Source: Cytophagales bacterium (GTDB lineage Bacteria > Bacteroidota > Bacteroidia > Cytophagales > Cyclobacteriaceae). From it: DNA of 39,971 nucleotides. Below the pieces are notes generated by a model, which was not told the origin of the DNA, searched no databases, and was given only the letters and a program-made list of their open reading frames with translations. Made by a program: the position numbers and the translations under genes. Shown here one piece after another: positions 1 through 39,971 of the stretch; within the stretch, counting starts at the first letter, position 1, and the number at the start of each line of letters is the position of its first letter. Where the stretch lies: positions 1-39,971 of the forward strand of contig JADBYK010000109.1 in NCBI GenBank assembly GCA_020403045.1, in the 5' to 3' direction.

Positions 1-186
1 AGTTATAACCCTTCGCAAATCTATACCCGATCACTTGACCAACCTACTAACCAAACTCAGTCTGCCGCACTAAACCGGACAAGTCAGGAAACAACTAGAT
101 CAACAAATCAAAATGCACAAGGAGGCGCAAAAGGTAAAATAAACCAGTTTCAGAAAGACATCAAAAAAGTCAGGTGCGGTGCCTGA
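1..186 (+). CDS. C-terminal end of an unidentified protein (cut by window edge)
   Basis: An open frame runs from the first base to a TGA at 184-186, giving 61 residues with no start codon required inside the window. The residues are rich in Gln, Thr, Asn and Ser and end in a basic Lys-rich stretch and Arg-Cys-Gly-Ala. Low complexity of this kind is common in linker or surface-exposed tails, but no family is recognisable. The stop lies inside the terminator hairpin at 163-193, which suits a genuine gene end. It could also be chance open frame, since only 186 bases are visible. Confidence 0.4.
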   Translation, partial: SYNPSQIYTRSLDQPTNQTQSAALNRTSQETTRSTNQNAQGGAKGKINQFQKDIKKVRCGA

Positions 187-193
187 CTTTTTT
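163..193. terminator. Rho-independent terminator, probably bidirectional
   Basis: GTCAGG (169-174) pairs with CCTGAC (182-187) around a 7-nt loop. The stem is flanked by six A on the left and a run of T on the right, so it can terminate rightward transcription of the partial gene and leftward transcription arriving from 201 onward. Confidence 0.75.
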
Positions 194-200
194 TATAGTA

Positions 201-296
201 TTAACAGCCTCCATGGTACTTTCTCAAAAACCACTCTGCGCTGAGCAAGGACACCAGTAAGACGAAAAACCATTTCAGGTTGATGAGCGGGTTGGA
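201..296 (-). pseudogene. Remnant of the 3' end of a VWA membrane-protein gene
   Basis: The minus strand encodes roughly 30 residues (Asn-Pro-Leu-Ile-Asn-Leu-Lys-Trp-Phe ... Lys-Tyr-His-Gly-Gly-Cys) ending at a TAA at 201-203. They match the C-terminal membrane segment and tail of the intact protein at 1153-3228. Aligned by hand without gaps, 68 of 96 bases agree. Just upstream, the codon corresponding to a Glu of the intact gene is a TAG stop here, and similarity fades beyond about 297. No start or VWA domain remains, so this is the tail of an old tandem paralogue, cut off where the higBA pair now sits. Confidence 0.75.
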
Positions 297-332
297 TGAC
301 TAATCGGTGTGAATTTCCAACGCAGAGGTCTG

Positions 333-692
333 CTAAATCCCCAAAACAATAGAAGCATCTATTCCCAGCTTCAGGCTTATTTCTCTGGCTACTTTCAAAG
401 TGGGCTCACTTTTTCCATTGAGGTACTCGCTTACTCTGGATGTGCTTACACCCAAAAGCTCGGATAGCCGTTTTTGATTCAATCCCATTTCGGCCATGCG
501 CAATTTAAGGACTTCAACAAGCGAAGTTTTTTTCACCGGATAGTTTCGCTCCTCATATTCTGCTACGAGATCAGACAATACATTCAACTCTACATACCCT
601 CTGGCATCTTTGTTTTCGATGTTGTCAGAGTTTTGCAAAAGTTCTTCCATGCGCTCAACAATGGCATTGTAATCTCTTTGCGTCTTTATCAT
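333..692 (-). CDS. higA: HigA-type antitoxin, XRE helix-turn-helix
   Basis: The 119-residue protein has an N-terminal region of about 55 residues followed by an XRE helix-turn-helix domain at about 60-118 (Leu-Asn-Gln-Lys-Arg-Leu-Ser-Glu-Leu-Leu-Gly-Val-Ser ... Val-Ser-Glu-Tyr-Leu-Asn-Gly). Proteins of this layout are antitoxins encoded behind HigB-type toxins; they bind the toxin and repress their own operon. It starts 3 bp after the toxin stop, so the pair is one transcript in the toxin-first order typical of higBA. An inverted repeat upstream of the toxin gene (1027-1065) is the probable operator. Assignment to the family is firm; activity is inferred. Confidence 0.85.
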   Translation of the reverse strand: MIKTQRDYNAIVERMEELLQNSDNIENKDARGYVELNVLSDLVAEYEERNYPVKKTSLVEVLKLRMAEMGLNQKRLSELLGVSTSRVSEYLNGKSEPTLKVAREISLKLGIDASIVLGI

Positions 693-695
693 GAC

Positions 696-992
696 TCAAC
701 TATTTTTAACATTCTTAATCTTATCATATTGCGAATGAGTACCTATAAACCGGATATAAACTTTTTTGGCGTTGAATGAAATAATAGCAACCAATCGGTA
801 ATCATTTGCTTTGATATTGAAGACGAAACGGTGATTTCCTACATAATCAACGTTATTAAATTCTAGTCTCAAATCGTTTAGGTTATCCCAGTTTTTCTTG
901 GTTACAGTATGGTACCAAAAGTTTAAAGGAAGTTCTGAATCGGGGTGTAATTCGGAAAACTCCTTTATCCTTTTATAAGTCACTATACGCAT
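696..992 (-). CDS. higB: HigB-type toxin (mRNA interferase family)
   Basis: This 98-residue basic protein belongs to the HigB_toxin family, RelE-fold ribosome-dependent mRNA endonucleases. Visible hallmarks are the central Asn-His-Arg-Phe-Val-Phe-Asn-Ile segment, the Tyr-Arg-Leu-Val-Ala-Ile-Ile-Ser-Phe strand, and the C-terminal Arg-Phe-Ile-Gly-Thr-His-Ser-Gln-Tyr-Asp motif close to the end, where this family keeps its catalytic basic residues. Length is usual for the family. It is immediately followed by the helix-turn-helix antitoxin. No lesion is visible, so the module looks intact. Confidence 0.87.
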   Translation of the reverse strand: MRIVTYKRIKEFSELHPDSELPLNFWYHTVTKKNWDNLNDLRLEFNNVDYVGNHRFVFNIKANDYRLVAIISFNAKKVYIRFIGTHSQYDKIKNVKNS

Positions 993-1026
993 TTTAGGTC
1001 TTCATTTTTGCAAAATTTGTCCATAA

Positions 1027-1065
1027 TATTACAAATTTCAATATAAAATTCTATTATTTGTAATA
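1027..1065. promoter_or_regulatory. Inverted repeat upstream of higBA, candidate operator
   Basis: TATTACAAAT (1027-1036) and ATTTGTAATA (1056-1065) form a perfect 10-bp inverted repeat with a 19-bp AT-rich spacer. It lies 35 bp upstream of the toxin start, the expected place for autorepression by the antitoxin. Function is inferred from position and symmetry. Confidence 0.5.
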
Positions 1066-1152
1066 AATCTAATGGTAGAAACCTGTTAATCGGCAACTAA
1101 AAAGAAGTTATTCTCGTGCCCTTTGCAATTGAACTTTATGCAATAAAGGAAA

Positions 1153-3228
1153 TCAGTAGCCTCCATGATACTTTCTAAAAAACCATTCGGTGGCAATTAG
1201 AGCAAGCAACAGAAAGCAAAACCATTTCAAGTTAATCAGTGAATTGAATGACTCGTTTGATCGAATAATGGCCTGAGGCTTCTCGTTTTCAACATCGGTT
1301 TTTAGCCGGTCAATTTCATTGTTCAGATAAAATTTACCACCTGTTGCCAGTGATAACTTCCTCAACAGTCCAAAATCTGCGGTGAGATTTTGAGATTCGA
1401 TATTTTGTGCGGTTACTAAAAACTGGCCACCTACCTGTTCACGCTTTCCCTGAATGTCAGTAGAAGATTTGAATTGATATACACCTTCAACCAAGCCACC
1501 TATTTGATAACGGCTGCCGCCAGGGCTAGTGGTATACTGGTAGGAAGTAATTTGGCCCTTCTCGCTTTTTAATTCAATTGCTATCTTGTTGCCATAAATC
1601 GGTTCGAATAAATCATTATATACTTGACTTTCGATAACAACGGGTGTTGCTTCACTGAATTCATTCTGAATCGCAAAGCTTCTGAATTTTCGTTTGTCCT
1701 CCAATGTGCTTAGGTATTGGATCAGTTTAGAGAACACATCATCAAATACAATTGTTTTTTCTGTCTTGCCATACTCACTCAGTCTCCATTTCCAAAATCC
1801 TTCTCCCACGATTGCTGCCACCTTATGTTTGTCTTCTGCCCAAGTGAGTAACAAGGGCCGGTCGGTTGCCACACTTCCTATTCGTTGATACAACAAAATA
1901 GACGCATTTGTGGGGAACGAAAATTTTCCGAAGGGCACATTCAGAGGTGGATACTTTGCAAACACCCCATTGCTATTCTCCAAAAAATTGAAGTCGCGAA
2001 AGGTTGTATTTATTACAGGTGTCACCTCGTCCCATTGCCCATTACCTTCAAAATTCAGTGGAATCTGATTAGCCCCCAGTTGACGTAAATTTGTTTGCAT
2101 CCCAATAACTAACAGTAACGATGCTGATGAATTTTTAAACTGTTGGTAGAGACTTGCGGTTCTGTTGTTGCGATCGGCCACTTGATGGAAAATGACCAAT
2201 TCAGCAGCATTCGGTTTAAGCATGGACGGGTTCAGTTCCGTCACTCCCGGAATGTGCACGACTAGCTCATAATTGAAATTATTATCTACTACGGCTTTGA
2301 TGGCTTTAATATCCGGGTGAGGAGCCGGAGCAATCAACAAAATCTTCTTTCGCCCTTCGACTACCTCCACAAAAAAACTAGATCTGTTATTTTTTAGCGA
2401 TGCTTCTCCCCGAACCGGTTCTACGACAACATCTAACCGCTGAATACCTTTTTCTAACGCATCAATTGAAAAGTCAAAACCGAGAAATGAATTTGTGCCT
2501 GAATCCTTTTGTTGGGTGGAAAGTACTTTGCCATTCTTTAAAACCGAGATCGTTACCTTCTGGTTTGGCAATTCCTGAACTATCACTTCAGCACGAACGG
2601 GAAATTTGTTTCCCTGATAAGTAATCTTGTTGTAGGCAACATTTTTTAGCACCAGATCAACGCGATCCGTTGTGTCCCCCACACCGATTGTAGATATAGG
2701 CACGCGACCGGGAGAATAAAGAGGTGACGTTCCGGTATTATAGATACCATCTGAAATCAATACAATGCCTGCCAAATTCTTTCCCTCATACCGGGCAGTG
2801 ACACCTCGTATAGCGGAGGTCAAATCGGATGTTGGACTCGTAAAATGAACCTTATCAGTCGGGCTATTGTCTAAATTTGTTGTGGTGATTTCATAGCCTT
2901 GCGCCTTGAACTTGTTCTTTGCCTCTTCAGTTTCTTTCACGAGGCGTCTTCGAGTTAAAGAGTCAGTAGATTCCTGAACAGAATTTGAATTATCGATAAG
3001 AAAAGCTACGGTGGGCTTTTCAACCATTTGATTAGTAATCTTTAGAATTGGCTCCAACAGCAAAACTGCAAGAAGCGCAACCAGTATTGCCCGCAATACA
3101 AATAAAAATTGATTTACTCTTTTTGTCCACGGTGCCTTCGCCTTGTACAATAGGAAAGAGTATCCCAGTCCTACCGCGAGGCAAAGAAGAATGTAAAATG
3201 GTGATGACTCAAACTGAAGGCTTTTCAC
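1153..3228 (-). CDS. Membrane-anchored VWA-domain protein
   Basis: This 691-residue protein has two N-terminal membrane segments (about 10-28 and 42-62), a von Willebrand A-like domain starting at about residue 73, and a final membrane segment at about 665-683. The metal-site motif DxSxS is visible as Asp79-Asn-Ser81-Asn-Ser83, with a later Ile-Ser-Asp-Gly strand. Bacteroidota genomes commonly carry such proteins of unknown function, related in layout to Bat-type VWA proteins and membrane proteins with a glutamine-amidotransferase-like fold. The start is a GTG at 3228, because no ATG lies near the first membrane segment. A remnant of a second copy lies at 201-296. The gene is 38 bp downstream of rarA. 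Confidence 0.7.
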   Translation of the reverse strand: MKSLQFESSPFYILLCLAVGLGYSFLLYKAKAPWTKRVNQFLFVLRAILVALLAVLLLEPILKITNQMVEKPTVAFLIDNSNSVQESTDSLTRRRLVKETEEAKNKFKAQGYEITTTNLDNSPTDKVHFTSPTSDLTSAIRGVTARYEGKNLAGIVLISDGIYNTGTSPLYSPGRVPISTIGVGDTTDRVDLVLKNVAYNKITYQGNKFPVRAEVIVQELPNQKVTISVLKNGKVLSTQQKDSGTNSFLGFDFSIDALEKGIQRLDVVVEPVRGEASLKNNRSSFFVEVVEGRKKILLIAPAPHPDIKAIKAVVDNNFNYELVVHIPGVTELNPSMLKPNAAELVIFHQVADRNNRTASLYQQFKNSSASLLLVIGMQTNLRQLGANQIPLNFEGNGQWDEVTPVINTTFRDFNFLENSNGVFAKYPPLNVPFGKFSFPTNASILLYQRIGSVATDRPLLLTWAEDKHKVAAIVGEGFWKWRLSEYGKTEKTIVFDDVFSKLIQYLSTLEDKRKFRSFAIQNEFSEATPVVIESQVYNDLFEPIYGNKIAIELKSEKGQITSYQYTTSPGGSRYQIGGLVEGVYQFKSSTDIQGKREQVGGQFLVTAQNIESQNLTADFGLLRKLSLATGGKFYLNNEIDRLKTDVENEKPQAIIRSNESFNSLINLKWFCFLLLALIATEWFFRKYHGGY

Positions 3229-3266
3229 TTATTCATTTTTTGTAAGGGCTTTCATGATCATCCCTT

Positions 3267-4532
3267 TTAGTATCCATATTTTTCCTTCCAGAGTTTCCTG
3301 AGGTGACTTCTTATTTCCAGCTCCCGCGTATTATTTCCCGGTTCGTAGAATTTAGTCCCTTGAATTTGCTGTGGCAAAAATTCCATATTCGCAAAATTCC
3401 CCTCAAATCCATGGGCATATTGGTAGTTCTTACCGTAATCCAGATCCTTCATCAACTTCGTGGGTGCATTTCGAATTGCCAAAGGTACTGATAGATCGCC
3501 TGTTTCACGCACAGATTTTAATGCCAATTCAATTGCCACATAACTTGCGTTACTCTTTGCAGAGCTGGCTAAGTAGGTAGCGCATTGCGCAAGGATTATT
3601 CTTGCTTCCGGGTAGCCGATCAAATTTACAGCTTGAAAAGTTGTGGTTGCCATTACCAAAGCCGTTGGATTGGCATTGCCAATATCTTCAGAAGCTAGAA
3701 TTACCATTCTCCGCGCAATAAATTTCACGTCTTCGCCCCCTTCAATCATCCGTGCTAAGTAGTAGACGGCCGCATTCGGATCGCTGCCGCGGATGGATTT
3801 GATGAAAGCTGAGATTATATCAAAATGTTGCTCGCCACTTTTGTCATAGATGGCAATATGCTTTTGAGCTACATTCATCACCAATTCATCGGTGACGATC
3901 ACCTCGCCCGGAATGGCTTCGGCAATCAGGTCAACCAAATTGAGGAGTTTGCGCGCGTCTCCACCGGAAACAGAAATGAGCGCCTGCCTCTCTTTTATTT
4001 TGATCACGCGCTTTTTTAAACTTTCATCCTGACTAAGTGCATGTTCCGCCAATTGTATTAACTCATCGTCAGTTAGAGGCTTCAGCACATATACTTGGCA
4101 CCGGGAAAGCAAAGCGGAGTTGACCTCAAACGAAGGGTTCTCGGTCGTGGCTCCAATCAATGTAATGGTTCCCTTCTCTACGGCCCCGAGCAGTGCATCT
4201 TGTTGAGATTTATTAAAGCGGTGAATTTCATCGATAAACAAAATGGTACGGGAGGTATATTTTGCCTTTTCAATAATCTCGCGCACATCTTTCACACCTG
4301 CACTCACGGCACTTAAAATATGAAAAGGCCGCTTCACTTCATTGGCAATAATATTGGCGATGGTGGTTTTGCCCACACCGGGTGGCCCCCACAAAATCAT
4401 GGAAGGAACATTGCCCGTTTCAATGGCTTTGCGGATGATGCCGTTGGTTCCTACCAAATGGCTCTGCCCAACTAAGTCAGTTAACTTAGCGGGGCGCATG
4501 CGTTCGGCTAATGGCACTCGGTTGTTAATCAC
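3267..4532 (-). CDS. rarA: Replication-associated recombination protein A (AAA+ ATPase)
   Basis: RarA (MgsA) is a clamp-loader-like AAA+ ATPase that acts at stalled replication forks. The 421-residue protein shows Walker A Gly-Pro-Pro-Gly-Val-Gly-Lys-Thr-Thr at 49-57, Walker B Ile-Leu-Phe-Ile-Asp-Glu-Ile-His at 97-104, sensor Gly-Ala-Thr-Thr-Glu-Asn-Pro-Ser, and the family's C-terminal region with Arg-Gly-Ser-Asp-Pro-Asn-Ala-Ala. Length is typical. The start is a GTG; an internal ATG at residue 12 would remove the conserved Pro-Leu-Ala-Glu-Arg start of the domain. It begins 3 bp after the stop of the DUF3667 gene, so they are probably co-transcribed. Confidence 0.95.
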   Translation of the reverse strand: MINNRVPLAERMRPAKLTDLVGQSHLVGTNGIIRKAIETGNVPSMILWGPPGVGKTTIANIIANEVKRPFHILSAVSAGVKDVREIIEKAKYTSRTILFIDEIHRFNKSQQDALLGAVEKGTITLIGATTENPSFEVNSALLSRCQVYVLKPLTDDELIQLAEHALSQDESLKKRVIKIKERQALISVSGGDARKLLNLVDLIAEAIPGEVIVTDELVMNVAQKHIAIYDKSGEQHFDIISAFIKSIRGSDPNAAVYYLARMIEGGEDVKFIARRMVILASEDIGNANPTALVMATTTFQAVNLIGYPEARIILAQCATYLASSAKSNASYVAIELALKSVRETGDLSVPLAIRNAPTKLMKDLDYGKNYQYAHGFEGNFANMEFLPQQIQGTKFYEPGNNTRELEIRSHLRKLWKEKYGY

Positions 4533-4535
4533 AAC

Positions 4536-5666
4536 TTAAATCGATAAGAACACCACAAAAGCGGTAATTGCAAAAGCAATTACTACCAAGATGATGAACA
4601 AAAAACTAAAGACTAAGTATTTCAAAATAGTTTTCCTCCAGCTTTGTTTGTACATCCGCTTCATTGCGAACACCAAGTACAGTACAATCCAAAACCCGAT
4701 AAACGTGCTCGTCCACGCCAGCCAAGGCACAAGACCAACGAGTATTTGTAGGGTACCCGCAAGATAAAAGAAGTTGTAGTAGTAAATCGAGAATACCAAG
4801 TGTTCGCTATAATAGTATCCCCTGCGGACATACAGCAACTTTAGCAGCAGTGCGAAAAACGGAAGTAAATAGAACAACACTTTGGAAAAGTTGTCTTTAA
4901 AGGCAGAAAGAAATTCTTCACCCAATTTTTCCGAATCTTCGCCATACTTGTTTCGTACATTAATAACCCGTTTTGAAACAAGCCGAACAAACCAATTGTC
5001 ACGGTCAGACTGCGGTTTGGTCAGCTGAATGGAGTCATATGCCTCAACCGTCTTGTATTCTGCTACATCATCGAAATTAAAATTTGCAGCACCTTTCTTT
5101 TTCTTTTTTGACTTCGTGGTGTCCGAGCTCGCTTTCACTTGCTTCTGAATAGAATCACCTAGGGCTACAAATGATGAATCGCCAGTAAACTTTACTACTT
5201 GGTCAAAACCTTTCTTTGTTTTTTCAGCAATTTCCTTTTCTTCTTTTTCGGTCAACTCAACAGTCTCTTTCTCAGATTTGTCTGTTTCATCTGAGTCCGT
5301 GATGGCGAAAAAGGCAAAGAAAAAAACAAAGCTGATGAACACGTACATGCGTGCGGGATGGTAGTATCTTTCGCGCTTACCGGCACAGTATTCTTGAGCC
5401 AGAAATCCGGGTTTGGTAATGAGGTATCTAGTCGTGCGGAAAAACTTTCCTTCATAACTCCAGAAAGACGAAATAAAGTTTGTCCACAACTCGCCCAGCG
5501 TTTGGCGCTGCGGAATATCTTTTTGCCCGCAATGGTGGCAAAAGGTATCCAGCAATTTCGTACCACAATTCAAACAAAACTCGTTTGGCTGTTTGCGTTC
5601 ACCTCCTTGCTCGGCATCAATCATGCCCTCCGACACAGGTATCGATTTTCCCAATTCGTCCATCAT
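4536..5666 (-). CDS. DUF3667 zinc-ribbon membrane protein
   Basis: The N-terminus carries a zinc ribbon with Cys31-x2-Cys34 and Cys43-x2-Cys46, followed by the DUF3667 signature (Gly-Lys-Phe-Phe-Arg-Thr-Thr ... Lys-Pro-Gly-Phe-Leu-Ala ... Tyr-His-Pro-Ala-Arg-Met-Tyr). Several membrane segments follow: one at about 108-120 and four in the C-terminal half. A charged Lys/Glu/Ser-rich stretch separates them (about 125-215). The family is common in Bacteroidota; its function is unknown. The 376-residue gene overlaps the stop of the threonine aldolase gene by ATGA, so translation is probably coupled. Confidence 0.85.
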   Translation of the reverse strand: MMDELGKSIPVSEGMIDAEQGGERKQPNEFCLNCGTKLLDTFCHHCGQKDIPQRQTLGELWTNFISSFWSYEGKFFRTTRYLITKPGFLAQEYCAGKRERYYHPARMYVFISFVFFFAFFAITDSDETDKSEKETVELTEKEEKEIAEKTKKGFDQVVKFTGDSSFVALGDSIQKQVKASSDTTKSKKKKKGAANFNFDDVAEYKTVEAYDSIQLTKPQSDRDNWFVRLVSKRVINVRNKYGEDSEKLGEEFLSAFKDNFSKVLFYLLPFFALLLKLLYVRRGYYYSEHLVFSIYYYNFFYLAGTLQILVGLVPWLAWTSTFIGFWIVLYLVFAMKRMYKQSWRKTILKYLVFSFLFIILVVIAFAITAFVVFLSI

Positions 5667-6688
5667 AAAAAACGAAGTTGATTTAATGTAGTGATTGTCT
5701 TTTGTAACATGGCATCATCGAAATCCAAGTGGGTGACCATTCTGACTTCATTAGCACTAAATGCCAGTGCCTTTATTTGGTGCTCTCCAATTTTCTCAAG
5801 AAACACGGCAGGACTTACGCTAGACTCCAGTTCGAAAATCACAATATTGGTATCTACAGGCATCACTGACTTAACAAACGAAAGTTGTTGCAGACTTTTA
5901 CCAATCGCTTTTGCGCGCGTATGATCCTCCTTTAATCGATTAACGTGGTTATCCAATGCATAGATTCCAGCAGCTGCCAGGAACCCTGCTTGCCGCCAAG
6001 CTCCACCAAATACTTTCCGCATCCTGCGTGCTTTTTTTGCAAACTCTTTTTTGCAAACCAAAACGGAACCCACGGGCGCACCTAATCCTTTGGAGAGACA
6101 GATCGAAATCGTGTCGAAGTATTTACCATAGTCGCCTGCATTTTCTCCTGTGGCTACTAATGCATTGAATAACCTTGCTCCATCCAAGTGCATGTGTAAA
6201 TTTTTGCTGCGTGCAAAGCCACTGATTTTCTCGATGTCCTTCAACGCGTAAAAACTTCCCGCCTCACGAACTATCGTATTTTCCAAAGCCACGACAGCTG
6301 TGCGTGGATAATGTTGATCATCATTGTTGATATTGGCCGCAATTTCATTGACCGAAATTCTTCCGCGATCGCCAGCCACTAGCTTCACACTAACATGGCT
6401 ATTGCCCATCAACCCACCTCCTTCGTACTTATAAATGTGTGCGCCTTTGTAGCAAATCACTTCATCGTACGGATGTGTCAACACGTTAATTCCAATTTGA
6501 TTGGTCATGGTGCCGCTAGGGCAATACACAGCTGCATCCATCCCCAACAGGGCTGCACATTTTTCTTCCAATTTATTCACCGTTGGATCTTCTCCAAATA
6601 CATCATCGCCTACCGGGGCTAAAAACATGGCCTCTTTCATTGCCGGTGTTGGCTTTGTTACCGTGTCACTTCGCAGGTCAATTGTCAT
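5663..6688 (-). CDS. ltaE: Low-specificity L-threonine aldolase (PLP enzyme)
   Basis: This PLP-dependent enzyme of fold type I cleaves L-threonine or allo-threonine to glycine and acetaldehyde. The 341-residue protein opens with the family's Asp-Leu-Arg-Ser-Asp-Thr-Val-Thr motif at 4-11. It keeps His-Leu-Asp-Gly-Ala-Arg at 167-172, whose Asp binds the PLP ring nitrogen, and the PLP lysine Lys200 in Cys-Leu-Ser-Lys-Gly-Leu-Gly-Ala-Pro-Val-Gly-Ser. Length is normal. It is the first gene of a leftward run continuing into DUF3667 and rarA. Family assignment is firm; preference for L-threo or L-allo substrate cannot be read here. Confidence 0.92.
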   Translation of the reverse strand: MTIDLRSDTVTKPTPAMKEAMFLAPVGDDVFGEDPTVNKLEEKCAALLGMDAAVYCPSGTMTNQIGINVLTHPYDEVICYKGAHIYKYEGGGLMGNSHVSVKLVAGDRGRISVNEIAANINNDDQHYPRTAVVALENTIVREAGSFYALKDIEKISGFARSKNLHMHLDGARLFNALVATGENAGDYGKYFDTISICLSKGLGAPVGSVLVCKKEFAKKARRMRKVFGGAWRQAGFLAAAGIYALDNHVNRLKEDHTRAKAIGKSLQQLSFVKSVMPVDTNIVIFELESSVSPAVFLEKIGEHQIKALAFSANEVRMVTHLDFDDAMLQKTITTLNQLRFL

Positions 6689-6748
6689 TGTGAAAAATAG
6701 AAAAAAAATATGTTACTCAACGTTACTTAATTCGGCCGCAGGCCACAT

Positions 6749-6778
6749 GCTTCAGGCCGCGCGCTTGTGGCCTGAAGC
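6749..6778. repeat. GC-rich hairpin between two leftward genes
   Basis: GCTTCAGGCC (6749-6758) and GGCCTGAAGC (6769-6778) form a perfect 10-bp stem with a 10-nt loop. A second possible pairing joins GGCCACA (6741-6747) to TGTGGCC (6766-6772), so two mutually exclusive hairpins exist. No T-run follows on either strand, so this is not a standard terminator; it resembles a REP-like palindrome. Confidence 0.6.
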
Positions 6779-6791
6779 TTTGATCCAAGAT

Positions 6792-7154
6792 TTAAAGCAG
6801 CTCCCTCCGTGGATCCCAAAATTTTTTGTCAAAATCCTGAACCTGATGATCTTTTACTTTGATACCTTCTTTTTCTAAACTCTTTTGCATGGAACTGGGC
6901 GGCACAAAATGCTGACGGCCTGTGAGCAGCCCTTTTGCATTTACCACCCGGTGCGCGGCAATGCCTAGTCCGTGACAAGCGTTCATGGCCCAACCAACCA
7001 TTCGCGCACTCATCTTGGTTCCCAGGTAATTTGCGATGGCACCATAGCTTGTTACACGACCTTTCGGCACAAGACGCACTACCTCATAGACATCCTCAAA
7101 GAAGTTATTCTTCTCCTTGCTTTTGGTTTTTTCAGGTAGCTTTCTTTTGGGCAT
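6792..7154 (-). CDS. Alkyltransferase-like (MGMT-fold) DNA-binding protein without the catalytic cysteine
   Basis: The 120-residue protein is the C-terminal, DNA-binding domain of the O6-alkylguanine-DNA methyltransferase family. It has the helix-turn-helix and Arg-finger region (Val-Thr-Ser-Tyr-Gly-Ala-Ile-Ala ... Ala-Arg-Met-Val-Gly-Trp-Ala-Met) and the active-site loop at 64-72. In true transferases this loop reads Pro-Cys-His-Arg-Val; here it is Ala-Ala-His-Arg-Val, so the alkyl-accepting Cys is absent. Such alkyltransferase-like proteins bind O6-alkylguanine and hand it to nucleotide excision repair. The start at 7154 was chosen because it has GAGGG just upstream and the longer frame adds unconserved residues. 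Confidence 0.87.
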   Translation of the reverse strand: MPKRKLPEKTKSKEKNNFFEDVYEVVRLVPKGRVTSYGAIANYLGTKMSARMVGWAMNACHGLGIAAHRVVNAKGLLTGRQHFVPPSSMQKSLEKEGIKVKDHQVQDFDKKFWDPRRELL

Positions 7155-7266
7155 TCCCTCAAAGTAAGCTACCTTTTTGGAGGAAAAAAAAGAGATGGAA
7201 TAGATATTTCCTATCCAAAAGAGATATCCTTGAGCTAAATTTGCTGGCATTAAATTACTAAGTTGA

Positions 7267-8790
7267 ATGTGCAGGGGTTTTGTTTTTCTTTTGTTACTAC
7301 CGGGCTTTCTGAAAAGTCAAAGTTTCATTTTTCCTTCCGCTGAGAATTGGACGGAACTGAGGGAGGGTCGGACGTTTTCTTTTAACCTGGATGTGACGGA
7401 AGCAGAAAAACCGAAATACACGCTGGAAGGAGTAAATGGCTATCGGGTTACATTTGACACTTTGGGGCATTTTTCGTGGACACCCTCTTTCGATCTCGTA
7501 GATCGACTGGAAAAACAAAAAGAGATTTCTATCCTGTTTCAAGCGGAATGGAAGAGTGGGCATCGTATCCGGAAGTCAGTTTCATTCCTTGTGCTTCACC
7601 AAAACCGTCCACCCATAGTCGATGATCTGCCTACATTTTATGTCAAGCAATCTACTCAGAACCAATACCAAATTTCTGACGATTATGTAACTGACCTCGA
7701 TGGAGATCCAATAAGTTACAAACCCATTGTTTCACAAATGCCCGAAGGCATGCATTTTTCATCGCAAGGGCTTATCACATGGAATCCTTCGCGCAATCAG
7801 TTCATTGCACTAAAGAACAACCCGATGTTAGTAGAGTTTATTGCTCAAGACCAGCCGGATAAACTGGAGACAAAAGCGCGAATTAGGATAGCTCAGACGC
7901 AGCTAGACCTTCCTCCCGATTTGCTTTTGCTCCCCGGAGATTCCGTTTTTACCATTAAAGAAGATGAACGCTTAAACATTAAGATTTACGCCTCAGATCC
8001 CAACGGTGACGAAAACCTGACAAACTTTGGTTTTGTGGCTTCTGACGATAGAATCCCCGAAAACGCTCTGCAAAAAGGCACCAATGCCCAAGGTGAGTTT
8101 ACCTGGCTGCCGGGCTATGGCTTTGTGGATGAAGCTGAGAAAACGAAAACGTTCCGGCTCACCTTTTTCATTTTGGATAAATCGGGCAATCGGGTTGAAC
8201 GACAGACAAAAATCAAAGTCGTTGATACCGAGAACGTAGAAGAAAAAGACAAATCGTTGTTTCAGAAATACAAGAACTCACTCGTGAGCGCTAAAGCACT
8301 GATTGACCGATTGGATGAAAATCATGAAAAACTCAGCAAGACCCTCAAGCAAGCCAAAAAAGGAAAAAAACATCGGGCGATTTTGAACGCTTCCCTTGGC
8401 GCCACTACCGGGTTGTCGCCTGTTATTCTTTCCAGTGATCCAACCAGCTACAAGGCAGTGTCAGCTATCGGAGGCACCACGGTGCTCACCCTTGGCACAC
8501 TGGAAGCAACCGAGGTTATTGGCAAATCAAAAAACGAGATTTTAGATAAGCTAAAAATCAATGTCGAAATCCGCAACCAACTCCAGTTGGAAGGCGACAA
8601 TTTTGCGCGAAAGTATGCCCTGAAGTCAGCACGAAGAGAGAAGACTTTTGATGTTGACCGCGACAAATTGCTACCCATCATTAATAACCAGAAGTTGGAG
8701 TTTTTGGAGTTGAACGCAGCACAAACAGCTCAGCCAAAATACAACAATAAGGAAATCAAACAGACTTTTGTGGATTTCAGTGAAGAGTAA
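7267..8790 (+). CDS. Secreted protein with Ig/cadherin-like domains and a coiled-coil tail; function unknown
   Basis: A signal peptide (about 1-18) precedes two or three beta-rich repeats of the putative-Ig (He_PIG/cadherin-like) kind. The repeats are marked by Phe-Ser-Trp-Thr-Pro, Ile-Thr-Trp-Asn-Pro and Phe-Thr-Trp-Leu-Pro, each closing a repeat, and by acidic Asp-x-Asp-Gly-Asp and Asp-Pro-Asn-Gly-Asp loops that could bind calcium. The last ~170 residues are different: charged helices likely to form a coiled coil (about 325-370), a small hydrophobic Gly/Ala/Thr stretch (about 375-418) and another helical segment. No enzyme motif is visible. It diverges from the alkyltransferase-like gene, with a TAAATTTG box at 7236-7243 that fits a Bacteroidota -7 element but has no good -33 partner. 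Confidence 0.7.
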   Translation: MCRGFVFLLLLPGFLKSQSFIFPSAENWTELREGRTFSFNLDVTEAEKPKYTLEGVNGYRVTFDTLGHFSWTPSFDLVDRLEKQKEISILFQAEWKSGHRIRKSVSFLVLHQNRPPIVDDLPTFYVKQSTQNQYQISDDYVTDLDGDPISYKPIVSQMPEGMHFSSQGLITWNPSRNQFIALKNNPMLVEFIAQDQPDKLETKARIRIAQTQLDLPPDLLLLPGDSVFTIKEDERLNIKIYASDPNGDENLTNFGFVASDDRIPENALQKGTNAQGEFTWLPGYGFVDEAEKTKTFRLTFFILDKSGNRVERQTKIKVVDTENVEEKDKSLFQKYKNSLVSAKALIDRLDENHEKLSKTLKQAKKGKKHRAILNASLGATTGLSPVILSSDPTSYKAVSAIGGTTVLTLGTLEATEVIGKSKNEILDKLKINVEIRNQLQLEGDNFARKYALKSARREKTFDVDRDKLLPIINNQKLEFLELNAAQTAQPKYNNKEIKQTFVDFSEE

Positions 8791-8799
8791 GGCGCGGCA

Positions 8800-8830
8800 T
8801 TTGTCAAAAACAAAATAACCGTTACTTTTG
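8800..8830 (+). promoter_or_regulatory. Bacteroidota-type promoter for tRNA-Ser
   Basis: TTTG at 8800-8803 and TACTTTTG at 8823-8830 fit the Bacteroidota primary-sigma consensus (TTTG, ~19 bp, TAnnTTTG) with exactly 19 bp between. The tRNA begins 27 bp after the -7 box. Confidence 0.65.
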
Positions 8831-8856
8831 CAGTCCTTAAAACGGGAATCGCATCT

Positions 8857-8943
8857 AGAGGAGTGGTAGAGCGGTTTATTGCACCGGTCTTGAAAACCGG
8901 AGACCCTTCACGGGGTCCGGGGGTTCGAATCCCTCCTCCTCTG
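8857..8943 (+). tRNA. tRNA-Ser (anticodon TGA)
   Basis: The 7-bp acceptor stem is AGAGGAG (8857-8863) with CTCCTCT (8936-8942), discriminator G8943. The anticodon arm is CCGGT/ACCGG around CTTGAAA, giving TGA at 8891-8893. A long variable arm (about 8901-8917) marks a class II tRNA, and the T-arm carries GGTTCGAATCC. TGA anticodon plus long variable arm means serine, reading UCN codons. CCA is not encoded. Confidence 0.95.
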
Positions 8944-8966
8944 CAGGTTACAGATCAATCAAAGTC

Positions 8967-9001
8967 AAAAGCCCGAGTTCTCTATGAATTCGGGCTTTTT
9001 T
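8967..9001. terminator. Strong bidirectional terminator between tRNA-Ser and the sugar porter gene
   Basis: GCCCGAGTTC (8971-8980) pairs with GAATTCGGGC (8986-8995) including one G-T wobble, giving a 10-bp stem with a 5-nt loop, flanked by AAAA on the left and TTTTTT on the right. It ends the tRNA transcript and probably also the leftward porter operon. Confidence 0.85.
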
Positions 9002-9063
9002 CATTTTATCCCTTTTCGATTTATTCGAAGTTGCAGAATCCCTAGGCGCCTCTTTGAGTGTCT

Positions 9064-10461
9064 TTACCCAATCAGATCGTGTTCTATCTGTTCCAATGTT
9101 TTTCCTTTTGTTTCAGGCAAGAACTTGAATAGTACAACAAATCCAATCGCACAAATAAGGGCATATAGCCAAAAATTGTTGGCCCAACCAAGACTTTCTT
9201 TGATGGCAGGAAATGTATAGGTGAGTGAGAAATTTCCAATCCAGTGTGCCAGTGCAGCAATGGACATGGCTGCTCCTCTTATTCGATTTGGAAAGATTTC
9301 AGATAATACAACCCATAACAAAGGTGCAAGCGTGAACGAATAAAACATCACATTGGCCAACACCAAAAGAACAATTACCACTCCGTTATAATTTGCGTAA
9401 AAACAATAACCAATTATTCCGTAGATAATTGCCATCGCAGATGTACCAACTAGCAAAAGTGTTTTCCTTCCCAATCGATCCACTGTAAAAAGTGTGATAA
9501 AAACAGACAATACCATCACCGATCCGATCACTACAATATTGAGCATCATCTCTTTCAGATTATATCCCGCAGCCTGAAAAATATCAGAAGCATAGTAGAT
9601 AACTACATTCAGACCGCTCCACTGTTGAAGAAATGCCAGAAATACTCCAATGCCAATAATCTTCAACACTTTTAAGTTAAATAACTCTCGAAAATTCACA
9701 TGGCCAACGTTTTCTTTCGAGAGCGTCAATTCAACTTCCCGTATTTGATGTGCCGCATAGTCTTTACCCCCAATTCGGTCAAGAATTGAAGTTGCTTTTT
9801 CGTTCTGACCATTTTTAACCAGCCAACGCACACTTTCTGGTACCAAAAACATAAGTAAAAAGAAAATAGCTGCCGGTATGGCTTCCACTCCAAACATCCA
9901 ACGCCAGCCGTACATTCCACTCCAACTCTGCGCTATAATTTCATTTGATGCATTGGACGGCAGGGCGGTGTCTAACAAAGATATCTGCCAATTGATAAGT
10001 TGCGCCAATAATACCCCAATCATAATCATTAATTGATTGATGGTTACTAGCATTCCTCTTTTCTCCGGTGGAGCGATTTCAGCGATGTACATAGGTGAGA
10101 GATTCAGTGCAATACCCATGGCAACTCCGCCTATAATTCGGTAAACGTTGAACCACATAAAATTGGTTGCCAAAGCAGTACCGACACCTGTTAAGGCAAA
10201 CAAGAAACCGGCAAAAATCAATAGCCGTTTGCGTCCGAGCCGATCCGCCAGAAAGACGCAACCTAATGCGCCAGCCATACAGCCAAGCAGAGCTGAACTA
10301 GTTCCCCAGCCTTTTTGAGCCGATGTTATTAAATTAAAGTAAGGCTCATAGAATGGCTTTGCACCACCAATGACCACCCAATCGTATCCAAATAGAAATC
10401 CACCCATGGCAGCCGTTAAACTTACAAGCCAGAGAAATTTTTGATTGTATTTGACTGCCAT
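9064..10461 (-). CDS. MFS sugar porter (proton-coupled sugar uptake)
   Basis: The 465-residue protein has twelve membrane segments and the sugar-porter signatures: Asp-Arg-Leu-Gly-Arg-Lys at 73-78 and again near 318, Pro-Glu-Ser-Val-Arg-Trp-Leu near 207, and the closing Pro-Glu-Thr-Lys-Gly-Lys-Thr-Leu near 448. Transporters of this group move a monosaccharide into the cytoplasm with a proton or sodium ion. It follows the second GH29 gene by about 40 bp and is likely in the same leftward operon, so L-fucose released by the fucosidases is the natural guess. The substrate itself cannot be read from sequence. Confidence 0.88.
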   Translation of the reverse strand: MAVKYNQKFLWLVSLTAAMGGFLFGYDWVVIGGAKPFYEPYFNLITSAQKGWGTSSALLGCMAGALGCVFLADRLGRKRLLIFAGFLFALTGVGTALATNFMWFNVYRIIGGVAMGIALNLSPMYIAEIAPPEKRGMLVTINQLMIMIGVLLAQLINWQISLLDTALPSNASNEIIAQSWSGMYGWRWMFGVEAIPAAIFFLLMFLVPESVRWLVKNGQNEKATSILDRIGGKDYAAHQIREVELTLSKENVGHVNFRELFNLKVLKIIGIGVFLAFLQQWSGLNVVIYYASDIFQAAGYNLKEMMLNIVVIGSVMVLSVFITLFTVDRLGRKTLLLVGTSAMAIIYGIIGYCFYANYNGVVIVLLVLANVMFYSFTLAPLLWVVLSEIFPNRIRGAAMSIAALAHWIGNFSLTYTFPAIKESLGWANNFWLYALICAIGFVVLFKFLPETKGKTLEQIEHDLIG

Positions 10462-10500
10462 AATGAAATGCTTGTTGAAATATTATGATTAGATGGCGTT

Positions 10501-12222
10501 CTATTTTTTTACCTGCACTTTGAACACCCATGCATACTTGCCGGGTCGGTTGCTTTCGGTTTGCAAATTATCAGGAATGGAAATTTGAACATCCTTTCCT
10601 GTCTGGGTCCACTTTAGTGAACTCTTTGCGCCTAACATCGTCACTTTGGTACCAGCAATAGGTGCAATGTTCTTTATTGACAACGTCTTGCCAGGCCATA
10701 CCGTGCTATGTACATAAACATACTTACCCTCTTTGCTTTTTGTAAAATATGTATCACCATCCTTGGTAGAACTCCACGGCCGAGTGCCATAAATACCTTC
10801 GCCATTCATCTTCAGCCAGGCGCCTAATTCTACTAGCCTGCTTCTCTGAACCTCAGGAAGTTTACCTGATCCATCAGGGCTCACTACCAAAAGTAAGTTT
10901 CCGTTTTCTGCCACAATCTTGACAAACATTTTAACAAGGTCAGCACTGGAAAGTGAACTCTGGTCATCATCCTGCCAGTTGTATCCGAACGCAGGGCTTA
11001 TGGAGCGGCACACTTCCCACTTTTTTGTGATGTCGACTTCGCCAATGGTGAATTCAGGCGTACCATAATCTCCTAACTGAGTAGACGAAAGATAAATCTT
11101 CATTGCCTTTTCCATCTCACCCTTTTTCATCAACTCGCCCACCTGAGCAAGTTCAGCTTCAGAAAGTGTCGTGCCAGCTCTATTATTTATCACAACATCT
11201 TTTCGGCCTGTTGCCTGATTATAAAAGTATGCGGATAGCTCAGCCGCGCGGCTGACAGAAACCGGACTTCCCCAACCTCCATCATACCAAACCAAATCCG
11301 GATCGAATTTATCAACGGCTTCTTTGAAAGAAGGCATCATATAATCTGAGAAATAATTCCGAACAGGAATTTTTCCAGAAACCATTCGGTCGTAAATCTC
11401 CGGAAAGTAACTTACCAAAGGTGTTGCTCTCGGAATCTGGCCGAGCTGATCCTGAAAAATAGCGAGATCTTTTGTAGGATCCCACTGACTCAATGGTCGG
11501 TCAACAATTACAGGGTACTCCCACTCGGAAACTGAAAAATAGAAACCTAGTTTCATACCACGTGCTTTTGCTGCCGCAGCCAGCTCCTTATAAATATCTC
11601 TTTTGGGTCCCATCTCTACCGCATTTCGTTTAGTGTAAGAAGATTCCCACATCGTCCAGCCGGCATGATGTTTTGAAAACGGAACGTAATATTTAGCTCC
11701 CGCTTCAACAGCCAGATTCATGTATTCATCTGCATTGAGATTGGCACCTGTTAGCATCGGCAGCAAATCATCTCTTCGAAAATCTGTTCCGAATGTTTTG
11801 TCATGATACCCTTTGTATCGGTAGTCCATCAGAAATTCATACCAATCGGGATAGGAACCACCTGTGCTTGCTTCTGCTCCTTTCTTAGGTGCATAACCAG
11901 CCGATGACCAGGGACCCCAGTCAAGAAAAATACCCAGTTTGGCGTCCTGAAACCACTCTGGTATGGCGTGTTTAGCGAGGGATTCAACGGTTGGTTTGTA
12001 TGCACCCTTTCCGTTTACTTCTTCAATTTTTTTAACTTCTTCCGCGGCCTTCTTCATCATCTCTGCTGAAAACTTGTCGCGAAGTTCTTCGATCGTGTAT
12101 TTATATCGAAAGGGTTGGAAATTGACCGGGCGTTTCGGTTGTTCTTGTGCCGTCTGTGCCAGTACATTCGCTTGAATGAAAAGACATATGATAGCAACAA
12201 ATAATACTCTCAAATACTTCAT
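10501..12222 (-). CDS. Alpha-L-fucosidase, GH29 (second of a tandem pair)
   Basis: GH29 enzymes remove alpha-linked L-fucose with retention. The protein has a signal peptide, then the family's His-His-Ala-Gly-Trp-Thr-Met-Trp motif, a Tyr-Phe-Ser-Val-Ser-Glu-Trp-Glu-Tyr stretch, and Asp-Leu-Val-Trp-Tyr-Asp-Gly-Gly-Trp-Gly, whose second Asp is at the nucleophile position. A C-terminal beta domain follows. The ATG at 12222 was preferred over an upstream GTG at 12246, because it directly precedes the basic, hydrophobic signal sequence. It is 573 residues long and starts 28 bp after its paralogue. Export beyond the inner membrane is likely; the exact location is not clear. Confidence 0.9.
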   Translation of the reverse strand: MKYLRVLFVAIICLFIQANVLAQTAQEQPKRPVNFQPFRYKYTIEELRDKFSAEMMKKAAEEVKKIEEVNGKGAYKPTVESLAKHAIPEWFQDAKLGIFLDWGPWSSAGYAPKKGAEASTGGSYPDWYEFLMDYRYKGYHDKTFGTDFRRDDLLPMLTGANLNADEYMNLAVEAGAKYYVPFSKHHAGWTMWESSYTKRNAVEMGPKRDIYKELAAAAKARGMKLGFYFSVSEWEYPVIVDRPLSQWDPTKDLAIFQDQLGQIPRATPLVSYFPEIYDRMVSGKIPVRNYFSDYMMPSFKEAVDKFDPDLVWYDGGWGSPVSVSRAAELSAYFYNQATGRKDVVINNRAGTTLSEAELAQVGELMKKGEMEKAMKIYLSSTQLGDYGTPEFTIGEVDITKKWEVCRSISPAFGYNWQDDDQSSLSSADLVKMFVKIVAENGNLLLVVSPDGSGKLPEVQRSRLVELGAWLKMNGEGIYGTRPWSSTKDGDTYFTKSKEGKYVYVHSTVWPGKTLSIKNIAPIAGTKVTMLGAKSSLKWTQTGKDVQISIPDNLQTESNRPGKYAWVFKVQVKK

Positions 12223-12250
12223 GGGTGTAGATTTTAAGGTTGACACGTAA

Positions 12251-13960
12251 TTATTTGACTTGAATTCTTATGGCAGTTGAATATTTACTTGGTCTGTTGG
12301 CTTCTGTTTGCAATTCAGGTGGCAGACTCACTTCAATGTCGTCACCTACCTGCTTCCATTTTAGTTGACCTTTATATCCCAAATGAGTAATTCTGGAATT
12401 CTTGGTTGGTGTAATATTTTTTAGTTTAATCAGCTGTCCAGGCCAGATGGTGTTGAAAGCGTAAACGAACTTTCCATCTTTACTTTGTGTGAAATAGATG
12501 TCTCCGTCTTGCTGAACCTTCCAGGGTCGTGTTGAATAAATTCCCTCACCGTTTATTTTCAACCAATCACCCAGATCGGTTAGTCGTTTTCTTTGCACAT
12601 CGGAAAGCTTACCTGAGCCATCCGGGTTGATCACCAACAACAGATTCCCGTTACCGGCAACAATACCAACAAACATTTTTATTAAGTCTCCGCTTGATAG
12701 CGAATTGGATTCATTGTCCTTCCAGTTATACCCAAACGCGGGACTAATCGATCGACACACCTCCCACTTCACTTTGGAATCGATCTTACCAATGTGATAT
12801 TCTGGTGTGGTGTAGTCACCCAGCTGCTTATTGTTTGAAACAAGTTCAGTGAGTGCCTCATCATTTCCCGTTTCTCGAAGTTTTCTAATCTCTTTCAATT
12901 GCTCGGCAGTAAACGTGCTGCCCGCACGGTTATTGATAACTACGTCTTTTCTTCCTTGCGCCTGATTGTAGAAATAAGCAGACAGTTCTGTTACACGGCT
13001 GCCCGAAGCAGGTGTGCCCCAGCCTCCATCGTACCATACCAGGTCAGGGTCGAATTTATCCACTGCTTCTTTAAACAATGGCATCATGTAGTCTGCGTAG
13101 TAATCACGAACCGGAATTTTTCCCGAGAGCATTCTATCGTGGATGGCCGGAAAAAAACTGGCATAAGGCGTTGGTCTTGGCAGTATTGCCATTGCATCCT
13201 GAAACACAGCGAGGTTTGGAGTTGGATCCCATTGACTAATTCGCTTATCAACAATGACTGGATATTCCCACTCAGCAATTGAAAAGTAGAGAGCAAATTT
13301 CAAGCCTCTCTTCCTTGCTGCTTGCGAAAATTCCAATTGAATGTCGCGTTTGGGCCCCATCTCTTTTGCATTTCTGAAGGTATAGTTGGATTCCCACATG
13401 GTCCATCCGGCATGATGACGACCAAAGGGAACAAAATATTTAGCTCCTGCCTTCACCGCTAAATCCATATAGTCTTCCGCGTTCAGATTTTCTCCTGTGA
13501 GCAACGGAAGAAAATCATCTCTTCTGAAATCCACACCCCAAATCGAATCATGATAGGGCTTATAGGAGTAGTCCATTAAAAACTCATACCAATCCGGATA
13601 AGACCCACCCGTACCAAGGCTTGGGTCACGTGGGCTTGCGTATCCTGCCGCAGACCATGGCCCCCAATCAAAGAAAATACCCAGCTTTGCATCCTGAAAC
13701 CATTCGGGCATGGGATGCTTGGCAAGTGACTCGGGAGTTGGCTTGTAGGCACCTCGCTCATTAAGTTCTGTCATTTTCTTTACATCTTCAGCCGCTCGCC
13801 TCATCATATCTTCTGAGTACTTCTGGTGAAGTTGCTCAATCGAATATTTATACCGGAACGGCTTGAAATTAGCGGGTCTTTTGGGTTGCACCTGCTGAGC
13901 CGACATCGACAAGGAAATCATTGTCATTGCAACTGCAAAAATAGTCTTGATGATTTTCAT
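12251..13960 (-). CDS. Alpha-L-fucosidase, GH29 (first of a tandem pair)
   Basis: This close paralogue of the next gene has the same domain order: signal peptide (about 1-21), GH29 catalytic domain with His-His-Ala-Gly-Trp-Thr-Met-Trp and the nucleophile region Asp-Leu-Val-Trp-Tyr-Asp-Gly-Gly-Trp-Gly, and a C-terminal beta domain. The two proteins are near-collinear along their whole length, so they arose by tandem duplication, yet differ enough to suggest different linkages or acceptors. The ATG at 13960 was chosen over an upstream TTG at 13984. A candidate operator lies at 14048-14067, 87 bp upstream, so this is the first gene of a fucosidase-fucosidase-porter operon. Confidence 0.9.
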   Translation of the reverse strand: MKIIKTIFAVAMTMISLSMSAQQVQPKRPANFKPFRYKYSIEQLHQKYSEDMMRRAAEDVKKMTELNERGAYKPTPESLAKHPMPEWFQDAKLGIFFDWGPWSAAGYASPRDPSLGTGGSYPDWYEFLMDYSYKPYHDSIWGVDFRRDDFLPLLTGENLNAEDYMDLAVKAGAKYFVPFGRHHAGWTMWESNYTFRNAKEMGPKRDIQLEFSQAARKRGLKFALYFSIAEWEYPVIVDKRISQWDPTPNLAVFQDAMAILPRPTPYASFFPAIHDRMLSGKIPVRDYYADYMMPLFKEAVDKFDPDLVWYDGGWGTPASGSRVTELSAYFYNQAQGRKDVVINNRAGSTFTAEQLKEIRKLRETGNDEALTELVSNNKQLGDYTTPEYHIGKIDSKVKWEVCRSISPAFGYNWKDNESNSLSSGDLIKMFVGIVAGNGNLLLVINPDGSGKLSDVQRKRLTDLGDWLKINGEGIYSTRPWKVQQDGDIYFTQSKDGKFVYAFNTIWPGQLIKLKNITPTKNSRITHLGYKGQLKWKQVGDDIEVSLPPELQTEANRPSKYSTAIRIQVK

Positions 13961-14047
13961 AGGCAATAAATTACTGGTTTTCAAAAAAGTCCGATTAAGT
14001 TCGTCAGGATAAAAATAACGTTGTGATTGACCGAAACAATCCTGCTC

Positions 14048-14067
14048 TATCCTGTAAAGACAGTCAT
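14048..14067 (-). promoter_or_regulatory. Candidate GntR operator upstream of the fucosidase operon
   Basis: On the minus strand this reads ATGACTGT-CTTT-ACAGGATA, the same two half-sites as the site at 23771-23787 but separated by four extra bases. Outer arms CCTGCT (14041-14046) and AGCAGG (14068-14073) extend the symmetry. Role inferred from recurrence at other genes of the locus. Confidence 0.5.
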
Positions 14068-14115
14068 AGCAGGGTATTTAAATTGAATCGGCTGTTTCGG
14101 CTATTGAAATAACGC

Positions 14116-15333
14116 TCACGAAATTGCAAGTGCAGGATTACCCGGACCAAAGTGCTTAAGCATTACAATCGGATCGGTCTTCGAGGTATTCATTATTTTA
14201 ACGCCTTCTATTGCTGCCTTTTCACTAACGAAATACTCATCATGGGTAAGTTGACCGTATCGAATAAGTGCTGGCGTTTCAATGTCCCAGACTCCAAACT
14301 TTCCATGACCTTGCATCATGATCATGCCATAAGCTGCCTGATCTTTCATGGTGACGGTTACTCCGGGAGAAATAGTCAATTCGGTTGCACTGAAATCAGC
14401 GGATTTGTAACAAACCCAATTCTCAGTATAGCCTTCCGATTTCATTTCTTCAGGCTTTTTTATTGGCTTCGGTTTCATGAACCGTGTGCTCATCATATTC
14501 GGATCCACGTTCAACTCCCAATCCAGTACACTCATGAGATGATCAAAATCTCCCAATTTAGATTCAGGTGTGCAATTCCATAACAATTCTTCTGGGATGA
14601 TAGCGTCATTCACTAAAGATTGATACATCGCAAAAACATCGGACGCTTTTTGTGGCTCATACGTACACAAACTTCCCGGAGCATGTAACAAGCCCGGAGG
14701 AACATCCCATCCGGTGCCTGGCTCCAATTGAAAGGCTTGTGAGTAAGCTGTAATCTTGTTATCACCTTTTGCGAAATTGATGAGGCATTGTTTAATCGTG
14801 TCTTTACTGGTGCCAGGTGTTATACCAAAGAATGTATACGGAAAATCACCACCATGATTATTTAATTGAGGGGGAAAATAATAAGCTTCTGGCTTTCCCA
14901 ATTGCCCAACAAGTTTTGCCTTGTCATCATTGTGATGGACGTGATGAGGCAGAGGTCCTTTATTATCAAAGAACTTTGAATACATAGGCCAGGCTCCGTA
15001 CTTACGCCATAGCCGATCACCGATCAATGAACTCTTTAGTTCATCAATAGCATCTTTTAATAAAAATTGAATTTCCTTTTTTCCATCTTCAAAAACCACA
15101 GCACTCAGCCCCTCATTTTTTCCAGTCAATGGACCATTTTTGGCCGGTGTTGTAGACGCCAACCAACGTTCATCAATGCCTCCGCGTTGACCGCCCAAGA
15201 CATAATAATCATCGGGGTGTAACTTAATTCTTCTGCCAGGCACACAAAATGAGCGAGGAACCCAAGTGGGTGCCAACCGGAGTATTCCGTTTCCTTGATC
15301 GAATGCTCGTTGAGCGTATTGAATGTTTTCCAT
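14116..15333 (-). CDS. Cupin-type protein resembling class I mannose-6-phosphate isomerase; role unknown
   Basis: The 405-residue protein looks like a double-cupin, phosphomannose-isomerase-like fold. A metal-binding cluster is visible at His130-His131-Val-His133-His134-Asn-Asp-Asp, with a later Pro-Pro-Gly-Leu-Leu-His-Ala-Pro-Gly motif of the type that supplies another metal ligand. There is no signal peptide, so it is cytoplasmic. It follows the DUF4432 epimerase-like gene by 14 bp, so the two form one operon in a fucose locus. An isomerase or epimerase acting on the free sugar is plausible. If so it could conceivably stand in for the missing ketol-isomerase, but nothing in the sequence proves this. 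Confidence 0.6.
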   Translation of the reverse strand: MENIQYAQRAFDQGNGILRLAPTWVPRSFCVPGRRIKLHPDDYYVLGGQRGGIDERWLASTTPAKNGPLTGKNEGLSAVVFEDGKKEIQFLLKDAIDELKSSLIGDRLWRKYGAWPMYSKFFDNKGPLPHHVHHNDDKAKLVGQLGKPEAYYFPPQLNNHGGDFPYTFFGITPGTSKDTIKQCLINFAKGDNKITAYSQAFQLEPGTGWDVPPGLLHAPGSLCTYEPQKASDVFAMYQSLVNDAIIPEELLWNCTPESKLGDFDHLMSVLDWELNVDPNMMSTRFMKPKPIKKPEEMKSEGYTENWVCYKSADFSATELTISPGVTVTMKDQAAYGMIMMQGHGKFGVWDIETPALIRYGQLTHDEYFVSEKAAIEGVKIMNTSKTDPIVMLKHFGPGNPALAIS

Positions 15334-15347
15334 AAACCAAAACTATT

Positions 15348-16409
15348 TTAGTGAGTAAAATTTGTTAGAAAATTCTTGATGGAGCTTTCCTCGACCACAA
15401 CTTCCAATTGAAGATTCACTTGTCGCTTCTCACCAGGCGCTATGAATATCAATTGATTTTGTTTCCGCGCCATCGATTGACCTATTGGTGGATTGGTAGC
15501 GGGCTCAAGGGCTGTTACGTATTCGTTAATTCCCCAATGCTGCCAATTAATAAGCCAGGGTAACTGATCTTTATTAAATCTAAGGCCAAGAGCTAATTGT
15601 ATTTTTGAATTATATAATCCACAAACACAATTTCCTTCCTTATCTGCTACAGGTGAAATAAATGCTGCTTCTTCACCATCTCCATTATGATCTTGAATTG
15701 GCGCTGGGCAGAGGCGAAAGTCATTTCCTTGTTTGAATACCTTGCTTCGCAGTTCTCCTTCTCGTGAAGTCCATGCTCCCTCCCACAGTATTTTGGTTCC
15801 TTCGTCCACCAATGGCCAACCAAAATTAATGTGATATAAGACCATATAAGGGATGGCCGTATTTCCTCGGTTTATCACTTCGTCATGAATCGATACTTTT
15901 GGATCTCCTAAAGTACCCGATATCTTCCGTCTCAATTCAAAGCATGAACCAAATATTCGTGTCTGTCTAATAATACCCGTTATACTCATCTCCAATTTGC
16001 CGGCCAATGGATCAGGCTGAATAATAGATTCAATCTCTGCGGGTATGTTAGAAATCTCTCCATGAAGGCCACGCCTTCCAAATTCATCTTCTTCGGGGCC
16101 ACCAACATGATCCAGACCACATGTAGTCAGCAAACCACCACCAAAAGTTTTTAGCCAATCAATTCCCTGATTGGAAAAGGGCTGTGGCGCTGTTACACCC
16201 AGATGACCAAGCCATGCAAGGCTATAATTATTATAGAAGGCATCAGCTATATCCATTGCCCGGTCAATCACTATCTTAAAACGCAGCCCACCCCCTGTGT
16301 TAAACCAAGCAATCCGGGTTCCCCTTCCACTCCCATTATCAAGCGTAGAAGTTTCAATGCCACCCAGTTGCAGCGGGTTTGATATTTTATCTTTCCAATG
16401 TTGTTCCAT
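15348..16409 (-). CDS. DUF4432 / aldose 1-epimerase-like protein
   Basis: This 353-residue protein has the DUF4432 signature of galactose-mutarotase-fold proteins: Asp-Arg-Ala-Met-Asp-Ile-Ala-Asp-Ala near 49-57, Gly-Gly-Gly-Leu-Leu-Thr-Thr-Cys-Gly-Leu-Asp-His-Val-Gly near 110, and Leu-Tyr-His-Ile-Asn-Phe-Gly-Trp-Pro near 195. In mutarotases, His residues in these positions act on the anomeric carbon. It lacks a signal peptide. It is the first gene of the epimerase-cupin pair, with a candidate operator at 16524-16540. Since the RhaM-type mutarotase gene downstream is broken, this protein may supply mutarotase activity; that is inference. Confidence 0.75.
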   Translation of the reverse strand: MEQHWKDKISNPLQLGGIETSTLDNGSGRGTRIAWFNTGGGLRFKIVIDRAMDIADAFYNNYSLAWLGHLGVTAPQPFSNQGIDWLKTFGGGLLTTCGLDHVGGPEEDEFGRRGLHGEISNIPAEIESIIQPDPLAGKLEMSITGIIRQTRIFGSCFELRRKISGTLGDPKVSIHDEVINRGNTAIPYMVLYHINFGWPLVDEGTKILWEGAWTSREGELRSKVFKQGNDFRLCPAPIQDHNGDGEEAAFISPVADKEGNCVCGLYNSKIQLALGLRFNKDQLPWLINWQHWGINEYVTALEPATNPPIGQSMARKQNQLIFIAPGEKRQVNLQLEVVVEESSIKNFLTNFTH

Positions 16410-16523
16410 TCATCAGTCTCGAGATAAAAATTGGGTGAAGAATTCACACTAACCACTTAGAATGCGTCACCCAAAAACAACGGTTGTGTTTTGCGTGAAC
16501 CTATGAACATCCACTTAGGTGTT

Positions 16524-16540
16524 CATCCTGTACTGTCTGC
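16524..16540 (-). promoter_or_regulatory. Candidate GntR operator upstream of the epimerase/cupin pair
   Basis: On the minus strand the site reads GCAGACAGTACAGGATG. Its core GACAGTACAGGAT differs by one base from GACTGTACAGGAT at 23773-23785. It lies about 115 bp upstream of the DUF4432 start. Confidence 0.5.
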
Positions 16541-16593
16541 TTAAGGAGACAAGCAACCAAGGTTCACGATTTTCCTTAAAAGGTAATTTAGCA

Positions 16594-18795
16594 TTATAGG
16601 TTTAACCAGTAGGTAAATTTAAATACGATTGCTCTATTTTTTACTTTAAAGGTTTCCGGAAAATAATTATCAGTATACACCAAGAAAAAATCGGAAACTG
16701 GGCGAAAGCGCCATTGTAGCCTGCTATTAATATTGAAATTATCGAATTGGCTATTGTACTGCAAGAAGGTAGTCCAGAAAAACTTATTCGAAAAGGTAAT
16801 GTCGATACGCGGCCCGACCAGAAACAAATCGGCACTCTTAAAATCTCTTGTAAGAATGATTCGGTTAATGTTATAGTTCAAAGCTATGGTTGCATATTGC
16901 CGATATCGATAATTAAAATTACCAGAGATTTGCCTGAGGCTGCCATTATAGTATTGACCCGAAATAATCTGAACCAGAAAATTAAATGGCTGTCGCTGAT
17001 TGGATTGAAAACTGGTCAAAAAGCCGGTTTGAGAAAAGCTATCTCCAGACTGGAATAGGTTACTACTATCTCCGGTTGGATTGAATGGAGAAAATAGTTG
17101 AACATAATTACTGAGCAAGGAAAAATTAAATCTCGCTGTGTTTCTAAAGAGTATTCCCCAATTGGCAGCAAAATTGTAGTCGGTAATGTTTCTTGTTTTA
17201 TTCCACGTCACATTATTTGACATGGAAAACTGATGCCGGATAATTCTTTTCGATTTGGGAAAATAATTAAATCCAATCACGGGGTTTACTCTGTTAAAAT
17301 CCGTTCGGGGCACAAAACCCACTTTGGCATCAAATCCATTCTCTATAATCTGGTGCGTCCACGATCCAAAGTACTTCAATGTATTGTAATTAAGCATCAC
17401 CCCATGAGAGAGTTTGCCTTTTGCATCTGTCTCGTTAAATGAATTATGATAATATGCTTTCCCTGTCCATTTGCCATCTGCCGAGGCCAGATTGTAGTCC
17501 AACCCAATTAGTTGATTTGAACTTCCATCAGTAGTATCTGTAACATCAACGGGCTGACCATCAAAATTATTCTTTCCCACGTAGATGGCACTTACATTTG
17601 ATCTTCGAAACACTTTACGCTGAACTGCTGCCACGGCATAATTGTACGCGGGCAAATTCTTCTCTTCGTTTTGGTCAGTATACATGTTCATTACACCAAC
17701 CCTCCAATTCGATCCAATTTTGCCGCTTAATCTGGCACCACCCACTATTCTGTTTTGAATGTTCTGACCTGTTTTGGAATCAATACCTACGCCTATCCTT
17801 CTAGAAAAGAATGGAGCCGCATTTGCGAATCCAAAGCCACTGAACAAATCAGCATTCTCAAGAAAAAACTGCCTTCGCTCTGGAAAGAAAAGTTCAAAGC
17901 GGTCAAGATTGGTTTGCTGAACATCTACTTCAACCTGAGAGAAATCAGGATTAACGGTAAGGTCAAGATTTAACGACTGCGTCACACCAATTTTTACATC
18001 TCCACCAACAGCTAACTCATCTCGTCCGCTATTGTCAATGAAATTTTTACTTGTTCCGACTGCAGAATAGGGTATTAACACAACATTTGCTCCTACTTTT
18101 GGAGGTGGTTGATTCCAGTTCAGTCTTCCCGTAAAGGCAAGATTAAAAATCTCAAATTGCTGGGGCACTCTGTTCCAAACAGACCTTTCATTGTATTTTG
18201 TATCAAAACGGCAAAAGTTAATTCCCCATGAAGGAATACCTTCTTTGAAACGGAGTGTCTTGAAGGGTATGGCAATCTCGGCAATCCAACCATAATCATT
18301 AATTCGCGTAGATGAATACCACTTATTGTCCCATGACAAATCTAAATCCAGACTAGTAGCCCCCCCATTTGCGATTAGCCCCTCACTCTGCACATTGTAA
18401 GGATTAATGGCAAAATAAAAACCATTCGTTTGATCTAAAAAAGGATCAATGATTATAGCAAACGCGTCTATGTTTGACCCTCTGAAATCCCGCCTCAAAG
18501 AGGTGGATACATAGTCTCCCTTAAGCGAATCAATAACTACTATTGACACATAAAAATAATTCTGATCGTAAGTGGTCCGGACCATCGATTTACTTTTCGA
18601 GAATGAAGAATCAAAAGGGAAATGTTGCGTAAAATCGACCGCACTGTCAGCAAATAACCAAATTGGTTCGTCAAGAATTCCATTGACAACAATGTTATCT
18701 TCAGTTTTTGTTGTCTTGTTTTGCCTTCGTACATCAATCTGTGAAAAAACCGGAATGCTTAGAACCAATAACACTACTATCAAAAAAAACTTCAT
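16594..18795 (-). CDS. DUF5916 outer-membrane-associated protein with CBM9-like N-terminal domain
   Basis: A signal peptide (about 1-19) leads into a beta-sandwich like carbohydrate-binding family 9 (Val-Asn-Gly-Ile-Leu-Asp-Glu-Pro-Ile-Trp ... Tyr-Asp-Gln-Asn-Tyr-Phe-Tyr-Val). The DUF5916 region follows, including Phe-Phe-Pro-Glu-Arg-Arg-Gln-Phe-Phe-Leu-Glu-Asn. The last ~350 residues alternate in a beta-barrel-like pattern and end in a hydrophobic strand. The family is common in Bacteroidota next to carbohydrate loci; its function is not established. The ATG at 18795 was chosen because it opens the signal peptide; the upstream TTG does not. Length is 733 residues. It lies behind the susCD terminator and probably has its own promoter. 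Confidence 0.75.
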   Translation of the reverse strand: MKFFLIVVLLVLSIPVFSQIDVRRQNKTTKTEDNIVVNGILDEPIWLFADSAVDFTQHFPFDSSFSKSKSMVRTTYDQNYFYVSIVVIDSLKGDYVSTSLRRDFRGSNIDAFAIIIDPFLDQTNGFYFAINPYNVQSEGLIANGGATSLDLDLSWDNKWYSSTRINDYGWIAEIAIPFKTLRFKEGIPSWGINFCRFDTKYNERSVWNRVPQQFEIFNLAFTGRLNWNQPPPKVGANVVLIPYSAVGTSKNFIDNSGRDELAVGGDVKIGVTQSLNLDLTVNPDFSQVEVDVQQTNLDRFELFFPERRQFFLENADLFSGFGFANAAPFFSRRIGVGIDSKTGQNIQNRIVGGARLSGKIGSNWRVGVMNMYTDQNEEKNLPAYNYAVAAVQRKVFRRSNVSAIYVGKNNFDGQPVDVTDTTDGSSNQLIGLDYNLASADGKWTGKAYYHNSFNETDAKGKLSHGVMLNYNTLKYFGSWTHQIIENGFDAKVGFVPRTDFNRVNPVIGFNYFPKSKRIIRHQFSMSNNVTWNKTRNITDYNFAANWGILFRNTARFNFSLLSNYVQLFSPFNPTGDSSNLFQSGDSFSQTGFLTSFQSNQRQPFNFLVQIISGQYYNGSLRQISGNFNYRYRQYATIALNYNINRIILTRDFKSADLFLVGPRIDITFSNKFFWTTFLQYNSQFDNFNINSRLQWRFRPVSDFFLVYTDNYFPETFKVKNRAIVFKFTYWLNL

Positions 18796-18908
18796 GAAAC
18801 AAAAAACAATTGAGCTGAGGTGAATAAATACTTTGCTATTATGAAGCAAAAGACCCTATGAATTTTATCCATAATGGTTAATAGTAGTGAACGAACCAGA
18901 TTCAAAAG

Positions 18909-18941
18909 AAAGCTGCTCCCATCAAGGATAGGAGCAGCTTT
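18909..18941 (-). terminator. Terminator of the susCD operon
   Basis: AAAGCTGCTCC (18909-18919) and GGAGCAGCTTT (18931-18941) form an 11-bp perfect stem with an 11-nt loop, 21 bp after the susD stop. Leftward RNA continues into a U-rich stretch (TTCTTTTG), as required for intrinsic termination. Confidence 0.8.
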
Positions 18942-18962
18942 AGTCCTTCTTCCAATTCGATA

Positions 18963-20471
18963 TCAATAACCAGGATTCTGAGTTAACTCCGAGTTGACTA
19001 CAATTTCTGTTACTGGTATAGGATAGAGCAATAAACTTGCTGTAATGTTAAAAGAATTGGGAGGCGGAATATTACCGGTTACATAATAATAGTTCTGAGG
19101 ATTCGCCTTTACACTAGCTCCAAACGCACTCATCACAGAAACTGCCTTCCCTGCTCTGATCAAATCAAACCAACGTTTGTTTTCAAAAGCTAATTCAACT
19201 CTACGCTCCTGAAGAATATCGTCCCTCAATGCCGCTTGAGTAACACTTGCTTTGTTAGCCAACCCAGCACGGGTTCTTACCTGGTTTAGGTAACCTAGTG
19301 CACCTGTCTTATTTTGCTCATTTAAACACTCTGCCAGCATTAATAACACCTCCGCATACCTATACACTGGCCAGTTTACATCAGTTTGCCCATACACCGC
19401 ATGAGGATGTAGGTACTTTTTAACATAGGGTTGATTGGTGTAGGTAGGAATACCTACCAACGCACCCGCCCCTGTGAAAAACCCTATTGATGCTGCGAAG
19501 CGCTTATCGATCACCTGGCTTTCATATGCCGCGATTAATTCGGGAGTTGGAATGTTCAGCGATCCACCACCATTTGCATTGGCAGGACTCACACCAGTAA
19601 TAACAGCAGGATTAGGTGTCGCTGGTAAAAAGGCGTATGGTGAGGAATTGAACAAAGGTTGGGCTGTACCGGTAACATATCCAATGTCAAAAATAACTTC
19701 GTTATTACCCTTGTTTGTTGGCTTAAAAATATCCGCATAGTTAGGTAAAAGACTATACCCCATAGTAGTAACAGTAAGTAGAGCTGTTTCAGCTTCAGCC
19801 CACTTGCCTTGCATCATATAAACATCAGCCAGCAAAGTGTTTGCTGCTCCGGAGGAAGGGCGGCCGATCGTTTGTACAGTTTTGGTCGGCAATAAAAGTG
19901 CAGCATCTTTTGCATCCTTAATAATCTGATCATAAACTTCAGCGGCTGTTGACCTTTTCTTAAAGGTTTCTTTATAAGAAGTTGGCGGTATGAGGAACAA
20001 GGGTACCCCTCCAAACTTTCTAACAAGATCAAAATAGGCAAACGCCCGTAGGAAAAGCGCCTGACCTTTTAGATTATCCTTTACAGTTTGTGTAAAAGTT
20101 ACTCCATCAATCTTAGCTAACATTTCGTTCGCTCTTGCTATGACCAAGTAGTCGTTTGTCCATTGATTGATCACCGTTGCGTTGTTGGTCTCCACAGTAA
20201 ACGTTGCAATATCTTCAGTTGGCTTCCCTCCTCGGTTTCCAATGTTGTAAATGAAATAGGTATTGTCCGATCTCAATTCGGTCAGTTGCCAATCTTGATT
20301 ATAGATCTCTTGTAATGGTGCATAGATGCCTGTGACCGCCTGTTCAAAATCGGTCTGAGTCTTAAAAAAATTACCAGTTGGTAAAGTTGTCTGAGGTTTG
20401 ATGTCTAAGAAATCTGAACACGAACTAAATGTTGCGATCAGAATAATTGTAGTTATAATATTCTTTTTCAT
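18963..20471 (-). CDS. susD: SusD/RagB family outer-membrane nutrient-binding lipoprotein
   Basis: SusD-type lipoproteins sit over the SusC channel and deliver glycans to it. The 502-residue protein has a lipoprotein signal with Phe-Ser-Ser-Cys, lipidated Cys at residue 18, then the typical SusD start (Asp-Phe-Leu-Asp-Ile-Lys-Pro). The TPR helices and C-terminal region include Arg-Arg-Val-Glu-Leu-Ala-Phe-Glu-Asn-Lys-Arg-Trp-Phe-Asp-Leu, a family hallmark. The ATG at 20471 was chosen over a TTG at 20486. It follows susC by 22 bp and is closed by its own terminator. The ligand is probably a fucosylated glycan or fucoside, judged from neighbours only. Confidence 0.93.
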   Translation of the reverse strand: MKKNIITTIILIATFSSCSDFLDIKPQTTLPTGNFFKTQTDFEQAVTGIYAPLQEIYNQDWQLTELRSDNTYFIYNIGNRGGKPTEDIATFTVETNNATVINQWTNDYLVIARANEMLAKIDGVTFTQTVKDNLKGQALFLRAFAYFDLVRKFGGVPLFLIPPTSYKETFKKRSTAAEVYDQIIKDAKDAALLLPTKTVQTIGRPSSGAANTLLADVYMMQGKWAEAETALLTVTTMGYSLLPNYADIFKPTNKGNNEVIFDIGYVTGTAQPLFNSSPYAFLPATPNPAVITGVSPANANGGGSLNIPTPELIAAYESQVIDKRFAASIGFFTGAGALVGIPTYTNQPYVKKYLHPHAVYGQTDVNWPVYRYAEVLLMLAECLNEQNKTGALGYLNQVRTRAGLANKASVTQAALRDDILQERRVELAFENKRWFDLIRAGKAVSVMSAFGASVKANPQNYYYVTGNIPPPNSFNITASLLLYPIPVTEIVVNSELTQNPGY

Positions 20472-20492
20472 AATATATTCTGTCAATATTTT

Positions 20493-23400
20493 TTAGAAAC
20501 TAATGTTTACTCCAACACTGATTGTCCTTGGGATTGGATATGAATTCTCATCCACTCCCGGAGTAAGCCCAAAACTTGTTTGGTTCGCTGCTGTAGCACC
20601 ATTCGTTTGTGTGTTTACTTCTGGGTTTGGTCCTTTGTAGGAGGTAATTATAAAGGCATTTTGAATACTTGTATAAACCTGTGCCCTTGTTAGTAAACCC
20701 TTTCCACCAAGTGGGATGGAATACCCCAATGTGATATTTTTAAAGGCAAGATAACTTCCATCTTTAATAAAGCGGCTATTCCAACGATCGCGCTCTAGGA
20801 AGGTCGATCCAGCCTGAACTGTACCGTACTTACCATCACCGGGTTCAGCTTCTGATTTCCATCTATTTTTGACTTCATCCAATACATTGAAAACCCCGTC
20901 AAGGTTTGTGGTCCAATTCTCATGAAATGCAAGAATTTGGTTTCCATAAGAGCCGGCCATCGTAACGGAAAGATTGAAATTGCCATACGTTAAATTATTA
21001 GTCCAGCCAAAGGTAAACTTGGGCCAAGGGTTACCAATAAAAGTCATGTCTTCAGGAAAAGAAATTTTCCCATCGCCATTCAAATCCCTGAATTTTACTG
21101 AACCTACAACTGATGAAGGGTCCTTGGGCGAAGCATTGAAGTCAGCCTGGTCTCGGTAAACGCCATTGTGAACGGCACCATAAAACTGAGCAATCGGCTG
21201 ACCGACTTGGGTACGATGACTATCAAATATATAGAGCCTGATTCCACTCGGTAAGAATCCATTCTGTGTCGCAAGTGCTTCTGTTCTGTTTCTATCAAAC
21301 GAAATGTTAAAATTGGTATTCCATTTCAACTTTCTGCGTTGAAGCACTTCCGCATTAACACCAATTTCATGACCCCAGAATTTGAGTTCACCAATATTGG
21401 TTTGAATATTACTGAAACCCGAAGACACTGGTACCGGTACATTGTATAACAGCTCAGTAGAATTCCTTGTATAGTAGTTATAGGTAACTTGAACCCTATC
21501 TTTAAAAAGATTGAAATCAGCTCCAATATTAAATTGTTTGTTGTTTTCCCAACCTAAATTCTGGTCGCCTAGGTTATTGGCTCCTCTACCACTTGACACG
21601 CTATTTCCAAATGGATAGAATGACGTGGAAATGCTAGAGATATGCGTGTAATTGCCAATGTTAAAGTTGCCGGTAATTCCGTAACTAGCTCTTAGTTTTA
21701 GGAACGAAATGGGAGCGAAATTCCAAAAACTCTCTTTTGAAATGACCCACCCAGCAGAAACTGCTGGAAAACTTCCATATCTATTATTTGGACCAAAACG
21801 TGACGAACCGTCTCGTCTTATGGATGCCGAGAAAAGATATTTATCCTTGTAAGTATAATTTAGTCTAGCTAGTTGTGAAAGTAATGACCATTCTTGAATG
21901 TCGCTTGATACTAAAACATTTCTTGCTGCATTAACTGTTTGGATTTTGTCATCAGGAAAATTTGTTCCACTTGCAGTTGTGGCATCAGATCTAAATTTTT
22001 GGGATGTAAATCCAATTAATGCATCTATTGCGTGATCGTTTCCAATTTTCTTTTGATAGCTTAATGTGTTTTCGTTTACCCAGTTAATAAATCGTGAGTC
22101 ACTATTCGATCCAGACGGAACCCTAGGAGGTGGAATAAACAATACTCCATTTGTGGAAGGATTGAATTGAAAAATATTGCGATTGCCTGTTTGAACGTTG
22201 ATTGTTGCTTTTGCTGTCAACCCACTAATTATTTCATATTCGAGATAAGCATTTGAAAGTAGTCGGAAATCTTTATCCTCAAACACTTTGTTCTTTGCTA
22301 CTCTAAGCCAATTGGGATTGCCAAACGTTGCTGGATCACTCGCTGTTAACGCTAAAGTACCGTCTGGATTATATGGACTAGCAAGTGGTGTGGTTAACAA
22401 AGCAGAGGAAATAATATTTTCAGTTGCATAAGGCCAGCCATCTGTATTGAAATTGGTATTGAATGTACTAGTAGGTGCAACATTAAATCCAATACTTAAT
22501 TTCTCGGTTGCCTGATAACGAGTATTTAACCGGACTGAGAAACGATTAAAGGATGTTCCAACAATCACGCCTTCTTGATTAAAATAACCAGCGGTCACTG
22601 ACGTCTTAAATTTATCAGTTCCGGACGAAAGTGACACATTATAGCTCTGAATTACACCTGATCGGGTCAATTCATTAAACCAATCTGTCCCCTTTCCATA
22701 TTGAGTGGGGTTTTGGAAAACAGGATTAACTGGGCGCCCGTTTGTTGTTGCGATCTCCTTTTGGAATTGAGCATACTCAGTAGCATCCATCATATCGAGT
22801 CTTCTGCTCTGAGGTACATCTTCAACACCGACATATGAATTGAAATCAACCTGAACTTTACCTGGCTTCCCAGACTTTGTATTAATGAGAACTACTCCAT
22901 TCGATGCACGAGATCCATAAACCGAGGCAGCGGCAGGGTCTTTCAGAACCGTGATGTTTTCAATTTCGTTTGGATTTATAAAACCTAAATCACCAGTTAT
23001 CGGCATACCATCTACCACATATAAAGGATCAGCGCCAGCAGTTAATGAAGCTGCACCTCGAATTTGGAAAGTCATGCCCTGCCCAGGTCTGCCCGATGGT
23101 TGTGTAACCCTTACTCCGGCAAGCTTGCCTTGCAGGGCTTGCCCAATATTTGCTACCGGCATAATCGGCTCGTTCTTCATCGACACTGTTGCTATTGCTC
23201 CGGTAATATCTTGGCTTCGTTGAGCTGCATACCCAGTCACAATCACTTCTTGAAGGGCTTGTGTGTCGCTTTCAAGTGATACGTCTACTACACTCCGACC
23301 TGAAACAGCGACTTCCGTAGATGCGTACCCGATAAAAGAAAATACAAGAATGGTATTTTCGTTCGGGATATTCATCGCATAGTTCCCATCGCTATCAGTG

Positions 23401-23609
23401 ACGGTGCCAGATGAAGTGCCTTTAATAATAATATTAACTCCTGGCAGCCCCGCCTTTTCATTGCTATCGGTAACTTTTCCTGTTACTTTCTTTGTGTCTT
23501 GCTGCAAGCTGCCAGCCAACGCCATGGTAGCAACGGCAACCTGAATTAAAATCCAACAGAGGGTTGGTTTCAATTTAGGCAGTGCCTTTTTTAGTAGATC
23601 TTTTTGCAT
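20493..23609 (-). CDS. susC: SusC/RagA family TonB-dependent outer-membrane channel
   Basis: This 1038-residue TonB-linked transporter has a signal sequence (about 1-33), a carboxypeptidase-regulatory-like beta domain (about 41-120, Gly-Lys-Val-Thr-Asp ... Gly-Leu-Pro-Gly-Val-Asn), and a TonB-box/plug start (Leu-Gln-Glu-Val-Ile-Val-Thr-Gly-Tyr at about 130-138). The plug contains Asn-Ile-Gly-Gln-Ala-Leu-Gln-Gly-Lys-Leu-Ala-Gly-Val-Arg-Val, and a 22-strand barrel ends in Phe. It forms the pump with the following SusD. The extra N-terminal domain is usual for the SusC subgroup. It is divergent from the GntR regulator; TATCCTG-type half-sites lie at 23660-23681, 51-72 bp upstream of its start. 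Confidence 0.95.
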   Translation of the reverse strand: MQKDLLKKALPKLKPTLCWILIQVAVATMALAGSLQQDTKKVTGKVTDSNEKAGLPGVNIIIKGTSSGTVTDSDGNYAMNIPNENTILVFSFIGYASTEVAVSGRSVVDVSLESDTQALQEVIVTGYAAQRSQDITGAIATVSMKNEPIMPVANIGQALQGKLAGVRVTQPSGRPGQGMTFQIRGAASLTAGADPLYVVDGMPITGDLGFINPNEIENITVLKDPAAASVYGSRASNGVVLINTKSGKPGKVQVDFNSYVGVEDVPQSRRLDMMDATEYAQFQKEIATTNGRPVNPVFQNPTQYGKGTDWFNELTRSGVIQSYNVSLSSGTDKFKTSVTAGYFNQEGVIVGTSFNRFSVRLNTRYQATEKLSIGFNVAPTSTFNTNFNTDGWPYATENIISSALLTTPLASPYNPDGTLALTASDPATFGNPNWLRVAKNKVFEDKDFRLLSNAYLEYEIISGLTAKATINVQTGNRNIFQFNPSTNGVLFIPPPRVPSGSNSDSRFINWVNENTLSYQKKIGNDHAIDALIGFTSQKFRSDATTASGTNFPDDKIQTVNAARNVLVSSDIQEWSLLSQLARLNYTYKDKYLFSASIRRDGSSRFGPNNRYGSFPAVSAGWVISKESFWNFAPISFLKLRASYGITGNFNIGNYTHISSISTSFYPFGNSVSSGRGANNLGDQNLGWENNKQFNIGADFNLFKDRVQVTYNYYTRNSTELLYNVPVPVSSGFSNIQTNIGELKFWGHEIGVNAEVLQRRKLKWNTNFNISFDRNRTEALATQNGFLPSGIRLYIFDSHRTQVGQPIAQFYGAVHNGVYRDQADFNASPKDPSSVVGSVKFRDLNGDGKISFPEDMTFIGNPWPKFTFGWTNNLTYGNFNLSVTMAGSYGNQILAFHENWTTNLDGVFNVLDEVKNRWKSEAEPGDGKYGTVQAGSTFLERDRWNSRFIKDGSYLAFKNITLGYSIPLGGKGLLTRAQVYTSIQNAFIITSYKGPNPEVNTQTNGATAANQTSFGLTPGVDENSYPIPRTISVGVNISF

Positions 23610-23660
23610 AAATATTTAGGTTAATTTTTTATGAAATTAATCTTACGTTCGCTCCCTCGC

Positions 23661-23681
23661 ATCCTGCGGTATCCTGCATAC
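23661..23681. promoter_or_regulatory. Repeated ATCCTG half-sites upstream of susC
   Basis: ATCCTG occurs at 23661-23666 and 23671-23676, ten bases apart, the second inside GTATCCTGCATAC (23669-23681), which is symmetrical at its ends. ATCCTG is the half-site of the candidate GntR operator found elsewhere in the locus. The sites lie 51-72 bp upstream of the susC start. Confidence 0.3.
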
Positions 23682-23770
23682 GATCGCGCAATCGATAATT
23701 TTAAGTGACTTATGAATTACAATCTGCCAAAAAGATTTATATTTATTCACATTCACACTTAATAAGAAGC

Positions 23771-23787
23771 ATGACTGTACAGGATAC
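23771..23787 (+). promoter_or_regulatory. Candidate GntR operator in the susC-gntR intergenic region
   Basis: ATGACTGTACAGGATAC contains the palindrome CTGTACAG and is the best copy of an element repeated at 14048, 16524 and, weakly, 24935. It sits 14 bp before the GntR start codon, so it would allow autorepression, and 162 bp upstream of susC. Confidence 0.55.
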
Positions 23788-23801
23788 TAAATTTTAAAAA
23801 T

Positions 23802-24821
23802 ATGAAGAGGCCAGTATTAGAAATAGACGAAACCTCCACAATACCTAAGTATCGGCAAGTGGCCGATTACATTATCTCCAACATCGGAGAAGGGATGATG
23901 AAAGTAGGAGATCGTATTCCATCCATCAACGAAACAAGCGAAGAGTTTTTGCTTTCGCGGGACACTGTCGAAAAGGCCTATAAGAATTTAAGAAGGAGAG
24001 GTATTATTACTGCAGTTCACGGGAAAGGTTTTTATGTTTCCAGTACTTCGCGAAAAGAAGGAAAAACAATTTTACTAGTCTTTAATAAGTTAAGTGACCA
24101 TAAAAAAGCGATCTACAATTCTTTTATTAAAAAATTGGGCGATACGGGTAGTGTAGATTTACAAATTCACAACTCAGACAATAAGATATTGGAGAAAATT
24201 ATCATTGAAAATTTGGGTAAGTACGATTACTTCGTCATCATGCCTCACTTGCGGCTCGAAACTGATAGTGTAAAAGATGCCATTAATAAAATTCCAAAAG
24301 AAAAATTATTATTAATTAATAAAGATCTGGAAGGTATTCAAGGCAACTACGGATGTGTGTATGAGGATTTTGAATCCGATATAAGACAGGCTTTATTGAC
24401 AGGCATTGAACGTATTAGGAAGTATCATAAGCTTTTTTTAATCTTTCCAACTGAGAATTTTTACTGCACAGGAATTCGCGATGGGTTCACAAACTTCTGT
24501 AAACGCAACGGCTTTGAGTTCGAAGTTATTGAGCATGCACACCATCATGAAGTAAAAGCTCATGAATTGTATGTTGCGATTGAAGAAACTGATTTGGTGG
24601 AAATTGTAAAGAAAGCCACAATAAAAAAATTAAAGCTGGGGAAAAACTTTGGAATTATCGCTTATAATGACTCACCCTTCAAAGAAATCTTGGCCGGTGG
24701 CATTTCCGTACTAAGTACAGATTTTGACCGCATGGGTGCTGAAATTGCAGATATGATTCAAACAAAAACACAACGCAAAGTAAAGAACCCCTTTTCTCTT
24801 ATTCTAAGGAGTTCTGTTTAG
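23802..24821 (+). CDS. GntR-family transcriptional regulator with sugar-binding domain
   Basis: Residues about 10-78 form a GntR winged helix (Pro-Lys-Tyr-Arg-Gln-Val-Ala-Asp-Tyr-Ile ... Leu-Ser-Arg-Asp-Thr-Val-Glu-Lys-Ala-Tyr ... Gly-Lys-Gly-Phe-Tyr-Val). Residues about 85-339 form a LacI/periplasmic-binding-type effector domain, the same layout as AraR and the Bacteroides fucose-operon repressor FucR. The 339-residue protein is divergent from susCD and upstream of the catabolic operon. It most likely represses both until L-fucose or a metabolite binds. The recurring GACTGTACAGGAT element is its probable operator. Family assignment is firm; effector identity is inferred. Confidence 0.9.
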   Translation: MKRPVLEIDETSTIPKYRQVADYIISNIGEGMMKVGDRIPSINETSEEFLLSRDTVEKAYKNLRRRGIITAVHGKGFYVSSTSRKEGKTILLVFNKLSDHKKAIYNSFIKKLGDTGSVDLQIHNSDNKILEKIIIENLGKYDYFVIMPHLRLETDSVKDAINKIPKEKLLLINKDLEGIQGNYGCVYEDFESDIRQALLTGIERIRKYHKLFLIFPTENFYCTGIRDGFTNFCKRNGFEFEVIEHAHHHEVKAHELYVAIEETDLVEIVKKATIKKLKLGKNFGIIAYNDSPFKEILAGGISVLSTDFDRMGAEIADMIQTKTQRKVKNPFSLILRSSV

Positions 24822-24934
24822 GATCTAAGCTTTTTATAGTATTCGCAAAAACAATTGATAATTGTTACATTAGAATATACTCCATCCAAAGGAAATTTCT
24901 AGCAGTCAACAATTTCTTCTGTCTTCATACACCC

Positions 24935-24951
24935 ATGATAGTACAGAACAG
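24935..24951 (+). promoter_or_regulatory. Weak candidate GntR operator upstream of the catabolic operon
   Basis: ATGATAGTACAGAACAG agrees with the 23771 site at 12 of 17 bases by hand count, keeping the GTACAG core. It lies about 94 bp upstream of the aldolase/dehydrogenase start. The palindrome CAGTTAACTG (24949-24958) overlaps it. Confidence 0.35.
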
Positions 24952-24960
24952 TTAACTGAT

Positions 24961-24990
24961 CTGACCATTGTAATTTAGCAGAAAGGTCAG
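24961..24990. repeat. Inverted repeat in the catabolic operon's 5' region
   Basis: CTGACC (24961-24966) and GGTCAG (24985-24990) are a perfect 6-bp inverted repeat with an 18-bp spacer, 55-84 bp upstream of the aldolase start. It could be a second regulator site or an RNA leader hairpin; sequence does not decide. Confidence 0.35.
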
Positions 24991-25044
24991 TTGACACTAA
25001 AACTCAATCTACCATAAAGTACGTATACTGAAGATATTCTGATC

Positions 25045-27186
25045 ATGACAACCCTCAAACATTCAGCCATAGTAAGTTCAGCTACATTCAAACATGTATC
25101 CTATTTGTGGGATGAAGTTAAAGCCCTTGAATTAAACGGCAATGAAGTTGAATTACTTATCTACCGATCCAATTTACTAGGCGCTGATTTAAGGCTTACC
25201 AATTATGGCGGGGGCAATACATCATGCAAGGCAATCGCAAAAGATCCCCTTACCGGCAACGAAACCGAAGTGATGTGGGTTAAAGGATCCGGTGGCGATT
25301 TGGGTACTCTCAAACATTCAGGACTTGCTGCTTTGTATGTGGATCGTTTGCGGAGCCTCAAAAACATCTACAAGGGTATTGAGTTTGAAGACGAAATGGT
25401 AGAGCTTTTTAATCACTGCATTTTTGATCTCGCTTCAAAGGCACCTTCTATTGACACCCCTCTTCACGGCTTTTTACCCTTCAAGCATATAGATCACCTA
25501 CATCCCGATGCCGCCATTGCCATTGCAGCCTCAAAGAATGGGAAAGAAATAACAAGAGATCTATTTGGCGGTAGAATAGGTTGGGTCGAATGGCAAAAGC
25601 CAGGCTTTGATCTCGGCTTAAAATTAAAAAAGTGTCTTGACGAAAATCCGGGAATACAGGGCATCATGTTGGGCTCACATGGTTTGTTTACATGGGGAGA
25701 TACAGCGTATGAAAGCTATGTCAATACACTTGAAGTAATTGAGAAATGTGCTTTGTACCTACAGGCCAATTATGGCAAATCGAGGCCGGTATTTGGTGGT
25801 GTTAAAATAGAATCTGTAAAAAAAGAAGAACGTAGTAAAATAGCAGCAAACATAGCTCCCATCCTGCGGGGGCTGTGCTCAAGTGAAACACGAATGGTCG
25901 GTCATTTCACGGACGATGATCGCGTATTAGAATTCATTAACTCAAAAGATCTTGATCAACTAGCCCCCTTGGGCACCAGCTGCCCGGATCATTTCTTGCG
26001 TACCAAGATCAGCCCATTGCTGTTAAACATCAAGCCTGAAGACGGGGATGCCGATGCAAAAGTATTGCACACAAAGTTTCTTCCGCAATTTGAGGGCTAC
26101 CGAGCAATGTATGCAGAATACTATGCGACTTGCAAGCACAACAACAGTCCCGCCATGCGCGATCCGAATCCAGTGGTAATCCTATACCCGGGAGTCGGAA
26201 TGTTCACTTTTGCAAAAGACAAACAAACTGCACGGGTTGCAGCAGAGTTCTATATCAACGCAATTAATGTAATGAAGGGAGCAGAAGCAATTTCTTCATA
26301 CATCTCCCTCCCCAGGCAGGAAGCATTTAACATTGAATATTGGCTTCTTGAGGAAGCTAAGTTGCAACGAATGCCCAAGCCAAAACCCCTGACCGGTAAG
26401 GTGGCTCTGATTACTGGAAGTGCTGGAGGTATTGGCAAGGCTATTGCCAAAAAGTTTGTTCAAGAAGGAGCATGTGTCATAATTAATGACAATGATGCCA
26501 ATCGGCTGGCAGAAGCCGATGAAGAATTCAAAAAACAGTTTGGAAAAGATGCCTTTGCCTCTATACCACTTGACGTAACAAATACGAATCAGATCACCGG
26601 CCTATTTCAGTTTTCGACATTAGCCTTTGGGGGAGTAGATATCGTTGTCAACTGTGCTGGTGTTTCGATTTCAAAACCTATCGAAGAACACACTGAAAAA
26701 GATTGGGATCTTTTATATGATGTGTTGGTAAAAGGTCAGTTCCTGATGACGCAAGCTAGCATTTCAGTGATGCGTAAGCAAGGCATCGGAGGGGATATTG
26801 TTAATATCGTTAGCAAAAACGCTTTAGTGTCTGGCCCAAATAATGCCGCTTATGGATCTGCGAAAGCAGCTCAACTTCATTTGAGCAGGTTAAATGCTGC
26901 TGAATTAGGCAAAGACAAGATTCGTGTGAACGTGGTAAATCCAGATGCAGTAATTTCCGAAAGTAAAATCTGGGAAGGAGCCTGGGCTGAAGGTCGGGCT
27001 AAAGCCTACGGTGTATCCGTTGAAGAACTTCCTTCCTTCTACGCAAAACGCACCTTACTTAATGAAATTATCTTACCCGAAGACATTGCTAATGCTTGTT
27101 TTGCTTTCGTGGGCGGGCTATTGAATAAATCTACAGGCAACGTATTGAATGTGGATGGCGGAGTAGCGATGGCGTTCGTCCGATAA
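25045..27186 (+). CDS. Bifunctional rhamnulose/fuculose-1-phosphate aldolase - lactaldehyde dehydrogenase
   Basis: The 713-residue protein joins a class II aldolase (about 30-400; Asn-Tyr-Gly-Gly-Gly-Asn-Thr-Ser near 53, later His-Gly-Leu-Phe-Thr-Trp-Gly) to a short-chain dehydrogenase (about 450-713). The SDR part has a nucleotide-binding Thr-Gly-Ser-Ala-Gly-Gly-Ile-Gly, Asn-Cys-Ala-Gly and catalytic Tyr-Gly-Ser-Ala-Lys near 602. Such fusions cleave 6-deoxyketose-1-phosphate to dihydroxyacetone phosphate and L-lactaldehyde and oxidise the aldehyde to L-lactate. The name in databases is usually rhamnulose-1-phosphate aldolase, but the fucosidase context points to L-fucose. It is the first gene of the rightward operon, after a 223-bp regulatory region. 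Confidence 0.88.
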   Translation: MTTLKHSAIVSSATFKHVSYLWDEVKALELNGNEVELLIYRSNLLGADLRLTNYGGGNTSCKAIAKDPLTGNETEVMWVKGSGGDLGTLKHSGLAALYVDRLRSLKNIYKGIEFEDEMVELFNHCIFDLASKAPSIDTPLHGFLPFKHIDHLHPDAAIAIAASKNGKEITRDLFGGRIGWVEWQKPGFDLGLKLKKCLDENPGIQGIMLGSHGLFTWGDTAYESYVNTLEVIEKCALYLQANYGKSRPVFGGVKIESVKKEERSKIAANIAPILRGLCSSETRMVGHFTDDDRVLEFINSKDLDQLAPLGTSCPDHFLRTKISPLLLNIKPEDGDADAKVLHTKFLPQFEGYRAMYAEYYATCKHNNSPAMRDPNPVVILYPGVGMFTFAKDKQTARVAAEFYINAINVMKGAEAISSYISLPRQEAFNIEYWLLEEAKLQRMPKPKPLTGKVALITGSAGGIGKAIAKKFVQEGACVIINDNDANRLAEADEEFKKQFGKDAFASIPLDVTNTNQITGLFQFSTLAFGGVDIVVNCAGVSISKPIEEHTEKDWDLLYDVLVKGQFLMTQASISVMRKQGIGGDIVNIVSKNALVSGPNNAAYGSAKAAQLHLSRLNAAELGKDKIRVNVVNPDAVISESKIWEGAWAEGRAKAYGVSVEELPSFYAKRTLLNEIILPEDIANACFAFVGGLLNKSTGNVLNVDGGVAMAFVR

Positions 27187-27195
27187 TTTTAACGT

Positions 27196-27561
27196 TTGAA
27201 CCGAGTGGATTACATAATGAAATCGTACCAAGGCAAAGTAGAAGAATACAAAAAGCGGCATGATGAAATTTGGCCGGATAATGTACAACTTTTGAAAGGA
27301 AGTGGTGTCTTTGACTACTCTATTTTTTTTGATGCAAAATCGTTTCTAGTAAACCATGCCGAATTGGCGAATGCGCAAGAGGAACCCGATGTGGCGCGTG
27401 CGGAGAAAATGTTAAAAGAAGCCTTTGAAGTGAATACCCGCCCCATAGTGGCCGAGGCTATTTGGCGAAATATCGTCAATCCTAGTGTGGTTTTTCGAGA
27501 AGCAAAAACAAGAATGCTGGTTGCAGCGAGAGGCAAACAAAGTGTTGCAACGGGTTTATGA
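27196..27561 (+). pseudogene. In-frame chimera: N-terminus of L-rhamnose mutarotase (RhaM) joined to C-terminus of an L-rhamnose isomerase (RhaI type)
   Basis: Residues 1-46 match RhaM mutarotases: Arg-Val near the start and Glu-Tyr-Lys-Lys-Arg-His-Asp-Glu-Ile-Trp-Pro at 17-27, including the catalytic-site Tyr/His region. They continue through Gly-Val-Phe-Asp-Tyr-Ser-Ile-Phe-Phe-Asp. The usual second half with its Trp-Trp motif is absent. Residues 47-115 instead align with the end of TIM-barrel L-rhamnose isomerases (Ala-x-x-x-Leu-Val ... Gln-Glu ... Ala-Glu-x-x-Leu-x-x-Ala-Phe ... Arg-Pro-Ile-Val-Ala-Glu ... Asn-Pro ... Phe-Arg). The only possible starts are TTG at 27196, GTG at 27205 or an internal ATG at 27217. 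A deletion removing about half of rhaM and most of an adjacent isomerase gene explains this. It overlaps the kinase start by ATGA. Function as either enzyme is unlikely. The family comparison is from memory. Confidence 0.7.
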
Positions 27562-28997
27562 TAAAAGTCACAGCAATTTTTGACGTTGGCAAAACCAACA
27601 AGAAGTTGCTCTTGTTCGATGTCCACGGAAAAGTTTTAAAAGAGAAGCTGACGAAATTTAAGACGATCAAAGATGAGGATGGTTTTCCCTGCGAAAACAT
27701 TCTTGCGATTACAAAATGGATAAAAAAAGAATGGGGGCAACTCTTAACTTCGAAGGAATTCCTACCAATAGCCGTCAACTTTACTGCTTTCGGTGCCAGT
27801 TTTGTGCACCTAGATGTAGACGGAAAACCAGTTGCCCCGGTTTATGATTACCTCAAACCCATTCCAAAGGCAATTTTAAAAAAATTTTACGTTCAAATCC
27901 GTGTAAAGCACGGCCAAAATTCAAAAGAGTTTGCTGAAACTACCTGCTCGCCAAAGTTAGGAATGCTGAATTCGGGCATTCAACTTTTTTGGATAAAGAA
28001 ATGTAATCCGAAATTGTGGGAAAAGATCGACTGCTCTTTACATTTACCTCAATACCTTTCTTTTCTAATTACTAACCAACGTGTGAGTGATTACACTTCT
28101 ATCGGCTGTCATACAGCATTGTGGAATTTTAGAAAATTTAGATATGCTTCATGGGTAAACAAAGATATCGAAACCAAATTGGCGCCCATCGCTTCTGATC
28201 GATTTACCTTGATTCATGAAAAAAAGAATGGCCAAAGGGCAATTAAAGCCGGTTATGGATTGCATGACAGCTCCGCAGCATTGATACCCTATTTACATCC
28301 TTCCAATCAAAGTTTTATTTTAATTTCCACTGGCACCTGGAGTATTCAACTTAACCCTTTTAATTCATCTTCACTCACCAATGAACAATTACACAAAGAC
28401 TGCCTTTGCTATATGCAAACAGATGGAAGCCAAGTGAAGGCGTCCAGATTATTATTAGGTAAGGAACATGATTTTCAAGTTGCCCGAATAGCCAAACATT
28501 TTAGGGTAAAGGGAGGGTTCAGCAAACATCTTGAATTTGATGAAACTATTTTTTGGAAAGTGAGAATACAAATAAAAAATACGTTTTATCCTGCCTGCAT
28601 GGAAGGCAGTGGGCCATTTCCCAAGCCCCCCGAAGATGTGTGGGATATTTCCTGCTTTGAAAATGAAGTGGAGGCCTATCATAGCTTGATTACTGAACTG
28701 GTTTCTATGCTGAAAGTCTCCATACAACTCATCGATGTGCCAAGGGTAAAAACTTTTTTTGTCGATGGAGGATTTGCGAGAAACAACGTTTTCATGAATA
28801 CCCTTGCCTACTCTCTCTTTAAAAAGAAAGTAGTCGCTTCCTTTCTTCCTCAGTCTACCGCATTGGGCGCTTTCCTATACCTTCATGAACTAAACGGTAT
28901 TTCAAACGAAAATTTCAACCGTTACTTTAAAGTCTATCAATACTCAAAAAAATATAAGGATATAAATCGAGTTACAAGAAATCGATCAATTAAATGA
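27558..28997 (+). CDS. FGGY-family carbohydrate kinase (rhamnulokinase/fuculokinase type)
   Basis: FGGY kinases phosphorylate ketoses with ATP. The 479-residue protein begins with the phosphate-1 motif Phe-Asp-Val-Gly-Lys-Thr-Asn-Lys-Lys (8-16). It has Ser-Thr-Gly-Thr-Trp-Ser-Ile near 255 (adenosine/phosphate-2 region) and Phe-Phe-Val-Asp-Gly-Gly-Phe-Ala-Arg-Asn near 398-407. Length fits rhamnulokinase and fuculokinase. Its ATG overlaps the stop of the mutarotase-isomerase chimera, so translation was once coupled to it. With the aldolase downstream in the pathway, L-fuculose or L-rhamnulose is the expected substrate. The kinase needs a ketose, yet the isomerase that should supply it is deleted from this operon. 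Confidence 0.85.
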   Translation: MIKVTAIFDVGKTNKKLLLFDVHGKVLKEKLTKFKTIKDEDGFPCENILAITKWIKKEWGQLLTSKEFLPIAVNFTAFGASFVHLDVDGKPVAPVYDYLKPIPKAILKKFYVQIRVKHGQNSKEFAETTCSPKLGMLNSGIQLFWIKKCNPKLWEKIDCSLHLPQYLSFLITNQRVSDYTSIGCHTALWNFRKFRYASWVNKDIETKLAPIASDRFTLIHEKKNGQRAIKAGYGLHDSSAALIPYLHPSNQSFILISTGTWSIQLNPFNSSSLTNEQLHKDCLCYMQTDGSQVKASRLLLGKEHDFQVARIAKHFRVKGGFSKHLEFDETIFWKVRIQIKNTFYPACMEGSGPFPKPPEDVWDISCFENEVEAYHSLITELVSMLKVSIQLIDVPRVKTFFVDGGFARNNVFMNTLAYSLFKKKVVASFLPQSTALGAFLYLHELNGISNENFNRYFKVYQYSKKYKDINRVTRNRSIK

Positions 28998-29007
28998 AGT
29001 CTGAAAA

Positions 29008-30162
29008 ATGAAGTTGACATTCAATACCAACTATCCCTCCATCGAAGATCTTCGCGGAAAAGCGATAAAAAGAATACCTCGTTTTGCATTTGAATATCTG
29101 GATGGTGGTTGCAACGAAGATATAAACCTTTACAAAAACACCAGCGAGTTGAGAGCTGTAGAACTGGTACCTCGGTATTTAAAGCCACAGGTCAATGTTG
29201 ACATGACAACGGAACTGTTTGGACATGTTTACGATGCTCCTTTTGGAATTGCGCCCGTGGGTCTGCAAGGTTTGATGTGGCCTAACGCAGCAGAGATTTT
29301 GGCCAAGGCTTCCGCGCAGCATAACATACCGTTTATATTAAGCACCGTAACTACTTCGAGTATTGAAAGAATAAGTGAGTTGACAGAAGGCAAAGCTTGG
29401 TTTCAACTCTATCATCCTGCAGACAATGCATTGCGCGATGACATTATCAAAAGATTGCAAGCAGCACGTTGCCCGGTATTGGTTTTATTGTGCGATGTGC
29501 CCTCTTTCGGCTACCGTCCACGCGATATACGCAATGGCCTTGCCATGCCACCCAAGATGTCGTTAAAAAACATTATTCAAATTTTGGGCAAGCCAATTTG
29601 GGCATTGAACACCTTGTTTCATGGACAACCCTCTTTCGAAACACTTAAGCCATACATGGATAAGAACTTAAACATGAAGCAACTTGGCCTATTTATGAAT
29701 CAAACTTTTTCAGGGAAGTTAAACGAAGAGAAAATTTCTGCTATACGCGATCTGTGGAAAGGCAAATTAGTTTTGAAAGGTGTGGCAAGCGAGGAAGATA
29801 CTGAGCTCGCAATTAAACTTGGCTTGGATGGCATTATTGTATCGAACCATGGAGGAAGACAGTTGGATGCTGGAGAATCTGCCATTCATTCAATGGTTCC
29901 CATCGCAAGGAAGTTTAACGACAAGATCAAGGTTATGATGGATAGCGGGATTCGCTCTGGTCCTGACGTGGCAAGAGCGCTGGCGAGTGGCGCAGAGTTT
30001 ACTTTTTTGGGAAGATCATTTATGTATGGTGTTGCTGCTCTTGGTAAAGAGGGTGGAGACCATACTATTTCCATTTTAAAAACACAACTCAAGCAGGTGA
30101 TGGAACAAGTAAGTTGTGCTGACAGTAAGGGCCTACATCGATACTTAAAAAATTACTCTTAA
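29008..30162 (+). CDS. lldD: FMN-dependent alpha-hydroxy-acid dehydrogenase (L-lactate dehydrogenase type)
   Basis: This TIM-barrel flavoenzyme oxidises L-lactate to pyruvate, passing electrons to the respiratory chain. The 384-residue protein keeps Tyr30 (Phe-Glu-Tyr-Leu-Asp-Gly-Gly), Lys257, and the active-site Ser-Asn-His281-Gly-Gly-Arg284-Gln-Leu-Asp motif. The flavin phosphate loop Asp-Ser-Gly-Ile-Arg-Ser-Gly and Leu-Gly-Arg-Ser follow. It lies 11 bp after the kinase and completes the route from deoxysugar: the aldolase/dehydrogenase makes L-lactate and this enzyme makes pyruvate. Substrates other than lactate (for example glycolate) occur in the family, but the context favours lactate. 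Confidence 0.88.
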   Translation: MKLTFNTNYPSIEDLRGKAIKRIPRFAFEYLDGGCNEDINLYKNTSELRAVELVPRYLKPQVNVDMTTELFGHVYDAPFGIAPVGLQGLMWPNAAEILAKASAQHNIPFILSTVTTSSIERISELTEGKAWFQLYHPADNALRDDIIKRLQAARCPVLVLLCDVPSFGYRPRDIRNGLAMPPKMSLKNIIQILGKPIWALNTLFHGQPSFETLKPYMDKNLNMKQLGLFMNQTFSGKLNEEKISAIRDLWKGKLVLKGVASEEDTELAIKLGLDGIIVSNHGGRQLDAGESAIHSMVPIARKFNDKIKVMMDSGIRSGPDVARALASGAEFTFLGRSFMYGVAALGKEGGDHTISILKTQLKQVMEQVSCADSKGLHRYLKNYS

Positions 30163-30489
30163 AGCTTACCGAAAAAAGGTTGCCACTAGCTACTGCGGTT
30201 GCCAAATGTTCCCAGCCTAGTCTTACCAGAGTCATGTTCTACTGTAGCAGCAGGGGGAAAAAGATTAGACTGTTGAAATATCTCAAATTATACTGCCGCG
30301 TATTTAATATACAAAAAGGCTTATTTCATGTCACTGCCAGGTTTGCAGGTGCAGTTGACATTTGTATAGAATATTTAGTTGTCCCTTAAAAAGCTGAAAG
30401 GGATAAGATGAATGAGAATATGAATTGATTTTGGTTGAAAAAATCTGCAAGAAAGTAGAACTTCATGTCGAAAATCTGATAGATTTTTT
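30163..30489. other. Intergenic stretch without recognisable gene
   Basis: Between the lactate dehydrogenase stop and the WG-repeat remnant no convincing frame, hairpin terminator or promoter was found. Base composition is AT-rich. It may contain the eroded promoter and 5' end of the WG-repeat pseudogene. Confidence 0.5.
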
Positions 30490-31036
30490 ATGCTCTCGAC
30501 AAATGCCTCTCCATCTCAACTTAGTTTTTACAGCACCTTTAATGAAGACTATTTTTCGTACAACCAGGGTTTGTTCCCATGCAGTAAAAACAAAACGAAC
30601 GAACCCGGTGAACAAGGGCCTTATGGATTTAAAAACGCAAGAGGTGTCCTTGTAATTCCTTGTATCTATGATGATGTTATGAACTTTTGTGGTGGTTACG
30701 CAATGGTATTAAAAGAAAGAAAATAGGGCTTTATTGATCCTTTGGGCAACGTAAGCATTGAATTTTATTTATGATAAAGTCTCATATGGCTTTAGTGAAG
30801 GTCTTGCAGCAGTTTCAATAGATGATAAAGTTGGGTTTATTGACCCAAAGGGAAATACGGTAATCCCCTTCAACTATTTTTCTCCACTTTGGTTTGAGGG
30901 GGTCAACCACCTGCACAATAGAACATATATGTTTTGCAACGGGCTGACAATTGTTCATGTTGGTCATCAAAAGCTGTGCTGGGTAGCTATAGATGGTTCT
31001 GAGTATACCAATCGAAAGGGGCGCACTCAAGTTTAA
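30490..31036 (+). pseudogene. WG-repeat protein gene broken by a nonsense codon and a frameshift
   Basis: Two frames together encode WG-type repeats (pattern Lys-Trp-Gly-Phe-Ile-Asp ... Gly ... Val-Ile-Pro ... Tyr-Asp ... Phe ... Gly-Leu-Ala-Val). In the first frame the expected Trp codon after Glu-Arg-Lys is TAG at 30724-30726, followed by Gly-Phe-Ile-Asp-Pro-Leu-Gly-Asn. About 35 bp later an extra T in the run near 30761-30769 shifts the frame; removing one base restores Glu-Phe-Ile-Tyr-Asp-Lys-Val-Ser. The second frame continues with Gly-Phe-Ser-Glu-Gly-Leu-Ala-Ala-Val and Val-Gly-Phe-Ile-Asp-Pro-Lys-Gly-Asn. WG-repeat proteins have no single known role. No signal peptide is visible in the remaining N-terminus. 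Confidence 0.7.
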
Positions 31037-31143
31037 GCAGCCATGTATTTAAAAAAAAATCGCAAAGGTAGCCGGGCGCACATATGCCCTCACCATAAGC
31101 AAAGCAAGGAACTACGGCATAAACACATGCCGCGCGCATGCCA

Positions 31144-31428
31144 TCATTTATTCCGTTCCTCCTTACTTTGCTTGCCTCGCCCTTCAAGTGGGTTAGCTTT
31201 CTTTTTTTCCTTTTTTTTGTCAGCATTTTCTTGGGATGTGTGTAAAAAAAGAATCCTGACTGCTACATCAGGATTCTGTTTATCCACCGAAGCCTTAGCG
31301 CAGGTGGAAATTAGTTCGATGATCTTCTCATTTTCTTCGAGATACACTTCATCGCTACGGAGATTGTAAAACTGACCACCGCACCAATACATTCTAGCAC
31401 CGCAGTCTTTACAATATCCTCCGAATGA
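31144..31428 (-). CDS. Possible small protein with a Cys cluster, no clear start
   Basis: The frame is open from 31428 to 31144. Its only ATG is at 31392, giving 82 residues, but the upstream open part adds Tyr-Cys-Lys-Asp-Cys-Gly-Ala-Arg. That makes a Cys-x2-Cys pair, with a third Cys (Tyr-Trp-Cys-Gly-Gly) six residues on, suggesting a small zinc-binding motif. The C-terminus is strongly Lys/Glu-rich. There is no RBS, no similarity I recognise, and the surroundings hold decayed genes, so this may be a fragment or chance frame. Confidence 0.25.
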   Translation of the reverse strand, partial: SFGGYCKDCGARMYWCGGQFYNLRSDEVYLEENEKIIELISTCAKASVDKQNPDVAVRILFLHTSQENADKKKEKKKANPLEGRGKQSKEERNK

Positions 31429-31451
31429 CTATTCGCGAAGATCGTGAGGAG

Positions 31452-31483
31452 GGTACCACCGGCCGTCCCCCGGCCACGGTACC
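31452..31483. repeat. GC-rich nested palindrome
   Basis: GGTACC (31452-31457) and GGTACC (31478-31483) frame a CCGGCC / GGCC core, making a long GC-rich hairpin just downstream of the leftward phage-like cassette. It lacks a T-run, so it is not a standard terminator, and is much richer in G and C than its surroundings. Confidence 0.55.
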
Positions 31484-31493
31484 GCCATGGTTG

Positions 31494-31724
31494 CTATGAG
31501 TCGTCATCTTTGCAATCCTTTTCACCGTCTACAGCTGTCTGACTCACTGCCGTAGTAACACCACCTGCCACCGTTATATATCCAGCCACGGTTATAACCG
31601 CAACAGGTAAAGCAATAGGAGCCGTGAGCAATGCACCACCGGCAGCTGCGAGAGCGAGTCCAACATTTCACAACACTCTGAAAAATTTCGGAGTAGGTGC
31701 CTTTAATCTTTGTACCAATTTCAT
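31494..31724 (-). pseudogene. Small holin-like membrane protein gene with an in-frame stop
   Basis: Reading from the ATG at 31724, the frame encodes Met-Lys-Leu-Val-Gln-Arg-Leu-Lys-Ala-Pro-Thr-Pro-Lys-Phe-Phe-Arg-Val-Leu and then TGA (31668-31670). It continues in the same frame for 57 more codons to TAG (31494-31496): a hydrophobic Gly/Ala/Val/Thr-rich segment with two potential membrane helices and an acidic tail. A similar small protein with an uninterrupted frame commonly accompanies DUF5675 genes in Bacteroidota, from memory; the TGA replaces what is probably an Arg codon (CGA to TGA). It begins 2 bp after the DUF5675 stop, in the same operon. Confidence 0.6.
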
Positions 31725-31726
31725 GA

Positions 31727-32116
31727 TCACGTGGATTTAATCGTGATAAATACTTTCTCCTTTCGTTCCAAAGCTTCCAGCACAAGTACTTTTAGCTTTT
31801 CATTCGCTAAGCGCGATTCGTTTCCCTTACCTGGTCCGGTCAACTGAGTAACGGGTGCTATGCATCCTTTCATTTGCGCCATTGCGTCATTCGCAGGAAG
31901 AATAAGTATCCAGCTTCTATCCGGCACATCCACAACCAACAAGTGCAACCCGAATTTTTTTATGAATCGCTTCCGAAGCTCGTACCTTCCTTCAGGGATG
32001 CAGGAAACATTCCGCTGATTCTGGAGCCAGGGGAGCTCGATGGTGTTGCACACCACGAGCTTAAGTTCCCCATTGGTTCCTTCAGGGTCATAAGTCCTGA
32101 ATAACTCCAGTTCCAT
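31727..32116 (-). CDS. DUF5675 family protein
   Basis: This 129-residue protein shows the DUF5675 pattern: Cys-Asn-Thr-Ile-Glu-Leu-Pro-Trp, Cys-Ile-Pro-Glu-Gly-Arg-Tyr, an Ile-Leu-Ile strand, and Met-Lys-Gly-Cys-Ile-Ala-Pro-Val. The family occurs in phages and Bacteroidota genomes; the role is unknown, with a lysis or cell-wall function sometimes supposed. In homologues I recall a His after the Ile-Leu-Ile strand (Ile-His-Pro-Ala-Asn); here it is Leu (CTT), one base from His, which may have cost activity. The ATG overlaps the TAA of the upstream gene by one base. No signal peptide. Confidence 0.7.
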   Translation of the reverse strand: MELELFRTYDPEGTNGELKLVVCNTIELPWLQNQRNVSCIPEGRYELRKRFIKKFGLHLLVVDVPDRSWILILPANDAMAQMKGCIAPVTQLTGPGKGNESRLANEKLKVLVLEALERKEKVFITIKST

Positions 32117-32877
32117 TACACGCCACCGTCAACAGCCACTAACGCTAAAGCGTTATAAACTCCGTTCTTCAATGGGTAGTAAGCGCCATTGACGAACTGC
32201 AGGAATTCAATACCGAAGGCTGCAAAGAGCGGCTTCGTGCTGGCAGGTGTTACTGCATTGGTCAAGGTCACCGCTGCTTCAGTTTGTGGACCAAGCACCA
32301 CTTCAGGAGTTGCAGAAGTAGTTACCACATAGCTTCCTGCTTCAAAGTCAACTTCAACACCTGCTGCGATCAACCGGAAATGAGTCGCACCTTGTGGTGC
32401 TCCGATCATGTTACCAGGGATATAATCCGGAACATCAACCGAGAGATTGCCAGAAGGACGATCAATGGTTGGAGTGAACGGAGCAAAAAATGTACTGCCA
32501 AGCTTTCCGTCCAGGTTGAACTCAAAGCCATTGAGCAACTCTGCTTCTCCATCGATCACGTTACGCTGTCCGCGGATGTTCGTGGCGTCAGCCTGGATTA
32601 CCTTCACCATCTCACGCGTCAAGCGGCTAGTCATCCGACTGTCGGAGATGTTGGTAAGCAATGCACGCAACGCGGTTCTCAACAGCTTGCCGGCCGCGCC
32701 AGCGCGCCCGAACTCTGCACCGTTCTCCCGTGTGCGCTCAAAGTTGGGATCGTTCTTGATGCGGTCTGCATCAACGCCTCCTTTTTCGCGCGCAAGAAAT
32801 CCATCTTGCTGCGACTTGTAGAAGGATACACCTCCCATTTGTCCTTGTAATTTGATAGTACCTTTTTGTCTTGCCAT
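32116..32877 (-). CDS. Conserved Bacteroidota protein of unknown function, first gene of a phage-like cassette
   Basis: This is a 253-residue protein. The N-terminal ~75 residues are basic and highly patterned (Lys-Gly-Thr-Ile-Lys-Leu-Gln-Gly, Val-Ser-Phe-Tyr-Lys-Ser, Gly-Phe-Leu-Ala-Arg-Glu-Lys-Gly-Gly-Val, Phe-Glu-Arg-Thr-Arg-Glu-Asn, Glu-Phe-Gly-Arg-Ala). Residues about 75-130 are helical, and the last ~120 are beta-rich, ending Ala-Leu-Val-Ala-Val-Asp-Gly-Gly-Val. There is no signal peptide, catalytic motif or membrane segment. From memory, very similar proteins occur across Bacteroidota directly upstream of DUF5675. The beta-rich C-terminus and basic start could suit a particle or coat-like protein, but this is speculation. 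A palindrome at 32930-32941 lies upstream. Confidence 0.6.
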   Translation of the reverse strand: MARQKGTIKLQGQMGGVSFYKSQQDGFLAREKGGVDADRIKNDPNFERTRENGAEFGRAGAAGKLLRTALRALLTNISDSRMTSRLTREMVKVIQADATNIRGQRNVIDGEAELLNGFEFNLDGKLGSTFFAPFTPTIDRPSGNLSVDVPDYIPGNMIGAPQGATHFRLIAAGVEVDFEAGSYVVTTSATPEVVLGPQTEAAVTLTNAVTPASTKPLFAAFGIEFLQFVNGAYYPLKNGVYNALALVAVDGGV

Positions 32878-32925
32878 AGTTTAAAAAATTAGTTGTCCAA
32901 CCTGTTCACGGCACAGTCTGGTTAA

Positions 32926-32945
32926 GCCGTTGTTGCAACAATGGC
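32926..32945. promoter_or_regulatory. Palindrome upstream of the phage-like cassette
   Basis: TTGTTGCAACAA (32930-32941) is a perfect 12-bp palindrome, extended by GCC on the left and GGC on the right. It is about 50 bp upstream of the 32877 start. CAAACTTA at 32946-32953 reads TAAGTTTG on the minus strand, fitting a Bacteroidota -7 box, so the palindrome may be an operator next to the promoter. Confidence 0.4.
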
Positions 32946-33054
32946 CAAACTTATTCGATGGAATGATCAAGACATAAGAAGCACTTCCGCGGGTGAACAC
33001 TTGCGGGCTATTATTCCGTTATTTCCAAAAATGATTTACTTTAAGCCCAGGATA

Positions 33055-33090
33055 AGGCAGGCTTGCCTGCCTGAGCATAGCAGAGGCAGG
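33055..33090. repeat. REP-like palindromic repeat cluster
   Basis: AGGCAGGC (33055-33062) pairs with GCCTGCCT (33065-33072), and CCTGCCT (33066-33072) can instead pair with AGGCAGG (33084-33090) across an 11-nt loop. Three alternating copies of one 7-mer give two competing hairpins, typical of dispersed intergenic palindromes. It lies 20 bp before the small gene at 33110. Confidence 0.6.
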
Positions 33091-33109
33091 GATGAAGTAT
33101 AGATAGTGT

Positions 33110-33307
33110 ATGAAAGTCAATAGGATTATTATCTACCCAAAAGATATTCAACGCATCACGGGCAAGAGTGAGCGCCATGGTAGTTTATTGATCAGACGTA
33201 TCAAAGATCATTTCAAAAAAGAAGATCATCAGCTTGTGAGCATTTATGAATTCTGCTCTTACACCGGATTAAAATATGAACAAGAAACTTCATTTTTTAC
33301 CGTATAA
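33110..33307 (+). CDS. Small conserved protein of unknown function, possible DNA-binding fold
   Basis: The 65-residue protein has the pattern Tyr-Pro-Lys-Asp-Ile-Gln-x-Ile-Thr-Gly-Lys-Ser ... Leu-Leu-Ile-Arg-Arg-Ile-Lys ... His-Gln-Leu-Val-Ser-Ile-Tyr-Glu-Phe-Cys-x-Tyr-Thr-Gly-Leu. Predicted short helices and basic residues suggest a small helix-turn-helix-like DNA-binding domain. I recall similar small proteins in many Bacteroidota genomes, usually near mobile or variable DNA, but know no function. The ATG is clear though no strong RBS is seen. It lies between the REP-like repeat and a region with GGTGCCA direct repeats. Confidence 0.5.
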   Translation: MKVNRIIIYPKDIQRITGKSERHGSLLIRRIKDHFKKEDHQLVSIYEFCSYTGLKYEQETSFFTV

Positions 33308-33390
33308 ACATGTTTAAACTTGGTACTAGTATCATCGAAATTTTGTATTTTTATTTCATAGAGAACGAACGTTTTTGATCACAAAAAGAA

Positions 33391-33409
33391 GGTGCCAAAC
33401 GAGGTGCCA
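33391..33409. repeat. Short direct repeat GGTGCCA
   Basis: GGTGCCA occurs at 33391-33397 and 33403-33409 with five bases between. It lies in a 234-bp gene-free stretch (33308-33541) at the right end of the accessory region. Such repeats can mark recombinase sites, but no integrase gene is present. Confidence 0.35.
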
Positions 33410-33487
33410 CTAAGATCAGAAGCGATAAGACACATTGATTATCAACAAATTCGGAGATGGTTAAAACACCCTCTTCCTCGGCAAAAG

Positions 33488-33517
33488 AAAACCCAGAGAC
33501 TAGTTTCTCAGGGTTTT
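33488..33517. terminator. Bidirectional terminator
   Basis: AAAACCC (33488-33494) pairs with GGGTTTT (33511-33517) and GAGA (33496-33499) with TCTC (33506-33509), with one A-A mismatch between. T-runs follow on both strands (TTTTTTA rightward, TTTTCTTTT leftward). It ends the leftward DUF2214 gene at 33542. Confidence 0.7.
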
Positions 33518-33541
33518 TTATTTGTGCAATCTGATTGGCCT

Positions 33542-33988
33542 TTATCCGAAAAAGCCGACCCCTCGAGCCATCAGACCAGCCAATAACGGAATCACAAAAA
33601 GTAAAAGTATTTCTATTCGCAACATCCAGAAAATAGCTGAAGGGATTTGTATTTTCTCTTCCGGATTCCCCTTACGACTCTTAATAAAGAAGACGGTTGG
33701 ATAAATAGACAAAATCCCAATCAAAGAAAACAGACCAATCTTTGTGAGAAAAATCCAGTTCTTCGAATAGTAAACGGCCGGCTTGCCTATGCTTCCTAGC
33801 CAGAGGGTAAGCCCAGCGGCTAGCAAAACAACAGCTGCAATCCCATACACTGCATCAATACGTGACAGGCGATCCATTTCTTGCCGGGTAAGTTCCTTTT
33901 TAAGTAACAGGTGCTCAGCAACCAAAGACCCGACAATTGCGAAAATGCTTATGAAGTGAACGTAGCGAAGCGTTATTTCTGTACTCAT
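33542..33988 (-). CDS. DUF2214 family membrane protein
   Basis: This 148-residue integral membrane protein has four hydrophobic segments (about 10-28, 46-66, 78-102, 120-142). It keeps DUF2214-like features: Leu-Arg-Tyr-Val-His-Phe-Ile at the start, Glu-x3-Leu in the first helix region, Asp-Ala-Val-Tyr-Gly-Ile-Ala-Ala, and Trp-Ile-Phe-Leu-Thr-Lys-Ile-Gly-Leu-Phe. The family resembles small haem or transport membrane proteins, but function is not known. It is transcribed alone and divergently from the acyltransferase, with a terminator just past its stop. Confidence 0.75.
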   Translation of the reverse strand: MSTEITLRYVHFISIFAIVGSLVAEHLLLKKELTRQEMDRLSRIDAVYGIAAVVLLAAGLTLWLGSIGKPAVYYSKNWIFLTKIGLFSLIGILSIYPTVFFIKSRKGNPEEKIQIPSAIFWMLRIEILLLFVIPLLAGLMARGVGFFG

Positions 33989-34105
33989 AAATCGACAAAG
34001 GGTTGGTACGCAATACTACCAAATCTTGCCGGCAACATGTTACACAATCCAGGCCCAAAAATGTCAAATCAGAAAATAATTGCCAACTTGCAACGAATCT
34101 AGCCT

Positions 34106-34993
34106 ATGAGATTTCTTACCGCATTATTCTTCTATGGTGTTATCATCCCGATATCTCATTTACCCTTTCGCATGCTCTACGTGCTATCGGATGGTCTCTA
34201 TATTGTGATGTATAAATTGATCGGTTATCGAAAAAAAGTAGTATTTCAAAATGTGGCCAACTCATTTCCGGATAAGACCACCGATGAACATCTGCAAATT
34301 GTAAGTGATTTTTACAGACATTTTTGTGATTTAATCGTAGAAAGCGTAAAGGTCTTTTCGATTTCCCAAGAAGAAGTGAATGAGCGAATGAAAGTAATCA
34401 ATCCTGAATTTATTGATCGCTTTTATGAGCAAGGGAAGAACGTTATCATGGCGGGTGGCCATTACAATAACTGGGAACTTTTTGCCGTGGCCATCGATGG
34501 TCCTCTTAAACACAAAGTAGTTGCAATTTATAAGCCGCTTACCAGTTTGTTCTTTGATAAAAAAATGCGTGACTCAAGAAGTAAATATGGCTTGGAAATG
34601 ATTTCTACCAAGAAAGTGGAGGAAGAGTTTAAGCGAGTGAACGCTCCGCTTCGCGCGATCATTTTTGGTTTCGACCAATCTCCTGGTTCCGCCAGAAACA
34701 GCTATTGGGGTACTTTTCTGAATCAAGACACGGCCATGCTTTTTGGGGCAGAGAAGTACGCGAAGGAACACAATTTTCCAGTAGTGTACTTACGAATCAA
34801 CAAAACAAGCCGTGGGCATTATACAACGGAATTTGTGGAAGCAATTGAAGAACCTTTGAAAACAAACTACGGAGAGATCACCAAAAGAATGAATGGCCTA
34901 TTAGAAAAAGATATCATCACTCAGCCAGAATATTGGTTGTGGTCACACAAGCGGTGGAAGCACAAACGACCAGCAGATTTAGTTCAACAATAG
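34106..34993 (+). CDS. LpxL/HtrB-like lysophospholipid (lipid A) acyltransferase
   Basis: The enzyme adds an acyl chain to lipid A or a related lipid on the inner face of the membrane. The 295-residue protein has an N-terminal membrane anchor (about 5-35) and the acyltransferase motif His119-x4-Glu124 in Gly-Gly-His-Tyr-Asn-Asn-Trp-Glu. Phe-Gly-Phe-Asp-Gln-Ser-Pro near 188 and Trp-Leu-Trp-Ser-His-Lys-Arg-Trp near the end are the usual later motifs of the LpxL group. Length is normal. The acceptor cannot be deduced. It converges with the aminotransferase gene, the stops being only about 7 bp apart. Confidence 0.88.
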   Translation: MRFLTALFFYGVIIPISHLPFRMLYVLSDGLYIVMYKLIGYRKKVVFQNVANSFPDKTTDEHLQIVSDFYRHFCDLIVESVKVFSISQEEVNERMKVINPEFIDRFYEQGKNVIMAGGHYNNWELFAVAIDGPLKHKVVAIYKPLTSLFFDKKMRDSRSKYGLEMISTKKVEEEFKRVNAPLRAIIFGFDQSPGSARNSYWGTFLNQDTAMLFGAEKYAKEHNFPVVYLRINKTSRGHYTTEFVEAIEEPLKTNYGEITKRMNGLLEKDIITQPEYWLWSHKRWKHKRPADLVQQ

Positions 34994-34999
34994 CAGTAA

Positions 35000-36142
35000 C
35001 TAAATAGTCCGAAGAATTTCTCCTGCATTTTGCAATGTCTGTTCACTTTTCGCAAAACAAAATCGGAGTAGTTTTTGATCTGCGCCATCCTTGTAAAAAG
35101 CAGAAACAGGGATAGGCGCAAGACCTTTCTCTTTTGTCATCCAGGCAGCCATTTCCATTTCACTTTTGGTAGAAACCCCATCGTAAGACAGCAATTGAAA
35201 ATAACTTCCAAAGCAAGGCAGTGGCTTTAAAGAAGAGCCTTTTATCTGATTCAAAAAGAAATCACGCTTTTGCTGATAGAATTTCCCGAGATTCAGATAA
35301 TTCTCTGGATCTTTTAAGTATTCTGCCAATGCAAATTGAATGGGTGTGTTTACACTAAACGTAATGAACTGGTGTGTCTTTCTAATTTCCCGAGTCAATT
35401 CTTCCGAGGCTACTGTATAGCCAATTTTCCAGCCTGTGGCATGAAACGTCTTTCCAAAAGAAAAAACGGCAACAGCTTGTTTAGCTAAAGTCGGATACCG
35501 GAGAATCGACTGATGTTGTATTTCGTCAAAAATAATACGTTCATACACTTCGTCACTCAGAACAATCAGATTATGTTTATGCGCTATTTCCTGCAAGGCT
35601 AACATATCCGAATCATTCAACACTGCTCCGCTTGGATTATGCGGTGTGTTCACCATGATCACTTTTGTGTTCGGTGTAATTTTGTCTTGGACCTCTTGCC
35701 AATCAATAGCAAAATGCGGAGGCTTAAGATTAATATGAACAGGGATTCCTCCGTTAAGTCGAATTGCGGGATCATAACAATCATAGGCCGGATCAAATAA
35801 AATCACTTCATCATTTGATCCAATTAAAGCAGCAATTGTAGAGAAGATAGCTTCCGTGCCGCCTGCAGTTACTGTTACTTCTGTGTCAAAGTCAGTTAGT
35901 CGATGATAGGTGTTGGCAATTATATCTGCGATAACTTTTCGTAAAGCTGGCACACCGGGCATGGGAGCATATTGATTGTGCCCTAATTTCATATTCTGGT
36001 GAATAAGGTCAATCAACTTTTCCGAAACCGGAAAATCAGGAAATCCCTGAGATAAATTGATGGCCTGATGCTCGAGCGCCATCTTTGACATGACGCTGAA
36101 AATAGAAGTGCCCACTTCAGGAAGGCGGGATTTTAGATTCAT
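35000..36142 (-). CDS. PLP-dependent aminotransferase, methionine aminotransferase (YbdL) type
   Basis: This fold-type I aminotransferase has Leu-Ser-Gln-Gly-Phe-Pro-Asp-Phe-Pro near 31-39, Thr-Ala-Gly-Gly-Thr-Glu-Ala near 93, Asn-Thr-Pro-His-Asn-Pro-Ser-Gly near 165, Ser-Asp-Glu-Val-Tyr-Glu near 197, and the PLP lysine in Ser-Phe-Gly-Lys-Thr-Phe-His-Ala-Thr-Gly-Trp-Lys. The Phe-Pro-Asp-Phe and His-Ala-Thr-Gly-Trp features fit the YbdL/kynurenine-aminotransferase group, which uses methionine as amino donor. The ATG at 36142 was chosen over a TTG at 36151. An inverted repeat at 36154-36202 separates it from def. Exact substrate is inferred. Confidence 0.88.
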   Translation of the reverse strand: MNLKSRLPEVGTSIFSVMSKMALEHQAINLSQGFPDFPVSEKLIDLIHQNMKLGHNQYAPMPGVPALRKVIADIIANTYHRLTDFDTEVTVTAGGTEAIFSTIAALIGSNDEVILFDPAYDCYDPAIRLNGGIPVHINLKPPHFAIDWQEVQDKITPNTKVIMVNTPHNPSGAVLNDSDMLALQEIAHKHNLIVLSDEVYERIIFDEIQHQSILRYPTLAKQAVAVFSFGKTFHATGWKIGYTVASEELTREIRKTHQFITFSVNTPIQFALAEYLKDPENYLNLGKFYQQKRDFFLNQIKGSSLKPLPCFGSYFQLLSYDGVSTKSEMEMAAWMTKEKGLAPIPVSAFYKDGADQKLLRFCFAKSEQTLQNAGEILRTI

Positions 36143-36153
36143 AAAATTCAACG

Positions 36154-36202
36154 TTCAAAATTCCAAATCACAGCGGGCATCTTTTGAATCTTGAATTTTG
36201 AA
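36154..36202. repeat. Inverted repeat between def and the aminotransferase gene
   Basis: TTCAAAATTC (36154-36163) and GAATTTTGAA (36193-36202) form a perfect 10-bp inverted repeat with a 29-bp spacer. AT-rich and abutting the def stop; it could be a small intergenic repeat element rather than a terminator. Confidence 0.45.
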
Positions 36203-36760
36203 TTATTTCCTCAGGGGCGCTAGAATACGATACTCAGTATCTACGTCACCTTTACTGATGTCTGCTAATTTCCCCTTCAAAATCTTCTTTTTAAGAGGGG
36301 TGAGATAATCGATGAATAATTTACCTTCTATATGGTCGTACTCATGCTGGATGATACGTGCTTTCATGTCGTCAAATTCTTCTTCGTGTTGCACCCAGTT
36401 TTCGTCAAAGTATCTGATCCGGATCCTTTCCTGACGCCATACATCCTCGCGTATGTTCGGGATACTTAGGCACCCTTCCTCGAAATCCCACTCTTCGCCA
36501 GTTTCTTCTAAAATAATTGGGTTGATAAATATCTTTCTAAAATCCTTCAATTCTGGCTTCTCTTCCAACACGGTTCCGTCTACCACAAAAAAGCGAATAC
36601 TCTTGCCGATTTGTGGAGCGGCCAATCCAATGCCATGAGCAGCGGCCATCGTCTCAAACATATCTTCCGCAAACGCCTTCACATCCATCTCGCCCTTCAC
36701 AATGTCTTTTGCTTTCTTGCGCAAAACAGGGTCGCCATACATTACAATCGGGTAAACCAT
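36203..36760 (-). CDS. def: Peptide deformylase
   Basis: The enzyme removes the formyl group from nascent N-termini, using an iron or zinc ion. With the start at 36760 the protein is 185 residues, normal for the family, and shows all three motifs: Gly43-Ile-Gly-Leu-Ala-Ala-Pro-Gln, Glu95-Gly-Cys-Leu-Ser, and His139-Glu-Tyr-Asp-His143. The Cys and two His are the metal ligands, the Glu the catalytic base. A longer frame to 36859 adds 33 unconserved residues and was rejected. It lies 52 bp downstream of ruvX, probably in the same transcript. Confidence 0.97.
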   Translation of the reverse strand: MVYPIVMYGDPVLRKKAKDIVKGEMDVKAFAEDMFETMAAAHGIGLAAPQIGKSIRFFVVDGTVLEEKPELKDFRKIFINPIILEETGEEWDFEEGCLSIPNIREDVWRQERIRIRYFDENWVQHEEEFDDMKARIIQHEYDHIEGKLFIDYLTPLKKKILKGKLADISKGDVDTEYRILAPLRK

Positions 36761-36812
36761 ATCATGAAAATAAAATGTAAAGGTAGGGATTGACAAGTAT
36801 TTATCGCAAATC

Positions 36813-37229
36813 TCAATATCCTTTCGACTGAAGATAGTTTTGTAAAATAAGCGTGGCACTGATTTTATCTACATTACCTTTTACTTGCCGATCTTTCTTT
36901 TTCATTCCGCCTTCAATCATCGATCGCTGCGCTTGACTACTGGTGAACCGCTCATCTGCCAACGCAATAGGCTTGTCTGGAAAAGTAATTTTGAAGACCT
37001 CTACGAACTTTCGAACAAGAGGTGCCGTCTCCGAATCTTCGTTATTAAGTCGTTTGGGCATACCTATAACGACCTCGTCCACAGCCTCGCGAACAAAATA
37101 AGTTTTCAGGTAATCGATCAGTTTTCCCGAATCCACCGTGTCCAATGCGGTTGCAATAATGCGCATCGGGTCAGTTACTGCAAGTCCGGTGCGTTTCATT
37201 CCATAGTCGATAGCGAGGATTCTGCCCAT
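36813..37229 (-). CDS. ruvX: Putative Holliday junction resolvase / pre-16S rRNA nuclease
   Basis: RuvX (YqgF) is an RNase H-fold nuclease linked to 16S rRNA 5' maturation. The 138-residue protein starts Met-Gly-Arg-Ile-Leu-Ala-Ile-Asp-Tyr-Gly with the first catalytic Asp at 8. It keeps Val-Ile-Gly-Met-Pro and Ala-Asp-Glu-Arg-Phe-Thr-Ser-Ser-Gln-Ala, and ends with the Ser-Ala-Thr-Leu-Ile-Leu-Gln-x-Tyr-Leu segment. The ATG at 37229 was chosen; the longer frame to 37268 runs into the hipT-like gene and lacks conservation. It lies 5 bp downstream of the hipBST-like operon, which therefore may drive it. Confidence 0.93.
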   Translation of the reverse strand: MGRILAIDYGMKRTGLAVTDPMRIIATALDTVDSGKLIDYLKTYFVREAVDEVVIGMPKRLNNEDSETAPLVRKFVEVFKITFPDKPIALADERFTSSQAQRSMIEGGMKKKDRQVKGNVDKISATLILQNYLQSKGY

Positions 37230-37234
37230 TGGTA

Positions 37235-38176
37235 TTACTTTTTGATTGTTGTGAAAATCCTTGCCCATCTAAGGCTCATTAACTCAACATACTTTTTTTT
37301 CATTTCTTCTGAAAGGAAACTAATCTGTATCTGTTTGTACCACTTCAATTTTTGATTCTCTATTTCCTGAAGTGTTTTTTCTATTACGATTGGTGTCAAG
37401 CCAAGTCTTTCACTCCCAAAATAGTCGATTAGATTTTCCTTTGTGATTTTGCTTTTCCTACCTGCCAAGGTAAGGGCAAACTCTTCTTGTGGATTGGACA
37501 TCGCAATAGTTGTGTTCAAGAGGTCATACGAGGGAGATATTTCAACTTTTCCATTTCGCCTGATCAACGAAAAATTCTTCAAATGCATATCTTCATTCCC
37601 GCAGAGAAAGTTGAAGATCGTAAGCCTAAATAGTTTTTGTTTTTCTATCAATGGAAAGGTACAGAACTGATCTAGTACGCCAGCCACTTTTTCCATGGAT
37701 GAACTATATTTTGTTTCTCTTGTCTGTCCAGTTAGTTGAGCAAAATCCTCAACCGCTACCCTTTTCTTTTTTGGCAATCGGTCAAATCGTTTGATGAAAT
37801 ACGAACGCGAGCCATCTTTTGAATAGATCATCCCATGAAGCGGAATTTCAATCCCCGCCAATGCTGCAAGCCGCATTGTAAGGTCTTCATTCTCCGGCAA
37901 CTCCTCATACAAATCATTTTGAGGCTTAATAATAAAATTACCTCCCTGATCGGCTATTTCAAAAATCCCAGCAGATACATTTAGTCGAGCACTCAACTTG
38001 GGCTGAACACCCTGTATTGACATTTTAGTAGCTCCTGCCATCGCCTCTTTTAATTGATCACCTTTGTTATAAGGGAAATCGAGTAAGTCTTTCAACTTTG
38101 GAGACAATAACTTAAGTCCTTGGGCTGAATACTTCTGCTCGCCACATAGTTCATAGGTAATCGGGCAGCGATTCAT
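37235..38176 (-). CDS. hipT: HipT-like toxin kinase (HipA kinase core)
   Basis: HipA-family Ser/Thr kinases phosphorylate tRNA synthetases and stop growth. The 313-residue protein is the kinase core without the N-terminal subdomain. It shows a Gly-rich loop with Ser53 in Met-Ser-Ile-Gln-Gly-Val-Gln-Pro-Lys-Leu-Ser, an ATP-binding Lys84 in Phe-Ile-Ile-Lys-Pro, the catalytic loop Gly193-Asn-Glu-Asp196-Met-His-Leu-Lys-Asn201, and the metal-binding Ser-Tyr-Asp218-Leu-Leu. In E. coli HipT the loop has two Ser flanking one residue; here only the first is Ser. All catalytic residues appear intact. It overlaps the preceding gene by ATGA. Activity and target are inferred. Confidence 0.85.
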   Translation of the reverse strand: MNRCPITYELCGEQKYSAQGLKLLSPKLKDLLDFPYNKGDQLKEAMAGATKMSIQGVQPKLSARLNVSAGIFEIADQGGNFIIKPQNDLYEELPENEDLTMRLAALAGIEIPLHGMIYSKDGSRSYFIKRFDRLPKKKRVAVEDFAQLTGQTRETKYSSSMEKVAGVLDQFCTFPLIEKQKLFRLTIFNFLCGNEDMHLKNFSLIRRNGKVEISPSYDLLNTTIAMSNPQEEFALTLAGRKSKITKENLIDYFGSERLGLTPIVIEKTLQEIENQKLKWYKQIQISFLSEEMKKKYVELMSLRWARIFTTIKK

Positions 38177-38484
38177 TCGATTATCGGTTTGACACTCACC
38201 GCTCCAACTAAATCTTCACCTACTGCCATCAATTGACTGAAGTTGTCTGTTCGATCAATTTTTTTTTGGCGAAGTAAGCCTTCTAACTGTTGCCCTTCTG
38301 GTAAAAGCCCATCAAAAAATGCGGGAAAGCTTTCGAATTCAAATTTCATTTTACTCACTGGCATCGTCAGCGATATAGCACCACCTTGATAACCTTCCAG
38401 ATATTCAAATCCATATTCCTTCCGATCTGTTTCCGTCAGATAACCTGCCAATGTACTATCAAAAAATACGGCTGCCTTTCTCAT
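38173..38484 (-). CDS. hipS: HipS-like protein (separate HipA N-terminal subdomain)
   Basis: This 103-residue protein corresponds to the N-terminal subdomain of HipA, encoded as its own gene. Visible family features are Ala-Gly-Tyr-Leu-Thr-Glu near 14-19, Tyr-Leu-Glu-Gly-Tyr-Gln-Gly-Gly-Ala-Ile-Ser-Leu-Thr-Met-Pro, and Phe-Phe-Asp-Gly-Leu-Leu-Pro-Glu-Gly. In the HipBST systems this small protein, not HipB, neutralises the kinase. ATGA overlaps join it to genes on both sides, so the three are co-translated. Role by analogy with E. coli HipBST. Confidence 0.82.
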   Translation of the reverse strand: MRKAAVFFDSTLAGYLTETDRKEYGFEYLEGYQGGAISLTMPVSKMKFEFESFPAFFDGLLPEGQQLEGLLRQKKIDRTDNFSQLMAVGEDLVGAVSVKPIIE

Positions 38485-38699
38485 AATGATTGGTCGAGCG
38501 GGCTTTGCAATTTTACTTTGATGTTCAACCCCGATAATATTTTAACAAGGGTAGATAACTGAACCGTTTCTTTTCCTTTTTCTAAGTCATATATCACCGA
38601 CTTTCCCACCCCTACCATGTCTGCCAGTTGAACTTGTGTCAGTCCACTCATCTTTCGATGGGTACGAATATATTTACCAAGATCAGGTTGATTTAACAT
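38481..38699 (-). CDS. hipB: HipB-like XRE regulator
   Basis: The 72-residue protein is a compact XRE helix-turn-helix domain (Ile-Arg-Thr-His-Arg-Lys-Met-Ser-Gly-Leu-Thr-Gln-Val-Gln-Leu-Ala-Asp-Met-Val ... Val-Ile-Tyr-Asp-Leu-Glu-Lys-Gly). It is first in the operon and lies directly beside three copies of an 18-bp palindrome (38703-38863), the expected operator for a homodimeric XRE repressor. The first copy is 3 bp upstream of the start codon. Family identity is firm; binding to these copies is inferred from symmetry and position. Confidence 0.88.
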   Translation of the reverse strand: MLNQPDLGKYIRTHRKMSGLTQVQLADMVGVGKSVIYDLEKGKETVQLSTLVKILSGLNIKVKLQSPLDQSL

Positions 38700-38702
38700 A
38701 TT

Positions 38703-38720
38703 TTACTGTTATAGCAGTAA
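38703..38720. promoter_or_regulatory. HipB operator copy 1
   Basis: TTACTGTTATAGCAGTAA, an 18-bp palindrome with one mismatched pair, begins 3 bp upstream of the hipB start codon. Binding here would block translation initiation DNA or late promoter clearance. Confidence 0.7.
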
Positions 38721-38763
38721 AAATAGGCATAAAATTAAATAATTATCTATAAATAGTAAATAA

Positions 38764-38781
38764 TTACTGCTATAGCAGTAA
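38764..38781. promoter_or_regulatory. HipB operator copy 2
   Basis: TTACTGCTATAGCAGTAA is a perfect 18-bp palindrome, 61 bp from copy 1, in the AT-rich hipB promoter region. Confidence 0.75.
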
Positions 38782-38845
38782 AAATATTTATAAATAGTTA
38801 TAGAAATAGTTAAAAAAGTAGTTAATGAAAATAGATCATTTAAAA

Positions 38846-38863
38846 TTACTGCTATAGCAGTAA
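38846..38863. promoter_or_regulatory. HipB operator copy 3
   Basis: TTACTGCTATAGCAGTAA, identical to copy 2 and 82 bp further on, ends 2 bp past the mazG stop codon. As an RNA it also forms an 8-bp-arm hairpin, so it may serve as the mazG transcript end too. Confidence 0.7.
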
Positions 38864-38865
38864 TT

Positions 38866-39678
38866 TTAAGCCCCTTTTGCCCTATTCCAATACACATCCA
38901 TTTCTGCCAAACTCATTTCCCCCATTTTCTTCCCGTCTTTAGCAGACTCTGTTTCCAGATACTGAAATCGCTTAATAAATTTTTTATTGGTACGCTCCAA
39001 TGCTTCTTCCGGATCGATGTTTACAAACCTTGCATAATTGACCAATGAAAAAAGCAAGTCGCCAAACTCAGCCATCACCTTTTCCTTATCGATCGACTCA
39101 ACAGGCTTTCCATCAAACTCATTTTTAAATTCATTCATTTCCTCCTCTACCTTTTCCCATACTTGCTCTTTGCGCTCCCAGTCAAACCCTACACCTCGCG
39201 CTTTGTCTTGAATGCGAATCGCTTTGAACATCGCGGGCAACGATTTAGGCACACCTTCCAGCACCGATTTATTTCCAGTTCTTAATTTGATCTTTTCCCA
39301 GTTTTCCTTCACAGCTTTTTCATCATCGGCCACTACATCGCCATACACGTGCGGATGCCGCTCAATCAATTTATCGCAAATGCCATTCAGCACATCGGCC
39401 ATGTCAAATGCTTTGAGTTCTGAAGCTATGCGCGCATAAAATGCCAGATGCAACATCACATCGCCCAATTCCTTTTTTACTTCGTTAAGATCACCCTCCA
39501 ATATCGCATCCGAAAGCTCATACGTTTCCTCCACCGTCAAGTGACGCAAGCTTTCCAAGGTTTGTTTTTTATCCCAGGGGCAGTTCTCACGTAATTCATT
39601 CATCACGGTAAGTAGTCGGTCAAACGCTTTCAGTTTTTCCTCGCGTTGCAAGTCAGGGGCAGAATATGGTTTCTTCAT
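38866..39678 (-). CDS. mazG: Nucleoside triphosphate pyrophosphohydrolase
   Basis: MazG hydrolyses NTPs and non-canonical dNTPs to monophosphate and pyrophosphate. The 270-residue protein has two MazG repeats. The first shows Cys-Pro-Trp-Asp-Lys-Lys-Gln-Thr, Glu-Glu-x2-Glu (Glu-Glu-Thr-Tyr-Glu) and Lys-Lys-Glu-Leu-Gly-Asp-Val-Met-Leu-His-Leu, the magnesium-binding set. The second has Glu-Glu-Met-Asn-Glu and Glu-Phe-Gly-Asp-Leu-Leu-Phe-Ser-Leu. Between them is Arg-His-Pro-His-Val-Tyr-Gly-Asp. Length is typical. Its stop is followed at once by the third HipB operator; association with the toxin-antitoxin operon looks positional rather than functional. Confidence 0.96.
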   Translation of the reverse strand: MKKPYSAPDLQREEKLKAFDRLLTVMNELRENCPWDKKQTLESLRHLTVEETYELSDAILEGDLNEVKKELGDVMLHLAFYARIASELKAFDMADVLNGICDKLIERHPHVYGDVVADDEKAVKENWEKIKLRTGNKSVLEGVPKSLPAMFKAIRIQDKARGVGFDWERKEQVWEKVEEEMNEFKNEFDGKPVESIDKEKVMAEFGDLLFSLVNYARFVNIDPEEALERTNKKFIKRFQYLETESAKDGKKMGEMSLAEMDVYWNRAKGA

Positions 39679-39737
39679 TTTAGGCTAACAGGTTTTCAAT
39701 TTATTTCTTGGCGGCCGAGCGGGCTATTCGCTTCAAT

Positions 39738-39754
39738 CCACGCGAAACGCGTGG
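39738..39754. repeat. Short GC-rich hairpin upstream of mazG
   Basis: CCACGCG (39738-39744) and CGCGTGG (39748-39754) form a 7-bp stem with a 3-nt loop, inside a GC-rich stretch bounded by GGCCGAG at 39713-39719 and again at 39774-39780. It looks like a dispersed intergenic palindromic element. Confidence 0.45.
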
Positions 39755-39841
39755 GATTTTCGCTGCTATCCCTGGCCGAGCTTAGGGCAGTTTACAAAGT
39801 TCAAGTAAGATCATACCGAAGTGTAAACTAATTCAACCCAG

Positions 39842-39879
39842 ATTATGCAATGCTGACGGTACTGTCAGCATTGCATAAT
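39842..39879. repeat. Perfect 16-bp inverted repeat
   Basis: ATTATGCAATGCTGAC (39842-39857) and GTCAGCATTGCATAAT (39864-39879) are exact reverse complements around GGTACT. No T-run follows, so it is not a simple terminator. It may be the end of a mobile element or a regulatory hairpin; the next gene lies beyond the window. Confidence 0.65.
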
Positions 39880-39944
39880 TGACGAATGAAAATCAACGAT
39901 TTAGCCCCAAGTAAGAAAACCAAGTTGGTGATTTTCATTGTCAG

Positions 39945-39965
39945 GTCAGACGATAAATGTCTGAC
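39945..39965. repeat. Hairpin at the window edge
   Basis: GTCAGAC (39945-39951) pairs with GTCTGAC (39959-39965) around GATAAAT. The window ends six bases later, so a following T-run, if any, cannot be seen; a terminator is possible. Confidence 0.5.
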
Positions 39966-39971
39966 TCTGAC

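Follow-up and report, generated by a model that had tools for sequence, protein, structure and literature searches.

A probable rhaM–rhaI deletion relic between constrained genes of a deoxysugar operon in a Cytophagales bacterium

A deoxysugar operon of a Cytophagales bacterium holds, between its aldolase and its kinase gene, a single open reading frame of 121 codons (27196..27561, + strand; TTG start, TGA stop) in the place where relatives carry genes for L-rhamnose mutarotase (RhaM) and L-rhamnose isomerase (RhaI), raising the question of whether the frame encodes a new protein, reflects a misassembly, or is what was left of two genes after a deletion. The window analysed, a stretch of 39,971 nucleotides, is an entire contig (C12) of a 4.02 Mb genome in 124 contigs with an estimated completeness of 98.96%. 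The operon runs from a GntR-family regulator (23802..24821, +; PF00392), a homologue of which also occurs near the rha operons of several relatives, through an intact RhaEW-type bifunctional rhamnulose-1-phosphate aldolase/lactaldehyde dehydrogenase (25045..27186, +; NF006191, 1377 bits against a cut-off of 1240), the fused frame, and an intact FGGY sugar kinase (27558..28997, +; PF21546 and PF00370) to an intact FMN-dependent, LldD-like L-lactate dehydrogenase (29008..30162, +; PF01070, E = 7.6e-115). The kinase falls in a divergent subclade common to two relatives, G028 and G008, and reaches just 40.5 bits against the rhamnulokinase model (cut-off, 528 bits). The sections of PMC3870299 that deal with RhaEW describe its genes as always lying within rha loci and the Chloroflexus enzyme as converting L-rhamnulose-1-phosphate to DHAP and L-lactate. 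Compared with the rha catabolic locus outlined in those sections, RhaEW, a sugar kinase, and LldD follow one another in operon order here too, whereas an intact RhaI, an intact RhaM, and RhaT are missing.

The earlier note, made from the letters of this DNA, had read the frame as a chimera of mutarotase and isomerase, and profile and PDB searches agree with that division: residues 1–46 correspond to RhaM (rhaM remnant, codons 1–46, 27196..27333, +) and residues 47–121 to the C-terminal end of a RhaI-type L-rhamnose isomerase (rhaI remnant, the last 75 codons, 27334..27558, +). The head matched the Pfam rhaM model (PF05336, E = 2.2e-11, residues 6–71) and its NCBIfam counterpart (TIGR02625, E = 3e-12, residues 3–70), and in the PDB residues 3–49 paired with the mutarotase 6hhn and residues 8–49 with 2qlx. 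The match of the tail to RhaI is likewise significant (TIGR02635, RhaI_grampos, E = 1.3e-6, residues 47–92 on model positions 309–354 of 378; TIGR02629, E = 7.3e-5, residues 47–111), and residues 47–120 paired with residues 351–426 of the L-rhamnose isomerase of P. stutzeri (L-RhI, 2hcv/3itt). The RhaM models extend beyond residue 46; the PDB pairs and the alignments set the change-over at about residues 46/47 (27333/27334), so that the junction lies where it had been placed, near 27334. Of the two start codons that had been proposed (TTG or GTG), the sequence has TTG, at the codon that pairs with the customary start Met of RhaM, and the proposed ATGA overlap between the stop of the frame and the start of the kinase can also be read directly (27558..27561, +). 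A downstream ATG at 27217 offers a possible alternative start, and each of the remaining five frames of 27196–27561 contains between 2 and 10 stops.

Measured against RhaM (PF05336; 6hhn, 2qlx), the fusion keeps residues 1–46, including the RHDEIWP and DYSIF motifs, but lacks the C-terminal ~60 residues and has TTG in place of ATG and WPDN in place of WPEL. Measured against RhaI (TIGR02635/TIGR02629; L-RhI, 2hcv/3itt), residues 47–121 align with the final 75–78 residues, but the first ~351, metal-binding part included, are missing, and within the tail a conserved R-T-D and one glycine are altered or deleted. The remnant has 75 codons compared to 78 in relatives, a difference made up of two in-frame indels in the alignment, and matches residues 352–429 of the G028 RhaI at 53%. 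The metal-ligand motifs of RhaI (the Glu, Asp, and His set of the TIM barrel) precede residue 350 in the alignment, and the remnant starts at 351; the ligand residues of the P. stutzeri enzyme are taken as the counterparts of those of the Lactobacillus enzyme. The metal ligand residues of the Lactobacillus L-rhamnose isomerase are those named in the relevant part of PMC10908623. The fusion scores below the cut-off of the full-length RhaI model (27.6 bits; cut-off, 531) and of the RhaM equivalog TIGR02625 (46.8 bits; cut-off, 99.6). It does score above that of PF05336 (44.3 bits; cut-off, 23.4), yet the likeness to intact RhaM stops at about residue 46 of 105, and annotation from the Pfam model alone would label the frame a mutarotase. 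Because it joins half a mutarotase to an isomerase tail without the metal-binding part, the fusion product is, judged from its sequence, very unlikely to be an enzyme.

Comparison with the G008 and G028 genes places the junction at GAT|GCA (Asp46|Ala47; 27331..27337, +). The bases GATGCA found here compare with GATGCG in rhaM of G008 and with TATGCA (G028) and TATGCG (G008) in rhaI, and ATGC is likely to have been a microhomology in the same codon phase of both genes, as far as ancestral junction bases can be inferred from homologues this diverged. In relatives, rhaM and rhaI are adjacent, intact, and in the same order. Across nine genomes (G016 and G045, with both matches present but on different contigs, were left out), the two fusion points lay farther apart than here by 1,218–1,346 bp in eight, a range compatible with the in-frame deletion of 1.2–1.5 kb that had been proposed, and by 1,740 bp in the ninth (G020), where an extra PDDEXK_3 gene, presumably of the GxxExxY type, stands between rhaM and rhaI. 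A PDDEXK_3 gene occupies this position inside the rha operon in both G020 and G067 (L158:6824-7321 and L161:1262-1711), and a similar-looking frame precedes rhaI in G028 (L002:1-330), where no rhaM matched.

The presence of RhaI close to RhaEW is the rule among related loci. Loci were found by way of the rhaEW gene, and among the best 80 of a longer list RhaI occurred at 77 within the stretch examined, with RhaM between RhaEW and RhaI at 30. The three of these 80 without RhaI are L056, which ends 168 bp past rhaEW, and L044 and L050, for which there was no RhaI or kinase match within 6 kb after rhaEW. Both of the latter are from Mucilaginibacter, where rhaT-rhaEW stands behind a rhamnosidase gene (checked with Pfam for L044, by eye for L050) and the rha genes look split. 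Within the genus, a rhaEW DNA match was present in 21 other genomes (62 searched; a 29-bp match in G003 was not counted) and RhaI in 20 of these 21 (60 searched for RhaI), the exception being G022, a 78% complete genome in which the rhaEW match is partial. The operon of G008 follows the order seen here, including the identically placed lactate dehydrogenase (L156), and G028 has both the nearest RhaI tail and the nearest kinase. Directly upstream of rhaEW, five relatives carry rhaT (PF06379; G028, G008, G065, G020, and G034 at L155, L156, L157, L158, and L159, respectively), at the site of a 223-bp gap here (24822..25044, +) in which no RhaT remnant was seen (best match in 24601–25100, E = 0.49). 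No full-length homologue of the 121-residue fusion was among the matches listed for 58 relatives' genomes, nor among those listed, down to E = 1.7e-8, for 390 genomes of the order; the second result carries weight because a homologue over the full length would be expected to place higher in the list. The existence of a family of intact fusions, the outcome that would have spoken against the deletion proposed in the earlier note, was rejected on these listed matches.

Among the families searched, no replacement turned up elsewhere in the genome. RhaI had no match other than the remnant, with a query that found its target in 22 further genomes from the genus, and the missing part of RhaI was absent elsewhere in this 98.96% complete genome. 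No protein of the genome matched the fucose isomerase C-terminal domain (PF02952), RhaA (PF06134), RhaT (PF06379), or the GH78 rhamnosidase domain (PF17389), although for each of them 2–5 of the 14 control genomes gave a match. The genome-wide search for isomerases (RhaI, RhaA, and the fucose isomerase C-terminal domain) was empty except for the remnant, as anticipated from the suggestion that the strain lacks the isomerase of the operon; in an assembly of 124 contigs at this completeness a missing gene could sit in a gap. Three PF01261 TIM-barrel proteins are encoded in the genome, all on other contigs, and by eye two have a signal-like N-terminus (RRKFL or RREFI) and the third a hydrophobic leader. 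Since RhaT and a PF17389 rhamnosidase were not found, besides the loss of the isomerase, the use of L-rhamnose by this route seems from gene content to be gone.

Both remnants have departed from positions that are otherwise held almost without exception. Among near-invariant positions (columns held by ≥90% of intact homologues), the rhaI remnant was changed at 15 of 35, compared to a maximum of 5 and a median of 1 for 91 intact tails (six rows cut by contig ends were left out); the five departures of the G028 tail all fall where the relic departs too, three with the identical residue and two with another. The rhaM remnant was changed at 5 of 22 such positions (40 heads: maximum, 3; median, 0). 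For the two neighbours tested, the counts were 11 of 464 in RhaEW (86 others: median, 7; maximum, 30) and 22 of 139 in the kinase (82 others: median, 3; maximum, 28; G028, 25; G008, 28). The trees gave a corresponding picture, with the longest terminal branches belonging to the tail (0.93, longest of 92 sequences; sister G028, 0.125) and to the head (0.62, longest of 41, a set in which G028 has no head), while RhaEW (0.20, rank 8 of 87; G028, 0.19) and the kinase (0.40, rank 26 of 83; G028, 0.34) held lower ranks. Constraint was thus relaxed in both remnants and not in RhaEW or the kinase. The two codon-sized indels lie at sites without an indel in all 91 intact tails. Differences between the tail and that of G028 were highest at third codon positions (0.32, 0.25, and 0.52 for positions 1, 2, and 3), implying that the tail was constrained for much of its history, whether prior to the fusion or since. 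The loss of an open frame, which is usual in pseudogenes but not required of them, has not occurred, as no stop interrupts the 121 codons. DNA matches of at least 1 kb in the genus are 66–75% identical, and no genome near enough to date the deletion was found. On these sequence comparisons, the deletion is old and the remnant decaying.

The explanation that best fits these results, with a probability of roughly 0.86, is that the frame is an old, decaying rhaM–rhaI deletion relic and that the operon around it has kept its back end but not its rhamnose-specific front end. The earlier note was borne out on anatomy, deletion size, and inference. The ancestral operon would have been of the type rhaT-rhaEW-rhaM-rhaI-kinase-lldD, from which ~1.2–1.35 kb would have been lost by illegitimate recombination, probably across the ATGC repeat; as the repeat appears to share its codon phase between the two genes, the start of rhaM would have been joined in frame to the end of rhaI. 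The fused product would have had no activity, and its sequence has since changed much faster than that of rhaM or rhaI, which is the behaviour of a relic. RhaEW and the kinase are still constrained, presumably in the service of a different 6-deoxy sugar or ketose, and because the frame of the relic still runs into the ATGA overlap, its translation may hand ribosomes to the kinase by termination-reinitiation. Deletion-generated gene fusions and pseudogene remnants are a known kind in bacterial genomes, with which this locus shares the in-frame fusion of neighbours, the loss of the intervening DNA, and quick decay; it differs in that no stop interrupts the frame before the 4 nt it shares with the downstream gene, which is constrained. 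That the fusion is a gene relic, not a new kind of protein, is well supported. Two features fit less comfortably: the absence of a stop together with two later indels that are both multiples of three is tidier than plain neutral decay requires, and the kinase departs at 22 near-invariant positions against a median of 3, though its two nearest relatives show at least as many. The locus offers a clean case in which a transporter, a mutarotase, and an isomerase were lost while later steps of a sugar pathway remain constrained, which suggests that kinase and aldolase receive substrate from a source not yet described.

Several other explanations could produce a frame of this kind. A collapsed assembly, with normal rhaM and rhaI genes in the population whose ends were misjoined in the contig, or else a deletion of very recent date might be suspected from a single draft genome in which a run of eight T adjoins the junction. 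Misjoined live genes would, however, not carry changes at fixed positions in both remnants (15/35 and 5/22), nor two codon-sized indels at sites free of them in all intact tails, and the missing part is on no other contig; because both halves no longer look like working genes, neither a collapse nor a fresh deletion is likely to account for the frame, and this explanation, scarcely credible in view of the decay counts and the longest terminal branches, was rejected. It is also very improbable that the frame encodes a functional new chimeric protein with an activity of its own, such as sugar binding or partnership with the kinase. The 121-codon open frame with its two in-frame indels, the retained RHDEIWP motif of RhaM, and the smaller differences from the G028 tail at codon positions 1 and 2 (0.32 and 0.25) than at position 3 (0.52) are what such a protein would lead one to expect, but near-invariant residues have been lost in both halves, the terminal branches are the longest in their trees, no second genome with the fusion appeared among the matches listed, and the product would consist of half a mutarotase and a tail devoid of the metal-binding part.

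A sharper form of the deletion relic, tentative but to be taken seriously, holds that the relic is selected only as a translated leader, ribosomes ending at its TGA and restarting at the kinase ATG while its amino acids drift. The ATGA overlap has been kept, with intact rhaI running into the kinase start at the corresponding position in G028 and G008, no stop has arisen despite many changes, and both indels preserve the frame. The same pattern can nevertheless come about by chance, since under simulated random substitution the present frame stayed open in 0.30 of trials after 30 changes and in 0.12 after 60. As reported in the portions of PMC10666635 that concern short overlaps, termination-reinitiation takes place in E. 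coli gene pairs, where the final 15 nt of the upstream gene suffice, and at such overlaps in Haloferax as well; the experiments covered in those portions come from these two organisms and not from Bacteroidota, and if a short 3′ piece suffices, most of the frame need not persist. More elaborate, and improbable, is the proposal that the open frame alone is under selection, as a leader whose translation links the aldolase gene to the kinase gene, the operon having been redirected from L-rhamnose to another 6-deoxy sugar that is fed in by a non-homologous isomerase, possibly the cupin-like protein encoded upstream. In either form, the locus lends itself to asking, in a natural setting, whether an upstream gene that has died can survive as a translation leader.

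The cupin-like protein in question (405 aa; 14116–15333, − strand; labelled by eye) has HHVHH metal-type motifs and no family of its own in either Pfam or NCBIfam, and is possibly an uncharacterised cupin sugar isomerase. Genes for two tandem GH29 alpha-L-fucosidases (10501–13984, −) lie nearby, as do those for a sugar transporter and for SusC and SusD; the tandem fucosidases are present, yet the fucose isomerase C-terminal domain was not found in the genome. A local replacement, in which sugar freed by the fucosidase pair is isomerised by the cupin-like protein and L-fucose becomes the substrate of the rha back end, would draw on that missing domain, on the position of the cupin-like gene, DUF4432, the MFS sugar transporter, the two GH29 genes, and SusC/SusD ~1–16 kb upstream on the opposite strand, and on faint matches with class I mannose-6-phosphate isomerase (PDB, E = 0.23; TIGR00218, E = 0.12, in 1 of 6 family members). 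These matches are non-significant, however, the top PDB row being an unrelated designed repeat protein (E = 0.014), and none of the 6 family members has a Pfam match. The protein is 77–79% conserved in five relatives, where its gene lies beside DUF4432 and a TIM-barrel gene, with a Gfo/Idh/MocA-like gene at 4 of 6 loci, away from the rha genes. The TIM-barrel partner was not found in this genome (with a query that had no positive control), RhaI is also present in 5 of the 6 other genomes with the cupin-like gene, and among the titles of the literature searched none described a cupin replacing fucose isomerase. The replacement is for these reasons unlikely, and the idea in the earlier note that the local cupin protein compensates for the lost isomerase found little support, the gene of the relatives sitting in another cluster and 5 of the 6 other carriers having RhaI as well.

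Downstream of the operon, a DUF5675 protein (31727–32116, −) adjoins a 253-aa open reading frame without a Pfam family. Towards the end of the window, a HipA-like C-terminal domain protein (PF07804; 37235–38176, −) may be part of a toxin-antitoxin system.
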